Shown here: piece by piece, positions 1-64,000 of the stretch | Layout of the letters: every line of letters begins with the position of its first letter | Position numbering within the stretch: the stretch's first letter is position 1 | Assembly: GCF_029626225.1 (NCBI RefSeq) | Contig: NZ_JARUBP010000001.1 | Location: forward strand, 6,324,001 to 6,388,000 | Length of the DNA stretch: 64,000 bases | DNA from: Asanoa sp. WMMD1127 | GTDB lineage: Bacteria; Actinomycetota; Actinomycetes; Mycobacteriales; Micromonosporaceae | Direction: 5' to 3' | The notes under the pieces: generated by a model | What the model was told of the DNA's origin: nothing | What the model saw: only the letters and a program-made list of their open reading frames with translations | Database searches by the model: none | Translations under genes and position numbers: made by a program

Positions 1-179
1 AGATCATGGGTCAGCGGCCGGGCCGGCTTCACGCCCTGCTGCTCGTAGGCGATCGCCGTCGCCTCCACCGCGCCGATCCAGATCGGCAGGTAGCGGTCGC
101 CCTCGACCTCTCGGAGCAGCACAATCGGCTGGTTGCTGGGCAACTCGACCCGAACCCCGACCACGCTCAGCTCACGCAC
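1..179 (-). CDS. Bifunctional nuclease (BFN/DUF151) family protein, N-terminal part
   Basis: This is the first 59 codons of a gene cut by the window edge. The translation runs from a GTG at 177-179 through motifs typical of the DUF151 bifunctional nuclease family: LPSNQPIVLLRE, then RYLPIWIGAVEATAIA. An ACGGAGG ribosome site lies four bases upstream of the GTG. It follows ftsR and garA in the same direction, which is the order of Rv1829 after Rv1828 and Rv1827 in M. tuberculosis. Family members have been reported to have DNase and RNase activity, but the bacterial role is poorly defined. Family assignment is firm; activity is inferred. Confidence 0.85.
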   Translation of the reverse strand, partial: MRELSVVGVRVELPSNQPIVLLREVEGDRYLPIWIGAVEATAIAYEQQGVKPARPLTHD

Positions 180-354
180 TGCGCCTCCGTGTCGTTGTCG
201 TCGTTCCCAGTGCCGTCGCCGGCCCCTTCCTTTGCACGGTACACGCGCGGGCGGAGTGCGTCCCGCACGCGCGGTCGGTGCCGAGGGGGAACCAGGTTCG
301 AGCCTACGTGATCTGGGTGACCGGGCCGCAACCCGGCGGGGCCGCCGTGCGGGC

Positions 355-1089
355 TCAGCGGCCCAGGGTGTCCCGCAGGCCCGCCCGCACCAGCGCCGCG
401 CGCAGCTGCTGGGCCAGCCCCGTCAGCTCCTGCGCGGCCGCCGCGGCGCGCGCCCGGGCCGCCGGGTCCTTCTGCCGGGCCAGCGGGCCGACCAGCTGCG
501 CGAAGAGGCCGACGTCACGGTCGGCGGCCGCCTTGTAGCCGCGCAGGTGCCGCACCTCGATCCCGTACGAGGCGAGGCCCGCGACCGCCGCGGCGATGAC
601 GAGGGCGTCGGCGTCGTACCAGCCGGGCGTGCGCTGGGTCACCATGCCCAGCTCCTCGAGCTCGGCGAGCGCGCCCGGGTCGATGGCGGTGCGCTCGACC
701 AGCTCCGCCCGGCGCACGAGCGCGTCGGTGGGCGCCGCGGCCGGCTCGCCGCTGTCGGGCACCGCAACCAGCACCGGACGGCGCGGGGCGACGTCGTCGC
801 CGGTGTCCCGCGCCTCCAGCTCCGCCCGGATCACCCGCAGGGGCAGGTAGCGGTCCCGTTGCGCGGACAGCACGAAGCGCAGCCGGTCCAGGTCGCGCCA
901 GCTGTACTTGCGGTAGCCGGCCGGCGTGCGCTCCGGCTCGACCAGCCCCTCCGCCTCGAGGAAACGCAGCTTGGAGATGGTGGTGTCGGGAAACTCCGGG
1001 CGCAGCTCCGCCAGGACCTCACCGATGCTCATGCGCGGCACCTCGCGCGGGTCGGCGCCGGCCGCCGCGCCCGGGGCACGTTCGGTCAC
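355..1089 (-). CDS. ftsR: MerR-family transcriptional regulator FtsR
   Basis: A 244-residue protein with an N-terminal MerR-like winged helix at about residues 20-90: MSIGEVLAELRPEFPDTTIS, then KLRFLEAEGLVEPERTPAGY and a following YS-WRDLDRLRFVL helix. The C-terminal half (about 125-240) is an alpha-helical effector or dimerisation region without Cys ligands. It matches Rv1828, named FtsR in Corynebacterium, where it activates ftsZ. Position between garA and the nuclease gene supports the call. The start is 15 bases after the garA stop, so the two are probably cotranscribed. Regulation of ftsZ in this organism is inferred from the family. Confidence 0.88.
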   Translation of the reverse strand: MTERAPGAAAGADPREVPRMSIGEVLAELRPEFPDTTISKLRFLEAEGLVEPERTPAGYRKYSWRDLDRLRFVLSAQRDRYLPLRVIRAELEARDTGDDVAPRRPVLVAVPDSGEPAAAPTDALVRRAELVERTAIDPGALAELEELGMVTQRTPGWYDADALVIAAAVAGLASYGIEVRHLRGYKAAADRDVGLFAQLVGPLARQKDPAARARAAAAAQELTGLAQQLRAALVRAGLRDTLGR

Positions 1090-1104
1090 GCGTCGCCTCC
1101 CGAG

Positions 1105-1557
1105 TCAGCCGCGCGCGGACTCCTCATCCGGGCGGGGGCCCGCGATGAACACCAGGCGGAACTTGCCGATCTGGACCTCGTCGCCGTTGCTCAGCGTCGC
1201 CGCCTCGACCCGCTCGCGGTTGACGTAGGTGCCGTTGAGGCTGCCCACGTCGCGCACCGTGAAGGTGCCGCCGTCGCGGTGGAACTCCGCGTGGCGCCGG
1301 GAGACCGTCACGTCGTCGAGGAAGATGTCACTGTCGGGGTGCCGGCCGCTCGTGGTCACGTCGTGGTCCAACAGGAACCGCGCGCCCGCGTTGGGCCCCC
1401 GCCGGACGACCAGCAAGGCCATCCCGGGCGGCAGCGAACCCGACATGCGGCCGGGCACGACGTCGGCGTCGGGGCCCTCCAGCACTTCGTCGAGCGAGCC
1501 CAGGTTGAGCGTCGACGTGACGTCGAGTGGGGGAAACTCGTCGTCGGGGCGCGTCAT
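1105..1557 (-). CDS. garA: FHA-domain glycogen accumulation regulator GarA/OdhI
   Basis: A 150-residue protein with an FHA domain at about 55-140. The phosphothreonine-binding residues are visible in GRHPDSDIFLDD, VSRRHAEF and LNGTYVN. GarA/OdhI binds and inhibits 2-oxoglutarate dehydrogenase and regulates glutamate dehydrogenase. Phosphorylation of an N-terminal ETTS motif by Ser/Thr kinases makes it bind itself and release its targets. Here the motif is degenerate, DVTST at residues 12-16, so T14 and T16 are the candidate acceptors. GAGGTGG precedes the ATG by four bases. A promoter of its own sits upstream at 1649-1678, separating it from gcvH. Confidence 0.93.
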   Translation of the reverse strand: MTRPDDEFPPLDVTSTLNLGSLDEVLEGPDADVVPGRMSGSLPPGMALLVVRRGPNAGARFLLDHDVTTSGRHPDSDIFLDDVTVSRRHAEFHRDGGTFTVRDVGSLNGTYVNRERVEAATLSNGDEVQIGKFRLVFIAGPRPDEESARG

Positions 1558-1648
1558 CGGTCCACCTCACGGATCTTTCGGCAGCGGCGCCGGACACCCC
1601 GGCCCCTAGTGGGCAGCAGCTTTGGAACAAGTCAAAAACAACCTCGCG

Positions 1649-1678
1649 AGCCTAGCCAGCCCTGAAATCCAGGGTCAA
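1649..1678 (-). promoter_or_regulatory. Sigma-70-type promoter of garA-ftsR-nuclease genes
   Basis: On the minus strand TTGACC (1678-1673) and TAGGCT (1654-1649) are separated by 18 bases. This predicts a start near 1642 and an untranslated leader of about 85 bases before garA. The same two hexamers with the same spacing recur upstream of the M14 peptidase gene at 41160-41189, which strengthens the call. Confidence 0.6.
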
Positions 1679-1729
1679 CCAGACGCGCGGGCACATCTTG
1701 GGCCGCGCTCGGGCTGGTCAGCCCCGCGG

Positions 1730-2107
1730 TCAGCTCTCCGTCAGCTCGCGGTAGGCGTCGGCGGTCAGCAGGCCGTCGAGCGCCGCCGGGTCGCCGGGTT
1801 CGATCTCCACCAGCCAGCCCTCGCCGTACGGGTCCGAGTTGATCGTCTCGGGCTCGTCGACGAGCTTGTCGTTGCGCGCCACGACCGTACCGGTGATCGG
1901 TGCGTAGATCTCCGAAACGCTCTTGGTCGACTCGACCTCGCCGAACGAGTCGCCGGCGTTGACCTGCGCGCCCTGCTCGGGCAGCTGGACGTAGACGATG
2001 TCGCCCAGCGCGTCCTGGGCGAAATGGGTGATGCCCACCCGCACCGGGCCGTCGCCGCCGCGCACCCACTCGTGCTCGGCGGTGTATCGCAGGTCGTCAG
2101 GGATCAC
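1730..2107 (-). CDS. gcvH: Glycine cleavage system H protein
   Basis: A 125-residue lipoyl carrier of the glycine cleavage complex. It shuttles the aminomethyl group between the P, T and L proteins. The lipoyl-lysine is K62 in the motif EVESTKSVSE, and the conserved opening LRYTAEHEWV is intact. Length is normal for the family. It lies 17 bases after the first DUF881 gene, within the same gene order as Rv1826 between Rv1825 and garA. No gcvP or gcvT is in the window. The 172 bases downstream hold the garA promoter and no gene. Confidence 0.95.
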   Translation of the reverse strand: MIPDDLRYTAEHEWVRGGDGPVRVGITHFAQDALGDIVYVQLPEQGAQVNAGDSFGEVESTKSVSEIYAPITGTVVARNDKLVDEPETINSDPYGEGWLVEIEPGDPAALDGLLTADAYRELTES

Positions 2108-2124
2108 GGCACATCCTTCGTCAT

Positions 2125-3294
2125 TCAGCTCACCGGCTTGGCGTGCTCGAGGTCGACGGGCGCGGCGGTCGCCGTGACGTCGACCGTGTCGCGTTCGTCG
2201 ACGATCACGTTACCGCCGTCCGCTTTGATCGACGGCACCAGCCCGTCCGGAATGTTGAGCGCGGTCCGCATCGTCGGCGGATCGCCGATGACCGTGATCG
2301 TGTAGGGGCCGGTCAGGCGCTTGCCGGACACCTCGATCCCACCGTCGACGTCGACGAAGTAGGTGCTCGCCACGATCCGCACCAGCGTGCCGTCGACGCC
2401 GGCGATCTGCATCGCCTCCGCGTCCGCGCCCCGCAGCTCCTGCACCGCGTTGAGGATGTCGGACGCCGCGATCGGCTGCGGCCCCGCCACGAACCGGATC
2501 GTCAGGCCCGGCCCCGTCGCGGGCGCGGTCCCGGCCAGGATGGCGAGCTCGTCGGCCCGTCTGGTGGCCTCCTCCAACGCCGCGGCCCGGCCCTGGGCGC
2601 CCGACTGGAGCTGGCGCTGACTGTCCTGAAGGGACGCTATCTCGCGCTGGAGGCGGTCCTCCTGCGCCTGCAGGTCCGACTGGAGCCGCACCAGGTCGTC
2701 CTCGCGCATCGCGGCGAGGTCGGAGTCGACGGATCTCCCGCGCAGCTGGACGGCCAGGGTGAAGCCGAGCAGCGCCAGCAGCACGAGAATGATCACACCC
2801 GCGGCGCCCCGCTTCTTGCGGGTCGGCCGGCCGGCCGCCGCCGCCTCGTCCGTGGGTTCCGCTTTCCCGGCCGGCGGTTCCTCGTCTTTCTCCGTCGGAT
2901 CCGCGACATGATCGTCCGGTGCCGGAAACGTGTCCCCGCTTGCGCCCTCGGTGAGCGGAGAGATGCGCACCGTCTCGCTCTCCGTCGGTCGCACCGGATC
3001 GCCGCCCGGGCGGCCCGTCAGCGGCGTGACGCGCATCGTGGTGGTGTCCGGGTCCGCGGTGACCGGGGTCAGGCGGACCGTCCGCTCATCGGCGTCGGGC
3101 TCGACTGCCTGGGCCGGCTCGACCATCCCGGCCGGCTCGACCACCCCGGCCGGCTCGACCGGCGGGGCGGGCTCGGCGGGCCGCGCCGGCGCCGGGCGGC
3201 CCGGGGTGGGCCGGCGGGCCGCCTTGGCGCCCTCCTGGCGCGGTGGCGTCTGGATCGGCTCCGTGCGGTCGTCCTCGCGCGGGTCGTCGGTCAT
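2125..3294 (-). CDS. DUF881 membrane protein with long Pro-rich cytoplasmic N-terminus
   Basis: A 389-residue protein. Residues 1-160 are a disordered Pro/Glu-rich segment, 163-183 a single membrane helix, about 190-235 a coiled coil, and 245-380 the extracytoplasmic DUF881 domain. It corresponds to Rv1825. The N-terminal part carries three similar short blocks, TVRLTPVT (72-79), TMRVTPLT (86-93) and TVRISPLT (108-115), which look like repeated Ser/Thr phosphorylation sites; that is an inference. A six-residue repeat (EPAGVV-like, about 54-71) comes from an 18-bp DNA repeat. The molecular function of DUF881 is unknown; its neighbours suggest a role at the membrane or division site. Confidence 0.88.
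   Translation of the reverse strand: MTDDPREDDRTEPIQTPPRQEGAKAARRPTPGRPAPARPAEPAPPVEPAGVVEPAGMVEPAQAVEPDADERTVRLTPVTADPDTTTMRVTPLTGRPGGDPVRPTESETVRISPLTEGASGDTFPAPDDHVADPTEKDEEPPAGKAEPTDEAAAAGRPTRKKRGAAGVIILVLLALLGFTLAVQLRGRSVDSDLAAMREDDLVRLQSDLQAQEDRLQREIASLQDSQRQLQSGAQGRAAALEEATRRADELAILAGTAPATGPGLTIRFVAGPQPIAASDILNAVQELRGADAEAMQIAGVDGTLVRIVASTYFVDVDGGIEVSGKRLTGPYTITVIGDPPTMRTALNIPDGLVPSIKADGGNVIVDERDTVDVTATAAPVDLEHAKPVS
3114..3167. repeat. Three tandem 18-bp repeats inside the DUF881 gene
   Basis: Units start at 3114, 3132 and 3150, each beginning CCGGCTCGACC. The first two differ at one base and the third diverges in its last seven. They encode the EPAGVV-type repeats of the disordered N-terminus. 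Such an in-frame repeat could vary in copy number without breaking the reading frame. Confidence 0.8.
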
Positions 3295-3312
3295 GTGATC
3301 GCTCCTCCCGCG

Positions 3313-3645
3313 TCAGGCCCGGAACAGGTGGCGGCGGATGGCGGCCACGTTGCCGAAGATGCGCACCCCGAGCACGACGACGACGCCGGTGGACAGCTGG
3401 CCGCCCACGCCGAGCTGGTCGCCGAGATAGACGATCAGGGCGGCCACCAGCACGTTCGAGATGAACGAGATGACGAACTGCTGGTCGTCGAAGATGCCGT
3501 CGAGCTTGGCCCGGACGCCGCCGAAGACCGCGTCGAGGGCCGCGACCACCGCGATCGGCAGGTACGGCTCGAGCCAGCCGGGCACGGTCGGCCCGAAGAC
3601 CAGGCCGAGGACGACACCCACGATCAGGGCGAGTACGGGGATCAT
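3313..3645 (-). CDS. sbp: Small basic protein (DUF1290) family membrane protein
   Basis: A 110-residue membrane protein with three hydrophobic segments (about 3-20, 26-42 and 57-77) and the DUF1290 signature around residues 35-50 (DAVFGGVRAKLDGIFDD). It matches Rv1824 and the small basic protein encoded near divisome genes in Gram-positive bacteria. Its stop directly abuts the preceding DUF881 gene: the ATG at 3645 follows that gene's TAG (3648-3646) with no gap. DUF881-Sbp-DUF881 is a conserved arrangement, which suggests a membrane complex. Biochemical function is not known. Confidence 0.9.
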   Translation of the reverse strand: MIPVLALIVGVVLGLVFGPTVPGWLEPYLPIAVVAALDAVFGGVRAKLDGIFDDQQFVISFISNVLVAALIVYLGDQLGVGGQLSTGVVVVLGVRIFGNVAAIRRHLFRA

Positions 3646-4554
3646 CTAGCCGCCTCCGGACGGGCTCGAGGAGGTTGTGCCGGGCGTCGGTGTCGCGCTG
3701 GCTGTCGCGCTGGGTGGCGCCGGGCGGGTCGCGTAGTTGAGCTGCGGCTCGGTGGCCGCGGGCAGGTTGAGGTCGTCCGCGCGGCGCGTGTCGAAGCCGA
3801 TGTGCTCGCCGTCGGCCACCTTGCGCATCAGCGCCGCCGCGGTCGTGTCGTGGAACTTGTCCTCGAGGTCGCGGTCGCCGATCGCCCGTATCTCGTAGGG
3901 GCTGGTGACCGGCCGGAAGTCCACCAGGATCGCCCCGCCGGCCTTGCGGATCGTCGACGTCGCGGTCAGCCGCTGGTCGTTGATCGCGATCGCCTCCGCG
4001 CCGGACGCCCACAGCGCGTTGACCACGAGCTGCAGGTCGCGGTCGAAGATCCGGCCGAGGTCGCTGGCGTCGCCACCCTTGTCCGCGGCCGCGGAGTCGG
4101 TCAGCCGCACCACGAGCCCGTCCCCGGTGACCCGGCGCAACCCGGTGGCGGCCTCCGTGGCGCGGCGCTGCGCGGCCTGGTCGGTGCCGAGGGCCGCGTC
4201 CCGCTCGCGCGCGACCTGGTCGCGCAGGGCGTCGGCCCGCGCGCGCAGGTTGTCGGTGGTCTCCTGGCGCGCCTTGATCTGGCTGACCAGGTCGGCCCGG
4301 GCCTGGCTGCGGCGCGGCTCGTCCTCGACGGTCTGCCGGTAGGCGACCGCGAACAGCACACCGATCAGCCCGGCGACCAGCACCGCCGTGGTCCGCCGGG
4401 CGGTCTGGCGCCACCCCGTCGGCGGGCCGTCCTTGGCGCGGCGGGCGGCCGCGTCCGCGTACCCCGGGTCGAGGGGGTTGCTGAACAGCTCCGACAGGAA
4501 GTCCGGGGACATCCAGCGGCGCGCCGGCGGTTTCTCCTCCTCGGGCCCGGTCAC
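3646..4554 (-). CDS. DUF881 family membrane protein
   Basis: A 302-residue paralogue of the protein encoded at 2125-3294 and the counterpart of Rv1823. It has a short cytoplasmic segment (1-54), one membrane helix at about 55-72, a coiled coil at about 85-130 and the DUF881 domain at about 140-275, ending in a Ser/Thr/Pro-rich tail. The N-terminal phrase SPDFLSELFSNPLDPGY is typical of the actinobacterial version. The ATG overlaps the stop of the phosphatidyltransferase gene by four bases (ATGA), so translation is coupled. Function unknown. Confidence 0.88.
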   Translation of the reverse strand: MTGPEEEKPPARRWMSPDFLSELFSNPLDPGYADAAARRAKDGPPTGWRQTARRTTAVLVAGLIGVLFAVAYRQTVEDEPRRSQARADLVSQIKARQETTDNLRARADALRDQVARERDAALGTDQAAQRRATEAATGLRRVTGDGLVVRLTDSAAADKGGDASDLGRIFDRDLQLVVNALWASGAEAIAINDQRLTATSTIRKAGGAILVDFRPVTSPYEIRAIGDRDLEDKFHDTTAAALMRKVADGEHIGFDTRRADDLNLPAATEPQLNYATRPAPPSATASATPTPGTTSSSPSGGG

Positions 4555-5165
4555 GCCGGCTCGCCCTCACGAGCGGCGGCGGCGGCCCGGCCGGCGCGGA
4601 TCACGCGGGCGGCCTGGCCGACGTAGAGGAAGCCGGCGATCCAGTAGAGGACGATGCCCCACCAGGCCAGGCCCCAGCCGACCGCGGCGGCGCCGGTGGC
4701 GATCGGTGGCGCGGCGTGCACGAGCAGCAGCACCGGGAACGCGGCGAGCAGGATGAACGTGGCGGTCTTGCCCAGGTAGTGCACCTGCGGCGGCCCGAAC
4801 CCGTTGCGGCGCAGCACCGCCAGGCAGATCACCATCATCAGCTCGCGGGCGACCAGGGCGGCGGTGAACTCCCAGGGCACGATCTCGCGGTAGGTGAAGG
4901 CCACCAGCACGGCCAGGATGTAGAGCCGGTCGGCGAGCGGGTCGAGCAGCTCACCGAGCCGGCTGACCTGGCCGAGCCGGCGGGCGACCCAGCCGTCGAT
5001 CCAGTCGCTGCTGCCGCCCACCGTCAGCACGATCACGGCGGCGACGTCGTGCTTGGGGCCGATCATCAGCCAGAGGAAGACCGGGACGCCGGCGAGGCGC
5101 AGGAAGCTGATCAGGTTGGGCAGGGTGAGCACACGGTCGCGCGCGACGGTGGGCGTACGCGACAC
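4551..5165 (-). CDS. CDP-alcohol phosphatidyltransferase (PgsA-like)
   Basis: A membrane enzyme of phospholipid synthesis that transfers a phosphatidyl group from CDP-diacylglycerol to an alcohol. The full motif DGx2ARx8Gx3Dx3D is present (DGWVAR, then G-ELL-D-PLA-D). About five to six membrane helices are predicted. The reading frame stays open to 5321, but the GTG at 5165 is preferred because GGAGGAGG lies five bases before it; this gives 204 residues, the usual size. It is the counterpart of Rv1822 (pgsA2), whose substrate is not settled. A TATAGT box at 5292-5287 may be the operon's -10. It heads the operon running to gcvH. Confidence 0.88.
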   Translation of the reverse strand: MSRTPTVARDRVLTLPNLISFLRLAGVPVFLWLMIGPKHDVAAVIVLTVGGSSDWIDGWVARRLGQVSRLGELLDPLADRLYILAVLVAFTYREIVPWEFTAALVARELMMVICLAVLRRNGFGPPQVHYLGKTATFILLAAFPVLLLVHAAPPIATGAAAVGWGLAWWGIVLYWIAGFLYVGQAARVIRAGRAAAAAREGEPA

Positions 5166-5333
5166 CGCTGCCTCCTCCACCGCGACGGGCCTCCCCTGGC
5201 ACTGCTCGGCAGTGCCGCCCACCACCGGCGGCCGCGAACGGACGCGGACGGCGCGCGGGACCAACCCCCTGATCATTGGCCGTGCCACTATATCGGCCAT
5301 GACATGACACGCCGAGCCCACCGGGGTTCGCGC

Positions 5334-6110
5334 TCAGCGGGTCAGCAACGCGGCGATCTCGGCGGTGATCAGTTCCGGTCGTTCGATCGGCAGCAGGTGG
5401 CCGGCGCCCGGGATCTCCACGAGGCGCGCGTCGCGGATGCCGGCGGCGAGGTCGCGGGCGATCAGCGGGTAGTCGTCGGCGTCGGCGTCACCGACCGCCA
5501 CCAGCGTCTTCGCCCGCACCACGTGGAGCAGGGTCGATGGCCGGGCCGTGTCGTCGGGCAGCTCGAACGACCCTGTGACCGTCTGGTTGACCAGGCTCGT
5601 CCGCATCGCGCCGTCGATCTCGTCGGCGATCGCGGTCAGCTCGGGTGACCATTCGCGGTGCGGGCCGCGTACCCACATGTCCTTGTTGAGCGCCGTCGCG
5701 CCGTCGATGTCGCCGGCCTCGAGCAGGCTCTCCTCGGCGGCGCCGTAGTCGCGGACGGTCCGGCTCCAGTCCCAGCCCGAGACCGGCGCGGCGAGCAGGC
5801 CGAGGTGGGTGACCCGCTCGGGCCAGCGGGTGGCGAACTCGAGCGAGATGTAGCCGCCGAGCGAGTTGCCGACGACGGCGGCCCGCTCGAGGCCGAGACC
5901 GTCGAGCACGGCGGCGAGATCGTCGCGGTGACGGAAGCCGGCGGTCGGGGGCGGCGTCCGGCCGAACCCGCGCAGGTCGTAACGGATGACGGTGTGCTGC
6001 GGGACCAGCCCGGCGGCGACCCGGTCCCAGCTGTGATGATCGCTGACCCCGTTGTGCACGAGCACCACCGGAGGCCCGCTGCCTTCGACGGCAACGGCAA
6101 TGTCCGACAA
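5334..6110 (-). CDS. Alpha/beta-fold hydrolase
   Basis: A 258-residue hydrolase of the alpha/beta superfamily. The oxyanion-hole region is VVLVHNGVSDHHSW, the nucleophile is the Ser of GNSLGG (about residue 92), and the catalytic His is in GAGHLLP near the end. The acidic residue is probably in the DADADD stretch (about 208-213). Substrate cannot be assigned. The start codon is TTG at 6110, supported by GAGGAG six bases upstream. The 198 bases between this gene and the MazF-like gene hold no gene that can be supported. Confidence 0.8.
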   Translation of the reverse strand: MSDIAVAVEGSGPPVVLVHNGVSDHHSWDRVAAGLVPQHTVIRYDLRGFGRTPPPTAGFRHRDDLAAVLDGLGLERAAVVGNSLGGYISLEFATRWPERVTHLGLLAAPVSGWDWSRTVRDYGAAEESLLEAGDIDGATALNKDMWVRGPHREWSPELTAIADEIDGAMRTSLVNQTVTGSFELPDDTARPSTLLHVVRAKTLVAVGDADADDYPLIARDLAAGIRDARLVEIPGAGHLLPIERPELITAEIAALLTR

Positions 6111-6308
6111 ACGACACTCCTCTATCGAGCGACAAGATGGCGCGGCCAGTGAACCGCATCGCGCTCCCCCGCACGACCGGTTTTCGGCACACCCTCTATG
6201 GCGTCCTAGGATGTTGGTCGTGGGGCCGCGGGCCTGGCTCGACGCGGAGCGAGATTTGTCCGGCGGGAGCGACGGTCGTGCCCCCGGCGGGCCCGGGCAA
6301 ACCGGTTT

Positions 6309-6641
6309 TTAAAGGTCGAAGAGCTCGCGCAGGCTCGCGGAGATCTTGGCCATGCTCGCGCCCGTGAGGAGGCCGAGGCGTTCGGCGCCGATGGCGGCCG
6401 GGAGGCGGCGCATGCGGTTGAGGACGACCACGCCGGAGATCGGGTCGGTCTCGGCCAGGGCGATCGCGAACGGCGGCAGGTCGTCGGCGGCGCCGCGCTG
6501 GCGGACGACGGGCGCGCAGAAGGGCGCGGCGGATGGGCGGTCGTTGTGGGCTTCCGAGGAGAGGACGACGACGCGGTAGCGCAGATCGGCGCGTTGCCCG
6601 ATCGTCCACACCTCGCCCTGTTTCAACCCGCGCTCACCCAC
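6309..6641 (-). CDS. MazF/PemK-like toxin-fold protein, no antitoxin seen
   Basis: A 110-residue protein of the PemK/MazF family, which are ribosome-independent endoribonucleases in characterised toxin-antitoxin pairs. The opening KQGEVWTI and the following RYRVVVLSSEAHN match the conserved first strands, and PISGVVVLNRMRRLP matches the middle strand. No antitoxin-like gene lies on either side: upstream is a zinc-ribbon protein and downstream a hydrolase. It may therefore be a solitary or domesticated member. The GTG at 6641 is the likely start, but no convincing ribosome site is seen. Active-site residues were not checked against a structure. Confidence 0.7.
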   Translation of the reverse strand: MGERGLKQGEVWTIGQRADLRYRVVVLSSEAHNDRPSAAPFCAPVVRQRGAADDLPPFAIALAETDPISGVVVLNRMRRLPAAIGAERLGLLTGASMAKISASLRELFDL

Positions 6642-6666
6642 CAATCACCGCCGATCGTACGGCCCT

Positions 6667-6948
6667 TCACGCCTGATCGGTGGGCGCCGCCAGCGGTATT
6701 TCGAGCGCGACCACGCCCCGGAGGTCGAGCCAGGCCCGGTCGGGGCCGCGGACCAGCCGCATGTTCACTTCCTGACAGTTCGGGCATCGGGCCACGGTGC
6801 CGGCGGCGTGGTCGTAGACGTGCATCTGGGCGACCATGCCGCGGTCGCCGCAGTGGGCGCAGGTGCCCTTCGCCATCGACATGTCGACCGCGAAGATGTC
6901 CATGAGCGGGCCGGCGAGGGAGTTGCCGTCGGTGTAGAGGTCGGTCAT
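6667..6948 (-). CDS. DUF6510-like small zinc-ribbon protein
   Basis: A 93-residue protein with two CxxC pairs (CAHCGDRG and CPNCQ) separated by about 23 residues, which predicts one structural zinc site. It resembles the DUF6510 family of actinobacteria. GGAG stands seven bases before the ATG. The gene starts ten bases after the ferredoxin reductase stop, so it is likely the third gene of an operon with the molybdopterin oxidoreductase and the reductase. Its role is unknown; being a small zinc protein beside redox enzymes is suggestive only. Confidence 0.7.
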   Translation of the reverse strand: MTDLYTDGNSLAGPLMDIFAVDMSMAKGTCAHCGDRGMVAQMHVYDHAAGTVARCPNCQEVNMRLVRGPDRAWLDLRGVVALEIPLAAPTDQA

Positions 6949-6958
6949 CGCGTTGCTC

Positions 6959-7726
6959 CTAGGATCCGGTCGGCCCGAAACGCTCGGTCTTGACCTTCCG
7001 CGGGTCGTGGCCCTGTGCGACCAGGATGTCGGCCACCGCCTCGACGAAGCCGGTCGGCCCGCAGACGAAACAGGCCGGCATGAGGTCCGGCGGCCAGCCG
7101 TGCGTCGCCACGGTGGCGAGCTTCACCCGGCCCACCTCGCCGGGCCATTCGGGCGGCGCTTCGCGGGTGTACGCGTACGCGATGTCGAGTCCCATGTCGT
7201 CGCGGATCCGCGTGCGCAGCTCGTTGGCGTAGAGCACCTCGGCCGGGGTCCGCACCGAGTAGATCAGCCGGAACGGCACGCGGCTCTTCGCGTCGGCCCG
7301 CGCCCGGACCATCGCCATGAGCGGGACGAGGCCGGAGCCGCCGCCGATCAGGATGACCGGGTCGGTGTCGGTGTCGCGCCACACGAACCAGCCGCCGATC
7401 GGGCCGCGGATCTCGATCGGGTCGCCGACGCGCATGCCCTCCAGCAGATACGGGGAGACCTCCCCGTCGTGCACGCGCTGGATCGTCAGCTCAACCCGGT
7501 CGCCCTGCGCCGGATTCGCGATCGAGTAGCTGCGCTCGGTCGAGTAGCCGTCGGCCGCGGTCAGCTTGATGTCGACGTGCTGCCCCGGCAGGTGGCCGGG
7601 CCAGTCGGGCACGTCGAACACCAGCGTCGCCGCCGTGTCGGTCTCCGGCCGCCGCTCCGTCAACGTGGCGACCCGCCACGTGAGGCGGCCGCCGGTCAGT
7701 CGCCTTGGTACCGCTGCTCGCGCCAT
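6959..7726 (-). CDS. FAD/NAD(P)-binding ferredoxin reductase-type oxidoreductase
   Basis: A 255-residue reductase of the ferredoxin-NADP reductase superfamily. The FAD-binding motif is RSYSIAN (RxYS), and the NAD(P) domain opens with ILIGGGSGLVPLMAM and ends with FVCGPTGFVEAV and a terminal phenylalanine region (ERFGPTGS). It would pass electrons from NAD(P)H to a partner. The ATG at 7726 has GGAG four bases upstream, and the resulting start MARAAV fits homologues I recall. It overlaps the molybdopterin oxidoreductase gene by 31 bases, so the two products probably act together. Confidence 0.82.
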   Translation of the reverse strand: MARAAVPRRLTGGRLTWRVATLTERRPETDTAATLVFDVPDWPGHLPGQHVDIKLTAADGYSTERSYSIANPAQGDRVELTIQRVHDGEVSPYLLEGMRVGDPIEIRGPIGGWFVWRDTDTDPVILIGGGSGLVPLMAMVRARADAKSRVPFRLIYSVRTPAEVLYANELRTRIRDDMGLDIAYAYTREAPPEWPGEVGRVKLATVATHGWPPDLMPACFVCGPTGFVEAVADILVAQGHDPRKVKTERFGPTGS

Positions 7727-8301
7727 GGGTCTCCGTAGTCGTGGTAGCCGGCCGTTTCCCAGAAGCCCGGTTCGTCGGCCAGCATCAGCTCGAGGCCGCG
7801 CACCCACTTGGCGGACTTCCAGAAATACAGATGGGGTACGAGCAGCCGCGCGGGACCACCGTGCTCCGGTGGGAGCGGCTCGCCGTCGTACTGGTAGGCG
7901 ATCCAGGCCTGGCCGTTGAGCAGGTCCTCGAGCGGCAGGTTCGTGGTGTAGCCGCCGTAGGAGTGCGCCATCACGTAGTCGGCCGCGGTCTCGACGTCGC
8001 CGAGGAACGTCTCGACCGGCACGCCCTTCCACTGGGTGCCGAGCTTGGACCACTTGGTCACGCAGTGGATGTCGGTGGTGACGTCGTCGGCCGGCAGCGC
8101 CATGAGGTCCTGCCAGGACCACTGTTTCTGCAGGCCACCCTCGGTGCTGACGGTGAACTGCCACCGGTCGAGGTCGATCCGCGGCGTGGGGCCGGCGGAG
8201 AGGACGGGAAAGTCGTGGGTGAGGTACTGGCCGGGCGGCAGCTTGGCGTCTCCCGACCCCCGCCGCCCGAAGAACCCCGGTGAGACGATGCCCATCTCCA
8301 C
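7696..8301 (-). CDS. Sulfite oxidase-like molybdopterin oxidoreductase
   Basis: A 201-residue protein carrying the oxidoreductase molybdopterin-binding domain. The Cys that ligates molybdenum is in DIHCVTKWSK (about residue 78). Further conserved parts are MAHSYGGYTTN and GGPARLLVPHLYFWKSAKW. There is no signal peptide or twin-arginine motif, so it should be cytoplasmic, unlike periplasmic MsrP. The overlapping reductase downstream would supply or take electrons. The substrate is unknown; related small proteins are annotated only as sulfite oxidase-like. It also needs Moco synthesis, which is not in the window. Confidence 0.82.
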   Translation of the reverse strand: MEMGIVSPGFFGRRGSGDAKLPPGQYLTHDFPVLSAGPTPRIDLDRWQFTVSTEGGLQKQWSWQDLMALPADDVTTDIHCVTKWSKLGTQWKGVPVETFLGDVETAADYVMAHSYGGYTTNLPLEDLLNGQAWIAYQYDGEPLPPEHGGPARLLVPHLYFWKSAKWVRGLELMLADEPGFWETAGYHDYGDPWREQRYQGD

Positions 8302-8464
8302 AGTCTTACCAGTCCCACCCGCCCACCGGTGCGATCCACGACGGAGCGGTCCGGTAATCGGCCCGAGTCACCGTTTGCCGGGTTCGCGGCCTAGCGAGCG
8401 CCGTCGTCGCTCAGGTGCCGGTCGGGCAGGTCGGGATGGTGACCGTGGACGTAGCGTCCTGCGC

Positions 8465-9034
8465 ATGAGCGAGCGCGCGAAGAGCATGCGGGAGCGGATG
8501 CTGGCCGGCGAGCTGTACATCGCGGACGATCCCGAGCTCGCCCGGGACTCGGCGCGGGCGCAGCGGCTGACGCACCGGATCAACACGACCGATCCGACCG
8601 ACCACGCGCGGATCCGGGAGCTGTTCACCGAGCTGCTGGGCGGGTACGGGGTCGGCAGCGAGATCCGGCCGCCGTTCCGCTGTGACTACGGCTACCAGAC
8701 GGTGGTCGGGGCCCGTACGTTCGCGAACTGGGGGTTGGTCTCCCTCGACGTGGCGACCGTGACGATCGGCGACGACGTGCAGATCGGGCCCAACGTGCAG
8801 CTGCTGACCGCCACCCACCCGATCGAGGCCGGCCCGCGCCGCGACAAGTGGGAGGCCGCCGAGCCCATCGTCGTCGGCGACAACGTCTGGCTCGGCGGCG
8901 GCGTCATCGTCTGCCCAGGCGTCACCATCGGGCCGAACACCGTGGTCGGCGCCGGGTCGGTGGTGACCCGCGACCTGCCGGCCGACGTGGTCGCGGTCGG
9001 CTCGCCGGCCCGGGTGGTCAGGCGGCTGGGGTGA
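8465..9034 (+). CDS. Sugar O-acetyltransferase (maltose/galactoside acetyltransferase type)
   Basis: A 189-residue left-handed beta-helix acetyltransferase with hexapeptide repeats from about residue 75 onward (VTIGDDVQIGPNVQ, then GVTIGPNTVVGAGSVV). The N-terminal mac domain begins MSERAKSMRERMLAGELY, and the catalytic His is in TATHPIE. It would move acetyl from acetyl-CoA to a sugar hydroxyl. No ribosome site is visible; a TAGCGT box ends seven bases before the ATG, so the mRNA may be leaderless. Its 3' end overlaps the convergent MFS gene by 17 bases. The 163 bases upstream show no other feature. Confidence 0.88.
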   Translation: MSERAKSMRERMLAGELYIADDPELARDSARAQRLTHRINTTDPTDHARIRELFTELLGGYGVGSEIRPPFRCDYGYQTVVGARTFANWGLVSLDVATVTIGDDVQIGPNVQLLTATHPIEAGPRRDKWEAAEPIVVGDNVWLGGGVIVCPGVTIGPNTVVGAGSVVTRDLPADVVAVGSPARVVRRLG

Positions 9035-10244
9035 GGCTGTCGTCGCGGTCGGCGACCGGCGCGGCGGGCGCCAACGGCCGCACGCTGGAGCTGATCAGCG
9101 CGGCCACCCCCAGCAGCACCGCGACGACGGCCAGGGCGCGCAGCACGCTGCTGTGGTCGCCGAGGAAGCCGATCGTGGGCGGGCCGGCGAGGAAGGCGCA
9201 GTAGCCGATCGACGCGATCACGCTGACCCGGGCGGCCGCCCGGCGCGGGTCGTCGCCGCCGGCGCTCATCCCGACCGGGAAGCCGAGCGAGACGCCCACA
9301 CCCCAGAGCAGGGTGCCGGCGAACGCGTACGCCGGGGCCGGCCCGAAGACGAACAGCGCGACGCCGGCGACGGCGACGACCGACAGGGCACGCACGACCG
9401 GTACGCGGCCGTAGCGGTCGAGCAGCCCCGGGCCGAACCAGCGGCCGACCGTCATGGCGGTGAGGAACGCGGCGAAGGCCAGCGTGCCGAGGGCGGCCGG
9501 CACGTGGTGGCCGTCGATCGCGGCGACGGTGATCCAGTCGTTGCCGACGCCCTCGGCGAACGCGAACGCGAGCACGAAGACGCCGACCAGCAGCGTGCGC
9601 GGCTCGCGCCAGGCCGTCAGCGCGCCGCCGCGGGGCGCCTCGCCGGCCGCCGTCGTCCGGTCGTCCTCGTCGGTCAGGAACCGCCGGGCGTAGAGCGGGA
9701 CGAACGCCGCGACCAGCGCCGCCACCGCCGCGAGGTGGGCCGCGACCGGCACGTCCAGCGCGACCATGGCCGCGCCGACCAGCGCGCCGGCGACGGTCCC
9801 GAGGCTGAAGCCAGCGTGGAAGCGGGCCATGACGGACTTCCCGAGCCGGTGTTCGACGACCGTGCCCTGCACGTTCATGGCGACGTCCCAGGCGCCGTTG
9901 CCGAAGCCCAGCAGGAACAGCCCGACGACGACCGGCACGACCCCGACCAGCGAGCCGACCGCCGCCGTGGTGAGGCCGACGGCGAGCACGATCGCCATCA
10001 CCATGACGGTGCGGGCCGAGCCGATCCGGGTCACCAGCGGGCCCGAGAGCGGCAGCGCGAGCAGCGAGCCGGCGGCGATGGCCAGCAGCACCAGGCCGAG
10101 CGCGGCCGGGTCGAGCGCGAGCTGGTCGCGGACCTGCGGGATCCGCGCCGCCCAGCTGGCGAACGCGAAACCCGACCCGATGAACGCGGCATAGGTGGCG
10201 GCGGTCGCGGCACGGACCGCGACCGGGGTGGTGGACGGCGTCAT
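9018..10244 (-). CDS. MFS transporter, probable drug exporter
   Basis: A 408-residue major facilitator protein with about twelve membrane helices, starting at the ATG 10244-10242. A longer open frame exists upstream, but those codons lie inside the TetR gene in another frame. The loop between helices 6 and 7 (about 195-215) is hydrophilic and charged. It starts in TGATG overlap with the TetR gene stop, so the two are translationally coupled and the regulator probably controls this exporter. The substrate is unknown. Confidence 0.82.
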   Translation of the reverse strand: MTPSTTPVAVRAATAATYAAFIGSGFAFASWAARIPQVRDQLALDPAALGLVLLAIAAGSLLALPLSGPLVTRIGSARTVMVMAIVLAVGLTTAAVGSLVGVVPVVVGLFLLGFGNGAWDVAMNVQGTVVEHRLGKSVMARFHAGFSLGTVAGALVGAAMVALDVPVAAHLAAVAALVAAFVPLYARRFLTDEDDRTTAAGEAPRGGALTAWREPRTLLVGVFVLAFAFAEGVGNDWITVAAIDGHHVPAALGTLAFAAFLTAMTVGRWFGPGLLDRYGRVPVVRALSVVAVAGVALFVFGPAPAYAFAGTLLWGVGVSLGFPVGMSAGGDDPRRAAARVSVIASIGYCAFLAGPPTIGFLGDHSSVLRALAVVAVLLGVAALISSSVRPLAPAAPVADRDDSLTPAA

Positions 10245-10810
10245 CAGGGCCTTTCGGGGGTGTGCACGGCGCGGGCGACCGCGGCGCGGGTGACCTCGCG
10301 GGGAAACGGGGTGGTCGACAGCATGCGGTGCATCAGCAGGCCCTCGACCAGGGCGTCGAGGCCACGGGCGGTGTCGGGGTCGACGAAGCGCTCCAGCACG
10401 GTGCGGCTGGTGCGCATCCACTCCTCGGTCACGGCGCGCAGGGCCGGGTCGCGCAGGGCGGCCAGGTAGAGCTCGTAGCTGACCGCCCACTCCCCCTGGT
10501 CGGCGCCCGCGTTGCCGTGGACCATGTCGGTCACCGCGTCGACGAGGTCGTCGAGGTCGCGTACGCCGTCGAAGTGGGCCGCGTAGGCGCCCGACAGCCG
10601 CTGGGCCAGCCGGGTGAAAGCCTGCGCGAGCAGCTGGTCGAGGCCGGTGAAGTGGTAGGTCAGCGAGCCCAGCGGCACGTCGGCCGCGGCGGCGATCAGG
10701 CGGTGGGTCGTGCCCCCGACGCCGTGCTCGGCGATGACCTCGATGGCGGCGTCGAGGATGCGCTCGCGCCGCCCCGGGTCGTAGCGCCGGGGGCGCGCCT
10801 GGGTCCGCAT
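10244..10810 (-). CDS. TetR-family regulator of the adjacent MFS exporter
   Basis: A 188-residue TetR protein. The N-terminal helix-turn-helix covers about residues 11-57 (RERILDAAIEVIAEHGVGGT, ending GSLTYHFTGLDQLL). The ligand domain follows. The ATG at 10810 is preferred over an in-frame ATG at 10828 because a TACGTT box ends seven bases before it and an operator palindrome lies immediately upstream. It is cotranscribed with the MFS gene and is expected to repress both and be released by the transported compound. Confidence 0.85.
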   Translation of the reverse strand: MRTQARPRRYDPGRRERILDAAIEVIAEHGVGGTTHRLIAAAADVPLGSLTYHFTGLDQLLAQAFTRLAQRLSGAYAAHFDGVRDLDDLVDAVTDMVHGNAGADQGEWAVSYELYLAALRDPALRAVTEEWMRTSRTVLERFVDPDTARGLDALVEGLLMHRMLSTTPFPREVTRAAVARAVHTPERP

Positions 10811-10812
10811 GC

Positions 10813-10824
10813 GTACGAACGTAC
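10813..10824 (-). promoter_or_regulatory. Probable TetR operator over a leaderless -10 box
   Basis: GTACG-TT-CGTAC is a perfect inverted repeat with a two-base centre. On the minus strand it contains TACGTT, placed seven bases before the TetR ATG at 10810, as expected for a -10 element of a leaderless transcript. A repressor bound here would block its own promoter. Confidence 0.55.
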
Positions 10825-10849
10825 ACATGGATTGTGCCGGTGTGCCACC

Positions 10850-12250
10850 TCAGCGCAGGCGGGACAGGTGGCGCATCTTGTTCATCGCGTCGAGGGCGGC
10901 GACCTTGTAGGCCTCGGCCAGGGTCGGGTAGTTGAACACCGCGTCGACGAGGTAGTCGACCGTGCCGTCGCAGCCCATCACGGCCTGCCCGATGTGGAGC
11001 AGCTCGGTGGCGCCGGTGCCGAAGATGTGGACGCCCAGCAGGCGGCCGTCGTCGGGGGCGACGAGCAGCTTGAGCATGCCGTACGAGTCGCCGATGATCT
11101 GGCCTCGGGCCAGCTCGCGGTAGCGGGAGATGCCGACCTCGAACGGGATGCGGGCCTCGGTGAGGTCGTCCTCGGTGCGGCCGATGAAGCTGATCTCCGG
11201 GATCGTGTAGATGCCGATCGGCTGCAGCGCCGGCATCGCGCGGGCCGGCTCGTCGCAGGCGTGGTGGGCGGCCAGGCGGCCCTGCTCCATCGACGTCGAG
11301 GCCAGCGCCGGGAAGCCGATCACGTCGCCGACCGCGTAGACGTGCGGCACCGAGGTGCGGAAGTGCTCGTCGACGCTGAGCCGGCCGCGGGCGTCGGCCG
11401 AGAGCCCGGCGGCGTCGAGCTCCAGATCGGGGGCGGTGCCCTGGCGGCCGGCGGAGTACATGACGGTGTCGGCGGCGATCTTCTTGCCGCTCTCGAGGAC
11501 CGCGACGGCGCCCTGGTCGTAGCGCTCGACCGAGGCGACCGACTCGCCGAACCGGAACGTCACCGCGAGGTCGCGCAGGTGGTATTTCAGCGCCTCGATC
11601 ACCTCGAGGTCGCAGAACTCGAGCATGCGGTCGCGGCGCTCGACCACGGTGACCTTGGTGCCGAGGGCGGCGAACATCGACGCGTACTCGATGCCGATCA
11701 CGCCGGCGCCGACGACCACCATGGACCGCGGCACCCGTTCGAGGTTGACGATGCCGTCGGAGTCGATGATGGTGCGCTCGTCGAAGTCGACCGACGACGG
11801 GCGGGCCGGCCGGGTGCCGGAGGCGATGACGATCTTCTCCGCGCTGGCCCGCGACTCGCGCCCGCGGCCGTCGGTGACGGTCACCGTGTGCGGGTCGGCG
11901 AACCGGCCGGTGCCGCTGAGCAGCGTGACCCGGTTGCGCGCGAGCTGGTTGCGGATCACGTCGATCTCACGCCCGATGACGTGCTGGGTGCGGGCCGCGA
12001 GGTCGGCGACGGTGATGTCGTCCTTGACCCGGTAGCTCGACCCGTACATCTCCCGTTGGTTGAGGCCCGTCAGGTAGAGGACCGCCTCGCGCAACGTCTT
12101 GGACGGGATGGTGCCCGTGTTGATGCACACCCCGCCGATCATGTTGTCGCGCTCGACCACGGCGACGCGGCGGCCGAGCTTCGCCGCCGCGATCGCCGCC
12201 TTCTGCCCACCTGGTCCGGACCCGAGCACCAGCACGTCGAAGTCGTACAT
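10850..12250 (-). CDS. sthA: Soluble pyridine nucleotide transhydrogenase
   Basis: A 466-residue flavoprotein of the disulfide reductase superfamily that equilibrates NADH and NADPH. FAD binding is seen in [16 protein letters not shown](P) binding in [20 protein letters not shown], and the second FAD motif in VYAVGDVIG. The redox-active disulfide of lipoamide dehydrogenase is missing: the site reads [12 protein letters not shown], with Thr where the second Cys would be. This is the hallmark of SthA rather than dihydrolipoamide dehydrogenase. It is a full-length single gene, convergent with nothing and not clearly in an operon. Confidence 0.93.
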
Positions 12251-12295
12251 GCGGCTCAGTCTGACAGCCGCAGGTTACGTTTGGGATCGTCGATC

Positions 12296-12751
12296 TCAGT
12301 CGCGCCGGGCGTCGCGGGACAGGGCGAGGCCCAGACCGACCATGCCGACCGCGAGGGCCAGGTGCAGCCAGTTGTCGGCGTTGTTGAGCGGCACGAAGTT
12401 GGCGCCGCTCTCGTGGTCGACGACCAGGCCGTAGAGCCACAGCAGCGCGTAGACGGCGCCGCCGCCGACGAGGAACAGCCGGGCGCCGGAGACCGTGCGG
12501 GCCAGGGCGAGCCCGGCGACGCCGTACAGCAGGTGGACGATGTTGTGCAGGATCGACACCTGGAACACGCCGAGCAGCATGGCCTCCGACTCGTGGCCGG
12601 CGAACGACATCTGGTCGTAGTTCGTCGTGATGCCCGGGATGAATCCGGCGAGGCCCACGAGCAGGAAGACCACGCCGGACGCGGCGGCGACGGTGCGGAT
12701 GAGCGGGCGGGCGGTCGTGCTGCGGGGCATCGGATCCGATCGACTGGCCAT
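12296..12751 (-). CDS. DUF4383 membrane protein
   Basis: A 151-residue membrane protein with four hydrophobic segments (about 18-40, 58-80, 86-108 and 124-142 from the chosen start) and the DUF4383 pattern HNIVHLLYGVAGLA and NADNWLHLALAVGMVGLGL. The ATG at 12751 has GGAGG six bases upstream; an in-frame TTG two codons earlier is less well placed. No function is known for the family. It lies alone between sthA and the M20 peptidase gene. Confidence 0.85.
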   Translation of the reverse strand: MASRSDPMPRSTTARPLIRTVAAASGVVFLLVGLAGFIPGITTNYDQMSFAGHESEAMLLGVFQVSILHNIVHLLYGVAGLALARTVSGARLFLVGGGAVYALLWLYGLVVDHESGANFVPLNNADNWLHLALAVGMVGLGLALSRDARRD

Positions 12752-12806
12752 CAGCAACCTCCAAATGAGAGTGCGAGCGCCGCCGAGTGCCCAGCCGCGT
12801 GATCGA

Positions 12807-14162
12807 CTAACGGGCCAATCGCTCCCACAGCGAGGCGAGCGTGGCGGCGCCCTTGACCAGGACGTCGATCGACACCCGTTCGTCGCTGTCGTGCCAGCGG
12901 TCCTCCGGCAGGCCGGTGCCGAAGAAGAGCACGGGCGCGCCGACCTTGCGGGACAGCAGCTCGGCCGGTCCGCCGCCCGCGTTGCCCATCCGGCCGGCCG
13001 GCTTGCCGAAGCCGTCGGCCATCGCGTCGGCCAGCACCTGGACCGCGGGCAGGTCGCGCGGCGTGTGGTAGGCCTCCTGCGCCACGAGCTCCGGGATCGT
13101 CAGCTCGTAGTCGACGCCCGGGGGCATCGTCTCGGCGACCCAGCGGCGCAGCTGGTCGGCCACGTCGTTGATCTTCTGCTCCGGTACGGTGTGGACGGTC
13201 AGGCTCGCGCTCGCCATGGACGGCACGGCGCCGCGCGACGGCCCGTCCGGGTCGCCGGCGACCACGGTCAGCACCTCGATCCCCGGCCGCGCCCAGAGCC
13301 GCTCCAGCGGGGTGTAGCCCGCCTCGCCGTCGACGCTGCGGCTCTCGGTGCGGGCCAGCCAGTCCTCGTCGGTGTACGGCAGGTCGGCGTAGTCCGCCCG
13401 GGTCTGCTCCGGGATCTCCGGCACGGTGTCGTAGAACCCCGGCACGGTCACGCGTCCCTTGTCGTCGTGCAGCCGCGCGATGAGCGTCGAGAGGGCCACG
13501 ATCGGGTTGGGCGCCACGCCGGAGACCACACCGCCGTGGATGTCGCGCCCGGGTCCGTACACCTCGAGCTCGGCGTTGACCATGCCGCGGACGCTCAGGC
13601 AGACCGCGGGGTGGTCGGCCCGCCAGAGCAGCGTGTCGGAGAAGACGATCAGGTCGGCGCTGACCTCGTGCTCGTCGAGCAGGTCGGACAGGTGCGCCGA
13701 GCCGGTCTCCTCCTCCCCCTCCACGAGCAGCTTGAGGTTCACCGCCGGGGCGTCGCGGTCGGCCACGTGGGCGCGCAGGCCCCACAGGTGGGCGAGCACC
13801 TGGCCCTTGGCGTCGGAAGCGCCACGGCCGTAGACCCGACCGTCCCGCACCGCCGGCTCGAACGGCGGCGTCTCCGCCCACAGGTCGTCTTTGGCCGCGC
13901 GCACGTCGTGGTGGCTGTAGACCAGGACCGTCGGGGCGCCGGGCACGGCGCACCATTCCGCGTAGACCGCCGGCGCGCCGTCGGCCGGCCACACCTCGAC
14001 GGTCGGGAACCCGATGCCGCGCAGCACGCCGGCCAGCCAGTTGGCCGACCGGGCGACGTCGGGGCCGTGCTCCGGCACGCCCGCCACCGAACGCAGCCGC
14101 AGCCAGCCGATCAGCTCGGCGATCATCTCGTCGCGGTGGTCGTCCAGGAACGGTCGCGTCAT
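12807..14162 (-). CDS. M20-family metallopeptidase (dipeptidase type)
   Basis: A 451-residue zinc peptidase of family M20. Metal ligands and catalytic residues are seen in YSHHDVR, GRGASDAKG, EGEEETGS and FSDTLLW, and a late His in RWHDSDER. The dimerisation lid occupies roughly residues 190-345. There is no signal peptide, so it acts in the cytoplasm, probably on dipeptides or N-acyl amino acids. GAGGAG lies seven bases before the ATG at 14162; the open frame continues upstream only as a shadow of the phosphoesterase gene. Confidence 0.88.
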   Translation of the reverse strand: MTRPFLDDHRDEMIAELIGWLRLRSVAGVPEHGPDVARSANWLAGVLRGIGFPTVEVWPADGAPAVYAEWCAVPGAPTVLVYSHHDVRAAKDDLWAETPPFEPAVRDGRVYGRGASDAKGQVLAHLWGLRAHVADRDAPAVNLKLLVEGEEETGSAHLSDLLDEHEVSADLIVFSDTLLWRADHPAVCLSVRGMVNAELEVYGPGRDIHGGVVSGVAPNPIVALSTLIARLHDDKGRVTVPGFYDTVPEIPEQTRADYADLPYTDEDWLARTESRSVDGEAGYTPLERLWARPGIEVLTVVAGDPDGPSRGAVPSMASASLTVHTVPEQKINDVADQLRRWVAETMPPGVDYELTIPELVAQEAYHTPRDLPAVQVLADAMADGFGKPAGRMGNAGGGPAELLSRKVGAPVLFFGTGLPEDRWHDSDERVSIDVLVKGAATLASLWERLAR

Positions 14163-14176
14163 CCGGGTGCTCCTCG

Positions 14177-15109
14177 TCAGTGGCAGGTGCCGCGGCCGGC
14201 GTCGCCCTCCCCACCGCTGACCGGCACGAAACGCCACTCGTACGCGTCGGCGGTCAGGTCGAGGCGCAGCACGCCCGGCGTACCGGCCAGCCGCTTCTCG
14301 CTGTGGGGGGTCGGCGTCCCGAAGCCGTACTTCGTGTCCCCGCCGGTGCCGACGACAAACTCCCGGATTCCGCGGCGGTCGTCCCTGGCGCCGCGGGGAT
14401 CCTGCGGCGCGAACCGCTCGTACTGGTGGTTGTGGCCGGTGAGCAGGACGTCCACGCCGCTGTCGTGGAGCGCCCGGAACAGCGGGAGCGTGCTGGCGGT
14501 CGGTGGGTGCACCGCGCTCGAGGTGAACAGCGGGTGGTGCCACATGGCGACGGCGCACCTGGTCCGGTGCGCGGCCAGGTCGGCCCGGAGCCAGCGCTCC
14601 TGCGCGGATCCGGCCGCGCACCCGCCCGGCACGACGTCGCAGTTGCTGTTGAGGACGACGACGTGCCAGGCCCCGGCCGCGTACGAGTACCAGCCCTCGC
14701 CGGGCCGGCCGGCCGACCGTCCGAAGTAGTCGAAGTAACCCTGCGCGCCGTCCGTGTGGTACTCGTGGTTGCCGATCACCGGGTGGGTGCGGTCGCGGTG
14801 GCGGCCCCAGGTCGGGCCGTAGCAGCGCGCGAACTCCTCCGGCGTGCCGTTGTTGTAGGCGTTGTCGCCGAGGGTGAAGACCTCGCCCGGGATGTCGTCG
14901 AGGAGGTCGGCGGTCCCCGTGTCGGCGGTGTGGGCGCAGGAGGCGATGTCGCCGGCGCCGACGAGGGTGACGGCCTGAGCCTGCGCCGGCGCCGGGCTGC
15001 TGGGCGGCGTGCCGGTTGGTGGCGGGTCGGTCGGCGGGCTGTCGGTGCCGCAGGCGGAGAGCGCGAGCAGCACCGCCGCGGCGCAGGCCGCGGCCACCCG
15101 GGTAGCCAT
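14177..15109 (-). CDS. Secreted lipoprotein metallophosphoesterase
   Basis: A 310-residue protein with a lipoprotein signal: hydrophobic stretch at residues 4-16, then the lipobox LSAC, with C19 as the lipidated residue. A Pro/Thr-rich linker follows. The calcineurin-like phosphoesterase domain shows GDIASC, LGDNAYNNG, IGNHEYH, MWHHPLF and GHNHQYER, the usual metal and phosphate ligands of purple-acid-phosphatase-like enzymes. It should act on a phosphoester outside the cell. The ATG at 15109 gives a proper signal peptide; an in-frame ATG seven codons upstream is possible. It is 14 bases upstream of the M20 gene. Confidence 0.85.
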   Translation of the reverse strand: MATRVAAACAAAVLLALSACGTDSPPTDPPPTGTPPSSPAPAQAQAVTLVGAGDIASCAHTADTGTADLLDDIPGEVFTLGDNAYNNGTPEEFARCYGPTWGRHRDRTHPVIGNHEYHTDGAQGYFDYFGRSAGRPGEGWYSYAAGAWHVVVLNSNCDVVPGGCAAGSAQERWLRADLAAHRTRCAVAMWHHPLFTSSAVHPPTASTLPLFRALHDSGVDVLLTGHNHQYERFAPQDPRGARDDRRGIREFVVGTGGDTKYGFGTPTPHSEKRLAGTPGVLRLDLTADAYEWRFVPVSGGEGDAGRGTCH

Positions 15110-15135
15110 CCCGCCAGTAGACCACCACATCGGCG

Positions 15136-16230
15136 TCAGCCGTCGAGCGTCTGGTGGGCCAGATCGGCGAGGACGGCGGTGACGTCGCCCGTCCGGGCGT
15201 GGACGCGGCGCTGCCGGGCCGCGCCGGTCCCCCGCTCGCGGAGCCGGGCCAGGCCGGCCCGCACGGGTTCGAGGTCGCCGTGCCGGCGCAGGGCCGGGGT
15301 GGCGGTGGTGAGCAGGTCGTCGACCAGCTCCTGGGCCGGCCGGGCCCGGCCCGAGGACAGGTCGGTCAGGGTGCCGTCGAGGCCGGTGTGCGCGGCGTTC
15401 CAGTGCGCGGCCCGCACGAGATGGTCCGGGACGGCCGGGGCGGGGCGGCCGGCGGCGATCTCGTCGAGCGCCGTGCCGACCAGGCCACGGACGAGGCCGG
15501 CGAGCAGGACGGTGTCGGCCACGGTCGGGCAGGCGTCGGCCACGCGCACCTCGACGGTCGGGTAGCGGGCCGACGGCCGGGCGTGCCAGAGCACCATCGT
15601 CTCGTCGAGCATGGCTCCCGCGCCTACCAGCGTCGCCACGGTGCGGTCGAAGTCGGCGGCGTCCGCGAAGTACGGCGTCGGGCCGAGGCTCGGCCAGCGG
15701 TCGAGCTGCATCGCGCGCCAGCTCGCGTGGCCCGTGTCGGCGCCGGCGTGCAGCGGCGAGTTGACACCCATCGCCTGCAGCACGGGCAGCCAGATCCGCA
15801 GGTGGTTGCCGACCTCGATGGCCGTGTCGCGATCCGGGACGCCGACGTGGACGTGGCAGCCGCAGACGGCCGGGTCGGCGACGATCGGGCCGTAGTGGTC
15901 GGCGATCTGCCGGAACCGGGGGTCGTCGGCCACGGCCAGGTCCGGCTCGGCGACCGGGGTGGCGCCGATCGCGACCAGCTGGGCGCCGGCCGTCGCGGCG
16001 GCCTTGGCGGCCTCCTGGCGCAGCCCCAGCAGGTGCTCGCGGAGCTGGCCCAGGTCCGTGCAGACCGGCGTGACTATCTCGACCATGCTGCGGCGGAACT
16101 CGCGGCGGCTGTGCGCCCGGACGTCGTCCGGCAGCGCGGCGGTCGCCTGCTCCGCCACCGGCAGGTTGTGGCCGGTGAACGGGTCGAGGAGCAGGAACTC
16201 CTCCTCGACGCCCACGGTCGGGCCGGTCAC
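15136..16230 (-). CDS. Carboxylate-amine ligase, glutamate-cysteine ligase 2 (YbdK) family
   Basis: A 364-residue ATP-dependent ligase of the GCS2 family. It opens with VGVEEEFLLLDP and carries the diagnostic CGCHVHVGVPD motif at about residue 130. E. coli YbdK makes gamma-glutamylcysteine weakly. Actinobacteria use mycothiol rather than glutathione, so the true product here is uncertain, and an ergothioneine-type EgtA role is less likely given the short length. The GTG at 16230 overlaps the methyltransferase stop by four bases (GTGA), so the two are coupled. Confidence 0.85.
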   Translation of the reverse strand: MTGPTVGVEEEFLLLDPFTGHNLPVAEQATAALPDDVRAHSRREFRRSMVEIVTPVCTDLGQLREHLLGLRQEAAKAAATAGAQLVAIGATPVAEPDLAVADDPRFRQIADHYGPIVADPAVCGCHVHVGVPDRDTAIEVGNHLRIWLPVLQAMGVNSPLHAGADTGHASWRAMQLDRWPSLGPTPYFADAADFDRTVATLVGAGAMLDETMVLWHARPSARYPTVEVRVADACPTVADTVLLAGLVRGLVGTALDEIAAGRPAPAVPDHLVRAAHWNAAHTGLDGTLTDLSSGRARPAQELVDDLLTTATPALRRHGDLEPVRAGLARLRERGTGAARQRRVHARTGDVTAVLADLAHQTLDG

Positions 16231-17192
16231 CGTGGCCGGCTCGCGGTGAGCAGGACGACGGCGATCCGCTCCGCGTGCGCGTACGCCGGGCCGTCGAGCT
16301 CCTCGCCGTAGACGTCCGGGTCGACCTCGCGGTAGGTCCACTCGAGGCCGGTGCCGGCCAGCCGCTCGGCGGCGGCCGCGCGGAACGGGTCGCGGCCGTC
16401 GACCACGCCGGTGCCCGCGAAGAGCACCAGGTCGCCGCCGGGCGCGAGGCGCCGGTGGGCCGCGTCGATGATCTTCATGGGCAGCTCGTGCCCGTTGGGA
16501 CCGCCATGGCGGTACGCCCGCCCCGCCGGGTCGATCATGAACGGCGGGTTGGAGATGATCAGGTCGAAGGCCCCGTCGACGTCGTCGAGCAGGTCGCTGT
16601 GGCACGCCTTGACGTTCGTGGCGCCGGCGAGCGCGGCGTTGACGTCCGCGTACCGCAGGGCCGTGGGGTTGATGTCGACGGCCAGCACCTCGGCCTGCTG
16701 CGTCCGCTTGGCCACCGCCACGGCGCCGGCGCCCGTGCCGCAGCCGATGTCGACGGCCCGCCGGACCGGCTCCCCGCGCCCCTCGACGTGGGCGACGGCG
16801 GCGTCGGCCATCCGGTAGGTGTCCGGGCCGAGGAACACCGCGTCGGCCGCGTCGGTGGGGAACGCGGAATGGGCGAACAGCTCGTCGTCGTACGTCGAGA
16901 ACCGCACGCTGCTCCGCCAGCCGGCGCCGTGCGGCTCCCGGACGCCGGCCCGGTCCATCAGCGCGACGATCCGCGCCGGCAGGGTCTCGTCGCTGAAGGG
17001 CCGGCTCCAGCCGAACACGCCCCGCAGGTCCGTGGCCCACGCGTTCTCCGGCCGGCGGTTGACCCGCGCGTGCGTGGCGGGAGTGACGGTCGTGAAGCGG
17101 TAGCCGGCATCCCGGAGGGCGGCGCCGAGCTCGCGCAGAGCGGCGTCGCCCTGTGCCGAGCCGGACCGCGCGGCGCTGTCGGTCAGGGTCAT
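16227..17192 (-). CDS. Class I SAM-dependent methyltransferase (NPPF type)
   Basis: A 321-residue methyltransferase. SAM binding is seen in AVDIGCGTGAGAVAVA and AVDINPTALRYADVNAAL, and the catalytic SNPPF motif at about residue 219 is that of N-methyltransferases acting on RNA bases or glutamine. The N-terminal 130 residues form a separate domain (VFGWSRPFSDETLP) found in actinobacterial homologues. The target is unknown. The ATG at 17192 starts a two-gene operon with the carboxylate-amine ligase gene and is divergent from a hydrolase gene. Confidence 0.85.
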   Translation of the reverse strand: MTLTDSAARSGSAQGDAALRELGAALRDAGYRFTTVTPATHARVNRRPENAWATDLRGVFGWSRPFSDETLPARIVALMDRAGVREPHGAGWRSSVRFSTYDDELFAHSAFPTDAADAVFLGPDTYRMADAAVAHVEGRGEPVRRAVDIGCGTGAGAVAVAKRTQQAEVLAVDINPTALRYADVNAALAGATNVKACHSDLLDDVDGAFDLIISNPPFMIDPAGRAYRHGGPNGHELPMKIIDAAHRRLAPGGDLVLFAGTGVVDGRDPFRAAAAERLAGTGLEWTYREVDPDVYGEELDGPAYAHAERIAVVLLTASRPR

Positions 17193-17269
17193 GGCCCGCG
17201 AGTGCCCGGTTTCCGCGCATTCAATCCTTGATCGTTTGGTCACCGCGCCCGTGGGTACGCCCGCATCCC

Positions 17270-18007
17270 GTGGGCGTGACCGTGGTTTCCACCTATCACC
17301 GTGCGTTTCCGGGGCCCGCCGGGGCGCCACCGGTCGTGCTGGTGCACGGTCTCGCCGTCTCCCACCGCTACCTGCTCCCGCTGGCCGCCGCGCTCGCCGA
17401 TCGGCATCCGGCCTTCGTGGTGGATCTCCCCGGGTTCGGCCGGAGCGGGAAACCGGCTCATGCGCTCGACGTCGGGGCGCACGCCGCACACCTGCTGGCC
17501 TGGTTGGCCGCCCGTGGCCTCGACCGGGCCTGCCTGCTCGGCCACTCGTTCGGCGCGGAGGTGGTGGCCGCCGCCGCCGCGCGCGACCCGCGGCGGGTCG
17601 GCGCCGTCGTGCTCGCGTCGCCGACCAGTGACCCGGCGGCCCGCAGCCGGTCGCGGCAGATCGGGCGCTGGCTGCGGGACGTGCCGCGGGAGGAGCTGTG
17701 GCAGGTGCCGGTGTTCGTCCGCGACGTCCGGGACGCCGGGCCGGTGCGGATCTTCCGTACGCTCGGCCATTCGGTCCACAACGCCATCGAGGACGACGCT
17801 GCCCGCCTGCGCGTGCCGGTGCTGGTCGTCCGCGGGGCACGCGACCCGGTCGTACCCCGGGCCTGGGCGGAGCGGCTCGGCCCGACCGTGACGGTTCCCG
17901 GCGCCCCGCACAACGTCGTGGCCACCGCGCCCGGGGCCGTGGCCGACGCGGTAGCCGGCTTCCTGTCGCCGGCTCAGCCCGCCGCGGCGGCCGCCACGTT
18001 GCGGTAG
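17270..18007 (+). CDS. Alpha/beta-fold hydrolase
   Basis: A hydrolase of about 245 residues. The nucleophile is the Ser of LLGHSFGAEVV, the oxyanion region is VVLVHGLAVSHRYL, the acid is in RGARDPVVP, and the His is in PGAPHNVV. Start is uncertain among GTG codons at 17270, 17276 and 17282, with no clear ribosome site at any. The C-terminal 34 bases overlap the convergent STAS gene. Substrate unknown. Confidence 0.78.
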   Translation: MGVTVVSTYHRAFPGPAGAPPVVLVHGLAVSHRYLLPLAAALADRHPAFVVDLPGFGRSGKPAHALDVGAHAAHLLAWLAARGLDRACLLGHSFGAEVVAAAAARDPRRVGAVVLASPTSDPAARSRSRQIGRWLRDVPREELWQVPVFVRDVRDAGPVRIFRTLGHSVHNAIEDDAARLRVPVLVVRGARDPVVPRAWAERLGPTVTVPGAPHNVVATAPGAVADAVAGFLSPAQPAAAAATLR

Positions 18008-18321
18008 GTCGCGAAACGCTGGTCCAGGTTGGTGGTGCGCAGGAGCCGGCGCGGCTGCGCGGCGAGGTCGGCGAGGCGCAGCCAGCCACCGGCCGCCTCG
18101 GCCCGGCGGTGGGCGGACAGCAGCGCGGCCAGGCCGGTGGAGTCGACGAACGGCACCTGGCCGAGGTCCAGCACGAGGCGGGCAGGCCCGGCCGCGAGGA
18201 CGCGGTCGAGGTGGCCGCGCAGCAGTTCGACGCTGTCGAAGTCGAGGGTGCCGCGGACGCGTACCAGCTGGAACTGTTCCCGTTCCTCGACGTCGACCGC
18301 GAGGCCCTCCGCGTGGGTCAT
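17974..18321 (-). CDS. STAS-domain anti-sigma factor antagonist
   Basis: A 115-residue single STAS domain. The phosphorylatable Ser is in PFVDSTGLAAL (about residue 62), the motif that an RsbW-type kinase phosphorylates and a PP2C phosphatase restores in partner switching. The dephosphorylated form would bind an anti-sigma kinase and free a sigma factor. It overlaps the phosphatase gene by four bases (ATGA at 18318-18321), so the two products should be made together. No kinase or sigma factor gene is in the window. Confidence 0.88.
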   Translation of the reverse strand: MTHAEGLAVDVEEREQFQLVRVRGTLDFDSVELLRGHLDRVLAAGPARLVLDLGQVPFVDSTGLAALLSAHRRAEAAGGWLRLADLAAQPRRLLRTTNLDQRFATYRNVAAAAAG

Positions 18322-19529
18322 GGCTGGGTCCGTTCCGCGGCCGCGCCGGACCAGTCCATGAGCAGCAGCGTGGCGTCGTCGGCGGGCGGGCCGTCCTGGT
18401 GGGAGATGGCGGCCCGGGCCAGGCGCCGCAGCGTCTCGGGGCCGGGCAGCGCGTCGGCCGCGCACCGTTCGGCCAGGTCGACCAGCCGCGGCACGCCGAA
18501 CCGGTCGCCGCCGGCGCCCGGCGCCTCGACCACCCCGTCCGTGTAGAGCAGCAGTCGGTCGTCGGGTTCGAGCATCTCCTCACCCACCTCGATCGTGCTG
18601 TCGTCGATCCCCATCGGCATCCGCCGTCCGCCGGCCAGCGCCCGCACCGCCTTGCCGTGCCGCAGCAGCAACGGCGCCGGGTGACCGGCGTTGATGTAGC
18701 GCAGCTTGCCGGTGTCCATGTCGAGCTCGGCCAGCACGCCCGTGACGAACCGCAGATCCGGGAACTGCTGGGTCAGGGCGGCGTCGGCCGCGCGGGCCAG
18801 CGCGTAGAGGCCGTGGCCGTCGCGGCGGGCCGCCCGGATCGCGGAGAGCGCGGCGGCGCAGGTCAGGCCGGCGGTGAGCCCGCGGCCCATCGCGTCCAGC
18901 ACGGCCAGCTTGATCACGGCCCCGTCCGCCGCGTAGTCGTAGGCGTCGCCGCCGACGTCGTAGCAGGGTTCCAGGATCGCGCTCACCGTGGCGCGGCGGC
19001 AGCTGAAGGTCAGCGGCGGCAGCAGGGACAGCAGCAGCTCCCCGGCGGGGGACATCGCCTGCGTACGGCGTACCTGCTGCAGCCCGTCGCCGTAGGGCAT
19101 CTTGACCGTGATGAGGTGGCCGAGCAGTCCGACGAGGTCGACGGCGTGCCGCTCGAACCGGGCCGGGTCGGCGGGCGCCTCGTGGGCGATCACCTCCGCG
19201 ACCCCCAGCCGTTCGGCGCCGTCGACCATCGGGATCCAGAGCCGGTAGGCGCCGTCGTCGTCGCCCGCAGCGAGCGGCCGGATGGTGGTGAACGCGCGAC
19301 CGGCCAGCGTGCCGTGCACCGTCAGGGGCGGCGGCGTGGGCTTGCCACGCTCGGGCATCGCCCGCAGCCGGAGTTGCTCATGGTCGATCAGATAGATGGT
19401 GACCTCGAGCGCCAACGGCCGCGTGGCCGTGTTGATCTCGCCGGCCAGCTCGTCCGGTTGGGCGAGCCGCACCCGGCGGAGCAGGTCCACGATGGCCGCG
19501 TGCCAGGCCCGGTCGCTGACCGCCGCCAC
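18318..19529 (-). CDS. SpoIIE/RsbU-type PP2C protein phosphatase
   Basis: A 403-residue protein. Residues 1-165 look like a GAF-type sensor domain, and 175-395 the PP2C catalytic domain. Metal-binding aspartates are visible in YDVGGDAYDY, VLDAMGRGLTAG, LLYTDGVVEAP and PADDATLLLMDW. It would remove phosphate from a STAS antagonist and so switch on a sigma factor in response to a signal. The GTG at 19529 has GGAGG six bases upstream. A SigB-like promoter motif (19583-19559, minus strand) lies just ahead. Confidence 0.88.
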   Translation of the reverse strand: MAAVSDRAWHAAIVDLLRRVRLAQPDELAGEINTATRPLALEVTIYLIDHEQLRLRAMPERGKPTPPPLTVHGTLAGRAFTTIRPLAAGDDDGAYRLWIPMVDGAERLGVAEVIAHEAPADPARFERHAVDLVGLLGHLITVKMPYGDGLQQVRRTQAMSPAGELLLSLLPPLTFSCRRATVSAILEPCYDVGGDAYDYAADGAVIKLAVLDAMGRGLTAGLTCAAALSAIRAARRDGHGLYALARAADAALTQQFPDLRFVTGVLAELDMDTGKLRYINAGHPAPLLLRHGKAVRALAGGRRMPMGIDDSTIEVGEEMLEPDDRLLLYTDGVVEAPGAGGDRFGVPRLVDLAERCAADALPGPETLRRLARAAISHQDGPPADDATLLLMDWSGAAAERTQP

Positions 19530-19558
19530 GCCGCACCTCCGTCCTGGGGAAGGGCCGC

Positions 19559-19613
19559 ATGCCCGCCACCGAAACCGCTAAACGGCGGTTAGACCATGGA
19601 CCGGAGGGGGTAC
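19559..19613. promoter_or_regulatory. Divergent SigB-like promoter motifs around a hairpin
   Basis: Streptomyces SigB-type promoters follow GNNT, 14-16 bases, then GGGTAC or GGGTAT. On the minus strand GTTT (19583-19580), 15 bases, then GGGCAT (19564-19559) precedes the phosphatase gene. On the plus strand GGTT (19587-19590), 17 bases, then GGGTAC (19608-19613) precedes the second STAS gene. AACCGC (19573-19578) and GCGGTT (19585-19590) form an inverted repeat over both -35 regions. Motif matches are imperfect, so this is a prediction. Confidence 0.45.
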
Positions 19614-19668
19614 GCATCTCCGGTTGCATCGATTTCGTCGTCGATTTGTTGAGATTTGGGGAGGCGTC

Positions 19669-20010
19669 GTGGACTGGGACTGCATGGTCGAACGGACACC
19701 GGACGGCATCGTCGTCAAGCCGGTCGGGCCGCTCGACCTGGACAGCGCCGCGGCCCTGCGGGGCGTGCTGCAGGCGGCGGTGAAGACCGGCGCGCACCGG
19801 GTGGAGGTCGATCTGGAGAACGTCGACTTCGTCGACTCGACCGCCATCGGGGTGTTCGTCGCCACCCGCCGGGCCGCGGACGACCGGGCCGCCACGTTCG
19901 GGTTGCGCAACGCGGGTCCGATGGTGCGGATGGTGCTGCAGATCGCCAACCTGACGACGCTGCTGGCGCCGGACGAGCGGCCGGCGGCCGCGGCGGGCTC
20001 CGGGGCCTGA
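19669..20010 (+). CDS. STAS-domain anti-sigma factor antagonist, second copy
   Basis: A 113-residue STAS protein, divergent from the phosphatase-STAS operon. The phospho-acceptor Ser is in DFVDSTAIGVFV (about residue 58). It is similar in size to, but clearly different in sequence from, the product of 17974-18321. Two antagonists beside one phosphatase suggest one switch with two outputs, or one antagonist of a kinase and one scaffold partner. The GTG at 19669 has GGGGAGG four bases upstream, and a SigB-like motif lies at 19587-19613. Confidence 0.87.
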   Translation: MDWDCMVERTPDGIVVKPVGPLDLDSAAALRGVLQAAVKTGAHRVEVDLENVDFVDSTAIGVFVATRRAADDRAATFGLRNAGPMVRMVLQIANLTTLLAPDERPAAAAGSGA

Positions 20011-20022
20011 CTCGCCGCTTGG

Positions 20023-20607
20023 TCACCGCCAGGGCAGCAGGCGCCGAGCCACGCCGCGGGCGGTGGCCGCGGTCCGGTAAGACTGCACCAGGTACGAGCC
20101 GCAGGCGATGTTGGCGCCGGCGAGCACGGGCACGACGTACTGGGCGACCCGCTGGCGCCGCTGCCACCGCGCGAGCTCCGGGGGCGTGCCCTCGGTGGGC
20201 TGCGAGGCGTCGCGCACCTCCAGCTTCTCGCCGGCCGCCTGCCGCTGCTCGGCGAGCTTGCCGATCTGCATGCCCGAGTACGCGGCGTAGGCGGTCGCCC
20301 CCGCGCCGGCCAGCGCCAGCCCGGCCTTGAGGGCGCCGACGGTGCCGAATCCCTGCTGCAGGGCCAGCCGTCGCCCACCGACCCGGGTCAGCTGCAGCCC
20401 GGCGAGGAGCGTGGCGCCGATCCCGGCCCACTGCGCGGACGCGAACCGCTGCCAGGCCGACGAAGCGACCCGGATGCGGTCGATGCCCTACTCGAGGTCG
20501 GCACCGGACTTGTTGACGCCGGCGACCCCCATGACGGTGCCGCCGAACCAGAGCGCCGACCCGAGGTCATGCACCGCTTGCGCCGCGGCGTGATTGTCAG
20601 TACGCAT
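20023..20607 (-). pseudogene. Small hydrophobic conserved-type protein interrupted by in-frame TAG
   Basis: From the ATG at 20607 one frame runs 195 codons to 20023, broken only by TAG at 20490-20488 (codon 40). Before the stop it reads MRTDNHAAAQAVHDLGSALW, and after it the same frame continues as GIDRIRVASSAWQRF and on through two hydrophobic segments to LAEQRQAAGEKLEV. Codon usage and hydrophobic pattern are continuous across the stop, and CAG to TAG (Gln) would be a one-base change. An 82-codon fragment from 20271 could still be made. No function known. A sequencing error would restore an intact gene. Confidence 0.72.
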
Positions 20608-20691
20608 GAGGGCCGCGTACCCGACGCGCCGCGACACAAACGGGCTCGGTCTCCTACCCGACCACTTTGGCCGCTCGACGCGGCGGCTGGG

Positions 20692-21081
20692 TCAGCGTTC
20701 GGCCGGCTGCCACCAGGAGAGGTTGGCCTTCGCGTGGGCTGCCGGCTCGATGACCTCCCAGATGTCCGTCACCAGCCCGCCGTCGAAGCGGAAGATGTCG
20801 ACAACGGTGATCTCGGGGCCGCCGTCCGGAAGCCAGCGCCGGGAATGCATCACGACGTGGTCGCCGTCGGCGACGACGTGCTGGATCTCCACCCGCATGT
20901 CGGCCAGCGGCACCAGGGCGGCACCCACCGCGTCGAGCCACTCGGCCTTGGTGGCCGAGGTCGCGTCCGGCCGGTGGTGCGTGAAGTCGTCGCTCAACAC
21001 CGACCTGAGCCCGTCGACCTTGCCTGTGCCGAGAAGCTCCGCCAGCGCCCGTTCGATGATCGCCTTGTTGTCCGTCGTCAT
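20692..21081 (-). CDS. SnoaL-like/NTF2-fold protein
   Basis: A 129-residue single-domain protein of the SnoaL/NTF2 fold: an N-terminal helical part (NKAIIERALAELLGTGKVDG), then DDFTHHRPDATS and the curved sheet ending DIFRFDGGLVTDIWEVIEP. Members include polyketide cyclases, limonene epoxide hydrolases and many uncharacterised proteins; no catalytic role can be assigned here. The ATG at 21081 fits the domain better than an upstream in-frame start. It is divergent from an XRE-family regulator with 88 bases between them, a common regulator-target layout. Confidence 0.8.
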   Translation of the reverse strand: MTTDNKAIIERALAELLGTGKVDGLRSVLSDDFTHHRPDATSATKAEWLDAVGAALVPLADMRVEIQHVVADGDHVVMHSRRWLPDGGPEITVVDIFRFDGGLVTDIWEVIEPAAHAKANLSWWQPAER

Positions 21082-21169
21082 GCCGGCAATGTTTCGGCGT
21101 CTGGCGCCGCCTGTCGATGACATCGGATTTCATGGCCACGCGGCGGTCGGCTGGGTACCGTCGCTGATC

Positions 21170-21955
21170 ATGAGCACGGTCGGCGAGCTGTTGCGGCAAT
21201 GGCGCCATCGACGCGGCGTCAGCCAGCTCGACCTGGCGATCGCGGCCGACGTCTCGGCGCGGCACGTCAGCCTGGTCGAGACGGGCAAGTCGAACCCGAG
21301 CGCCGACATGGTGCTGCGGCTTGCGGAGCAGCTGCACGTGCCGCTGCGCGACCGCAACCGCCTCCTGCTGGCCGCCGGCTTCGCGCCGCGCTATCCCGAG
21401 CGCCCACTGTCGAGCGAGGCCATGTCCGCGGCCCGCCAGGCGGTCGCGCGGGTGTTGCGGGCGCACGAGCCGTACCCGGCCCTCGTCTTCGACCGCCGCT
21501 GGAACATCATCTCGACCAACCGCGCGGTCGACCCCTTCTTCGCGCACGTCGACCCCGATCTGCTGCGCCCGCCGGTCAACCTGGTCCGGCTGGGCCTGCA
21601 CCCCCGCGGCCTGGCGTCGCTGGTGGTGAACCTGTCCGACGTGCGCGCGGTCTTCCGCTCACGGATCGCCCGCCAACTCGCGGCCAGACCGGACCCCGAA
21701 CTCACCACGCTGTACGAGGAGCTACTCGCGCCGACGTCCCCTGAGGACACCGCCGGCGAGCGGCCTGGAGCGGACGTCGTGATCCCGATGATCATCCGAA
21801 TCGCGGACCGCGAGCTGCGACTCTTCTCGACCATCACCACCTTCGGCACGCCGCTGGACATCACCCTGGACGAGGTCGCGATCGAGTCGTACTACCCCGC
21901 CGACGAAGCCAGCGCCGCCTACTTCACGAAGGCCGACGACGCCGACCCGCCATGA
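21170..21955 (+). CDS. XRE-family regulator with MmyB-like C-terminal domain
   Basis: A 261-residue regulator. Residues 5-65 form the helix-turn-helix (GELLRQWRHRRGVSQLDLA, then SARHVSLVETGKSNPS). Residues 95-250 match the MmyB-like ligand domain, which has a PAS-like fold in characterised members (YPALVFDRRWNIISTNRAV). It probably controls the divergent SnoaL-like gene. TACCGT at 21156-21161 ends eight bases before the ATG and no ribosome site is seen, so the transcript may be leaderless. The 227 bases downstream hold only imperfect GC-rich repeats and no gene. Confidence 0.86.
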   Translation: MSTVGELLRQWRHRRGVSQLDLAIAADVSARHVSLVETGKSNPSADMVLRLAEQLHVPLRDRNRLLLAAGFAPRYPERPLSSEAMSAARQAVARVLRAHEPYPALVFDRRWNIISTNRAVDPFFAHVDPDLLRPPVNLVRLGLHPRGLASLVVNLSDVRAVFRSRIARQLAARPDPELTTLYEELLAPTSPEDTAGERPGADVVIPMIIRIADRELRLFSTITTFGTPLDITLDEVAIESYYPADEASAAYFTKADDADPP

Positions 21956-22182
21956 CGGCGCCCGGGCTCGCCGACGAGGCGATGAACCGACGGCGGTGGC
22001 GGCGGGGCAAGGCAGCGCCGGACCCGCCGACACGGCCGCGACCGACGGTGGCGGCGGCGCGGCAAGGCGGCCCAGAACGGAGCGACCAATCATCAGGTGC
22101 CGGTCGAAGAACCGTTCGCGCACACGAAGTGCGCGCGTCGCCCCGGCCCAGGCGTCGTGCCGCGACGTCGGCGCAGCGGCCG

Positions 22183-22638
22183 TCAGACGTAGATGCGGCT
22201 GACGGTTTCCGCGACGCAGACCGGCTTGTCGCTGCCGTTGTTCTCGACCGTGACCTTGGCGACGAGTTGCACGCCGCCCGGGACCGGGTCGACCGCGGCG
22301 ATTTCCGCGCTGACGCGGACCGATGTGCCGACGCGGACGGGGGCCGGGAAGCGGACGCGGTTGAGGCCGTAGTTGACGCCCATCCGCGTGCCCTTGACCG
22401 TGTAGAGGTCGCCGACCAGGGCCGGCAGGAGCGACAGGGTCAGGAAGCCGTGGGCGACCGGGCCGCCGAACGGGCTCGTGGCGGCGCGCTCCGGGTCGAC
22501 GTGGATCCACTGGTGGTCGTCGGTGGCGTCGGCGAACAGGTTGACGCGGGCCTGGTCGACCTCGAACCACTCGCCGGGGCCCAGGGTCTCGCCGACCGCG
22601 GCGGCCAGGTCCTCGACGGATGCGAACTCGCGTTTCAT
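22183..22638 (-). CDS. MaoC-family dehydratase
   Basis: A 151-residue hot-dog-fold protein. The hydratase motif FADATDDHQWIHVDPERA with the following PFGGPVAHGFLTLSLL gives the Asp/His pair of R-specific enoyl-CoA hydratases. It would hydrate a trans-2-enoyl-CoA. The ATG overlaps the acyl-CoA dehydrogenase stop by four bases, so dehydrogenation and hydration are encoded as a coupled pair. The substrate is not determined; chain length cannot be read from the sequence. Confidence 0.88.
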   Translation of the reverse strand: MKREFASVEDLAAAVGETLGPGEWFEVDQARVNLFADATDDHQWIHVDPERAATSPFGGPVAHGFLTLSLLPALVGDLYTVKGTRMGVNYGLNRVRFPAPVRVGTSVRVSAEIAAVDPVPGGVQLVAKVTVENNGSDKPVCVAETVSRIYV

Positions 22639-23807
22639 GCCAGGTGTCCTCCGATTTCGGTGTAGCCGCGGAGCAGGTCGCGGGAGATGATCAGGCGCTG
22701 CATCTCGTCGGTGCCCTCGAAGATGCGCAGCAGGCGCATCTGCCGGTACCAGCGTTCGATCGGCAGCTCGCGCGTGTAGCCCATGCCGCCGTGGATCTGG
22801 AGCACGCGGTCGACGACGTCGTTGACCATGCGCGCACCGTACAACTTCGCCATGGACGAGGCGTGCCGCGCGTCGGTGCCCTGGTCGACCGTCCACGCGG
22901 CGCGCAGGATCAGCCAGCGCGCGGCCTCGAGCTCGGTCTCGGAGTCGGCGATCATCCACTGGATCGCCTGGTTGGTGGCGAGCGGCTTGCCGAAGGTCTC
23001 GCGCGTCTTGGCGTGCTCGATCGCCATCCGCAGCGCCCGCTCGGCGACCCCGACCGCGTGCGACGGGATGATGTAGCGGCCCTTGCCGATCCACTGCATC
23101 CCCAGCGCGAAGCCCTGGCCGACCTCGCCGAGCACGTTACGCCCGGGCACCCGCACCGAGTCGAAGACGAGCGACGCCGGGCCACCCTCACCCATCGTCT
23201 GGATGAACTCCGACCGCCACCCCATCGACCGGTCGACGAGGAACGCGGTGCTACCGCCGGAGCGTACGTCCTGATCGGGATCCGACACCGCCACCACGAT
23301 CGCGAAATCGGCGTCGTTGCCGTTGGTGATGAAGGTCTTCTCGCCGTCGAGGATCCAGTCGTCACCGTCGCGGCGCGCGGTCATCCGGATGTTGGCGGCG
23401 TCGGAGCCGGCGCCGGGCTCGGTGATCGCGAAGCAGGAGATCCGGTCACCCTCGATCGTGGGTACGAGGAACTCGGCCTTCTGCTCCTCGTTGGCGAAGA
23501 AGAGGATGTTGTCGGCCTCGCCACCGAACCGGAACGGCACCCACGAGCGCCCGATCTCGGTCCAGATCAGCGACTGCATGACGGCCGGCAGGTCCATGCC
23601 GCCGTACTCCTCCGGCGTCGCCAGCCCCCAGAACCCGAACGCGCGCGCCTTGCCCTGCAACTCGCGCAGCTCGTCGAGGCGCAGCCCGGGCTCGTGCGCC
23701 CGCTCGCGCCGCAACACCTCCTGCTCGAGCGGCATCACTTCCTTACGGATGAACGTCCGGGCGGTCTCCCGGATCGCCTTCTCCTCGTCACTCAGCGAAA
23801 AGTCCAC
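22635..23807 (-). CDS. Acyl-CoA dehydrogenase
   Basis: A 390-residue flavoprotein with the usual three parts: N-terminal helices, middle sheet domain (CFAITEPGAGSDAANI at about 140), and C-terminal helices. The catalytic Glu region reads RIFEGTDEMQ near 368. It would oxidise an acyl-CoA to the enoyl-CoA and pass electrons to ETF. It is the first gene of the pair with maoC. Sequence such as WYRQMRLLRIFEGTDE is typical of the medium/long-chain or branched group; the exact substrate is open. Confidence 0.9.
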   Translation of the reverse strand: MDFSLSDEEKAIRETARTFIRKEVMPLEQEVLRRERAHEPGLRLDELRELQGKARAFGFWGLATPEEYGGMDLPAVMQSLIWTEIGRSWVPFRFGGEADNILFFANEEQKAEFLVPTIEGDRISCFAITEPGAGSDAANIRMTARRDGDDWILDGEKTFITNGNDADFAIVVAVSDPDQDVRSGGSTAFLVDRSMGWRSEFIQTMGEGGPASLVFDSVRVPGRNVLGEVGQGFALGMQWIGKGRYIIPSHAVGVAERALRMAIEHAKTRETFGKPLATNQAIQWMIADSETELEAARWLILRAAWTVDQGTDARHASSMAKLYGARMVNDVVDRVLQIHGGMGYTRELPIERWYRQMRLLRIFEGTDEMQRLIISRDLLRGYTEIGGHLA

Positions 23808-24321
23808 AATGGCCCTCCCCAGAACCCAATCCGACGGCGTAGCGATTGATCAGTTGTCTGGCTTGCCGCGTCATCCGGACAGGAGTAGTCCGCATGACGC
23901 CTCTATGTTTGCCGCGGCCACAGCCGTCGACGTTGTGGCACTCCGCGCCGGCCAAGCGAGCTCCGGCGCCTGGCCGCAGGCGAGGCCAGCGTCCGCCGTA
24001 ACCACAGCCACGGCCGTCGCCGTCGTGCGCGTCGCGCACCGCACAGGCAGCCAAGCCCGCGCCCGGTAGCAAGCCGCGGCCGGCGTCCGCGGTGACCGCC
24101 GGCCGGTTCCGGTGGCTTGGGCCAGTGCTTGCACCGTCGCCCGCGCCGCGGACCGCCCGGCGTCGGCCGCGCCCTGCCGCCGCTGCGGCACGGATTCGGC
24201 CGCCTGCGGGCGGCGGCGCCCGGCGTCGGCCGCGCCCTGCCGGCACTGCGGCATGGCTTCGGCCGCCTGCGGGCGGCGGCGCTGGCGCATCATGACGTCC
24301 TCAGCTCGACGCGGCCCCGGC
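23808..24321. other. 514-bp intergenic stretch with degenerate GC-rich repeats
   Basis: No gene can be supported here. Several frames are open because of the base composition, but their translations are low-complexity Ala/Arg/Pro runs, and none has a placed ribosome site with a recognisable domain. The right part holds two 63-bp direct repeats (24158-24283). To the left there are shorter, decayed similarities around 23980-24010 and 24075-24110, each with a GGCC-GCGTCCGC core. It separates two minus-strand catabolic operons. Confidence 0.6.
24158..24283. repeat. Two 63-bp direct repeats
   Basis: Units 24158-24220 and 24221-24283 are adjacent and agree at 58 of 63 positions by direct comparison. 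Each begins CGGCGTCGGCCGCGCCCTGC and ends with CGCCTGCGGGCGGCGGCG, a segment that can form a hairpin (CGCC..GGCG). Length is a multiple of three, but no protein is supported. Function unknown. Confidence 0.8.
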
Positions 24322-25083
24322 CTAGCGGGCGCCGCCGTTGATGTACAAGGTCTGGCCGCTCACGTAGGACGCGTCGTCGCTGGCCAGGAACGCGATCGCG
24401 GCCGCGACCTCCTCCGGCTGCCCGACGCGGCGCAGCGGAGTGACCTCGGCGGCCATCTTCTGGTGGTCTTCGGGCGCCGCGCCCACGCGGGTCGCCGTCG
24501 CGGCGGTCATGGCCGTGGCGATGTAGCCCGGCGCTACAGCGTTGACGTTGATGTTGAACGGACCGAGCTCGATCGCCAAGGTCGCGGTCAGGCCCTGGAC
24601 GCCGGCCTTGGCCGCCGCGTAGTTGACCTGGCCCCGGTTGCCCAGCGCCGACCGGCTGCTCAGGTTGACGATCTTGCCGTAGCGGGCCGCGACCATGTGC
24701 TTCTGGACCGCCTGGCAGCAGTGGAACATGCTGGTCAGGTTGGTGGTCAGGACCGCGTTCCACTCGTCGGCGGGCATCTTGAACAGCAGGTTGTCGCGGG
24801 TGATGCCCGCGTTGTTGATCAGGATGTCGATCCGGCCGTGGTCGGCGACCACCGCCTCGACCATTGCCGCCACCGCGTCGGCGTCGGTGACGTCGCAGCC
24901 GTAGCCGGTCGCCAGGCCGCCCGCGGCCTTGATCTCGTCGGCCGCGGCCGCGCTGCGGTCGGCGTCGAGGTCGACGACCGCGACCCGCGCGCCCTCGGCG
25001 GCCAGCCGGCGGCCCGTCGCGAGACCGATGCCCTGCGCCCCGCCCGTCACGATCGCGACCCGGTCGGCGAACCTCTCGCTCAT
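24322..25083 (-). CDS. SDR-family oxidoreductase, FabG/3-hydroxyacyl-CoA dehydrogenase type
   Basis: A 253-residue short-chain dehydrogenase. NAD(P) binding is TGGAQGIGLATG, NNAG is present (LINNAGITRD), the catalytic Ser is in NLSSRSAL, and YAAAK gives the Tyr and Lys. It ends with SGQTLYINGGAR. It resembles FabG in sequence, but its position after thiolase and acyl-CoA dehydrogenase genes argues for oxidation of 3-hydroxyacyl-CoA in beta-oxidation. The ATG at 25083 has AAGGAG nine bases upstream; an in-frame GTG two codons before would be too close to it. Confidence 0.88.
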   Translation of the reverse strand: MSERFADRVAIVTGGAQGIGLATGRRLAAEGARVAVVDLDADRSAAAADEIKAAGGLATGYGCDVTDADAVAAMVEAVVADHGRIDILINNAGITRDNLLFKMPADEWNAVLTTNLTSMFHCCQAVQKHMVAARYGKIVNLSSRSALGNRGQVNYAAAKAGVQGLTATLAIELGPFNINVNAVAPGYIATAMTAATATRVGAAPEDHQKMAAEVTPLRRVGQPEEVAAAIAFLASDDASYVSGQTLYINGGAR

Positions 25084-25113
25084 CTGCACAATCTCCTTGC
25101 TCGAGTGGTTGTC

Positions 25114-26298
<1,185 letters not shown>

Positions 26299-26316
26299 GC
26301 TCGTGCCTGACCTTTC

Positions 26317-27465
26317 TCAGAAGGCGGAGACGCCGGTGAGCGCCCGCCCGATGAGTAGTTGCTGGATCTCGGTGGTGCCCTCGTAGAGCGTGGTGACCCG
26401 GGCGTCGCGGAGGTATTTGCCGACCGGGTATTCGTCGATGTAGCCGTAGCCGCCGAACACCTGCACCGCCCGGTCGGCGGCCCGGACCGCGGCTTCGCTG
26501 GCGAACAGCTTGGCCATCGACGCCTCGGTGCCGAACGGCTGGCCGCGGTCGATCAGGTCGGCGACGCGCCAGACGAGCAGCCGGGCGGCGGCGGTGTCGA
26601 CGGCGATCTGGGCCAGGTGACGCTGCACGAGCTGGTGGCCGGCGATCGGCTTGCCGAACTGCGTGCGTTCGCCGGCGTAGCGCACCGCCGCGTCGAGGCA
26701 GGCCTGGGCCAGCCCGACACAGCCGGCGGCGAGCGACATGCGGCCCTTGTCGAGAGTGGACATGGCGATCTTGAAGCCCTGGCCCTCGGCGCCGACCCGG
26801 GCCGCGTCGCTGACGCGTACGCCATCGAAGGTCAGCTCTGCTGTGGCCTGGCCGCGGAGGCCGAGCTTGCCGTGGATCTCGCGGCGGGTCAGGCCCGGCG
26901 TGTCGGTCTCGACGAGGAACGCGGTGACGCCGCGCGGACCCGGGCCACCTGTGCGCGCGAAGACCAGGGCCACGTCGGCCCACGTGCCGTTGGTGATGAA
27001 CAGCTTGGAGCCCGTGAGCAGCCAGTCGTCGCCGTCGCGGACGGCGCGGGTGGCCAGGTTGGCCGCGTCGGAGCCCGTGCCGGGCTCGGTCAGCGCGAAG
27101 CAGCCGAGCGCCGTGCCGGCGCACAACCGCGGTAGCCAGGAGGAACGCGAACTGTCGGACCCGTGTGCTGCGATGGTCTTCGCCACCAGGCCCAGCGAGA
27201 CCGAGACGATGCCCCGCACCGACGAGTCGCCCCGACCGAGCTCCTCGAGGACAAGGCAGTAGGTGAGATGGTCGCCGCCCGAGCCGCCCAGCTCCTCCGG
27301 GATCGTCAGCCCGAGGAAGCCCAGGTCGCCGAGGCGCTTGACGATCGCGCCGTCGACCGCCTCGCGCCTGTCCCACTCGGCGGCGTGCGGGGTGACCTCG
27401 CGGGCGACGAACTCGGCGGCGAGTGCGCGGCTCGCTTCGTGCTCGGGTGACAGGATGAGGTCCAC
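26317..27465 (-). CDS. Acyl-CoA dehydrogenase
   Basis: A 382-residue acyl-CoA dehydrogenase with CFALTEPGTGSDAANLA at about residue 125 and the catalytic Glu in LYEGTTEIQQ near 363. It heads the operon with thiolase and SDR genes. The start is GTG at 27465. No ribosome site precedes it; on the minus strand TAGTTT (27477-27472) ends six bases before the GTG, so the transcript probably begins at the start codon. That box lies within the palindrome bound, most likely, by the divergent TetR. Confidence 0.9.
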   Translation of the reverse strand: MDLILSPEHEASRALAAEFVAREVTPHAAEWDRREAVDGAIVKRLGDLGFLGLTIPEELGGSGGDHLTYCLVLEELGRGDSSVRGIVSVSLGLVAKTIAAHGSDSSRSSWLPRLCAGTALGCFALTEPGTGSDAANLATRAVRDGDDWLLTGSKLFITNGTWADVALVFARTGGPGPRGVTAFLVETDTPGLTRREIHGKLGLRGQATAELTFDGVRVSDAARVGAEGQGFKIAMSTLDKGRMSLAAGCVGLAQACLDAAVRYAGERTQFGKPIAGHQLVQRHLAQIAVDTAAARLLVWRVADLIDRGQPFGTEASMAKLFASEAAVRAADRAVQVFGGYGYIDEYPVGKYLRDARVTTLYEGTTEIQQLLIGRALTGVSAF

Positions 27466-27471
27466 GCGAAT

Positions 27472-27490
27472 AAACTAACGGTGGTAGTTT
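27472..27490. promoter_or_regulatory. Palindromic operator over divergent -10 boxes
   Basis: AAACTA (27472-27477) and TAGTTT (27485-27490) form an inverted repeat with a seven-base centre. Read on each strand an arm is also a plausible -10 hexamer (TAGTTT): one directs the leaderless acyl-CoA dehydrogenase gene leftward, the other points to the TetR gene. Binding of the TetR protein would shut both promoters. Confidence 0.6.
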
Positions 27491-27559
27491 TCCCGTGTCC
27501 ACCCCGCCACCCGAGTTGGCACACCGCACCGAACACGACCCGGAGAGAGGAGCGACCCG

Positions 27560-28243
27560 ATGCCCCGACCGCGTCAGGCGCTGCTCACCCGGCAGCGCAT
27601 CATCGAAACGGCGGCCGAGCTGATCGACGCCGAAGGGCTCGAGGCGGTGTCGACCCGGCGGCTGGCGGCGCAGCTGGGGGTTCGTGGCCCGTCGCTCTAC
27701 AACCATTTCGCCAACAAGGACGCGATCCTGGACGCGGTCGCCGACGAGATCACGGCCGACGTGGACATCGAGTGCTTCGCGACCCACGACTGGCCCGACG
27801 CGCTGCGCATCTGGGGCCGGTCCTACCGGGCGGCGCTGGCCGCGCACCCGCACATCGTCCCCTACCTAGCCCGCGGCCCGGGCCGGCGACCGCGCGCGTT
27901 GGCCATGGCCGACGCCGTCTACGGCGGTCTGGTCCGGGCCGGCTGGCCGCCCGCGCGGGCCACCCACATCGGCGCGCTGATGCGCTACCTGGTGGCCGGG
28001 TCCGCGCTGGGCTCGTTCGCCCGCGGCTTCGCCTCCGATCCCAAGATCTACGTGTCGTCCGACTACCCGCACCTGGGCCAGGCCCACCGCCTGGCCGCCC
28101 ACCAGCGCGAGGTCGACGAGGGCGCGTTCGAGCTCGGCCTGGAAGCGGTCATCACGGGCCTCGCGATCACGTATGAAGAGGTGGTCGGCGACCCGACCCA
28201 CCGACTGCACGGCACGACCCGCTCCGCGCGCACCCGGAGGTAA
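27560..28243 (+). CDS. TetR-family regulator of the surrounding catabolic genes
   Basis: A 227-residue TetR protein. The helix-turn-helix spans about residues 10-58 (RQRIIETAAELIDAEGLEAV, ending GPSLYNHFANKDAIL). The C-terminal part matches the TetR_C_1 type seen in tetracycline-repressor relatives. GAGAGGAG lies seven bases before the ATG. It is divergent from the acyl-CoA dehydrogenase operon and three bases ahead of the aldehyde dehydrogenase gene, so it probably controls both directions through the palindrome at 27472-27490, with an acyl-CoA or alcohol-derived ligand. Confidence 0.87.
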   Translation: MPRPRQALLTRQRIIETAAELIDAEGLEAVSTRRLAAQLGVRGPSLYNHFANKDAILDAVADEITADVDIECFATHDWPDALRIWGRSYRAALAAHPHIVPYLARGPGRRPRALAMADAVYGGLVRAGWPPARATHIGALMRYLVAGSALGSFARGFASDPKIYVSSDYPHLGQAHRLAAHQREVDEGAFELGLEAVITGLAITYEEVVGDPTHRLHGTTRSARTRR

Positions 28244-28246
28244 CGC

Positions 28247-29698
28247 ATGGACCAGACCGACGCCGGCCGCGCCGCCGCGAAGGTGGCCGACCGCGACCGG
28301 CTCTACATCGACGGCGAATGGGTGAAACCGCTCGACGCCCTGCCGATGCCGGTGCAGGACCCGGCGACCGAGGACGTCGTCGCCCACGTGCCGGCCGCGG
28401 GCAGCGCCGACGTCGACCGCGCGGTCGCGGCGGCCCGTGCGGCGTTCGACCCCTGGGCGAGCCTGTCCCCCGCCGACCGCGCCGATCACCTCGACCGGCT
28501 GCTGGCCGCCCTGAGCGCCCGGTCCGAGCAGATCGCCGCGACCGTAGCGATCGAGGTCGGCACGCCCATCAAGGTGGCCCAACGGGTGCAGACGGGCCTG
28601 CCGCTGGCGGTGCTGCGCGGCTACGCGGCCCGGGCGCGCGCCGGGTTCGAGCCGGAGACGATCGGAAACTCCCTCGTCGTACGCGAGCCCGCCGGTGTCG
28701 TCGGCGCCATCACGCCCTGGAACTACCCGCTGCACCAGGTGATCGCCAAGGTCGGCGCCGCGCTCGCGGCGGGCTGCACGGTGGTGCTCAAGCCGGCCGA
28801 GCTGACGCCGCTCACGGCCTACCTGCTCTTCGACGCGATCGACGAGGCCGGCCTGCCGCCGGGCGTGGTCAACCTGGTGAGCGGCTCCGGCCCGGTGGCC
28901 GGCGCCGCGCTGGCCGCGCACCCCGACGTCGACGTCGTGTCGTTCACCGGCTCGGCCGCGACCGGGGCCGCGATCAGCCGCCTGGCCGCCGACCGGATCG
29001 CCCGGGTGACGCTGGAGCTGGGCGGCAAGTCCGCCAACGTGATCCTGCCCGACGCCGACCTGGCCAAGGCGGTCAAGGTCGGCGTGGGCAACGCGTTCCT
29101 CAACGCCGGCCAGACCTGCACCGCGTGGACCCGCATGCTCGTGCACCGGTCCGTCTACGAGGAGGCGGTCGAGCTGGCGGCGACGGCGTCGGCGGGCTAC
29201 CCGACCGGCGACCCGTTCGACCCGGCGACCCGGCTGGGCCCGCTGGTCTCCGAACGCCAACGCGACCGGGTGCGCACCTATGTCGACAAGGGCCTGGCCG
29301 ACGGCGCCCGCCTGGTCTCGGGCGGCCCCGACGCGCCAGTGCCGGCCCGCGGCTGGTTCGTCGCCCCGACGGTCTTCGCCGACGTCGACCCGGACGACAC
29401 GATCGCTCAGGAGGAGATCTTCGGCCCGGTCCTGTCGATCATCCCGTTCGCCGACGACGACCAGGCGGTCGCGATCGCCAACAACTCCCGCTACGGGTTG
29501 GCGGGCGGGGTCTGGTCCGGAGACGAGGAGCGCGCGCTCGCGGTGGCACGGCGGCTGCGCACCGGCGCGGTCGACATCAACGGGGGCGCGTTCAACCCGC
29601 AGGCCCCGTTCGGCGGCTACAAGCAGTCGGGCATCGGGCGCGAGTTGGGCGAGCACGGCCTGTCGGAGTTCCTTGAGACGAAGTCGATCCAGCGCTGA
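28247..29698 (+). CDS. NAD(P)-dependent aldehyde dehydrogenase
   Basis: A 483-residue aldehyde dehydrogenase. The catalytic Cys is in NAGQTCTAWTR (about 288), the general base Glu in TLELGGKSAN (about 254), and the cofactor loop FTGSAATG is present, as is TPWNYPLHQ. It oxidises an aldehyde to the acid. It follows the TetR gene by three bases and precedes the alcohol dehydrogenase gene, so the operon would turn an alcohol into an acid for CoA activation. Substrate unknown; sequence does not mark it as a betaine or succinate-semialdehyde enzyme. Confidence 0.9.
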   Translation: MDQTDAGRAAAKVADRDRLYIDGEWVKPLDALPMPVQDPATEDVVAHVPAAGSADVDRAVAAARAAFDPWASLSPADRADHLDRLLAALSARSEQIAATVAIEVGTPIKVAQRVQTGLPLAVLRGYAARARAGFEPETIGNSLVVREPAGVVGAITPWNYPLHQVIAKVGAALAAGCTVVLKPAELTPLTAYLLFDAIDEAGLPPGVVNLVSGSGPVAGAALAAHPDVDVVSFTGSAATGAAISRLAADRIARVTLELGGKSANVILPDADLAKAVKVGVGNAFLNAGQTCTAWTRMLVHRSVYEEAVELAATASAGYPTGDPFDPATRLGPLVSERQRDRVRTYVDKGLADGARLVSGGPDAPVPARGWFVAPTVFADVDPDDTIAQEEIFGPVLSIIPFADDDQAVAIANNSRYGLAGGVWSGDEERALAVARRLRTGAVDINGGAFNPQAPFGGYKQSGIGRELGEHGLSEFLETKSIQR

Positions 29699-29737
29699 CG
29701 AAGGCCGTGTGGAACTGGCGGGTGGAGAGTGAGTGGC

Positions 29738-30817
29738 ATGAAGGCGTTGATCGTCGCGGGCAAGGGCGACACACCACGCGTCGCCGATGTGGTGCTGCCG
29801 CCGGCCGGTCCCGGTGAGGTGCGGGTCCGGATCCAGGCGGCCGGCGTCTGCCACTCTGACCTGTCGATGGTCAATGGCACGCTGTCACCGTCCTACCCGT
29901 TGGTGCTCGGGCACGAGGCCGCCGGCGTGGTAGTCGAGGTCGGTCCCGGCGGGGGCGAGCGGGTCGGCGTGGGCGACCACGTGGTGCTCAACTGGGCGCC
30001 GCCGTGCCGGGAGTGCTGGCACTGCACGCACGGAGAGCCGTGGCTGTGCGCCCACAACGGTCGGCCGTCGGCGCCGCGGGGCAATCTGGCGTCGGGCGAA
30101 AACGCCCACGTGACGCTGGGGCTCGGCGCGCTGGCCGAGGAGGTCGTGGTGCCGAGCCACGCCGTCGTGCCGGTGCCGGCCGACCTGCCGGCCGACATCG
30201 CCGCGCTGCTCGGGTGCGCGGTGCTGACGGCTACCGGGGCCGTCAACCGCACCGCGGCCGTGCGGCCCGGCCAGTCAGTGGTCGTGGTCGGGCTCGGCGG
30301 GGTCGGCCTGGCCGCGCTGATCGCCGCCCGCTCCGCCGGGGCCGACCCGGTTATCGGGGTGGACCTCAGCGAGGCGAAGCGGGACCTGGCGCTCAAGGCC
30401 GGCGCCACCGACTTCGTGGTGTCGGACGACGGCATGCCCAAGGCGGTGCGGGGGCTCACCGAGGGCCGCGGCGCCGACCACGCGATCGAGTGTGTCGGCC
30501 GGTCCGCCACCATCGGCGCCGCCTGGCGGGCCACCCGGCGCGGTGGTCAGGTCACCGTGGTCGGCATGGGCGCCCGCGACGACCTGGTCAGCCTCGGCGC
30601 CCTCGACATCTTCCACTCGGCGCGGACGCTGCGGTCGTCGGTCTACGGTTCGTCCGACCCGGACCGCGACCTTCCGGCGCTGGCCGCCGCGGTCCTCGAC
30701 GGCTCGCTCGACCTGACGCCGCTGATCACCGACCGCATTCCGCTGGAGTCGGCACCCGCCGCCTTCGAACGGATGGCCCGCGGCGAGGGCGCCCGGTCCG
30801 TCGTCCTCTTCGGCTGA
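29738..30817 (+). CDS. Zinc-dependent alcohol dehydrogenase
   Basis: A 359-residue medium-chain dehydrogenase. Catalytic zinc ligands are the Cys of GVCHSD and the His-Glu of LGHEAAG. The structural zinc is bound by four Cys in CRECWHCTHGEPWLC. NAD binding is VVGLGGVGLAALIAA. It resembles class III/mycothiol-type alcohol dehydrogenases in layout but is a generic family member. ATG at 29738 is chosen over GTG at 29729 for its spacing to GGTGGAGAG. It ends the TetR-aldehyde dehydrogenase operon. Confidence 0.9.
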   Translation: MKALIVAGKGDTPRVADVVLPPAGPGEVRVRIQAAGVCHSDLSMVNGTLSPSYPLVLGHEAAGVVVEVGPGGGERVGVGDHVVLNWAPPCRECWHCTHGEPWLCAHNGRPSAPRGNLASGENAHVTLGLGALAEEVVVPSHAVVPVPADLPADIAALLGCAVLTATGAVNRTAAVRPGQSVVVVGLGGVGLAALIAARSAGADPVIGVDLSEAKRDLALKAGATDFVVSDDGMPKAVRGLTEGRGADHAIECVGRSATIGAAWRATRRGGQVTVVGMGARDDLVSLGALDIFHSARTLRSSVYGSSDPDRDLPALAAAVLDGSLDLTPLITDRIPLESAPAAFERMARGEGARSVVLFG

Positions 30818-30837
30818 ACCGCCGGACGTCAGCGCCG

Positions 30838-30958
30838 GCCAACGCACGACGCCGGCTCACCACGCGGTCGTCGCGGGCGCCGGCGGCGTCCGGTCAATCA
30901 GCCAACGCACGACGCCGGCTCACCACGCGGTCGTCGCGGGCGCCGTCGGCGTCCGGTC
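30838..30958. repeat. 58-bp direct repeat, two copies, at a convergent junction
   Basis: Copies at 30838-30895 and 30901-30958 differ at one base and are offset by 63. Each starts GCCAACGCACGACGCCGGC and ends GGCGTCCGGTC; GACGCC and GGCGTC inside each copy can pair as a stem. The pair lies between the converging alcohol dehydrogenase and glyoxalase-like genes, so it may work as a double terminator in both directions. Confidence 0.8.
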
Positions 30959-30960
30959 CG

Positions 30961-31371
30961 TCAGCCGGCGCCGGCCTCGTTGACGTGCTCGTCGTCGACG
31001 TACAGACAGAACGGATGTCCGGCCGGATCGAGCATCACCCGTACGTTGCGCTGCGGCTGGAAGCCGGCGACCTCAGCGCCGACGCTGATCGCGTACTCCA
31101 CGGCTTCGTCCAGGTCGTCGACCTCGATCTCGAGATGCATGGACATCTGCGGCGCGCCCGGCTCGGCCGGCCAGACCGGCCGGACGTAGTGGGCTTCGGT
31201 CTGGAAGCCGAGGTTGAAGCCCGCGTCGTCCGACGGGGCGACCGACCCTCCATCGCCGTCGCCGGAGTACAGCTCCCAGTCGAGAAGGCGGGCGTAGAAG
31301 CGGGCGAGCTCCAGACCGTCCGGGGCATCCAGGGTCACACCCCACCAACGCTTTCGCGTACGCAGCGGCAT
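30961..31371 (-). CDS. VOC-family glyoxalase/dioxygenase-like protein
   Basis: A 136-residue single-domain vicinal-oxygen-chelate protein (GVTLDAPDGLELARFYARLL, ending LDPAGHPFCLYVDDE). Of the usual metal ligands only the His/Glu near MSMHLEIEVDD are obvious, so the enzymatic class cannot be assigned; many relatives bind drugs or have no known role. AGGAGGG lies five bases before the ATG. It is 53 bases downstream of the sugar transporter gene on the same strand. Confidence 0.8.
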   Translation of the reverse strand: MPLRTRKRWWGVTLDAPDGLELARFYARLLDWELYSGDGDGGSVAPSDDAGFNLGFQTEAHYVRPVWPAEPGAPQMSMHLEIEVDDLDEAVEYAISVGAEVAGFQPQRNVRVMLDPAGHPFCLYVDDEHVNEAGAG

Positions 31372-31424
31372 CCGTGCCCTCCTGTCCGTCGAGAGGGCCA
31401 AGCTTGCCAGACAGGCAGCGCGTC

Positions 31425-32861
31425 CTACATCGTTTCCAGTTCGCGGCCCTTGGTTTCGCGGACCGCGGCCGCGACGAACACCAGCGCCAGCAACGCGAAC
31501 GCGGTGTAGAGGCCGTACGCCAGGGTCAGGCTCACGCCGGACAGCGTCGGGAACGTCTGGGAGATCGCGAAGTTGGCCAGCCACTGCGCCGCGGCCGCCA
31601 CGGCCAACGCCGTCGCGCGGATGCGGTTGTTGAACATCTCGCCCAGCAGCACCCAGACCGCGGGGCCCCAGCTGAAGGCGAAGGAGAGGACGTACACGTT
31701 GGCCGAGTACAAGGCGATCGTGTCCCACGGGCTGGCCAGGCTCACGTCCGTGCCGGAGCCGGAGGCCTTGCTGAAGCAGTAGGACAGCAGGCCGAGTGTC
31801 ACGAACATGACGCTCGCCCCGATCAGGAGGAGCGCCTTGCGGCCGATGCGGTCGATCAGGGCGATGCCGATGAACGTGCCGACGATGTTGACCAGGCTCG
31901 TGATCACCGAGATCAGCAGCGCGTCGTTCTCCTGGAAGCCGACCGAGCGCCACAGGGTCGTCGAATAGTAGAAGATCACGTTGATGCCGACGAACTGCTG
32001 GAAGACCGACAGCAGGATGCCCGTCCAGACGATCGGCTGCAGGCCCAGGCGCGGGCCGCGCAGGTCGCGCAGGCGCACGTCCTCCGCCCCGGTGCCGAGC
32101 GAGTGCTGGATCTCCTTGATGCGCTCGTCGGTGTCGCCGCCCACGTACCGCCGCAGGGTCTTGCGGGCCTGCTCGACGTTGCCGCGGCGCACGAGATAGC
32201 GCGGCGACTCCGGGATGGTCAGGGAGATGAGCCCATAGAGGATCGCGGGTACGGCGGCCGTCGCGAACATCCAGCGCCAGGCCTTGCCGCCCAGGGCGAG
32301 CTCGTCGGCCGCGCTGCCGGCGATGTTGGCGAGCAGCGCGTCGATCAGCAGCGCGACGAAGATGCCGAGGACGATCGCGAGCTGTTGCAACGAGCCGAGC
32401 CGGCCGCGCAGCCTGGCCGGCGCCATCTCGGCGATGTACGCGGGCGCGATCACGCTGGCCGCGCCGACCGCCATGCCGCCGATGATGCGCCACACCGTCA
32501 GCGTCACCGGACCGGTCGCGAGGGCCGATCCGATCGCCCCGATGAAGAACAGGACCGCGGCGATCACCATCGAGCGGACCCGGCCGATCCGGTCCGCGAT
32601 CGGTCCCGCGAACCACGCGCCCACCGCCGCGCCCAGCAACGCCGACGACACCACGAAGCCGAGCAGCTCCGACGACATGTTGAACTGGTCCTCGATGGCG
32701 TCGACGGTCCCGTTGATCACCGAGGTGTCGTAGCCGAACAGGAACCCGCCCAGCGCCGCCGCCGAGCTGACCAGCACGACCCCGCCGCGCCGCCGCCGGG
32801 GCGTCGAGCCGCCGTCGGCGTCCACATCCGACGGCTCCGGCCCTGACGCGTCACGGCTCAT
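31425..32861 (-). CDS. MFS sugar porter (proton-linked)
   Basis: A 478-residue transporter of the sugar porter family with twelve membrane helices. Signature motifs are present: FLFGYDTSVINGTVDAI in helix 1, DRIGRVRSM after helix 2, PESPRYLVRRG after helix 6, and QQFVGINVIFYYS in helix 7. The C-terminal region ends with RETKGRELETM. It should bring in a hexose, pentose or inositol with protons. The ATG at 32861 gives a cytoplasmic Pro/Arg-rich head of about 30 residues. Substrate not assignable. Confidence 0.9.
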   Translation of the reverse strand: MSRDASGPEPSDVDADGGSTPRRRRGGVVLVSSAAALGGFLFGYDTSVINGTVDAIEDQFNMSSELLGFVVSSALLGAAVGAWFAGPIADRIGRVRSMVIAAVLFFIGAIGSALATGPVTLTVWRIIGGMAVGAASVIAPAYIAEMAPARLRGRLGSLQQLAIVLGIFVALLIDALLANIAGSAADELALGGKAWRWMFATAAVPAILYGLISLTIPESPRYLVRRGNVEQARKTLRRYVGGDTDERIKEIQHSLGTGAEDVRLRDLRGPRLGLQPIVWTGILLSVFQQFVGINVIFYYSTTLWRSVGFQENDALLISVITSLVNIVGTFIGIALIDRIGRKALLLIGASVMFVTLGLLSYCFSKASGSGTDVSLASPWDTIALYSANVYVLSFAFSWGPAVWVLLGEMFNNRIRATALAVAAAAQWLANFAISQTFPTLSGVSLTLAYGLYTAFALLALVFVAAAVRETKGRELETM

Positions 32862-32916
32862 CCATCCATATTGCCCGGTTTGCTCCTGATAAGGGCGAAG
32901 ATCGGCGAACCGCAGG

Positions 32917-33240
32917 TCACGCGGTAAAGGTCTCCCAGGACAGTCCCGAGGCACGAAGCGGTCGGAGCGCCGCCCGGTGCCGCGCACCGGCGTGCACCTC
33001 GACCCAGCCCTCCCTCATGTCGCAGACCATGACGACGACTCCTGGGCCGACGAAATGCCGGATCGATCCCCCGACAGCTCCCCAGCCGACACGTCGACGC
33101 ACTGTTCGAACGAGTCGGCGTACCAGGCTGGCGGATCCGCAGCCGATGGGGACACGCACACCTCGAAGGCCCCGTCGCTCTCCACCCCGATCACCAGGCC
33201 TTGCCGGGATTCGCCAACCAGCCGAATGCAGGCGAGCGTA
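32917..33240 (-). pseudogene. Possible frameshifted hypothetical gene
   Basis: The 397 bases between the sugar porter and TetR genes hold two minus-strand segments with coding-like composition in different frames. The upstream part (about 33240-33015) reads CIRLVGESRQGLVIGVESDG and, after 22 further residues, SFEQCVDVSAGELSGDR, then meets TGA at 33017-33015. The downstream part (about 33050-32917) reads VVVMVCDMREGWVEVHAGAR and ends LRASGLSWETFTA. A one-base indel near 33040-33060 would join them. I recognise no family, and no start codon is clear. It may be a decayed gene or chance. Confidence 0.4.
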
Positions 33241-33258
33241 AGGGGGCGGCAGGTCCGG

Positions 33259-33867
33259 CTAGGGCTCGGCGGTCATCAGCAGCGCGGTGATCGTTCGCGT
33301 CATCACCGCCTCGGCCTCGGTCGCCGAGAGTGACAGGCCGTCGCGCAGCATCGACCAGGCCGGCCACATCGAGGCGGCCATGACCGCGTTCCGGAGGGTG
33401 GCGCCGGCCGGGCCCGCGGCGGCGAACTCCGCCGCGAAGAGCACGTCGACCTCCTCCCGCAGCCGTTCGACGTGCTTCTGCCGGTTGCGGCGCAGCTGCG
33501 GCGAGAACGGCTCCCGCATCGCCGCCGCCCGGGCCGGCATCGCGATCAGCTGGAGCAGCCGGGCCCGCTGGCGGCAGTAGCGCGCCACCCGCTCGGCCCG
33601 CGGGAGGTCGGGCGGCACGGGCGTGAACGCCGCGTCGTACGCCGCCAGCACCTGCGCGCCGCTCGCCTCGAACAGGGTCTCCATGTCCTTGAAGTTGGTC
33701 CACAGTGCCCGCAGCGAGACCCCGGCCCGCTCGGCGATCCGCTCCCCCGTCGGCCGCAGGTCGCCCTCGTTGATCAGCGCCAGGTGGGCGTCGACGATCG
33801 CCGCCCGGGTGCGTTCGGCCCGCGCGGTGCGCCCGTCGACGCGCTCCTCGGGCGCCGGTGCCGTCAC
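33259..33867 (-). CDS. TetR-family regulator
   Basis: A 202-residue TetR protein with the helix-turn-helix at about 18-65 (RTRAAIVDAHLALINEGDLR, ending SLRALWTNFKDMETL). It is the last gene of an operon of two acyl-CoA dehydrogenases and an SDR, overlapping the SDR stop by four bases (ATGA). A regulator at the end of its own target operon implies autoregulation; the palindrome at 36949-36965 ahead of the first gene is a candidate site. Confidence 0.85.
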   Translation of the reverse strand: MTAPAPEERVDGRTARAERTRAAIVDAHLALINEGDLRPTGERIAERAGVSLRALWTNFKDMETLFEASGAQVLAAYDAAFTPVPPDLPRAERVARYCRQRARLLQLIAMPARAAAMREPFSPQLRRNRQKHVERLREEVDVLFAAEFAAAGPAGATLRNAVMAASMWPAWSMLRDGLSLSATEAEAVMTRTITALLMTAEP

Positions 33868-34619
33868 GCGCCGCGCCCCGTCAGCGTGACCCCACCGTCG
33901 ATGACCAGCGTCTGCCCCGTGATCCAGGCCGCCTCGTCCGACGCCAGGAACGCGACCGCGGCGCCCACGTCCTCGGGGATGCCGAGGCGGGCCAGCGGAT
34001 AGGAGGCGGCGACCTCGGACTCGCGGCCCTCGTACAGCAGCGTCGCGAAGCGGGTCTTCACCACCGCCGGCGCGACCGCGTTGACCCGCACGTGCGGCGC
34101 GAGCTCCACCGCCAGGCAGCGGGTCAGGTGCTCCAGCGCCGCCTTGCTCACCCCGTAGAACGAGATGCCCGGCGGCGGCACCCGGCCACCGACCGACGAC
34201 ACGTTGACCACCACGCCCGGCCGCGGGCCGGCGCCGCCGAAGACGGCCTGCGCCCAGCCCAGCGCGGCCAGCACGTTGACCTCGAAGATCTTCCGCGCGG
34301 CGCCCAGGTCGAGGTCCAGCAGCGGCCCGAACACAGGGTTGATCCCGGTGTTGTTGACGAGAATGTCGACGGGCCCGAACGCCGACGTCGCGGCCTCGAC
34401 CGCCGCGGCCTGGTGCGCCGGGTCGTCGGCCCGCCCGGCCACACCCAGCGCCACCGCCGGACCGCCCAACGTGGACACCGCCTCGGCCAACGGCTCCGGC
34501 TTGCGCGCCGTCACGCAGACCCGCGCGCCGGCGGCGGCCAGCCGGGCCGCGATCGCCAGGCCGATGCCGCGGCTCGCGCCGGTCACCAGGGCCACCCGGC
34601 CGGACAGGGATGCCGTCAC
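33864..34619 (-). CDS. SDR-family oxidoreductase
   Basis: A 251-residue short-chain dehydrogenase: TGASRGIGLAIA cofactor loop, NNTGINPVFG in place of NNAG, Ser in NVSSVGG, and YGVSK as the catalytic pair. It ends ITGQTLVIDGGVTL. It probably oxidises a hydroxyacyl-CoA or hydroxysteroid formed by the neighbouring dehydrogenases. The GTG at 34619 overlaps the upstream stop by four bases. The start is fixed by that coupling; the frame stays open upstream only inside the neighbouring gene. Confidence 0.87.
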   Translation of the reverse strand: MTASLSGRVALVTGASRGIGLAIAARLAAAGARVCVTARKPEPLAEAVSTLGGPAVALGVAGRADDPAHQAAAVEAATSAFGPVDILVNNTGINPVFGPLLDLDLGAARKIFEVNVLAALGWAQAVFGGAGPRPGVVVNVSSVGGRVPPPGISFYGVSKAALEHLTRCLAVELAPHVRVNAVAPAVVKTRFATLLYEGRESEVAASYPLARLGIPEDVGAAVAFLASDEAAWITGQTLVIDGGVTLTGRGA

Positions 34620-35701
34620 GAATCCTCCAGGTGCAGGTCGACCAGATTCGCCAGGCGGGCGCGGTGGCGGTCGGGGGAACCGTACGCGATCGCGGTGGCC
34701 TTGGCCCGCTTGAGGTAGAGGTGGGCGGGGTGCTCCCAGGTGAAGCCGATCCCGCCGTGCATCTGCACGCACTCCTCGGCGGCCCGCACCGCGACCTCCG
34801 AGCCGACGACCTTCGCCAGCGACGCCGCCACCGACGCGTCCTCGCCCCCGGCGGCCAGGTCGGCGACCGCGTAACCGACCACGGCCCGGGCCTGGGTCAG
34901 CTCGACCCACAGATCGGCGAGCCGGTGTTTGAGCCCCTGGAAGGACCCGACGGGTCGGCCGAACTGGTGGCGCTCCTTGAGGTAGGCCACCGTCGTCTCC
35001 AGGCACCACGACGCGAGCCCCACCTGCTCGGCCGCGACCATCGTGGCGGCGACCCGCAGCGCCGAGGGCACCGCGGCCAGCGGGCCGACCCGGCGCGCCG
35101 GCGTCGCCGAGAACTCCAGATCGCACAGGGGCCGGGTCTCGTCCAACGACACCACGTGGGTACGCCGGACCGCCGCCCCGTCGACCGCGTAGAGACCGTC
35201 CTCGCCGGGCACCAGCAGCAGCCCGGCCCCCAGCCCGTCGGCGACGCCCCGGACGGTGCCGGTCACCGCCCCGTCCGGCACCGACAGCAGCGGCGGCGCC
35301 GACCACAGCCCGTAGGGCACCGCCAGCGCGGCCGTCAGCTCGCCGGACGCCAGCCGCCCGAGCAGGTCCGGCGCCTCCGACGACCCCAGCGCCGTGGTCG
35401 CCACGACCGCGCTGGACAGGAACGGCACGGGCGCCACGGCCCGGCCCAGCTCCTCGACCACCACCGCCGCCGCCCGCCACTGCGCGCCGGCCCCGCCCTG
35501 CGCCTCGGGCACGAGCAGCCCGGCCAGGCCCATCCCGGTGGCCAGCGTGCGCCAGAGCTTGGGGTCGAACGGCTCGGGGGACGACGAGGTCACGAACGAC
35601 AGCACCGACTGCCACGGCGCCTCGGCCGCGAGCATCTCCCGTACGCTCGCCCGCAGGTCACGCTCGTCCGGTGACTCGAGCAGGTCCAGCATGTCGCTCA
35701 T
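34616..35701 (-). CDS. Acyl-CoA dehydrogenase, non-catalytic-type subunit of a pair
   Basis: A 361-residue acyl-CoA dehydrogenase homologue. The family core is clear (MVAAEQVGLASWCLETTVAY, then QFGRPVGSFQGLKHRLADLW, and CVQMHGGIGFTWEHPAHLYL), but the EGT catalytic Glu motif is absent near the C-terminus, which reads AIAYGSPDRHRARLANL. It overlaps the 402-residue dehydrogenase gene by four bases. In actinobacterial steroid side-chain degradation such adjacent unequal pairs form alpha2beta2 enzymes (ChsE type), so this is probably one half of a heterotetramer. Confidence 0.85.
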   Translation of the reverse strand: MSDMLDLLESPDERDLRASVREMLAAEAPWQSVLSFVTSSSPEPFDPKLWRTLATGMGLAGLLVPEAQGGAGAQWRAAAVVVEELGRAVAPVPFLSSAVVATTALGSSEAPDLLGRLASGELTAALAVPYGLWSAPPLLSVPDGAVTGTVRGVADGLGAGLLLVPGEDGLYAVDGAAVRRTHVVSLDETRPLCDLEFSATPARRVGPLAAVPSALRVAATMVAAEQVGLASWCLETTVAYLKERHQFGRPVGSFQGLKHRLADLWVELTQARAVVGYAVADLAAGGEDASVAASLAKVVGSEVAVRAAEECVQMHGGIGFTWEHPAHLYLKRAKATAIAYGSPDRHRARLANLVDLHLEDS

Positions 35702-36906
35702 CGGGGCAGGTCCTTCCACGCGACGCGGGTGTCGACCCGCGGCTCGGCCGGCAGGCCCAGCACCCGCTCGGCGATGATGTTGCGGAGCACCTCGGACGTC
35801 CCGCCCTCGATCGAGTTGCCCTTGGCCCGCAGGTAGCGGTAGCCGGCGTCGCGCCCGGTGAAGTCGACCTCCTCGGGCCGGCTCATCGCCCACGAGTCGC
35901 GGCGCAGCGCCTCGTCGTTGCGGAAGTCGAGCTCGGCAGCGGAGATCTGCTGGTTGAGCGTCGCGAACGAGAGCTTGACCGCGGACCCGTCCGGCCCGGG
36001 CACGCCGGCCGCGAGCTGCTGGCGGACCCGCAGCCCGGTCAACCGCGCCGCCTCGGCCCGCACCCAGAGCCGCATCACGGTGTCGTGCATGCCGGGGGTA
36101 CGCAGGTGCGGGTGGTCCCGCCAGGCCTGGGCCAGCACGCCGATCATGCCGCCCTCGCGGGGCAGCGCGCCACCGCCGATCGAGACCCGCTCGTTCATCA
36201 GCGTGGTCTGCGCGACCTTCCAGCCGGCCCCGACGTCACCGAGCCGGTGCGAGTCGGGGATCCGCACGCCGGTCAGGTAGACCTCGTTGAACTCGGCCTC
36301 ACCGGTGAGCTGGCGCAGCGGCCGCACCTCGACGCCGGGCGCGGTCATGTCGAGCACGAAGTACGTCAGGCCCGCGTGCTTGGGCACGTCGGGGTCGCTG
36401 CGGGTGAGCAGGATGGCCCACCGCGCGACGTGCGCCATCGAGGTCCACACCTTCTGCCCGTCGACCACCCAGTCGTCGCCGTCGCGGCGGGCCCGGGTGG
36501 CCAGCCCGGCGAGGTCGGAGCCGGCGCCGGGCTCGCTGAACAGCTGGCACCACACCTCCTCGCCGGTCCACAGCGGACGGAGCCAGCGCTCCCGCTGCTC
36601 GGGCGTGCCGTGGGCGAGGACGGTCGGCGCGGCCATGCCGAGCCCGATGCCGATGCGGCCGGGCCGGTTGTCGGGCGCGCCGGCCGCGACGAAGGCCTCG
36701 TCGACGACCGTCTGCAGCGCCCGCCCGGCGCCGAGCCCGCCGAGCCCGGCCGGGAAGTGCACCCAGGACAGTCCCGCGTCGAACCGCGCGCGCAGGAACG
36801 CCAGCCGGTCCGCCGCGCTGCCACCGGCCGCGGCGGCCGGGTCGTGCGCGGCCAGGAACGCCGAGATCCGCTCGCGCAGCTCGGCCTCGGTCACCACCGA
36901 CGCCAT
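35698..36906 (-). CDS. Acyl-CoA dehydrogenase, partner subunit
   Basis: A 402-residue acyl-CoA dehydrogenase with QLFSEPGAGSDLAGLATRA at about residue 120, WTSMAHVARWAILL, and the C-terminal NSIEGGTSEVLRNIIAERVL that holds the family's glycine-rich loop. Its form is close to the FadE proteins of steroid and terpenoid degradation. It pairs with the next gene through a four-base overlap. The ATG at 36906 has GGGGAGG four bases upstream; the frame continues to 36960 but without a better start. Confidence 0.88.
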   Translation of the reverse strand: MASVVTEAELRERISAFLAAHDPAAAAGGSAADRLAFLRARFDAGLSWVHFPAGLGGLGAGRALQTVVDEAFVAAGAPDNRPGRIGIGLGMAAPTVLAHGTPEQRERWLRPLWTGEEVWCQLFSEPGAGSDLAGLATRARRDGDDWVVDGQKVWTSMAHVARWAILLTRSDPDVPKHAGLTYFVLDMTAPGVEVRPLRQLTGEAEFNEVYLTGVRIPDSHRLGDVGAGWKVAQTTLMNERVSIGGGALPREGGMIGVLAQAWRDHPHLRTPGMHDTVMRLWVRAEAARLTGLRVRQQLAAGVPGPDGSAVKLSFATLNQQISAAELDFRNDEALRRDSWAMSRPEEVDFTGRDAGYRYLRAKGNSIEGGTSEVLRNIIAERVLGLPAEPRVDTRVAWKDLPR

Positions 36907-36948
36907 CGCGCCTCCCCACTGCCGCGGAGCCAGCCGCCCCGGAAGAAT

Positions 36949-36965
36949 TTGCACTCGCAATGCAA
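36949..36965. promoter_or_regulatory. Candidate operator of the acyl-CoA dehydrogenase pair operon
   Basis: TTGCA (36949-36953) and TGCAA (36961-36965) form an inverted repeat with a seven-base centre, about 43 bases before the first ATG of the operon. It is the best candidate for the TetR encoded at 33259-33867. The arms are only five bases, so confidence is limited. Confidence 0.4.
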
Positions 36966-37117
36966 TCTATCGGTTTGACCGGCGCTGACGCCATCCGCGA
37001 CCCGCCTGGCGTCAATCCACCCGGCGGGCAGGGGCGTGTCGCACGGTTGCGGGGGCACGACGCGAGGGGAGGATGGCACGGACAACGCGTACCAAATGCT
37101 CGCGAATGGACACGCCC

Positions 37118-37540
37118 ATGCGACTCAGCATCCGCAACCAGCTCGAAGGCACGATCCTCTCGGTGGCCCGCGGCGAGGCGATGGCCGCCGTGAAGACGAG
37201 GCTCGCCAGCGGCCAGGACCTGACCGCGGCGATCACCCGGGAGAGCGCCGACGAGCTCGAGCTGATCGCCGGGCAGCCCGTCACGATGCTGGTCAAGGCG
37301 ACCGATGTCGCGCTTGCCACCGGCACCGTCGGCGACGTGAGCATCCGCAACCAGCTCCCCGGCCGGATCACCTCGCTGACCGCGGGCGCCGCGATGACCA
37401 CGCTCAAGGTGGCGGTCGACGGCGGCGGCGCGCTCACCGCGGTCGTCACCAACGACGCCGTCAACGACCTCGACCTCACCGAGGGCGACGAGGTGCTGGC
37501 CCTGGTCAAGGCCACCGAGGTCAGCGTCGCGATCGACTGA
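37118..37540 (+). CDS. Molybdate-binding protein with two TOBE (Mop) domains
   Basis: About 140 residues made of two Mop repeats: MRLSIRNQLEGTILSVARGE to about 66, and VSIRNQLPGRITSLTAGAAM to the end. Both repeats hold the SIRNQL motif and end in LVKATxV, so this is a di-Mop (molbindin-like) protein that stores or senses molybdate in the cytoplasm. ATG at 37118 is chosen because it begins the first repeat; in-frame ATGs at 37106 and 37073 are possible. It may serve the molybdopterin enzyme at 7696-8301, though they are far apart. Confidence 0.82.
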   Translation: MRLSIRNQLEGTILSVARGEAMAAVKTRLASGQDLTAAITRESADELELIAGQPVTMLVKATDVALATGTVGDVSIRNQLPGRITSLTAGAAMTTLKVAVDGGGALTAVVTNDAVNDLDLTEGDEVLALVKATEVSVAID

Positions 37541-37541
37541 G

Positions 37542-37547
37542 TACGCT
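37542..37547 (+). promoter_or_regulatory. -10 box of a leaderless transcript
   Basis: TACGCT ends six bases before the ATG at 37554, and no ribosome site lies between. The stop of the preceding Mop gene is at 37540, so this gene can be transcribed on its own. Confidence 0.45.
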
Positions 37548-37553
37548 CGCCGC

Positions 37554-38183
37554 ATGCACAGCGGCGCCTACCTCGACGCGGCGACCATCGCCGCCGGCCT
37601 GCTCGCCGATCCGGCGGTCGCCGGCCGTTGGGACGAGCCGTCCGCCCTGCCCGAGTTCTCCGTCGCCGGCCTGGCCGGACACCTCGCGCGGCAGGTGCAC
37701 CTGGTCGCCACCCTGGTCGACGCGCCGGTGTCGGACCAGCGACCGCGTGACCTGATGGCCCACTACGGCGACGCGGCCTGGCTCGGCGAGGACGTCGACT
37801 CCCCGGCCAACGTGGCGATCCGCGCCCAGAGCGACGAGTTCGCCGCCGGCGGCCACGCGACCGTGGTCGACCAGCTGCGAGAAGACCTCGCGGCCGTGCG
37901 CGCGAAGCTGCCGGGCGCCGACCCCGACCGCGCCGTGCCACTGTGGACCGGCTGGGCCCTGAGCCTCGACGACCTCCTCCTGACCCGCATGATGGAGATC
38001 TCGGTGCACTGCGACGACCTCGCCGTCAGCGTCGGCGTCGCGACGCCGGCCTTCCCGCCGGCGGTGCTCCGGCCGGTGTTCGGGCTGCTGACCGATCTGG
38101 CGGTGGCCCGTTACGGACAGACCGCCGTGCTGCGGGGCCTCAGCCGCCGGGAGCGGGCGCCCGAGACGATCTCGGCTCTCTGA
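37554..38183 (+). CDS. Maleylpyruvate isomerase-family mycothiol-dependent protein
   Basis: A 209-residue protein of the DinB-like/MDMPI fold. The metal-binding His residues expected in this fold are visible in LAGHLARQVHLV, and later MMEISVHCDDLA. Members use mycothiol in place of glutathione as thiol cofactor, or have no known activity. It is not beside gentisate or maleylpyruvate genes, so the isomerase role itself is not supported; only the fold and family are. The ATG follows TACGCT by six bases. Confidence 0.8.
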   Translation: MHSGAYLDAATIAAGLLADPAVAGRWDEPSALPEFSVAGLAGHLARQVHLVATLVDAPVSDQRPRDLMAHYGDAAWLGEDVDSPANVAIRAQSDEFAAGGHATVVDQLREDLAAVRAKLPGADPDRAVPLWTGWALSLDDLLLTRMMEISVHCDDLAVSVGVATPAFPPAVLRPVFGLLTDLAVARYGQTAVLRGLSRRERAPETISAL

Positions 38184-38288
38184 CCCGCCGACCCACGAAC
38201 GTTACGGCTCGACCGGGCGGACATTAGGAGCCGGACGGCCGTCCCCCGCGCGGCGTACGAAGCACCGACGGAGACCGCGAGCCGTGGC

Positions 38289-38294
38289 TATCGT
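38289..38294 (+). promoter_or_regulatory. -10 box of a leaderless transcript
   Basis: TATCGT ends six bases before the GTG at 38301. There is no purine-rich ribosome site in the gap, which matches the layout seen at other starts in this window. Confidence 0.45.
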
Positions 38295-38300
38295 CGCCCC

Positions 38301-39410
38301 GTGACAGCGACCAGAGACGGCTGGGTCGGACCGCCGCGTTACCACACGGCCACCGCCCCGCCGTGGCAGGCGACCACGCAGGCGCTGCCCACAGTGGACA
38401 GGGACCGGTGGTTCGACTTCCTGCGGGCCGCGGCGATCCTGCGGGTCGTGCTCTACCACATGTTCCCGGTCGCCTGGCTCGGCCTCGGCTTCCCGGCGAT
38501 GGGCGTGATGTTCGCGCTCGGCGGCTCGCTGATGGCGAAGTCCGTCGACCGCTCGGCCACCCGGGCGGTACGCGGCCGCCTGCGCCGCCTGCTGCCCGCG
38601 CTGTGGCTGCTCGCCGCCGTGGTCGTACCCGCCATGCTGGTCCTCGGCTGGGACGACCACCCGGCGTGGCCGGCCTTCCTGTTGTGGCTGCTACCGATCG
38701 CCGAACCGCCGGCCAGCGCGTGGGCCGAACCGGTCAGCGGCATCCTGTGGTACCTCGTCACCTACCTCTGGCTCGTGTTGCTCTCGCCCCTGCTGCTGCG
38801 CCTCTACCGCCGGGCCAGGGTGGTGGCCGTGCTCGCACCGCTGGCCCTGCTCCCCCTGTTCCAGGTGGCGCCGTGGCCGTTCGGCGACCGATCGGCTTCG
38901 GTCATCGAAGACGTGCTGACGTTCGCGGCCTGCTGGCTGCTCGGCTTCGCCCACCGCGACGGCGACCTGCGCCGGCTGCCTTTCGGCGCGGTCCTGGCGG
39001 TCTCGGTGGTGGCCACCGGCGGCGCGGTCGGCTGGGTGGTCACGCACCACGGCGCCGCGGGCGTCGACCTCGCCGACAGCCCGGTGGCGTACGCCGTCTA
39101 CTCCATCGGTTTCGTCCTGGTGCTGCTGCGCCTGGCGCCGCGGATGGACTGGCTGACCAGCCACCGGCGCGCCGACGCCGCGGTGACCCTGCTCAACTCC
39201 CGCGCGGTGACCATCTACCTGTGGCACAACGCCGCGATCACGGCGGCGTTCCCGCTCGGCGACCTGCTGCACGTGTGGGCGTTCGGCGACACGGTCGCCG
39301 AGGTCGGCTACACCGCGATCGGGCTGTGGCTGCTGGCCCTGGTGGTCCTCCACGTCGGCTGGGTGGAGGACCTCGCCGCCCGCCGCCGCCCGCGACTCGT
39401 CCCGGTGTAA
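38301..39410 (+). CDS. Acyltransferase 3 family membrane protein
   Basis: A 369-residue membrane protein with about ten helices. The N-terminal motif RWFDFLRAAAILRVVLYHMF matches acyltransferase family 3, in which the Arg and the His just before MF are conserved. It would O-acylate a cell-surface sugar or an exported molecule. It begins at GTG 38301 after a TATCGT box. Its TAA stop (39408-39410) overlaps the left edge of the long hairpin at 39409-39457, which ends its transcript. Confidence 0.83.
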   Translation: MTATRDGWVGPPRYHTATAPPWQATTQALPTVDRDRWFDFLRAAAILRVVLYHMFPVAWLGLGFPAMGVMFALGGSLMAKSVDRSATRAVRGRLRRLLPALWLLAAVVVPAMLVLGWDDHPAWPAFLLWLLPIAEPPASAWAEPVSGILWYLVTYLWLVLLSPLLLRLYRRARVVAVLAPLALLPLFQVAPWPFGDRSASVIEDVLTFAACWLLGFAHRDGDLRRLPFGAVLAVSVVATGGAVGWVVTHHGAAGVDLADSPVAYAVYSIGFVLVLLRLAPRMDWLTSHRRADAAVTLLNSRAVTIYLWHNAAITAAFPLGDLLHVWAFGDTVAEVGYTAIGLWLLALVVLHVGWVEDLAARRRPRLVPV

Positions 39411-39457
39411 GGAACGGTCCGTTCTTAACGCTATGCGTTAAGAACGGACCGTTCCTT
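39409..39457. terminator. Perfect 23-bp hairpin with TAT loop, bidirectional terminator
   Basis: Arms 39409-39431 and 39435-39457 are perfectly complementary and the loop is TAT. Each arm contains GGAACGGTCCGTTC, which is itself a palindrome, so the DNA can fold as one long stem or as two short ones. It lies between converging genes and can serve both. A second member of the same family lies at 59881-59931. It has no T-run, as is common in high-GC actinobacteria. Confidence 0.8.
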
Positions 39458-39462
39458 GCCCC

Positions 39463-40737
39463 TCAGCGGTTGTCGACGATCCGGCGCATCTTGCCCATCG
39501 ACCGCTCGACCTGGTCGGGGTCGAGCACCTCGACCGCGATCGTCACGCCGATCGTCTCCTTGACCTTGGCGGCCAGCGCGTCGGCGGCCGCCGCGGCCGA
39601 CGCCGGCGTGACCTCCGGGCGCCGCTCGACCCGCACGGCCAGCTCGTCGAGCCGCCCCGACCGGGTCAGCACGCACTGGAAATGCGGCGACAGCTCGGCC
39701 GTGCCGAGGATCAGCTCCTCGATCTGGGTCGGGAACAGGTTGACCCCGCGCACGATCATCATGTCGTCGGTCCGGCCGGTGATCTTGGCCATCCGGCGCA
39801 TCGGCCGGGCCGTGCCGGGCAGCAGCCGGGTCAGGTCGCGGGTGCGGTAGCGGACGACCGGCATCGCCTGCTTGGTCAACGAGGTGAACACCAGCTCTCC
39901 GAACTCGCCGTCGGGCAGCACCGCTCCGGTGACCGGGTCGATGATCTCCGGATAGAAGTGGTCCTCCCAGATGTGCGGGCCGTCCTTCGTCTCGACGCAC
40001 TCGTTGGCCACGCCGGGACCCATCACCTCGGAGAGCCCGTAGATGTCGACCGCGTCGATGCCGAGCCGCTCCTCGATCTCGCGGCGCATGTCCTCCGTCC
40101 ACGGCTCGGCGCCCAGGATGCCGAGCCGCAGCGAGGTCGACCGCGGGTCGACGCCCTGCCGCTCCAGCTCGTCGACGATCGCGAGCAGGTAGCTCGGCGT
40201 CACCATGATGATCGACGGCGCGAAGTCGCGGATCAGCATGACCTGGCGCGACGTCATCCCACCGGACACCGGCACGACCGTGCAGCCGAGCTCCTCGGCG
40301 CCGTAGTGGGCGCCGAGGCCGCCGGTGAACAGGCCGTAGCCGTACGCCACGTGCACGATGTCGCCCGGCTCGCCGCCGGACGCCCGGATCGACCGGGCCA
40401 TCAACCGGGCCCAGGTGGTGATGTCGTCCCGGGTGTAGCCGACCACGGTCGGCCGGCCGGTCGTGCCCGACGAGGCGTGCACCCGGACCACCTGCTCGCG
40501 CGGCACGGCGAACATCCCGAACGGGTAGTTGGCCCGCAGGTCGTCCTTGCTCGTCGTCGGGAACCGCGCGAGGTCGTCGAGGGACTTCAGGTCGTCCGGG
40601 TGTACGCCGGCCGCCGCGAAGGCGGCGCGGTAGTGCGGGACGTTGTCGTGGGCGTGCCGCAGCGACCAGCGGAGCCGTTCCAGCTGGAGCGAGCGCAGCT
40701 CGTCGACCGACGCCCGCTCGATCGGTTCAAGCGGCAT
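39463..40737 (-). CDS. paaK: Phenylacetate-CoA ligase
   Basis: A 424-residue acyl-adenylate ligase that converts phenylacetate, ATP and CoA to phenylacetyl-CoA. The ATP loop reads VHASSGTTGRPTVVGY (about 90), the acid-binding and hinge motifs are DIYGLSEVMGPGV and YRTRDLTR, and the C-terminal lysine-region reads SMGKMRRIVDNR. Length and pattern fit PaaK rather than general CoA ligases. No paaABCDE ring-epoxidase genes are in the window. It lies eight bases after a DUF4287 gene, in one operon. Confidence 0.9.
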   Translation of the reverse strand: MPLEPIERASVDELRSLQLERLRWSLRHAHDNVPHYRAAFAAAGVHPDDLKSLDDLARFPTTSKDDLRANYPFGMFAVPREQVVRVHASSGTTGRPTVVGYTRDDITTWARLMARSIRASGGEPGDIVHVAYGYGLFTGGLGAHYGAEELGCTVVPVSGGMTSRQVMLIRDFAPSIIMVTPSYLLAIVDELERQGVDPRSTSLRLGILGAEPWTEDMRREIEERLGIDAVDIYGLSEVMGPGVANECVETKDGPHIWEDHFYPEIIDPVTGAVLPDGEFGELVFTSLTKQAMPVVRYRTRDLTRLLPGTARPMRRMAKITGRTDDMMIVRGVNLFPTQIEELILGTAELSPHFQCVLTRSGRLDELAVRVERRPEVTPASAAAAADALAAKVKETIGVTIAVEVLDPDQVERSMGKMRRIVDNR

Positions 40738-40745
40738 GCGGCCCA

Positions 40746-41036
40746 CTATGCCGGCCGGCTGGCCTTGCCGTCGAGCCAGAGCACGTCGGACGCGTCGCCG
40801 TGCGACCCGGCCCGGCCCACGTGCTTGCCGGAGATCTGCGGGCCCTTCTTGATCACGTGGACCATCGCCATCGCGTGACCGCGGCCGAGGCCGTAGTCGT
40901 CGCGCAGCCACTCGACGATGACGGTCGCCTTCACCGCCGGCGCGTCGAAGCCCTTGGCGCGCGCCTCGTCGAGCAGCTCCCGCGGCGTCTTGCCGGTCTT
41001 GGTCTCCACCGCGTCGAGGTAGGCCTGGAACGACAT
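40746..41036 (-). CDS. DUF4287 domain protein
   Basis: A 96-residue cytoplasmic protein with the DUF4287 pattern: SFQAYLDAVETKTGKTPREL, then GLGRGHAMAMVHVIKKG. No function is known; relatives are annotated only as hypothetical or as fused to DUF5655. AAGGAGA lies six bases before the ATG. It is the first gene of an operon with paaK. A link to phenylacetate metabolism is only suggested by position. Confidence 0.82.
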   Translation of the reverse strand: MSFQAYLDAVETKTGKTPRELLDEARAKGFDAPAVKATVIVEWLRDDYGLGRGHAMAMVHVIKKGPQISGKHVGRAGSHGDASDVLWLDGKASRPA

Positions 41037-41159
41037 GTCGGTTCTCCTTCTGGGTGTCGTGGTGCTCTTCACCGACGCAGCGAACGAGCCGGACCGGTTT
41101 CGACATCCGGCTGGGACAATTTCTAGGGCCCACAGTGGACGGGGTCCGACGTTCGGACG

Positions 41160-41189
41160 TTGACCATGAAGAATGCCAGGTCCTAGGCT
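41160..41189 (+). promoter_or_regulatory. Sigma-70-type promoter of the M14 peptidase gene
   Basis: TTGACC (41160-41165) and TAGGCT (41184-41189) are separated by 18 bases, identical to the garA promoter hexamers and spacing. The predicted start near 41196 leaves a leader of about 40 bases before the ATG at 41235. Confidence 0.6.
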
Positions 41190-41234
41190 CGTTTTGCCTT
41201 TCACTCCACCTTTCCGGGAAGGGAAGCGGGTTAA

Positions 41235-44027
41235 ATGCGACTACCGAACCGCGCGAGACGGCTGGCGGGTGCCGCGACAGCGCTCCTGCTCGCCGGCACC
41301 CTGCCGCTGCTCAACGGCGTCCCCGCCGGCGCGCACCCCACACGTCCGGCCTGCGACCCCGACCCGCAGGCCCGCCTGGCCGACGTGCCGAGTCCGGAGT
41401 CGTTCTTCGGCTTCCCGCTCGGCCTCGGCCAGCCACGGGTCGTCACCAACGACGAGATCCGGCGGTACGTGGCCGCGGTCGACGCCGCGTCGGACCGCGT
41501 CGTCACCGGCACGATGACCACCAGCGTCAACGGGCAGCCGCTGCCCTACGCGATCGTCTCGGACCCCGCGCACGTCACCAAGTCGGGGCTGGCGGCGATC
41601 GCGGAGAACATCCGCGACCTGCGCGACCCGCGCACGATGGCGCCGTCCAAGGCGGCCCGGATCGCCAACAACGACCCGGCCATCGTCTACATCGCCGGCA
41701 ACGTCCACGGTGGCGAGACCAGCGGCGCCGACGCCGCGCTGAAGTCCCTCTACGAGCTGGCCGCCGGCCTGTCGTGCGACGTCCGCGACCGCAACGACAA
41801 CCTGCTCAACATCATCGTTCCGACGCAGAACCCGGACGGCCGCGACGCCCTCCGGCGGCAGAACGAGTACGGCTTCGACCTCAACCGCGACTGGTTCGCC
41901 CGCACCCAGCCGGAGACCGACGGCAAGATCGAGCTGCTCCGGAAGTATCCGCCGCAGGTCTTCGTCGACGCACACGAGATGGGCAGCCGGCGCTACTTCT
42001 TCCCACCGAACGCCGACCCGATCCACCACGAGATCGCCAGCGAGCCGGTCGACTGGATCAACCGGATCGGCGACGCCAACAAGGCCGCCTTCGGCTACAA
42101 CGGCGCCTGCACCGACACCGTGACCACCGAGTGCTACTTCAACTACGACGTCTACGACCTCTTCTACATGGGGTACGGCGACACCGTGCCCGCGGCCGGC
42201 TTCGGCGCGGCCGGCATGACCTACGAGAAGGGCAGCGCCTCGGCCGTCCAGGACCGGGTGCAGCAGCAGTTCAACACCCAGTGGGCGACGATCGGCTGGG
42301 CCTCGGCCAACAAGCGCGAGGTGCTGCGCGGCTGGTTCAAGGTCTGGAGCGACGCGCTGGCCGAGGGCCGGGCGGGCACGCTCGAGCCCAACGAGGTCGT
42401 GCAGCCCGACAACACGGTGCAGTTCCCGGTGCCGGACATCAAGATCAAGTCGTACTTCCTGCTGCCCGACCGCCAGCTCGCCGACGTGCGCAAGCTGGTC
42501 GAGCGGCTGCGCGCGATGGACGTCGAGGTCTACGAGGTCAAGGAGCCGGTCACCGTCCCCAACGCGCGGGTGTTCGGCGGCCGGTCCGCCGCCGACCTGA
42601 CCGTGCCGAAGGGCGCCTACTGGATTCCTATGGCCCAGCCGCAGAAGCACTGGATCCAGGCGACGCTCGGCGAGGACCCGTACGTGCCGTTCCCGTACTT
42701 CTACGACGTGTCGTCCTGGAGCAACCCGCTGCTGATGGGCATCGACACCATCTACACCGGTGACGACCTGCACCCCAAGGTGCAGCGGGTCGCGCGTCCG
42801 CAGGGCGGCAAGGCGGCCACGGCGCCCAAGGGCGGCTCCTACCAGTACCGGCTCGACTCGGCCAACGCGTCGGAGTTCACCTTCGCGCTGCTCGACGCGG
42901 GCGTCGCGGTCCGCCGTGACCTCGCGACCAACGTGGCCACGCTCCCCGAGGGCGGCCTGACGCGGGCGCTCGACGAGCGGGCCCGCGGCCTCGGCGTGAC
43001 GCTGAGCGCCAGCCGCAAGCCGCCGGTCGGTGATGCGGTCGACCTGCCCGACGTCGGCCTGTTCCGTGGCACCGGCGTCTCGACCACCTCCGGGTCCTAC
43101 GGCGAGGCCCGCTACGTGCTCGGCAGCCGCTGGGGCCTCGACCTCCAGCCGGTCACGACCGCCGACATCAACGACAACACGGCCGCGTTCACCGACCGCT
43201 CGGTGCTCCTGGTGCCCGACGGCAGCAGCCCGACCGGCGGCCTGACCGCGGCCGGCCAGCAGCACCTGCGCGACTGGGTGGCCGCCGGCAACACCTACAT
43301 CGGCCTGCGCCGGGAGGGCACCCGGGTGGCCCGGTCGGCCGGGCTCACCTCGACCACCGAGTTCGAGCCGCCGGAGGAGGCCGAATACACCGTGATCGGC
43401 TCGCACTTCCGGGTCGACGTCGACCACGCCAGCCCGGTCGCCGCGGGCCGGCCGGCCGAGGACTTCGAGTTCAACAACGAGGATCCGATCCTGACCGCGA
43501 GCACCACCGGCACCAACGTGCTCACCTACCCGACCGACGACACGTTCTGGCACAACGGCTTCACCGTCTCCGAGGACCTGCTCAAGGGGACCGCGGCGCT
43601 GGTCGACGAGCCGACGGGCGCCGGGCGGGCGGTGCTGTTCGCGTTCAACCCGCTGTTCCGGGCCTACAACGAGAGCGGCCTGCACCTGCTGGCCAACGCC
43701 GTGCTCTACCCGGAGGGGCAGTCGGTGGCCCGCAAGGCGGCGACCGCCGACCCGGCCCGGGCGGCCGCGGCGGCGCAGCCGGCGCCGGAGAACCTGGGCG
43801 GCGAGTGGCGACCCATCACCATTCGGGTCGCCGCGAGCGATCTGGCCCGCGTCAGGTCGGTCGTCACCGGTTACACCGACACCGCCCGGTTCAGCCAGGC
43901 CGGCGGCTCGGCGTCCGTGCTGATCCCCAACCCCGAAGGCCGGCTGGCCGACGAGCACCCGTACCTCCGCGACCTGGTCAGTGACCTGCGCGCGGCGGGG
44001 ATCCCGCTGCGGTCGGTGGTGGGCTGA
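41235..44027 (+). CDS. Secreted M14-family zinc carboxypeptidase
   Basis: A 930-residue exported peptidase. Residues 1-33 are a signal peptide ending GVPAGA. The M14 domain (about 70-380) has zinc ligands H158 and E161 in NVHGGETSG, and H247 in VDAHEMGS; NPDG (199-202) and NRDW (217-220) are the family's substrate-binding parts, and the catalytic Glu is probably in MTYEKGSAS. The rest (about 400-930) is an extra region with a possible glutamine-amidotransferase-like fold around 610-800. It would digest peptides outside the cell. It is a single-gene unit with its own promoter. Confidence 0.87.
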   Translation: MRLPNRARRLAGAATALLLAGTLPLLNGVPAGAHPTRPACDPDPQARLADVPSPESFFGFPLGLGQPRVVTNDEIRRYVAAVDAASDRVVTGTMTTSVNGQPLPYAIVSDPAHVTKSGLAAIAENIRDLRDPRTMAPSKAARIANNDPAIVYIAGNVHGGETSGADAALKSLYELAAGLSCDVRDRNDNLLNIIVPTQNPDGRDALRRQNEYGFDLNRDWFARTQPETDGKIELLRKYPPQVFVDAHEMGSRRYFFPPNADPIHHEIASEPVDWINRIGDANKAAFGYNGACTDTVTTECYFNYDVYDLFYMGYGDTVPAAGFGAAGMTYEKGSASAVQDRVQQQFNTQWATIGWASANKREVLRGWFKVWSDALAEGRAGTLEPNEVVQPDNTVQFPVPDIKIKSYFLLPDRQLADVRKLVERLRAMDVEVYEVKEPVTVPNARVFGGRSAADLTVPKGAYWIPMAQPQKHWIQATLGEDPYVPFPYFYDVSSWSNPLLMGIDTIYTGDDLHPKVQRVARPQGGKAATAPKGGSYQYRLDSANASEFTFALLDAGVAVRRDLATNVATLPEGGLTRALDERARGLGVTLSASRKPPVGDAVDLPDVGLFRGTGVSTTSGSYGEARYVLGSRWGLDLQPVTTADINDNTAAFTDRSVLLVPDGSSPTGGLTAAGQQHLRDWVAAGNTYIGLRREGTRVARSAGLTSTTEFEPPEEAEYTVIGSHFRVDVDHASPVAAGRPAEDFEFNNEDPILTASTTGTNVLTYPTDDTFWHNGFTVSEDLLKGTAALVDEPTGAGRAVLFAFNPLFRAYNESGLHLLANAVLYPEGQSVARKAATADPARAAAAAQPAPENLGGEWRPITIRVAASDLARVRSVVTGYTDTARFSQAGGSASVLIPNPEGRLADEHPYLRDLVSDLRAAGIPLRSVVG

Positions 44028-44126
44028 GACACCGCTGTGGTGGTCCCGGCCCCCGGTCGGGGCCACCACGGCACGTTATGACCACGGCCACGGTCGTGAG
44101 CCCTGAAGGCGAGATCCGCTCACCAC

Positions 44127-44132
44127 TACAAT
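44127..44132 (+). promoter_or_regulatory. -10 box upstream of the FIST gene
   Basis: TACAAT ends six bases before TTG 44139, the first possible start of the FIST gene. No clear -35 is seen. If transcription begins at 44139 the message is leaderless with a TTG start, or translation begins at GTG 44157 or 44163. Confidence 0.45.
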
Positions 44133-44138
44133 CGGTGG

Positions 44139-45347
44139 TTGTCTGACCACGCGCTCGTGGGGGTGAGCACCCTGACCAGCACCAAAGCCCGGCGCGGCGT
44201 CGGCACCGGCGAAGGTCCCGACGCCCGTCTGGCCACCGAGAAAGCCCTCGGCGAGGCATTACGGCCGCTCGAGGGGCAGCAACCCGATCTGATCCTGGTG
44301 TACGCGTCTGTCCGGTACGACCTGCCGACGGTGCTGAAGACCGTCAACGCGGCCGCCGGTTCGGCCGTCGTCGCCGGCGCCACCAGCTCCGGCCAGCTCC
44401 AGTCGGGCCGGCTCACGGAGCCCGGCGACGGCGTGGCCGTGCTGGCGCTCGCCGGTGGCGGCTACCGCTTCGGGCTCGGCCACGCCACGGGCCTGCAGGC
44501 CGACGCCACCAGCGCCGGCCGCGCGCTGGCCCGCGCGGCCCTCGACGCCGCCGGCCCGGTCCGCTCGCCGCACGAGGCGGTTCTGATCTTCTCCGACGGG
44601 CTGGCCGGCGACCAGCAGGAGCTGCTCAACGGCATCCACAAGGTGACCGGGTTCCAGATCCCGGTCATCGGCGGCGCGGCGGCCGACGACCGCCGGCTCG
44701 CGGAGACCTTCGTGTTCGCCGGCGACCGCGTGCTGCGCGACGCCGCCGTCGCCATCTGGATCGGCTCCGACCGGCCGCTGCGGGTGGTCGGCGGGCACGG
44801 CTGGCGGCCGACCAGCCTGCCGCTGATGCTCAGCGGCGTGGAGGGGCAGATCGTCAAGGAGCTCGGCGGCCGGCCGGCGCTCGAGGTGTTCTGGGAGAAC
44901 TTCCGCCCGCGCGGCGGCCCCGACACCACGCTCTACGAGCGGGCCGGCGGCTACCACTCCGAGCACGCGTTCGGGCTCATCCAGCCCGACGGCTCGCTGC
45001 TGATCCGGGGCGCGTTCATAGACGCCGACGGCAAGCTGCGCACGTTCTCGCCGATGCCGCCGTACTCGGCGGTCCAGGTGGTCTCGTGCGAGCCCGACGA
45101 CCTCCTCGAGGTCGGCGAGCAGGTGGTGGAGAGCGTCGTCGGCGACGAGGAGCCGGCCGTCGTGCTGGTCTTCGACTGCGTGGCCCGGCTCGACATCCTC
45201 GGCAAGCGCGGGCACGAGGAGGCCCGCCGGCTGCAGGAGGCGGCCGGCGGCGCGCCGACGTTCGGCTACTACACCTACGGCGAGTTCGCCCGCACCACCG
45301 GCGTCGCGGGCTACCACAACGCCACGATCGCCGCGATGGCGTTGTAG
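44139..45347 (+). CDS. FIST-domain signal sensor protein (FIST_N + FIST_C)
   Basis: About 402 residues with both FIST domains and nothing else. FIST_N (about 30-225) holds AVVAGATSSGQLQ and FQIPVIGGAAADD; FIST_C (about 235-385) holds VIAP-like ligand parts and ends GYYTYGEFARTTGVAGYHNA. FIST proteins are sensory modules; one branch (NosP) binds haem and nitric oxide. The next gene, four bases on, encodes a c-di-GMP enzyme, so this protein very likely feeds a signal to it. Start is TTG 44139, or GTG 44157 or 44163. No signal peptide: it is cytoplasmic. Confidence 0.85.
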   Translation: MSDHALVGVSTLTSTKARRGVGTGEGPDARLATEKALGEALRPLEGQQPDLILVYASVRYDLPTVLKTVNAAAGSAVVAGATSSGQLQSGRLTEPGDGVAVLALAGGGYRFGLGHATGLQADATSAGRALARAALDAAGPVRSPHEAVLIFSDGLAGDQQELLNGIHKVTGFQIPVIGGAAADDRRLAETFVFAGDRVLRDAAVAIWIGSDRPLRVVGGHGWRPTSLPLMLSGVEGQIVKELGGRPALEVFWENFRPRGGPDTTLYERAGGYHSEHAFGLIQPDGSLLIRGAFIDADGKLRTFSPMPPYSAVQVVSCEPDDLLEVGEQVVESVVGDEEPAVVLVFDCVARLDILGKRGHEEARRLQEAAGGAPTFGYYTYGEFARTTGVAGYHNATIAAMAL

Positions 45348-45351
45348 CCCG

Positions 45352-47679
45352 TTGGTCGCGTACGGGGACCCGCAGGCGCCCCGCTTCGAGTCCGAGGCGG
45401 AGTCGCTGCGGGCTGCCCTCTCCCGGGCGGAAGGGGCGGCCGCGGCCGCGTACCGCGACACGGCCCGCCTGATCCGGCTGCTGACGGTGATCGGCACGCC
45501 GTCGTCGCCCGGCCGGTTGATAGACCGCACGCTGACCGTGCTCTCCGAGGTGTTCGCGGCCGACGTCGTGTGCATCGCCGAGGCCGTCGACGACCGTTTG
45601 CTCGTCACCGCGTCCTGCGGGTTGCCCGAGGACGACCCGGCGTTCACCACCGGCTGGGCGCTCGGCCCGACGGCCCGCCGCGTCATCACGTCCGGTGGCG
45701 CCGCCGCGCGGCACGGCGTCGAGGCCGCCGACCTGCCGCCACCGCTGAGCGACGCGCACAACGCGTCCGCGGCCTGGATACCCCTGTCCGGTGTGGGCTC
45801 CGAGTTCGCCGGCGACCTGCTCGTCCTCTACCGCACCGGCGGCGACCTGTTCACGCCGGCCGACCTGCAGGTCCTGCTCTCGATGGCCTACCGGATGTAC
45901 TCGGCCGTCGAGGCCCGTGAACGCGGCGTCGCGATCGAGCGGCTCGCCCAGGCCGGCCCGGACCTGGCCCGCCACCTGGAGCTGGGCGCCCTGCTCGACG
46001 ACGCCGTGCTGCTGCTGCGCGAGCTGACCGGCACCGACGCGACCTGGATCCTGAGCGTGCGCGACGAGCTCGCCGAGGTGGCCGCCGCGGCCGAGACCGG
46101 CGCGGACACCGGCCGCCGGTGGCCGATGCCCGCCACCGAGCTGCCGGGCTGGCCACGGCTGGCGGCCGGCGAGGCTTACGTCGGGCCGGGCGCCAACAGC
46201 GAGGACCCGATGCTGCTGGTGCCGGTCATGCGGGACGACACGGTGATCGCCGTGCTGGCCGCCCGCGGGCAGCGGGCCCGGTCGTTCGGCAAGTCGTCGG
46301 TCGAGGTCGCGCAGGTGCTCGCCAGCTACCTGAGCGTCGCCATCAGCAACAGCGAGCTCTACCGCCGGCTCAAGGCCCGCGAGCAGGAGCTGCACCGGCG
46401 CGCGTCGCGTGACCCGCTGACCGGCCTGGCCAACCGGATGACGGCGGCGCAGCGGATCGACGAGACGCTGGCCGGCTCGCCGACCGGCGTGGCCGGCCTG
46501 CTCTTCTTCGACCTCGACAAGTTCAAGGCCGTCAACGACCGGCTCGGCCACGAGGCCGGCGACGAGCTCATCCAGCAGGTCGCGCAGCGGCTGCGCAAGG
46601 TCGTCCGGCCGGGTGACATGCTGGCCCGGTTCGGCGGCGACGAGTTCGTCCTGCTGATCAACGGCGCGTCGGACCTGACGGACCTGACCGACATGGGCCG
46701 CCGGATCCAGGTGGCGCTGGGCGACGCGTTCCCGCTGCGCGGCGAGCGGGTCGAGGTCACGGCGAGCATCGGCGCGGTGCTCGGCCGGCGTGGCACGGCG
46801 TCGGCCAGCGCGATGCTGCGCGACGCCGACGCCGCCATGTACGCGGCCAAGGCCCGCGGCAGCGGCCGGCTCGAGGTCTTCGACGACGAGGCGTCACACC
46901 GCTCGATCGACCGGCTCGACCTGCGTTCCGACCTGTCCGAGGCGCTCGAGCACGGCCAGCTCTCGGTGGTCTTCCAGCCGATGGTCGAGCTCAAGAGCAA
47001 CACGATCCGCTCGTTCGAGGCGCTGGCCCGGTGGCGGCACCCGGAGCGCGGCACCGTGCCGCCCGACGAGTTCATCCCGTTGGCCGAGGAGACCGGCGCG
47101 ATCGTCCCGATCGGCGCGTGGGTGCTCGACCAGTCCTGCCGGCAGCTCGCGGCGTGGCAGCGGGAGTTCCCCGAGGCGCACCTGACGATGAGCGTCAACA
47201 TCTCGGCCGTGCAGCTCGAGCGCGGCCACGGCGACCTGCTCGAGGTGATCCGGTCGACGGGCGTCGACCCGGCCGACATCTGGCTCGAGGTGACCGAGCA
47301 CATGGACACCGCCGAGGACATCTCGTCGCAGGTGGACGCGCTGCGCGACGCCGGCGTGCACTTCGCGCTCGACGACTTCGGGATGTCGTACTCCAGCCTC
47401 GCGTACCTGCAGCGGTTCCCGGTCGAAGGGTTGAAGATCGACCGGGCGTTCGTGGCCGCGATGAACGACGCCGCCGACAGCGGCCGCGGCATCGTCCGCG
47501 CCATCATGGCGGTGGCCGACTCGCTGTCGATGAAGGCGTTCGCCGAGGGCATCGAGGAGCCGGCCCAGCTCGACGCGCTGCTCGACCTGGGCTGCGGTTA
47601 CGGCCAGGGCCACCTGCTCTCACCGCCGCTGTCGGTCGAGCAGGCCACCGCCGCCCTGCGGGCCCAGCGCGACCGCTAG
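45352..47679 (+). CDS. GAF-GAF-GGDEF-EAL cyclic-di-GMP enzyme
   Basis: A 775-residue protein: short coiled coil (10-40), GAF (about 40-185), GAF (about 205-335), GGDEF (355-510), EAL (525-770). The cyclase motif is intact (RFGGDEF, Gly at about 428) and has an RxxD inhibitory site five residues before it (RPGD). The EAL motif (FEALARW, about 555), EVTEH, DDFG and KIDRAF are intact, so both synthesis and breakdown of c-di-GMP are possible. Start is TTG 45352, four bases after the FIST stop, with no ribosome site, implying coupling. Its TAG stop is inside the left end of the MITE-like element. Confidence 0.9.
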   Translation: MVAYGDPQAPRFESEAESLRAALSRAEGAAAAAYRDTARLIRLLTVIGTPSSPGRLIDRTLTVLSEVFAADVVCIAEAVDDRLLVTASCGLPEDDPAFTTGWALGPTARRVITSGGAAARHGVEAADLPPPLSDAHNASAAWIPLSGVGSEFAGDLLVLYRTGGDLFTPADLQVLLSMAYRMYSAVEARERGVAIERLAQAGPDLARHLELGALLDDAVLLLRELTGTDATWILSVRDELAEVAAAAETGADTGRRWPMPATELPGWPRLAAGEAYVGPGANSEDPMLLVPVMRDDTVIAVLAARGQRARSFGKSSVEVAQVLASYLSVAISNSELYRRLKAREQELHRRASRDPLTGLANRMTAAQRIDETLAGSPTGVAGLLFFDLDKFKAVNDRLGHEAGDELIQQVAQRLRKVVRPGDMLARFGGDEFVLLINGASDLTDLTDMGRRIQVALGDAFPLRGERVEVTASIGAVLGRRGTASASAMLRDADAAMYAAKARGSGRLEVFDDEASHRSIDRLDLRSDLSEALEHGQLSVVFQPMVELKSNTIRSFEALARWRHPERGTVPPDEFIPLAEETGAIVPIGAWVLDQSCRQLAAWQREFPEAHLTMSVNISAVQLERGHGDLLEVIRSTGVDPADIWLEVTEHMDTAEDISSQVDALRDAGVHFALDDFGMSYSSLAYLQRFPVEGLKIDRAFVAAMNDAADSGRGIVRAIMAVADSLSMKAFAEGIEEPAQLDALLDLGCGYGQGHLLSPPLSVEQATAALRAQRDR

Positions 47680-47845
47680 GGGGTGTCTCGTGGATCAGGG
47701 TGGTGCCCCGGCGAGGTCCAGGCGGCGTCCGGGCGTGCGCGGAGGTGGGTCGGATACCGGTGTTGTATCCGGCCCGGCTCCGCGTGCGGTCGGTCGTCGT
47801 CTGGGCCCGGCGGGGTGCCGGCATGATCCACGAGACACCCCCTAG
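47676..47845. mobile_element. MITE-like foldback element, 170 bp, with 22-bp terminal inverted repeats
   Basis: Ends 47676-47697 and 47824-47845 are perfect inverted repeats, each beginning CTAGGGGGTGTCTCGTG on its own strand. CTAG at both tips may be a target duplication. The interior is also partly palindromic, with GGATAC and GTATCC around the centre (about 47753-47770). No transposase is encoded. Ends with GGGTGTCTC resemble those of some IS5-group elements; that link is an inference. It lies exactly between two converging genes and supplies the stop codon of each. Confidence 0.75.
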
Positions 47846-48390
47846 ACCAGGGCCGAGCGGTCGATCGTGCCGTCGGCGGTGCGGGGGAAGCGGTCCAGGA
47901 CCGTGATCTCGCGCGGCACGCGCGGCGCGGCCACCCGGGCCGCCAGATAGTCGCGGAGCACCGTCGGGTCGGCCCGCCAGCCGGGCAGCAACGTCACGTA
48001 TCCGACCAGGACGGCGCCGGCCTCGTGCCGGCGGACCACCACGGCGCACTCGTCGACCTCGTCCGCCGCCGCCAACGCGGCCTCGGCCACTTCCGGGTCG
48101 GACCGGCCGCCGCGGATGCGGACGCTGGGCCGGCGGCGCTCCGGTGCGGGTCGGACGTGCGCCAACGGCACGCCCGCCGCGAGCGGCAGGGCCACGGACG
48201 GCGGAAGCCACAACGTGGTGTGCGGCGGCGGCGCCAGAACCCGCGTCGGGACCAGTCGCGGGTAGGTGGCGCGCAACAGGGCGCGGATCGCGCGCGGGTC
48301 GGCGTCGTCGGCCACGGGAATGTCCCGCTCCGCGGCCCATCGCCGGATGGCGGACAGCTCGTGCCCCCAGTCCCGCAGCAACGATCCCAT
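47842..48390 (-). CDS. Truncated adenylate-forming enzyme, C-terminal subdomain only
   Basis: A 182-residue protein. Its second half (about 95-182) matches the small C-terminal subdomain of acyl/aminoacyl-adenylating enzymes (PEVAEAALAAADEVDECAVV, ending FPRTADGTIDRSALV). The large ATP-binding domain is missing. The catalytic Lys of the A10 motif (PxxxxGKxDR) is replaced by Thr. The first half (LLRDWGHELSAIRRWAAERD) has no recognised domain. It cannot be an adenylating enzyme by itself and may be a remnant or an accessory. ATG 48390 is preferred; the frame extends to 48444. Its stop lies in the MITE. Confidence 0.65.
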   Translation of the reverse strand: MGSLLRDWGHELSAIRRWAAERDIPVADDADPRAIRALLRATYPRLVPTRVLAPPPHTTLWLPPSVALPLAAGVPLAHVRPAPERRRPSVRIRGGRSDPEVAEAALAAADEVDECAVVVRRHEAGAVLVGYVTLLPGWRADPTVLRDYLAARVAAPRVPREITVLDRFPRTADGTIDRSALV

Positions 48391-48548
48391 TCCCCGTGAC
48401 TCCCCTGTTGTGGCAAACGCCGGTAACTTTAGGTCACAGAGCAACTACGTTCAGACATCGCGCGGTTCGGCGTGTCCCGGTTAGTTCGACGGCTGTCACT
48501 GCCGACGCGGTAGGATCCGGCCGCAGGAGACTCACCGAGGAGGTCCGG

Positions 48549-49556
48549 GTGGCGTTTCGCGGCGACCGGCCGCGGATCGGCCAGGTCGCGCAGCTCGCGG
48601 GCGTCAGCGCGACCACGGTCTCGCACGCGCTCAACGGGCGCCGGCCGGTGTCGGCGGAGACCCGGCGGCGGATCATGGACGCGATCGCCGAGCTCGGCTA
48701 CCGGCCCAATGTGGTCGCCCGCGGCCTGCGCGCCGGCCGCAGCCTGACCGTGGGCCTGGTAATCCCCGACATCACCAACCCGTTCTATCCGGTCCTGGCC
48801 CGGGGCGTGCAGGACGTGCTCGGCCCGGCCGGCTACGACGAGATCATCACCAACACCAACGGCGTACGCGACCTCGAACGCGCCGCTCTCGACAAGATGA
48901 TCTCGCGACAGGTCGACGGTGTCGCGTTCGCGGTCTTCAACACGCACGCCGACGACCTGCAACCGGTGATCGACGCGCAGATCCCGGTGGTCCGGCTCGG
49001 TGGGCGGCAGAGCCAGCCCGGTGTCGACCTGGTGCACAGCGACGACGAGGGTGGCGCCCGCGAGGCGGTCCGCTACCTGCTCCACAGTGGATACCGCCGG
49101 ATCGCCTTCATCTGCGGGCCGGCGGCCGTGGGCCCGGCCGCGGAGCGGGTCGCCGGCTACCGCGCCGCGCTGGCCGAGGCCGGCGTCGGTCCACAGCAGA
49201 ACCTGGTGGTGCACACCGACTTCAGCCGGGCCGGCGGCGCGCACGGGGTCGAGAAGCTGATCCGGCAACGGAAGCGGCCCGACGCGGTGCTCTGCGCCAA
49301 CGACATGATGGCGATCGGCGCGCTCGACGCGGCCCGGGAGCGCGGTCTGCGGGTGCCGGACGACCTCGCGGTGATGGGCTTCGACGACATCGAGGCGGCC
49401 ACCCTGGTCACCCCGCAGCTGACCACGATCGCCAACCCGGCGCGGGAGATCGGCATGGCCTGCGCCCGGCTGCTGCTCGACCGGATCAACGGCGCGGCCG
49501 GCCCGCCGCACGAGCTGGTCATCCCGACCCGGCTCGTGCGCCGCCAATCCGCCTGA
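48549..49556 (+). CDS. LacI-family transcriptional regulator
   Basis: A 335-residue LacI/GalR regulator. The N-terminal helix-turn-helix and hinge are IGQVAQLAGVSATTVSHALN to RPNVVARGLRAG; the sugar-binding domain follows (LVIPDITNPFYPVLARGVQD, then VMGFDDIEAATLVTPQLTTI). It lies directly before a sugar ABC transporter operon, which it most likely represses. The GTG at 48549 has GAGGAGG five bases upstream. A TAGGAT box at 48511-48516 may be its -10. Confidence 0.9.
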   Translation: MAFRGDRPRIGQVAQLAGVSATTVSHALNGRRPVSAETRRRIMDAIAELGYRPNVVARGLRAGRSLTVGLVIPDITNPFYPVLARGVQDVLGPAGYDEIITNTNGVRDLERAALDKMISRQVDGVAFAVFNTHADDLQPVIDAQIPVVRLGGRQSQPGVDLVHSDDEGGAREAVRYLLHSGYRRIAFICGPAAVGPAAERVAGYRAALAEAGVGPQQNLVVHTDFSRAGGAHGVEKLIRQRKRPDAVLCANDMMAIGALDAARERGLRVPDDLAVMGFDDIEAATLVTPQLTTIANPAREIGMACARLLLDRINGAAGPPHELVIPTRLVRRQSA

Positions 49557-49577
49557 CGCTCGTCCATATAGAGGGTC

Positions 49578-49605
49578 TTGACTTCCATGGGATTGCGCGT
49601 AGATT
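49578..49605 (+). promoter_or_regulatory. Promoter of the sugar ABC transporter operon
   Basis: TTGACT (49578-49583) and TAGATT (49600-49605) are 16 bases apart, predicting a start near 49612. The AT-richer stretch just after it (49613-49630, including TCTTAACGATTTGC) is where the LacI protein might bind, but I see no good palindrome there. Confidence 0.55.
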
Positions 49606-49665
49606 GCCGGTCAGTCTTAACGATTTGCTAGCCCGATAGATCCCCTTCGTCCCGGGAGGGCAACC

Positions 49666-51024
49666 ATGATCGGTAACAGACGCATCCTCGCGGTGGTGGC
49701 CGCCGCCGCGCTCACCCTGACCGCCACCGCGTGCGGTGGCGACGACGAGGGCGGCGAGGCCGGCGCCGCCTTGACGATGTGGACGTTCAAGCGCACCCAC
49801 GTCGAGGCGCTCCAGCAGGCCGCGACCGCGTTCAAGGCCAAGACCGGCATCGACGTGAAGATCGAGGCCTTCACGCCCGACGACGTCTTCACCGCGAAGA
49901 TCCAGAGCGCGGCGCAGACCAAGGACCTGCCCGACGTGCTCGAGCTGCACTCCGGCGGGGAGGACCTGCGGGTCGGCGGCGGCGGGCTGCTCACCGACCT
50001 CAAGGGCGACTTCGACGGCAAGCTCGACCGGTTCCTGCCCAGCACCCGCGAGTCCGGCCGGGTGACGCAGCAGCGCAAGGACAGCATCGAGGAGCTGGCC
50101 GGCGCGTCGGTCGGCAGCCTCTACAGTGTCCCGTTCACCGCCGGCACGTTCGGCATCGTCTACGCCAACAAGAAGAAGCTGGAGGCCGCCGGGCTCGACC
50201 CCACCAAGCCGCCGGCCACCTGGGAGGAGTTCCTCGACCAGCTCAAGGCGACCACGGCCGCCGACAAGCAGCAGGGCGGGCTGTCCCTCGGGCTCAAGGT
50301 GACCCAGACCGGCTTCAACTGGATCTACGAGCAGCTGGCGTTCGCGTACCTCGGTCAGCAGAAGTTCGAGGCGCTGTTCGGCAAGGGCACGACGGCCGGC
50401 TTCGGCTCCCCTGACGGCGTCCGCACGCTCGACCTCTACGCCCAGCTCAAGCCCTACTGGATCCCGGGCGTCAGCGCCTTGGGGATCGACGAGGCCGACA
50501 TCGCGTTCGCGCAGGGCAAGTCGGCGTTCAACGTCGGCGGCACGTTCACCCTGGCCTTCCTCGCGCAGAACAACCTGAAGCCCGAGGACGTGCTGGCGTT
50601 CCCGATCCCGCCGGCGAAAGGTAGCTCAGTGCGCGACCTCAGGCTCGCGCCGCTCGCGCTGACCGGGCTGTCGGTCACCTCGACGACGGCCAACAAGGAC
50701 GGCGCCGCCCAGTGGGTCGACTTCCTCACCTCGGCCGAGGGCGCGGGCATCTTCGCCAAGGCGTCGCTCGACCTGCCCGCCACCGACCTCGGCACGCAGG
50801 CCGAGTCGCTGATCGGGCCTGAGCTCGCGGCGCTGCAGGAGTTCTTCACCGGCCCGGCCCAGGACACCTACGACGCCGGCAACCGCGGTTTCCGCCCGCC
50901 GGACTACGACGAGGTCGAGATGGGCAACCCGTTGCTGAAGCTCGCGCCGCTGGGCGAGGCCGACGCGGCCACCACGGGCCGGACGCTCGACACCGTCATC
51001 AAGGCGATGTGGGACGCGAAGTAA
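49666..51024 (+). CDS. Sugar ABC transporter substrate-binding lipoprotein
   Basis: A 452-residue exported lipoprotein. The signal peptide ends in a lipobox, TATAC, with C23 as the lipidated residue, followed by a GGDDEGGE linker. The rest matches family 1 extracellular binding proteins for oligosaccharides or sugars (LTMWTFKRTHVEALQQAATA; later FAQGKSAFNVGGTFTLAF). GGGAGG lies before the ATG. It is the first gene of a five-gene transport and catabolic operon. Confidence 0.9.
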   Translation: MIGNRRILAVVAAAALTLTATACGGDDEGGEAGAALTMWTFKRTHVEALQQAATAFKAKTGIDVKIEAFTPDDVFTAKIQSAAQTKDLPDVLELHSGGEDLRVGGGGLLTDLKGDFDGKLDRFLPSTRESGRVTQQRKDSIEELAGASVGSLYSVPFTAGTFGIVYANKKKLEAAGLDPTKPPATWEEFLDQLKATTAADKQQGGLSLGLKVTQTGFNWIYEQLAFAYLGQQKFEALFGKGTTAGFGSPDGVRTLDLYAQLKPYWIPGVSALGIDEADIAFAQGKSAFNVGGTFTLAFLAQNNLKPEDVLAFPIPPAKGSSVRDLRLAPLALTGLSVTSTTANKDGAAQWVDFLTSAEGAGIFAKASLDLPATDLGTQAESLIGPELAALQEFFTGPAQDTYDAGNRGFRPPDYDEVEMGNPLLKLAPLGEADAATTGRTLDTVIKAMWDAK

Positions 51025-51993
51025 GTGGCCACCACCACCGACACCACCCTCGCGGCGCGGCTCGTCATCGAGCCGCGCCGCACCGCCCGCCGCCGGGTGC
51101 GTACCCGGCGGGCTTTGGTCGGCTACGCGTTCATCGCCCCGGCCGTCGTGCTCTTCCTCGTGCTGGGCCTCTACACGCTCGTCTACAGCCTCGGCCTGAG
51201 CTTCGCCAAGTGGAACGGCTTCTCGCCGAGCTGGGACTGGGTTGGCCTGCAGAACTACCGGGACCTCCTCTGGGCGGACCCGCGGCTCGCGCCGGAGATC
51301 CGCAACGCGGCGCTCAACACCGGGATCGCGATGGTGGTGGTCTCGTTCGGCACGGTGCTGATCGCCCTCCCACTGGCCACGCTGCTCAACAGCGTCACCC
51401 GGCTGCGCGGCACGCTCCGGTCGGTCTTCTTCCTGCCCTACGTGACGGCCGGCATCGCGGTCTACTACGCCTGGCTCTACGTGCTCGAGCCCGAGGGCGC
51501 GGTCAACCTGGCGCTGCGGGCGGTGGGCCTGGGCAGCCTGGCCCGGCCGCAGGGCTTCCTGGCCGACCCCGACACCGCGCTGCCGACGCTGATCGTCATC
51601 ATGATCTGGGGCAGCGTCCCGGTCGCGATGCTGCTCTACCTGGCCGGCCTGCAGGCGATCGACCCGGCCGTGATCGAGGCCGCCGCCCTCGACGGCGCCG
51701 GCGCGGTCCGCCGGCTGCGCCACATCACCTGGCCGCTGCTGGTACCGATCACGGTCGCGGTGGTGCTGCTCGGGCTGCGCGACACCATGCAGGGCTTCCA
51801 GATCTTCCTGATCATGACAAACGGCGGGCCGGCCGGGCACACCGACGTGCTGGGGCTGAAGGCCTACCAGCAGGCGTTCTTCCAGAGCCTGTCACCGACG
51901 CTCGGCGTGGCCAGCGCGCTCGGCTGGCTCATCTTCGTCGCCGCGCTGCTGCTCGCGGTGGTCAACGCGCGGGCGTTGCGGGGCCAGCGGTGA
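51025..51993 (+). CDS. Sugar ABC transporter permease (MalF type)
   Basis: A 322-residue permease with six membrane helices and the EAA loop IEAAALDGAGAVRRLRHITW (about 214-233) that contacts the ATPase. It begins with GTG immediately after the binding-protein stop. The ATPase gene is not in this operon, which is normal for actinobacterial sugar importers that share an MsiK-type ATPase encoded elsewhere. Confidence 0.9.
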   Translation: MATTTDTTLAARLVIEPRRTARRRVRTRRALVGYAFIAPAVVLFLVLGLYTLVYSLGLSFAKWNGFSPSWDWVGLQNYRDLLWADPRLAPEIRNAALNTGIAMVVVSFGTVLIALPLATLLNSVTRLRGTLRSVFFLPYVTAGIAVYYAWLYVLEPEGAVNLALRAVGLGSLARPQGFLADPDTALPTLIVIMIWGSVPVAMLLYLAGLQAIDPAVIEAAALDGAGAVRRLRHITWPLLVPITVAVVLLGLRDTMQGFQIFLIMTNGGPAGHTDVLGLKAYQQAFFQSLSPTLGVASALGWLIFVAALLLAVVNARALRGQR

Positions 51994-52817
51994 GGCGGCG
52001 GCCGAGCGCGGGCCAGGTGGTCGCCTACCTCGCCCTGACCGTCTACGCCGCCGTCAGCCTCTACCCGTTCGTCTGGATGGTGTCGGCCGCGTTCAAGGAC
52101 CGCCTGGAGGTGCTCGAGGGCGGCCACCTGATCCCGCACCGGCCCACCCTGGCGACGATCGCCGACACCTGGAGCCGGCTGCACTTCTTCGACTACTTCC
52201 TCAACAGCCTGCAGGTCACCGGGCTCACGGTGCTGGGCGTGCTGGTCGTCTACAGCCTGGCCGGCTACGCGTTCGCGATGATCGACTTTCCGGGCCGGCG
52301 GTTCGTGTTCTGGTTCTTCGTCGCGCTGCTGTTCGTGCCCAGCATCACCGTGCTGCTCCCGCTGACGATCCTGGAGAACCGGCTCGGCATCCTCGGCACG
52401 CACGCCGGCCTGATCCTCCCGTTCGTCAACGGCACCGCGCCGCTGGCCGTCCTGATGCTGACCAACGCGTTCCGGTCGGTCCCGCTCGACCTGCACGACG
52501 CGGCGACGGCCGACGGCGCCGGCGAGTGGCGCATCTTCTGGCGGGTCTACCTGCCGCTGGCCCGGCCGACCCTGATCACCATCGGCGTGCTGACCGCGGT
52601 GCCGACCTGGAACGAGTACGTGCTGACCCGGGTGTCCCTGAACGACGAGTCCCGCTACACGCTGCCGCTCGCGCTGGAGCGGCTGGCGTCCGGCACCGTC
52701 CCCTCGTACAACGAGATCATGGCGGGCTCGCTGATCCTGGTGATCCCGGTGATCGTGCTGTTCCTGGCCCTGCAGCGCTACTTCGTCAACGGGCTGTCCG
52801 GTGCGGTCAAGAACTGA
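51990..52817 (+). CDS. Sugar ABC transporter permease (MalG type)
   Basis: A 275-residue permease with six helices and an EAA loop HDAATADGAGEWRIFWRVYL. It starts at GTG 51990, overlapping the previous gene by four bases (GTGA). The end of the gene overlaps the next one. Together with the previous permease it forms the membrane channel of the importer. Confidence 0.9.
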   Translation: MRRRPSAGQVVAYLALTVYAAVSLYPFVWMVSAAFKDRLEVLEGGHLIPHRPTLATIADTWSRLHFFDYFLNSLQVTGLTVLGVLVVYSLAGYAFAMIDFPGRRFVFWFFVALLFVPSITVLLPLTILENRLGILGTHAGLILPFVNGTAPLAVLMLTNAFRSVPLDLHDAATADGAGEWRIFWRVYLPLARPTLITIGVLTAVPTWNEYVLTRVSLNDESRYTLPLALERLASGTVPSYNEIMAGSLILVIPVIVLFLALQRYFVNGLSGAVKN

Positions 52818-53679
52818 CCGGGTGCTGGTCACCGGCGCGGCCGGACTGCTCGGCCGGGCGGTGCTCGCCGCCCTCGCCGGCCGCCCGGTCACCGCCCTGG
52901 ACCGCGCCGACCCGGGCGACCTGCCGGCCGACCGCGTCGTGACGGGGGACGCGGGCGACCCGGCGGTGGTCCGGGCGGCGCTGGAGGGCGTCGGCGCCGT
53001 GGTGCACCTCGCGGCCATCCCGGCGCCGACGCTCGACACGCCGCTGCGGGTCTTCGGCGGCAACACCCGGGCCACGTTCGTCGTGCTGCACGAGGCCGCG
53101 CTCGCCGGGGTGCGACACGTCGTGCTGGCCAGCAGCATGTCGGTGCTTGGGCTGGCCTGGGCCCAGGTGCCGCTGCGACCGCTCTACCTGCCCGTCGACG
53201 TGCGGCACCCGCTCCAGGTCTCCGACCCGTACGCGCTGTCGAAGCAGGCGGACGAGGCGACGGCGGCGATGGTCGCCCGGCGGCACGGGATCGCGGTGAC
53301 GGCGCTGCGCTTCCCTTTTCTGGGCGGCGACGAACGGCTGGCCCGGCGGTCCGCCGAGTTCGCCGCCGATCCGGGGTCGGGCGCGCTGGAGCTGTGGACT
53401 TACCTGCACACCGCGGACGCGGCCGAGGCGTGCCTGCGGGCGCTGACCGTGCCGCCGCCGGGCGCGCACGTGCTGTTCGTGGCCGCCGACGAGACGCTCG
53501 CGCCCTACCCGACCGAGGACCTGCTTGCGAAGTTCCTGCCGGACGTGCCGCTGCGGGCCCGCTTCCCGGGGCGGGCGGTGCCGGTGGCGCTGGAACCGGC
53601 CCGGCGGCTGCTGGGCTTCACGGCGGCCCATCCCCTGCCGTTAAGCTCACGTCCGCTCGACGAGGAGGAGCCGGCATGA
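52801..53679 (+). CDS. NAD-dependent epimerase/dehydratase family protein
   Basis: A 292-residue extended SDR. The NAD motif is VLVTGAAGLLGRAVL, the catalytic Ser is in LASSMSVLG, and YALSK supplies Tyr and Lys. It starts at GTG 52801 (17 bases inside the permease gene) or GTG 52822. In comparable operons such proteins act as uronate or sugar dehydrogenases; the fold does not tell which. It overlaps the dehydratase gene by four bases, so the two are likely consecutive steps on the imported sugar. Confidence 0.8.
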   Translation: MRSRTDRVLVTGAAGLLGRAVLAALAGRPVTALDRADPGDLPADRVVTGDAGDPAVVRAALEGVGAVVHLAAIPAPTLDTPLRVFGGNTRATFVVLHEAALAGVRHVVLASSMSVLGLAWAQVPLRPLYLPVDVRHPLQVSDPYALSKQADEATAAMVARRHGIAVTALRFPFLGGDERLARRSAEFAADPGSGALELWTYLHTADAAEACLRALTVPPPGAHVLFVAADETLAPYPTEDLLAKFLPDVPLRARFPGRAVPVALEPARRLLGFTAAHPLPLSSRPLDEEEPA

Positions 53680-54926
53680 CGATGACGGAGACCCAGCCGC
53701 CCTGGGCCGCGCGCGACGGGCTGCGGATCACCGGTGTGCGACCGATCGTCACCGCGCCCGAGGCGACGCTCGTCGTGGTGCGGGTCGACACCTCCGAGCC
53801 CGGGTTGTACGGCCTGGGCTGCGCGACGTTCACCCAGCGGGCGACGGCCGTGGCGGCCACCGTCGAACACCTGGCCGCGCTCGTGGTGGGCCGGCACCCC
53901 GCCGACATCGAGGACATCACCAGGATGGTGCACCTGTCCTCGTACTGGCGGAACGGGCCGGTGCTCAACAACGCACTGTCCGGATTGGACATGGCGCTCT
54001 GGGACATCGCCGGCAAGCGGGCCGGCATGCCCGTCTACGAGCTGCTGGGCGGCCGCGTCCGGTCGGCGGTGCCCATCTATCTGCACGCCAGCGGCGCGAC
54101 CATCGGCGACACCATCGGCCACGCCAGGGAGCTGATCGGCCAGGGGCTGCGGCACGTCCGCCTGCAGACCGGCGGCCCGGGTGTCGGCACCTACGGCGCG
54201 CCCGGTGTGGCGGGCGCCTATCCCACCGCGCCCAACCCGGACGGCTGGGACGTCGAGCACTATCTGGCGCAGACGCCGAAGCTGTTCGCGCAGGCCCGCG
54301 CGGCGCTGGGCGACGACGTCTCGCTGCTGCACGACGTCCACAGTCGACTGACGGTCAAGCAGGCGCTGGTGCTGTGCCGGGCGCTGGAGCCCCACCGGCT
54401 GTTCTTCGTCGAGGACCCCATCGCGCCGGAGCACTACGACCGGCTGCCGGAGCTGCGTGCGCAGGCGGCGGTGCCGATCGCGGCCGGCGAGCAGGTCGGC
54501 TCGGTGCCGGACGCGGCCCGCCTGGTCACCGCGGGCGGCGTGGACCTGCTGCGGCTGCACATCTCCGCGATCGGCGGCCTGACCCCGGCCCGCAAGCTGA
54601 CGGCGCTGTGCGAGCTGTCGGGCGTGCGTACGGCCTGGCACTCCCCCGCCGACGTGTCACCGGTCGGCATGGCGGCCAACCTGGCGCTCGACGTGTCCAG
54701 CCACGCGTTCGGCATCCAGGAGGGTCACGTCTACGCGGACGCGGTGCACGAGGTCTTCCCGGGCACGCTGCGCCCGGTCAACGGCTACCTGACGCCGTCG
54801 GACGCCCCGGGCTGGGGCATCGACCTGGACGAACGGGCGGCGGCCAAGCACCCACCGACCCACTACGGCCACGAACGCTGGTCAACCCGCATCCGCCGCC
54901 CCGACGGCGCCCTCGAACCCCCGTGA
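53676..54926 (+). CDS. Enolase-superfamily dehydratase, ManD/RspA-like
   Basis: A 416-residue enzyme of the mandelate racemase/enolase superfamily. Metal ligands are the Asp of LLHDVHSRL, the Glu of FVEDPIAPE and the Glu of AAGEQVGS; the general acid/base His is in WHSPADVSPVGMAANLALD. This set is that of D-mannonate/D-gluconate dehydratases and RspA. GAGGAGG lies before the ATG. With a dehydrogenase and ABC importer it suggests use of a sugar acid, such as a hexuronate-derived aldonate. The exact substrate is not readable. Confidence 0.85.
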   Translation: MTMTETQPPWAARDGLRITGVRPIVTAPEATLVVVRVDTSEPGLYGLGCATFTQRATAVAATVEHLAALVVGRHPADIEDITRMVHLSSYWRNGPVLNNALSGLDMALWDIAGKRAGMPVYELLGGRVRSAVPIYLHASGATIGDTIGHARELIGQGLRHVRLQTGGPGVGTYGAPGVAGAYPTAPNPDGWDVEHYLAQTPKLFAQARAALGDDVSLLHDVHSRLTVKQALVLCRALEPHRLFFVEDPIAPEHYDRLPELRAQAAVPIAAGEQVGSVPDAARLVTAGGVDLLRLHISAIGGLTPARKLTALCELSGVRTAWHSPADVSPVGMAANLALDVSSHAFGIQEGHVYADAVHEVFPGTLRPVNGYLTPSDAPGWGIDLDERAAAKHPPTHYGHERWSTRIRRPDGALEPP

Positions 54927-54927
54927 G

Positions 54928-54972
54928 CCGGTGTCAGGGGGCGACACCGGTGTGAAGCCGGGGTGACACCGG
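54928..54972. promoter_or_regulatory. Cluster of GGTGTC inverted repeats upstream of the Drr-type exporter
   Basis: CCGGTGTC (54928-54935) pairs with GACACCGG (54943-54950); CCGGTGT (54947-54953) pairs with ACACCGG (54966-54972). These two overlapping inverted repeats lie in the gap between the dehydratase stop and the ABC exporter gene. They could be a terminator for the operon before, a repressor site for the exporter, or both. No regulator gene is adjacent on that side. Confidence 0.5.
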
Positions 54973-55032
54973 GGGGTCGCATCCTTCCTCGCAGACGTGG
55001 CCGACGGGGCCGCGGTGCGGGGAGGAAAGGCG

Positions 55033-56019
55033 ATGGCCAGCGTTCCATCATCGGCGGCGATCGTGGCCAGTGGGCTGCGGAAGTCGTTCGGTGCCAAGGT
55101 GGTGCTCGACGGGCTCGATCTCGAGGTCCGGGGCGGCACCGTGTTCGCGCTGCTCGGTCCCAACGGGGCCGGCAAGACGACGGCGGTGCGGATCCTGTCG
55201 ACCCTGATCCGGTCCGACGGTGGGCAGGCCCGCGTCGCCGGGCACGACGTCGCGGCCGAGGCCGACGCCGTGCGCGGCGCGATCGGGGTGACCGGGCAGT
55301 TCTCGGCCGTGGACGACCTGCTCACCGGCGAGGAGAACCTCGTCCTGATGGCGGACCTGCACCACCTCGGCAAGGCCGAGGGGCGGCGGCGGGCGGCCGA
55401 CCTGCTCGAGCGGTTCGACCTCACCGACGCGGCGAAGAAGCTCGCCTCCACCTATTCCGGCGGCATGCGGCGCAAGCTCGACCTGGCCATGACCCTGGTC
55501 GGCGACCCGAGCGTGATCTTCCTCGACGAGCCGACCACCGGGCTGGACCCGCGGAGCCGGCGGACCATGTGGGAGATCATCCGGAGCCTGGTGGCGGGTG
55601 GCGTCACGATCTTCCTGACGACGCAGTACCTGGACGAGGCCGACGAGCTCGCCGACCGGATCGCCGTGCTCGACCAGGGTCGGGTCGTCGCCGTCGGGTC
55701 CGCGGAGGAGTTGAAACGGGGGCTGCCGGGCGGTCACGTCCGGCTGCGGTTCGCCGACGCGGACGGGCTCGCCGCCGCCGCGGCCGAGTTCGCCGGCGCG
55801 GCCCGCGACGACGAGGCGCTCACCCTGGAGGTGCCCGGCGACGGCGGCGTACGCGCGCTGCGGGCCCTGCTGGATCGCCTCGAGCGCGCGGGAATCGAGG
55901 TCGAGGACCTGTCGGTGCACACGCCCGATCTCGACGACGTGTTCTTCGCCCTGACCGGGCACCCGACGGGCGATGCCGCCGAGACCGCCGAGACCGCCGA
56001 GAAGGAGGCCGTCCGATGA
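55033..56019 (+). CDS. Daunorubicin-resistance-type ABC transporter ATPase (DrrA family)
   Basis: A 328-residue ATPase. Walker A is GPNGAGKTT, the signature YSGGMRRKLDLA, Walker B VIFLDEPTTGLD, and the switch His is replaced by Gln-containing TTQYLDEADELAD, as in this family. The C-terminal extension (about 215-320) is that of DrrA proteins. It powers export of a drug or lipid with the next gene. The ATG at 55033 has GGGGAGGAAAGG upstream; the frame extends earlier without better starts. Confidence 0.9.
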   Translation: MASVPSSAAIVASGLRKSFGAKVVLDGLDLEVRGGTVFALLGPNGAGKTTAVRILSTLIRSDGGQARVAGHDVAAEADAVRGAIGVTGQFSAVDDLLTGEENLVLMADLHHLGKAEGRRRAADLLERFDLTDAAKKLASTYSGGMRRKLDLAMTLVGDPSVIFLDEPTTGLDPRSRRTMWEIIRSLVAGGVTIFLTTQYLDEADELADRIAVLDQGRVVAVGSAEELKRGLPGGHVRLRFADADGLAAAAAEFAGAARDDEALTLEVPGDGGVRALRALLDRLERAGIEVEDLSVHTPDLDDVFFALTGHPTGDAAETAETAEKEAVR

Positions 56020-56783
56020 GCGACGCGATGACGATGGTGCGGCGGAACCTGCGGCACAACCGGCGGAATCCGGTCTCCCTGATCATGACGATCGCGCTGC
56101 CGGTGTTCATGCTGCTGCTGTTCGTCGGGATCTTCGGCGGCGCGCTCAACGCCGGCTTCGGGTCGGCCGCGCAGGGCGCCGACTACATCGACTATGTGGT
56201 GCCGGGCATCCTGCTGATGGCGGTGGGCTACGGCGCCAGCCAGACCGCGATGGCCGTCAACCAGGACGTGACGACCGGCATCATCTCCCGGTTCCGCACG
56301 ATGCGGATCTCCCGCGCCTCCGTGCTCACCGGGCACGTGGTCGTGTCCACCGCGCGGACCCTGGCCAGCTCCGTGCTGGTGGTGGGCGTGGCCGTCCTGC
56401 TGGGCTTCCGGCCCGAGGTCGACCTCGCCGGCTGGCTCGGCGCGGCCGGCCTGGTCGCCCTGCTCACCCTGGCGCTGACCTGGCTGGCCGTGGCGGTCGG
56501 CCTGGCCGCGAAGTCGCCCGAGGGCACGACGCCGTTCCTGTTCGTGGTGCAGCTGCTGCCGTTCGTCAGCAGCGCGTTCGTGCCGCCGGAGTCGATGTCG
56601 GGCGCCGTGCGCTGGTTCGCCGCCAACGAGCCGTTCACGCCGATCATCGACGCGATGCGGGCCCTGCTGCTCGGCACGCCGGTCCCGCACGGCGGCGTGG
56701 TCGCCCTCGCCTGGTGCGTCGGGCTGGGGCTGGCCGGCTACGGCTGGGCGCGGCTGCTGTTCCGCCGGGACCCGGTGACCTGA
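56016..56783 (+). CDS. ABC-2 type export permease (DrrB family)
   Basis: A 255-residue membrane protein with six helices and the ABC-2 permease pattern (SLIMTIALPVFMLLLFVGIF; VPGILLMAVGYGASQTAMAV; PFVSSAFVPPESMSGAVRWF). The ATG overlaps the ATPase stop by four bases. The last 46 bases overlap the end of the convergent AfsR-like gene. Substrate unknown. Confidence 0.9.
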   Translation: MSDAMTMVRRNLRHNRRNPVSLIMTIALPVFMLLLFVGIFGGALNAGFGSAAQGADYIDYVVPGILLMAVGYGASQTAMAVNQDVTTGIISRFRTMRISRASVLTGHVVVSTARTLASSVLVVGVAVLLGFRPEVDLAGWLGAAGLVALLTLALTWLAVAVGLAAKSPEGTTPFLFVVQLLPFVSSAFVPPESMSGAVRWFAANEPFTPIIDAMRALLLGTPVPHGGVVALAWCVGLGLAGYGWARLLFRRDPVT

Positions 56784-59700
56784 TCCAGGGCGGCGGCCCG
56801 CAGGCCATCCAGGTCGAGGCCGGCGTACGACGACACCGCGTCGTCGTACGCCGGCCCGTCGGCCGCGCGGCCGAGTTCGCTGATCCGCTCGGGGGTCAGG
56901 TCCGGCTGGAGACCGCGGAGCACGCCGAAGCGCTCCGCGAGCGCGATCAGCCGGGCCGCCCGCGGGCCGGATTCGGCCACGCCGAGGGCGAGCAGGACCG
57001 ACCCGCAGACGGGGAACATCATCGGCGTCGCCGTCGGCAGCAGCGCGCCCAGCATGGCCGGCAGCGCCGCCACGACGTCGCTGACCTCGTCGAGCCGGCC
57101 GTGGCGGGCATGCACGAGCACCGTGACGGCTTCGACCTCATAGGGCCACAGGCCGAACTCGGTGCCGACGGGCGCCGCGGCGCCGAGGGGTCCGACGGCC
57201 TGCCGCCACAGCCGCAGGCCGCCCTCGACGTCACCGCGGCCGAGCTGGATCTGAGCGCGGGCGCACAGCGCGAACCGGGCCGCGTCGATCGGGTCGTCGC
57301 CCGTGCCGTACGACGCTTCGGCCAGTCCGCGTTCGGCCTCGTCGTACGCGCCGCGCAGCAGGTTGGCCTGGATCAGCGCCCACCGGCCCCGCCTCATCGT
57401 CGACCAGCCGAGCCGCTCGGCGATCGACAGGGCGGCGTCGAGGTGGTGGTACGCCGCCTCCCCCGGCTCGACGTAGAGGCACAGCTCGCCGACCCGGCTG
57501 TGGGCCAGCGCGCGCATCAGGGGCTGGTCGTCGCCGGCCAGGCCGGCCAGCATCCGCCGGGCCGCGACCAGCGCCCGCTCCGGGTCGTTGACCTGCTCCC
57601 ACCGGTAGCTGAGGACGTAGTTGGCCATGGCCGCCACCAGCGGCCGGGGGTCGGCGGCCAGCTCCTCCAGCGCGGCCGTGTCGCGGACCCGCAGCGCCAG
57701 GTCCAGAGCACGGACCGGGTCGTCCGGCGGCGCCGGCGGCAGCCGGTGGAGGGTGAGCAGGAACCGCAGCGGGCTGAGGTCCGGCATGACGAAGCCGAAC
57801 AGCGCGCCGAGCACCGCCGCCGTCCGGGCCGCCTCGACCAGGTCGGGGCCCGCCCGGAAGTGCGACAGAAGCCACCCCGTGTCACGGGCCAGCGTCGCGA
57901 GGCGACCGAGGTTCGACTCGGTCAGCCACAGGCCGCCGAGCAGGGCCGCCGTGGCCACGACCGCCCCGCCGTCCGCCCGCTCGAGCCCATAGCGCAGTGC
58001 CTGCACCAGGTTGTCCTGCTCGGCCCGGACCGCCTCGACGTCCGGGAAACCGAGGTCGGTGTCGGCCCAGCGGGCGCCGGCCGTGCGGGCCCAGCCGAGG
58101 AAGCGCGCGATCGCCTGCTCGGTCTCGCCGGCCTCCTCCCGGCGGGCGACGCTGAACTCCCGCACCGTCTCCAGCATCCGGAAGCGGGCGCCTGACGCGC
58201 CCTCGCTCAGCCGCACCAGGGACTGGTCGACGAGCTGCTCCAGGACCGCGTCGTCGCCGAGGACGTGCCGGGCGGCGTCGGCGGTGAAGCCGCCGGGGAA
58301 GACGGACAGGGTGCGCATCGCCGCCTGGGCGGCCGGATCCAGCAGGTGCCAGCTCCAGTCGATGACCTCGTGCAGCGTGCGATGCCGGCCCGGGGCGTCC
58401 CGGCTGCCGCCGCGCAACAGGGCGAACCGGTCGTCGAGCCGCCGGGCGATCTCGGCGACGGACATCACGCGTACGCGCGCCGCCGCCAGCTCCACGGCGA
58501 GCGGCAGTCCGTCGAGGCGGCCGCACAGCTCGTTCACCAGCGCGGGCGGCACGTCGGCGTCGGGTCGGGTCGCCCGGGCCCGCTGGCCGAACAGCTCGAC
58601 CATCGTCGGCAGGTCGAGCTCCGGCAGCGGGTAGACCGACTCCGCGCTCAGCCGCAGCGGGGCCCGGGTCGTGGTGAGCACACGGATGTCGCGGCTCGCC
58701 GACACCAGGGCGCCGACGAGGTCGGCGGCGCCCCGCACCACGTGTTCGCAGTTGTCCAGCACCAGCAGGGCGGGGCCGGGACCGAGCGCCTCGACGACCA
58801 CCGCGAGCAGGTTCGGCGCACCAGGCGTCAGGCCCGCCGGCCGGACGCCGAGGGCGGAGGCCACCTCGCCGGCCACGTCGTCGTCGGCGGTGACGCCGGC
58901 CAGGCCGACGACCTGCACCCGTGGTTGCTCGGCCTGGCGGGCGACCGCGTTGGCGAGCCGGGTCTTGCCCAGGCCGCCCGGTCCGAGGATCGACACGACG
59001 CGGGAGGTGCGCAGCAGGTCGGCCACCGCGGCGACGTCCTTGTCGCGGCCGAGCATCGTGTTGGGCTCTTCCGCGACCCCGCGGCGGACCGCCGGCGCGT
59101 CGACCGCCAGCAGGTCGCGGTGGACCTCCCGCAGCGCGGGGCCGGGGTCGCTGCCCAGCTCGTCGCGCAGCTCGCGACGGTAGGCGTCGTAGCGGCCCAG
59201 CGCCGCGGCGGGGCCGAGCACGGCCGCTTCGCAGCGCAGCAGCTCCGCCAGGACCTCCTCGTCGCGCGGGTGCCCGCCGGCCAGCTGGCGGAGTGGCTCG
59301 ATCGCCTCCGTGGGGCGGCCCAGCCGCGACAGGGCCAGCGCACGGTCCCGGGCCAGCGCGTGGACGGTGGGCGCCGTCGCGGCCCGCAACGCCGACAGCG
59401 GGTCGTCGTCGGCGGAGGCGGCCCAACCGGTGGCGCCGTCAGACAGCGCGAGACCGGCCTCGGCCTGGCGCAGCGCCTCCGCGTGGTCGCCGGCCCGGGC
59501 CGACCGGTCGCTCGCCTGGGCGTGCAGGGCCACCGCCGACGCGTCGATCTGGTCCGGAGCCAATGCGAGCCGGTAGCCGGTCGGTGTGGAGACGATCACG
59601 TCGGGGCCCAGCCGGGCCCGCAACCGCGACACCAGCAGTTGCAGGGCCTTCGTGGGGTGTTCCGGCAGGTTCTCCCGCCAGAGCCCGTCGACCAGCCGGG

Positions 59701-59821
59701 CGGTGCTGGCGCCGGCGCGCGGCTCGGCGGCCAGGAGGGCCAGCAGGCCCCGCGGTCCGGAGCCGGTGATCTCCTGGCCGCGGAAGGCCACCCGCGACAG
59801 CAGGACCAGCTCGACGGTCAC
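56738..59821 (-). CDS. AfsR/SARP-like regulator: winged helix, BTAD, NB-ARC ATPase, TPR-like
   Basis: A 1027-residue regulator. Residues 1-90 form an OmpR-like winged helix (HPTKALQLLVSRLRARLG), about 95-240 the BTAD domain (DYR-like RRELRDELGSDPGPALREVH), about 255-500 an NB-ARC ATPase with Walker A GPGGLGKTR and Walker B LLVLDNCEHVV, and about 600-1000 helical repeats. Such proteins activate secondary-metabolite or export genes. No biosynthetic cluster is next to it; the nearest candidate target is the converging drrAB-like pair. Start is GTG 59821, from domain boundaries; the open frame beyond it belongs to another gene's shadow. Confidence 0.87.
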   Translation of the reverse strand: MTVELVLLSRVAFRGQEITGSGPRGLLALLAAEPRAGASTARLVDGLWRENLPEHPTKALQLLVSRLRARLGPDVIVSTPTGYRLALAPDQIDASAVALHAQASDRSARAGDHAEALRQAEAGLALSDGATGWAASADDDPLSALRAATAPTVHALARDRALALSRLGRPTEAIEPLRQLAGGHPRDEEVLAELLRCEAAVLGPAAALGRYDAYRRELRDELGSDPGPALREVHRDLLAVDAPAVRRGVAEEPNTMLGRDKDVAAVADLLRTSRVVSILGPGGLGKTRLANAVARQAEQPRVQVVGLAGVTADDDVAGEVASALGVRPAGLTPGAPNLLAVVVEALGPGPALLVLDNCEHVVRGAADLVGALVSASRDIRVLTTTRAPLRLSAESVYPLPELDLPTMVELFGQRARATRPDADVPPALVNELCGRLDGLPLAVELAAARVRVMSVAEIARRLDDRFALLRGGSRDAPGRHRTLHEVIDWSWHLLDPAAQAAMRTLSVFPGGFTADAARHVLGDDAVLEQLVDQSLVRLSEGASGARFRMLETVREFSVARREEAGETEQAIARFLGWARTAGARWADTDLGFPDVEAVRAEQDNLVQALRYGLERADGGAVVATAALLGGLWLTESNLGRLATLARDTGWLLSHFRAGPDLVEAARTAAVLGALFGFVMPDLSPLRFLLTLHRLPPAPPDDPVRALDLALRVRDTAALEELAADPRPLVAAMANYVLSYRWEQVNDPERALVAARRMLAGLAGDDQPLMRALAHSRVGELCLYVEPGEAAYHHLDAALSIAERLGWSTMRRGRWALIQANLLRGAYDEAERGLAEASYGTGDDPIDAARFALCARAQIQLGRGDVEGGLRLWRQAVGPLGAAAPVGTEFGLWPYEVEAVTVLVHARHGRLDEVSDVVAALPAMLGALLPTATPMMFPVCGSVLLALGVAESGPRAARLIALAERFGVLRGLQPDLTPERISELGRAADGPAYDDAVSSYAGLDLDGLRAAALDQVTGSRRNSSRAQP

Positions 59822-59880
59822 TCCGGTGAGTCTAGCCAGCGGCGCGGGGCCGCCTCCGACCGCGAAGCGCCGCGGGCGGG

Positions 59881-59931
59881 TTAGGAACGGTCCGTTCCAA
59901 TCGGTATCCGGTTGGAACGGACCGTTCCTAA
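59881..59931 (-). terminator. Long hairpin with TAT loop, same family as at 39409
   Basis: Arms 59881-59904 and 59908-59931 match at 23 of 24 positions (the exception can pair as G-T) and enclose TAT. Each arm holds GGAACGGTCCGTTCC, itself a palindrome. The core and the loop are the same as at 39409-39457. Here it covers the last 17 codons of the EamA transporter gene and its TAA stop, so it both encodes protein tail and ends the transcript before the AfsR-like gene. Confidence 0.78.
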
Positions 59932-60804
59932 CGCCTCGTTGGCGGAGCGGGACGGGAAGGACAGAAGGCCGGCCAGGACGCCGCCGACGACCAGGAGGCC
60001 GCCGAGCACGTCGGTGGGGCGGACCGGCTCCCCGAGGAGCAGGGCGGCGCTGGCGATGCCGAAGATCGGCACCAGCATCGAGAACGGCGCGATCGTCGAG
60101 GCGCCGTACCGGCCGATGAGGTGGCCCCAGGCCGCGAACCCGCCCAGGGTGGCGGCGCCGGCGACGAACAGGACGGCGAAGACGGCCGGGAGGTCGACGG
60201 CGCGCAACGCCGCCAGGTCGGCGGCCGGGCCGTCGACGAGCAGCGACAGCGCGATCAGCCACGGCGAGGCCAGGGCGCTGACCCACACCATGAAGCGGAG
60301 CATGTCGGTCGCACCGGCGCGGCGGGTGGCCACGTTGGACAGTCCCCAGGCGGCGGCCGCGCCGATGACGAGGGCGAAGGCGCCACCCCGCAGGTCGGCG
60401 CCGAGGCCCACCCCGACGACGACGATGCCGAGCGCCGCGACGCCGAGGCCGGCGAGCCGGCGGCGACCGGGCCGCTCGCGCAGCAGGAACACCGCCAGCA
60501 GCACCGTGAAGACGGCCTGGCTCTGCAGGACCAGCGAGGACAGGCCGGCCGGCATGCCCGCGGCCATGCCGGCGAACAGCAGCGAGAACTTGGTGACGCC
60601 GAGGGCCAGCGCGACGGCGAGCACCCAGCGCCACGGCACCCGCGGGCGGCCGACGAAGAAGACCGCCGGCACCGCCGCGACGGTGAACCGCAGCGCGTTG
60701 AACAGCAGCGGCGGGAAGTGGTCGAGGCCGACCCGGATGACGACGAAGTTGACGCCCCACAGGGCCGCCACCCCGACGGCCAGGGCGATGTCGCGTGGTT
60801 TCAC
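59881..60804 (-). CDS. EamA-family (DMT) transporter
   Basis: A 307-residue membrane protein with ten helices in two EamA repeats (about 5-135 and 145-285): DIALAVGVAALWGVNFVVIR, then GAAAAWGLSNVATRRAG. Such proteins export amino acids or metabolites. It is divergent from a LysR gene with 72 bases between, a typical regulator-exporter pair. The GTG at 60804 is the only good start. The last residues (SNRIPIGTDRS) come from the hairpin repeat, not from the family. Confidence 0.88.
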   Translation of the reverse strand: MKPRDIALAVGVAALWGVNFVVIRVGLDHFPPLLFNALRFTVAAVPAVFFVGRPRVPWRWVLAVALALGVTKFSLLFAGMAAGMPAGLSSLVLQSQAVFTVLLAVFLLRERPGRRRLAGLGVAALGIVVVGVGLGADLRGGAFALVIGAAAAWGLSNVATRRAGATDMLRFMVWVSALASPWLIALSLLVDGPAADLAALRAVDLPAVFAVLFVAGAATLGGFAAWGHLIGRYGASTIAPFSMLVPIFGIASAALLLGEPVRPTDVLGGLLVVGGVLAGLLSFPSRSANEALGTVRSNRIPIGTDRS

Positions 60805-60830
60805 GGCGTCATCGTCGGCGCCACCGACGA

Positions 60831-60877
60831 TGTAGCACCAGCGAGGTTTTCTGAACCCTTCGAGTAGCCTCGCTACA
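60831..60877. promoter_or_regulatory. Inverted repeats between the EamA and LysR genes
   Basis: TGTAGC (60831-60836) pairs with GCTACA (60872-60877), and inside it AGCGAGG (60840-60846) pairs with CCTCGCT (60868-60874), overlapping on the right. On the plus strand TAGCCT (60865-60870) ends six bases before the LysR ATG, as for a leaderless -10. LysR regulators bind such divergent gaps, so this is the likely site. Confidence 0.5.
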
Positions 60878-61797
60878 TGATCGAGGTCGGTCGGCTGCGC
60901 GCGCTCGACGCCGTGGCCAGCTACGGAACCGTACTCGCGGCCAGCGCCGCCCTGCACTGCACGCCGTCGGCCGTGTCGCAGCAGCTCGGCAAGCTCGAGC
61001 GGGAGACCGGCGCCACACTGGTCGAGAAGGACGGCCGGCGGATCCGGCTGACCACGGCCGGCCGGGTCCTCGCCGACCACGCGGCCCGGGTGCTGGCCGC
61101 TCTCGACGAGGCCGAGGCCGCGCTCGCGGCCCAGCGGGACACGGTCACCGGCCGGCTCACGATCGCCGCGTTCGCGACCGCCTGCCGCGGGCTGCTGCCA
61201 CACGCGCTGCACCGGTTGGCGGCGGACCACCCGGAGCTGCGTACGGGCCTCGTGGAAGGCGACCCACACCACGCGCTCGACCTGCTCCAGCGCGGCCACG
61301 CGGACCTGGCGGTGCTCGACGACTGGCCGGAGGCCGCGCTGACCTTTCCCCCCGGCATCACCGCGGCGGAGCTCGGCGCCGACGTCGCCGACCTGGTCGT
61401 GCCGACCGGCCACCGGCTCGCGGCGACGACCGGCCCGGTCCGCCGCGACCAGCTCCGCGGCGAACGCTGGATCGCCGCTCCGCCGGGCGCGATCTGCTAC
61501 GAGTGGCTGCTGCGGGTGCTGCCCGGCGTCGAGCCGGACTTCCTGGTCGGCGAGTTCGAGACCCAGCTGACCCTGGTCGCGGCCGGCCTGGGCGTGGCCA
61601 TGCTGCCCCGCCTGGCCCGGCCGACGCTCCCGGCCGGCGTGGTCACGCTGCCGGTCGCGCCGCGGCCGACCCGCCGGGTGACGGTGGCCTGGCGGACGGC
61701 GTCGGCCGCCCGACCCGCGGTCAAGGCCGCCGTGGCGGCGCTGCGCGACTCGTGGGAGCGACGAAACCCGGGTGCCGTCGTCGCCGCCGCGGCGTAG
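60877..61797 (+). CDS. LysR-family transcriptional regulator
   Basis: A 306-residue LysR protein. The winged helix is at about 1-62 (RLRALDAVASYGTVLAASAA, then TPSAVSQQLGKLERETGATL), and the periplasmic-binding-like effector domain at about 92-295. It probably controls the divergent EamA exporter gene and itself. The ATG follows TAGCCT by six bases, and no ribosome site is present. Confidence 0.89.
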   Translation: MIEVGRLRALDAVASYGTVLAASAALHCTPSAVSQQLGKLERETGATLVEKDGRRIRLTTAGRVLADHAARVLAALDEAEAALAAQRDTVTGRLTIAAFATACRGLLPHALHRLAADHPELRTGLVEGDPHHALDLLQRGHADLAVLDDWPEAALTFPPGITAAELGADVADLVVPTGHRLAATTGPVRRDQLRGERWIAAPPGAICYEWLLRVLPGVEPDFLVGEFETQLTLVAAGLGVAMLPRLARPTLPAGVVTLPVAPRPTRRVTVAWRTASAARPAVKAAVAALRDSWERRNPGAVVAAAA

Positions 61798-61836
61798 CGT
61801 GGCCCGCGACCGACCCGGCCCGAGGAGGTGAGACCC

Positions 61837-61893
61837 ATGAACCCAGCATCCGTGGGTGCTCCCCTCGCCGTCCCGGTCCGGCGTTCGACCTAG
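61837..61893 (+). CDS. Possible 18-residue small ORF or leader peptide
   Basis: ATG at 61837 follows GAGGAGGTGAG with seven bases between, one of the best ribosome sites in the window, and the frame gives 18 residues, MNPASVGAPLAVPVRRST, before TAG. It lies between the LysR stop and the hydrolase ATG (61939), whose own ribosome site is weak. It may be a leader that couples translation to the hydrolase gene, or a remnant. No family match is expected at this size. Confidence 0.35.
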   Translation: MNPASVGAPLAVPVRRST

Positions 61894-61938
61894 CCGGTCG
61901 CCCGGGAGTGCGCACACCACTCCCGAAAGGCGACAGCC

Positions 61939-62718
61939 ATGCGATCTTTGACTTTCACCGCACAGACGTCGGCGGACGGCGTCACCGAGCGCGACTTCAC
62001 CGTCGGCGACATGCCGGGCGTCCTCTGGTCGCCCGCGTCCGGCCCCGACCGCGCCCCTCTCGTCTTCATGGGGCACGGCGGCGGCACCCACAAGCGGTGG
62101 CCGGCGATGACGGGCCGGGCCCGCCTGCTGGTGGCCAGGGGCTTCCACGTCGCGGTCGTCGACGCGCCCGCGCACGGCGAGCGGCCCCGCACGGCCTACG
62201 ACGAGCAGGAGGTCGCGGCCCTCTACGCGGCCCGCGCGGCCGGCGAGCCGGAAGGCCCGATCGTCGTCCGCTACAACGCGGACCTCGCCCGGCGGGCCGT
62301 GCCCGAGTGGCGGGCGACCCTCGACGCCCTCCAGGAGCTACCGGAGATCGGCGCCGCGGGGCCCGTCGGCTTCTTCGGCCTCAACATGGCCACCGCGATC
62401 GGCGTGCCGTTCGTGGCCGCCGACGACCGGATCACCGCCGCGGTGTTCGGCCTCCACTGGCCCGACGCCCTGGCCGGGACGGCGAAGGAGATCACCGTCC
62501 CGGTCCAGTACGTGCTGCAGTGGGACGACGAGCACATCCCGCGCGAAGCGGGGCTCGCGCTGTTCGACGCGTTCGGCTCGGCGGAGAAGACGCTGCACGC
62601 GAACGCGGGCCGGCACAAGGACCTGCCCCGGTTCGAGAGCGAGGACGCGGTCGCCTTCTTCGCCCGGCACCTAGCCGCGGTCGAGGAAGTCCAGCACGAC
62701 CGCGGCGAACAGCGGTGA
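61939..62718 (+). CDS. Dienelactone hydrolase-like alpha/beta protein with Asn at the nucleophile site
   Basis: A 259-residue alpha/beta-hydrolase-fold protein (PLVFMGHGGGTHKRW; VAVVDAPAHGERPRTAYDEQ). Where relatives have the nucleophile elbow G-L-S-x-G/A-T, this has FGLNMATAIGVP, with Asn in place of Ser. The acid is in QWDDEHIP and the His in NAGRHKDLP, so two of the three catalytic residues remain. It is either inactive, a binding protein, or uses an unusual mechanism. AGC to AAC is one base. Ends overlap the convergent hydrolase gene by 48 bases. Confidence 0.8.
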   Translation: MRSLTFTAQTSADGVTERDFTVGDMPGVLWSPASGPDRAPLVFMGHGGGTHKRWPAMTGRARLLVARGFHVAVVDAPAHGERPRTAYDEQEVAALYAARAAGEPEGPIVVRYNADLARRAVPEWRATLDALQELPEIGAAGPVGFFGLNMATAIGVPFVAADDRITAAVFGLHWPDALAGTAKEITVPVQYVLQWDDEHIPREAGLALFDAFGSAEKTLHANAGRHKDLPRFESEDAVAFFARHLAAVEEVQHDRGEQR

Positions 62719-63498
62719 GCTGAAGATGGAGTAGTGGGTCAGGCCCGGCAGGACGGCCAGCGCGTGGCCACCTGCCGGCCGGCCCTCGCCACCCCAGCCG
62801 CCGTCCTGTTGGGCGCCGCCGAGCAGCTTGTAGATCTCGACGAACGACGACGGCGGCACCTGGTCGGCGTCGGCGCCGACGACCATCGTGGGGACGGTCA
62901 GGCCGCGTACCTTCTCGGTGAAGTCGAAGCTCTGCGCCATGAACGCGCCGATCTTGTCGAGCAGCCGGCCGAAGTCCTCGGGGCGCGGCGCGACCTTCTG
63001 GTAGAGCTGGTACATCGGAGTGTCCACCATGAACTCCGCGGCCGCCGCGTTGACCTGGCCCTGCATGGCCCGCAACTCCGGGTAGACCTCGTCCGGCCTC
63101 AGATAGGTCGACGCCATCACCATGCGGCCCACCTTGTCGGGGTGGTTGGCCGCCGTGTGCATGGCGACGCCGCCGCCGAGCGAGTAGCCGACCACGTCGG
63201 GCCGGTCGAGGCCGAGATGGTCGATCAGCGCGGCGATGTCGGCCGCCATGGCGTCGAGGGTGATCGGGCGGTCGATGTCGGCGGTGCGGCCGTGGCCCTG
63301 CAGGTCGACGGTGATGACCTCGTGCTCGGCGGCCAGCAGCGGCAGCACCGGGCCGAACATCTCCCCCGATCCGAGGCCGCCGTGCAGCAGGATCAGCGGC
63401 CGGCCGGCGCCGTAGCGCTCGTAGTAGAGGTTGATGCCGTTGACGTCGGCGTAGCCGCCGGTGCCCTCGGCGTCGGCGGTCCAGTCGGTGTCGGTCAC
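62671..63498 (-). CDS. Alpha/beta-fold hydrolase
   Basis: A 275-residue hydrolase with an intact triad: Ser in VVGYSLGGGVAM (about 111), acid in VVGADADQVPP, and His in LPGLTHYSIF. The oxyanion region is LILLHGGLGSGEM. Substrate unknown. GTG 63498 is chosen because GGGGAGG lies eight bases upstream; an in-frame ATG at 63537 would lengthen the protein by 13 residues. It converges on, and overlaps, the Asn-variant hydrolase gene. Confidence 0.82.
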   Translation of the reverse strand: MTDTDWTADAEGTGGYADVNGINLYYERYGAGRPLILLHGGLGSGEMFGPVLPLLAAEHEVITVDLQGHGRTADIDRPITLDAMAADIAALIDHLGLDRPDVVGYSLGGGVAMHTAANHPDKVGRMVMASTYLRPDEVYPELRAMQGQVNAAAAEFMVDTPMYQLYQKVAPRPEDFGRLLDKIGAFMAQSFDFTEKVRGLTVPTMVVGADADQVPPSSFVEIYKLLGGAQQDGGWGGEGRPAGGHALAVLPGLTHYSIFSSPLFAAVVLDFLDRG

Positions 63499-63546
63499 GG
63501 TGCGGGCCTCCCCTGGGTCGACGATGACCCGCACCATGCTAGGGGG

Positions 63547-64000
63547 TCAGGCGCCCCAGCCGGCGCCCGTGCCACCCACGCGGGTGTCCTGGACCGTCTC
63601 GTAGTAGCCCGACCGCTTGTAGGCGCCGATCGGGTCCGGGTCGAGCCCCATCTCTTCGCGCAGCGACCGCAGCAGGGGCCGGACGTCGGTGTGGTACGCG
63701 TCCATCAGCACGTCGTTGGCCTCGAGCACGTCGCCGGCGCGCTGGGCCGCCGCCAACGCGGACGCGTCGACCGACAGCGCCTTGGCCGTGGCCTCCTGCA
63801 CGTTGAGCACCGAGCGGATCACCGCCTGGATCTTCGGTTCGATGTTGTGGCACTGGTCGAGCATGAAGGCGATCCCGGCGTCGGGGCGCAGCGCGTCCGC
63901 CGAGACGATCTCGCACATGATGCGGAACAGCTGGAACGGGTCGGCCGCACCGACCATCAGGTCGTCGTCGGCGTAGAACCGCGAGTTGAAGTCGAACCCG
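63547..64000 (-). CDS. rhaI: L-rhamnose isomerase, C-terminal part
   Basis: The last 150 residues of a gene that runs off the right edge. It reads GFDFNSRFYADDDLMVGAAD at the edge, continues CHNIEPKIQAVIRSVLNVQE and ends KRSGYYETVQDTRVGGTGAG-WGA. These are features of the RhaI-type L-rhamnose isomerase (TIM-barrel, metal-dependent), which turns L-rhamnose into L-rhamnulose. The His-Asn-Ile-Glu motif and the FDFNSRFYADDDL stretch are in the active-site and metal region. Neighbouring rhamnose genes would lie beyond the window. Confidence 0.88.
   Translation of the reverse strand, partial: GFDFNSRFYADDDLMVGAADPFQLFRIMCEIVSADALRPDAGIAFMLDQCHNIEPKIQAVIRSVLNVQEATAKALSVDASALAAAQRAGDVLEANDVLMDAYHTDVRPLLRSLREEMGLDPDPIGAYKRSGYYETVQDTRVGGTGAGWGA

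Follow-up and report, generated by a model that had tools for sequence, protein, structure and literature searches.

In this work, we compared sequences around a FIST gene and the gene directly downstream of it, and the comparison suggests that the FIST protein and its GAF-GAF-GGDEF-EAL neighbor probably form the sensor and the effector of a two-gene module. In this reading, the FIST protein, which is soluble, would be a detached sensory subunit that binds the GAF-like module at the N terminus of the neighboring enzyme, and a ligand or modification at a conserved Cys/Glu/His site would set its effect, shifting the balance between c-di-GMP synthesis and degradation. The domains and motifs, the operon-like spacing, the kept adjacency, the linkage between FIST and the N-terminal module and the swapping of outputs are all read in the sequences themselves. 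Haem and NO are the worked-out case of FIST sensing in the available parts of two reports (PMC12570481, PMC8846402). The locus, from an actinobacterium, is compact in that it pairs just two proteins and no kinase, and it offers a contact candidate, the N-terminal GAF module, as well as a candidate site for mutation (Cys347, Glu382, His393).

The gene pair and its surroundings

The window (the whole stretch of 64,000 nucleotides that was analysed) belongs to an actinobacterial genome of 8.0 Mb whose nearest named relatives are Asanoa spp., with 85-86% identity in FIST. Its relevant features are:

44036..44070, + strand: GC-rich hairpin in the gap separating FIST from the M14 peptidase gene (-31.8 kcal/mol, z -4.75)
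44121..44141, + strand: promoter-like block CACCACTACAATCGGTGGTTG, with TACAAT at 44127-44132, kept ahead of FIST here and in five further genomes from the genus
44139..45347, + strand: FIST protein (FIST_N + FIST_C by Pfam), 402 aa
44796..44804, + strand: H220-G221-W222 of clades A and B (row comparison)
45177..45179, + strand: Cys347 codon, aligned with FBXO22 C326
45282..45284, + strand: Glu382 codon (GE motif), aligned with FBXO22 E362
45315..45317, + strand: His393 codon, His in every FIST row compared
45352..47679, + strand: GAF-GAF-GGDEF-EAL protein (Pfam and motifs), 775 aa
45355..45966, + strand: N-terminal module, a divergent first GAF and the proposed place of FIST contact (A4 profile, predicted fold, linkage)
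45982..46350, + strand: second GAF (GAF_3, residues 211-333, E 2.2e-12)
46402..46866, + strand: GGDEF domain (Pfam, residues 351-505, E 7.2e-39)
46606-46617 and 46633-46647, + strand: I-site RPGD and GGDEF motif, within the GGDEF domain
46927..47628, + strand: EAL domain with loop 6 DFGMSYSS (Pfam, residues 526-759, E 1.4e-66)

Both domains of the FIST protein recognized by the first-pass annotation score above their Pfam cut-offs (FIST_N, E 3.6e-38, 131.8 bits against 23.2; FIST_C, E 3.7e-16, 59.9 bits against 28.5), and the protein has the FBXO22-type FIST fold, at 14% identity in the fold match. Its start codon is uncertain, being either TTG at 44139 or an in-frame GTG at 44157 or 44163; the alignments of four Asanoa relatives to it begin at residues 1, 4, 7 and 7, and residues 1-8 have a pLDDT below 50 in the predicted model. 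As that annotation had also stated, the gene lies on the same strand 4 nt ahead of the GGDEF-EAL gene (44139-45347 and 45352-47679), whose TTG start at 45352 coincides with an ATG in a relative (L035, by its translation).

The GAF-GAF input proposed for the enzyme was borne out by Pfam for the second GAF and by predicted fold alone for the first, which falls below the Pfam threshold (GAF_3, E 0.0037, 18.1 bits against 27). The AlphaFold model of the first GAF (pLDDT 85.6) matches GAF domains of the PDB (3ci6, E 9.1e-7), and as modelled the domain is a GAF fold, which gives the enzyme a two-GAF input. The key motifs and the RxxD site were likewise recovered. The RPGD at residues 419-422 stands five residues ahead of the GGDEF at 428-432, and the EAL domain carries EAL at 556-558, NIS at 616, DDFG at 674, KID at 695, AEG at 731 and GQG at 751, with the EAL, N, E, DD, K, E and Q positions, which we take to be the catalytic residues, all present.

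By these motifs both catalytic domains look intact. However, the motifs may overstate the activity of the EAL domain, because its loop 6 is unusual. According to the available part of one source, this loop reads DFG(T/A)GYSS in active EAL enzymes (PMC2994820), and the DFGMSYSS of the window departs from it. Among the GGDEF-EAL partners from the best 80 of 323 FIST relatives, the second glycine of the loop is replaced in 26 of 26 belonging to clade A, the window type, and retained in 29 of 30 belonging to clade B, the sole exception resembling a false hit of the search pattern. A looser motif in the same text permits Ala at the second-glycine position and is fitted by 7 of the 26 clade-A partners, but not by the window protein (PMC2994820). 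The deviation bears on the claim of EAL activity and not on membership of the domain family; with so atypical a loop, the enzyme may on balance favor synthesis, or its hydrolysis may depend on conditions.

Upstream of the pair, the first 19 nt of the promoter-like block have one perfect match in the genome, and a sigma-70 pattern scan did not flag the block. The hairpin that follows the M14 peptidase gene is possibly the end of the upstream transcript; a search for a T-run terminator found none. Given the kept block and the position of the hairpin, FIST and the GGDEF-EAL gene appear to be cotranscribed from a start at FIST.

Downstream, a MITE-like element of 170 bp (47676-47845) has 38-nt inverted ends (84%) and CTAG at both termini, and the genome contains about ten near-full copies of it. 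The GGDEF-EAL gene takes its TAG stop from the CTAG of this element, and the protein of four Asanoa relatives is seemingly one residue longer. It is followed on the - strand by a frame of 200 aa (47842-48444), whose end looks by eye like the C terminus of an acyl-CoA ligase; in two relatives (L034, L035) the same place has a frame of about 213 aa, also on the reverse strand.

Conservation of the pair and exchange of its output

The pairing of FIST with GGDEF is not a matter of chance, since the whole genome has only two FIST genes and 30 GGDEF places, and yet a GGDEF lies next to both FIST genes. The second FIST gene (G000:C1:5329164-5330300; L025, L049) is 34% identical to the first, and a protein with GGDEF only, about 489 aa long, follows after 1 nt and has a clade-B N-terminal module. 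Across 61 genomes, namely this one and 60 relatives, there are 31 FIST places in 17 genomes, and 16-kb stretches were taken around 27 of them (26 from relatives and one around the second FIST gene just described). A GGDEF-type frame lies directly 3' of FIST in 25 of the 27 stretches; another protein follows FIST in one (L056), and one has no GGDEF neighbor (L057).

Genome contigs searched with the FIST alignment gave 323 relatives, and since the best 80 of them were analysed, the following shares are biased to near relatives and are not those of all FIST. GGDEF is encoded by the gene after FIST in 60 of these 80 loci, in 56 together with EAL (L135 ends at the contig end), and 54 of the 60 gaps measure -4 to +34 nt, counted to the first possible start. 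A histidine kinase is next to FIST in 13 of the best 80, and the output is unassigned or cut in seven (L103, L113, L129, L148, L155, L161, L166). Pairs of FIST and partner occur in Actinomycetota, Cyanobacteriota, Chloroflexota and Halomonadaceae. In a class-wide sample, FIST is present in 101 of 394 genomes, and among 20 stretches taken from such genomes GGDEF follows FIST in L169, L173, L176 and L177. A third, more distant group, which we call orphan FIST (L178-L188), showed no GGDEF/EAL neighbor by phmmer; therefore, not every FIST is coupled. The FIST/c-di-GMP operon suggested at first reading thus finds support in the 4-nt gap and in an adjacency that relatives retain, and the coupling, judged from gene neighborhoods, is wider than a reading of the single sequence could show.

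The clade-B partners share one homologous module at the N terminus, roughly 170 residues long. A profile built from their GGDEF-type members only matches all 16 other clade-B partners (E 1.6e-32 to 1.8e-60), which include kinases of several types. Moreover, the histidine-kinase label requires seven changes on the 94-row FIST tree, at least four of them forced by starred branches. Two clade-A partners were seen with the module kept and another output, one from Chloroflexi with GAF-PAS (L113:1998-3425, E 4.6e-41) and one from a Syntrophobacteraceae MAG with GAF-HisKA-HATPase-receiver (L115:6184-8505, E 4.7e-19).

Profiles of the clade-A (A4) and clade-B (A3) N-terminal modules were run on the 61 genomes. 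All 13 strong A4 loci, one of which is split in two, adjoin a clade-A FIST; the next match (E 4.1e-11) is also beside a FIST, and matches away from FIST begin at 3e-10. With A3, 14 of the 15 strong matches (E <= 1e-36) adjoin a FIST. The only strong clade-B module without a listed FIST neighbor is G033:C20:272415-272921, and a clade-B match in G005:C90 (7.5e-16) is also unlinked to FIST. Pearson correlations of FIST distances with those of the N-terminal module, GGDEF and EAL were 0.91, 0.85 and 0.84 in clade A and 0.65, 0.47 and 0.23 in clade B, with overlapping bootstrap ranges, and Spearman coefficients in clade A showed no difference among the three (0.62, 0.60, 0.62). In these comparisons, FIST and the N-terminal module together make up the conserved unit, to which different outputs can be joined; this makes the N-terminal GAF a candidate and points to it as the place where FIST acts. 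The physical contact of FIST with the enzyme, the direction of the effect and the ligand are what we infer.

Candidate signals and the conserved FIST site

We compared 32 clade-A rows (window included), 49 clade-B rows, seven NosP-like rows and six orphan FIST rows. Cys347 is present in 81/81 rows of clades A and B, 7/7 NosP and 5/6 orphan rows, and in 22/22 of set A5, which omitted the orphan row lacking it. Glu382 and His393 are each found in 81/81, 7/7 and 6/6 of the same groups and in 22/22 of set A5. Other positions are more restricted: H220 (81/81 in clades A and B, 1/7 NosP, 0/6 orphan), W222 (78/81, 0/7, 0/6) and R385 (0/7 NosP, 0/6 orphan) mark clades A and B by row comparison, and G221 is present in 81/81, 0/7 and 6/6, respectively.

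One could suppose that the window FIST senses carbonyls, electrophiles or another small metabolite, with Cys347-Glu382 as the ligand site, as in the aldehyde-reactive C326-E362 of FBXO22. We hold this to be possible but doubtful, as similarity to FBXO22 at the sequence level is weak by itself (E 0.012-0.021), the chemistry of C326-E362 is drug-driven, the two residues could be structural and the Cys is missing in one of six orphan rows; nor, in the available part of the FBXO22 structure paper, was an obvious ligand pocket seen (PMC11185555). More speculative still, and rather improbable, is a single sensing role for the FIST domain, from bacterial c-di-GMP and kinase modules to FBXO22 in humans: a conserved Cys-Glu-(His) thiol site would detect carbonyls or other electrophiles and, in the pair of the window, signal via a dedicated N-terminal GAF to interchangeable outputs. 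Should the C326/E362 link hold, findings on the human ligase would bear on bacterial FIST sensors, and the reverse.

FIST might instead be a structural or scaffold subunit that needs no ligand, such as one that clamps the GAF module. Mere conservation of the pair does not require a ligand, and FBXO22 employs its FIST domain in protein recognition, according to the text available of that report (PMC11185555). However, a Cys/Glu/His set kept across unrelated partners fits a functional site better, and we regard a pure scaffold as unlikely.

The first-pass annotation had pointed to the haem- and NO-binding FIST proteins of the NosP branch and had raised a gas or small-molecule sensor that could control development. 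As a haem/NO sensor, FIST would bind haem and NO would alter its contact with the enzyme. Haem and NO binding by NosP FIST domains and inhibition of V. cholerae CdpA by haem are indeed described in the parts of the literature available (PMC12570481, PMC8846402), a plasmid FIST precedes an HNOBA-type guanylate cyclase, and an H-NOX gene was looked for in the genome and none was found. Nevertheless, the identification of the window FIST as NosP was not supported by its NF041558 score, 73.8 bits against a cut-off of 450, a cut-off that just one of the seven NosP-like rows exceeds. These seven rows form one clade that excludes the window FIST (100/100, in a tree that carries a long-branch warning), W222 and the A384-R385 insertion occur in none of them, and H220 in one. 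The only His found in at least 80% of them is H393; as every FIST row compared has it, the conserved-His test proposed earlier does not discriminate NosP. The haem/NO reading is left unsupported by the score and the separate clade, and appears unlikely for this protein. In Billgrantia kenyensis (G449), a true NosP (550.8 bits) occurs together with a clade-B FIST whose partner is GGDEF-EAL (L198, L130). In the plasmid case, from Aliiroseovarius crassostreae (L219:5004-6999), the FIST gene is 7 nt ahead of a class III cyclase, which resembles a soluble guanylate cyclase with its HNOB sensor replaced in trans by FIST.

Adjacency without function, the neighbors being merely co-inherited, could account for conservation inside one genus by descent, but it is very improbable, as the pair is kept in several phyla with changed outputs and each of the two FIST clades retains its own module.

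Relation to known systems

A sensor-effector module of FIST and c-di-GMP enzyme has printed precedents in the NosP-kinase pairs and in the FIST-bearing phosphodiesterase CdpA, as far as the available text of one report goes (PMC8846402). Human FBXO22 is a more distant case, a ubiquitin-ligase substrate receptor with an F-box. The H-NOX/diguanylate cyclase pairs described in the same text (PMC8846402) also place a detached sensor on a c-di-GMP enzyme, but the sensor is of another family (HNOB), absent from the search results in this genome. In CdpA of Vibrio cholerae, FIST-FIST_C is tied to a c-di-GMP phosphodiesterase that haem inhibits (PMC8846402, in the part available); there FIST is inside the enzyme, whereas the window FIST is a separate gene and its enzyme has a GAF-GAF input. 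In the NosP-NahK-NarR system of Legionella, and in NosP-kinase pairs elsewhere, a solo FIST lies beside a signalling enzyme and the c-di-GMP output passes via a GGDEF-EAL protein, going by the portions available of two reports (PMC8846402, PMC11237717). However, a histidine kinase and a response regulator intervene in that system and the NosP rows are a FIST clade separate from that of the window, whose FIST directly adjoins the GAF-GAF-GGDEF-EAL protein. The kind of system, a FIST sensor with a c-di-GMP enzyme, is known, and this pair is a variant of it.
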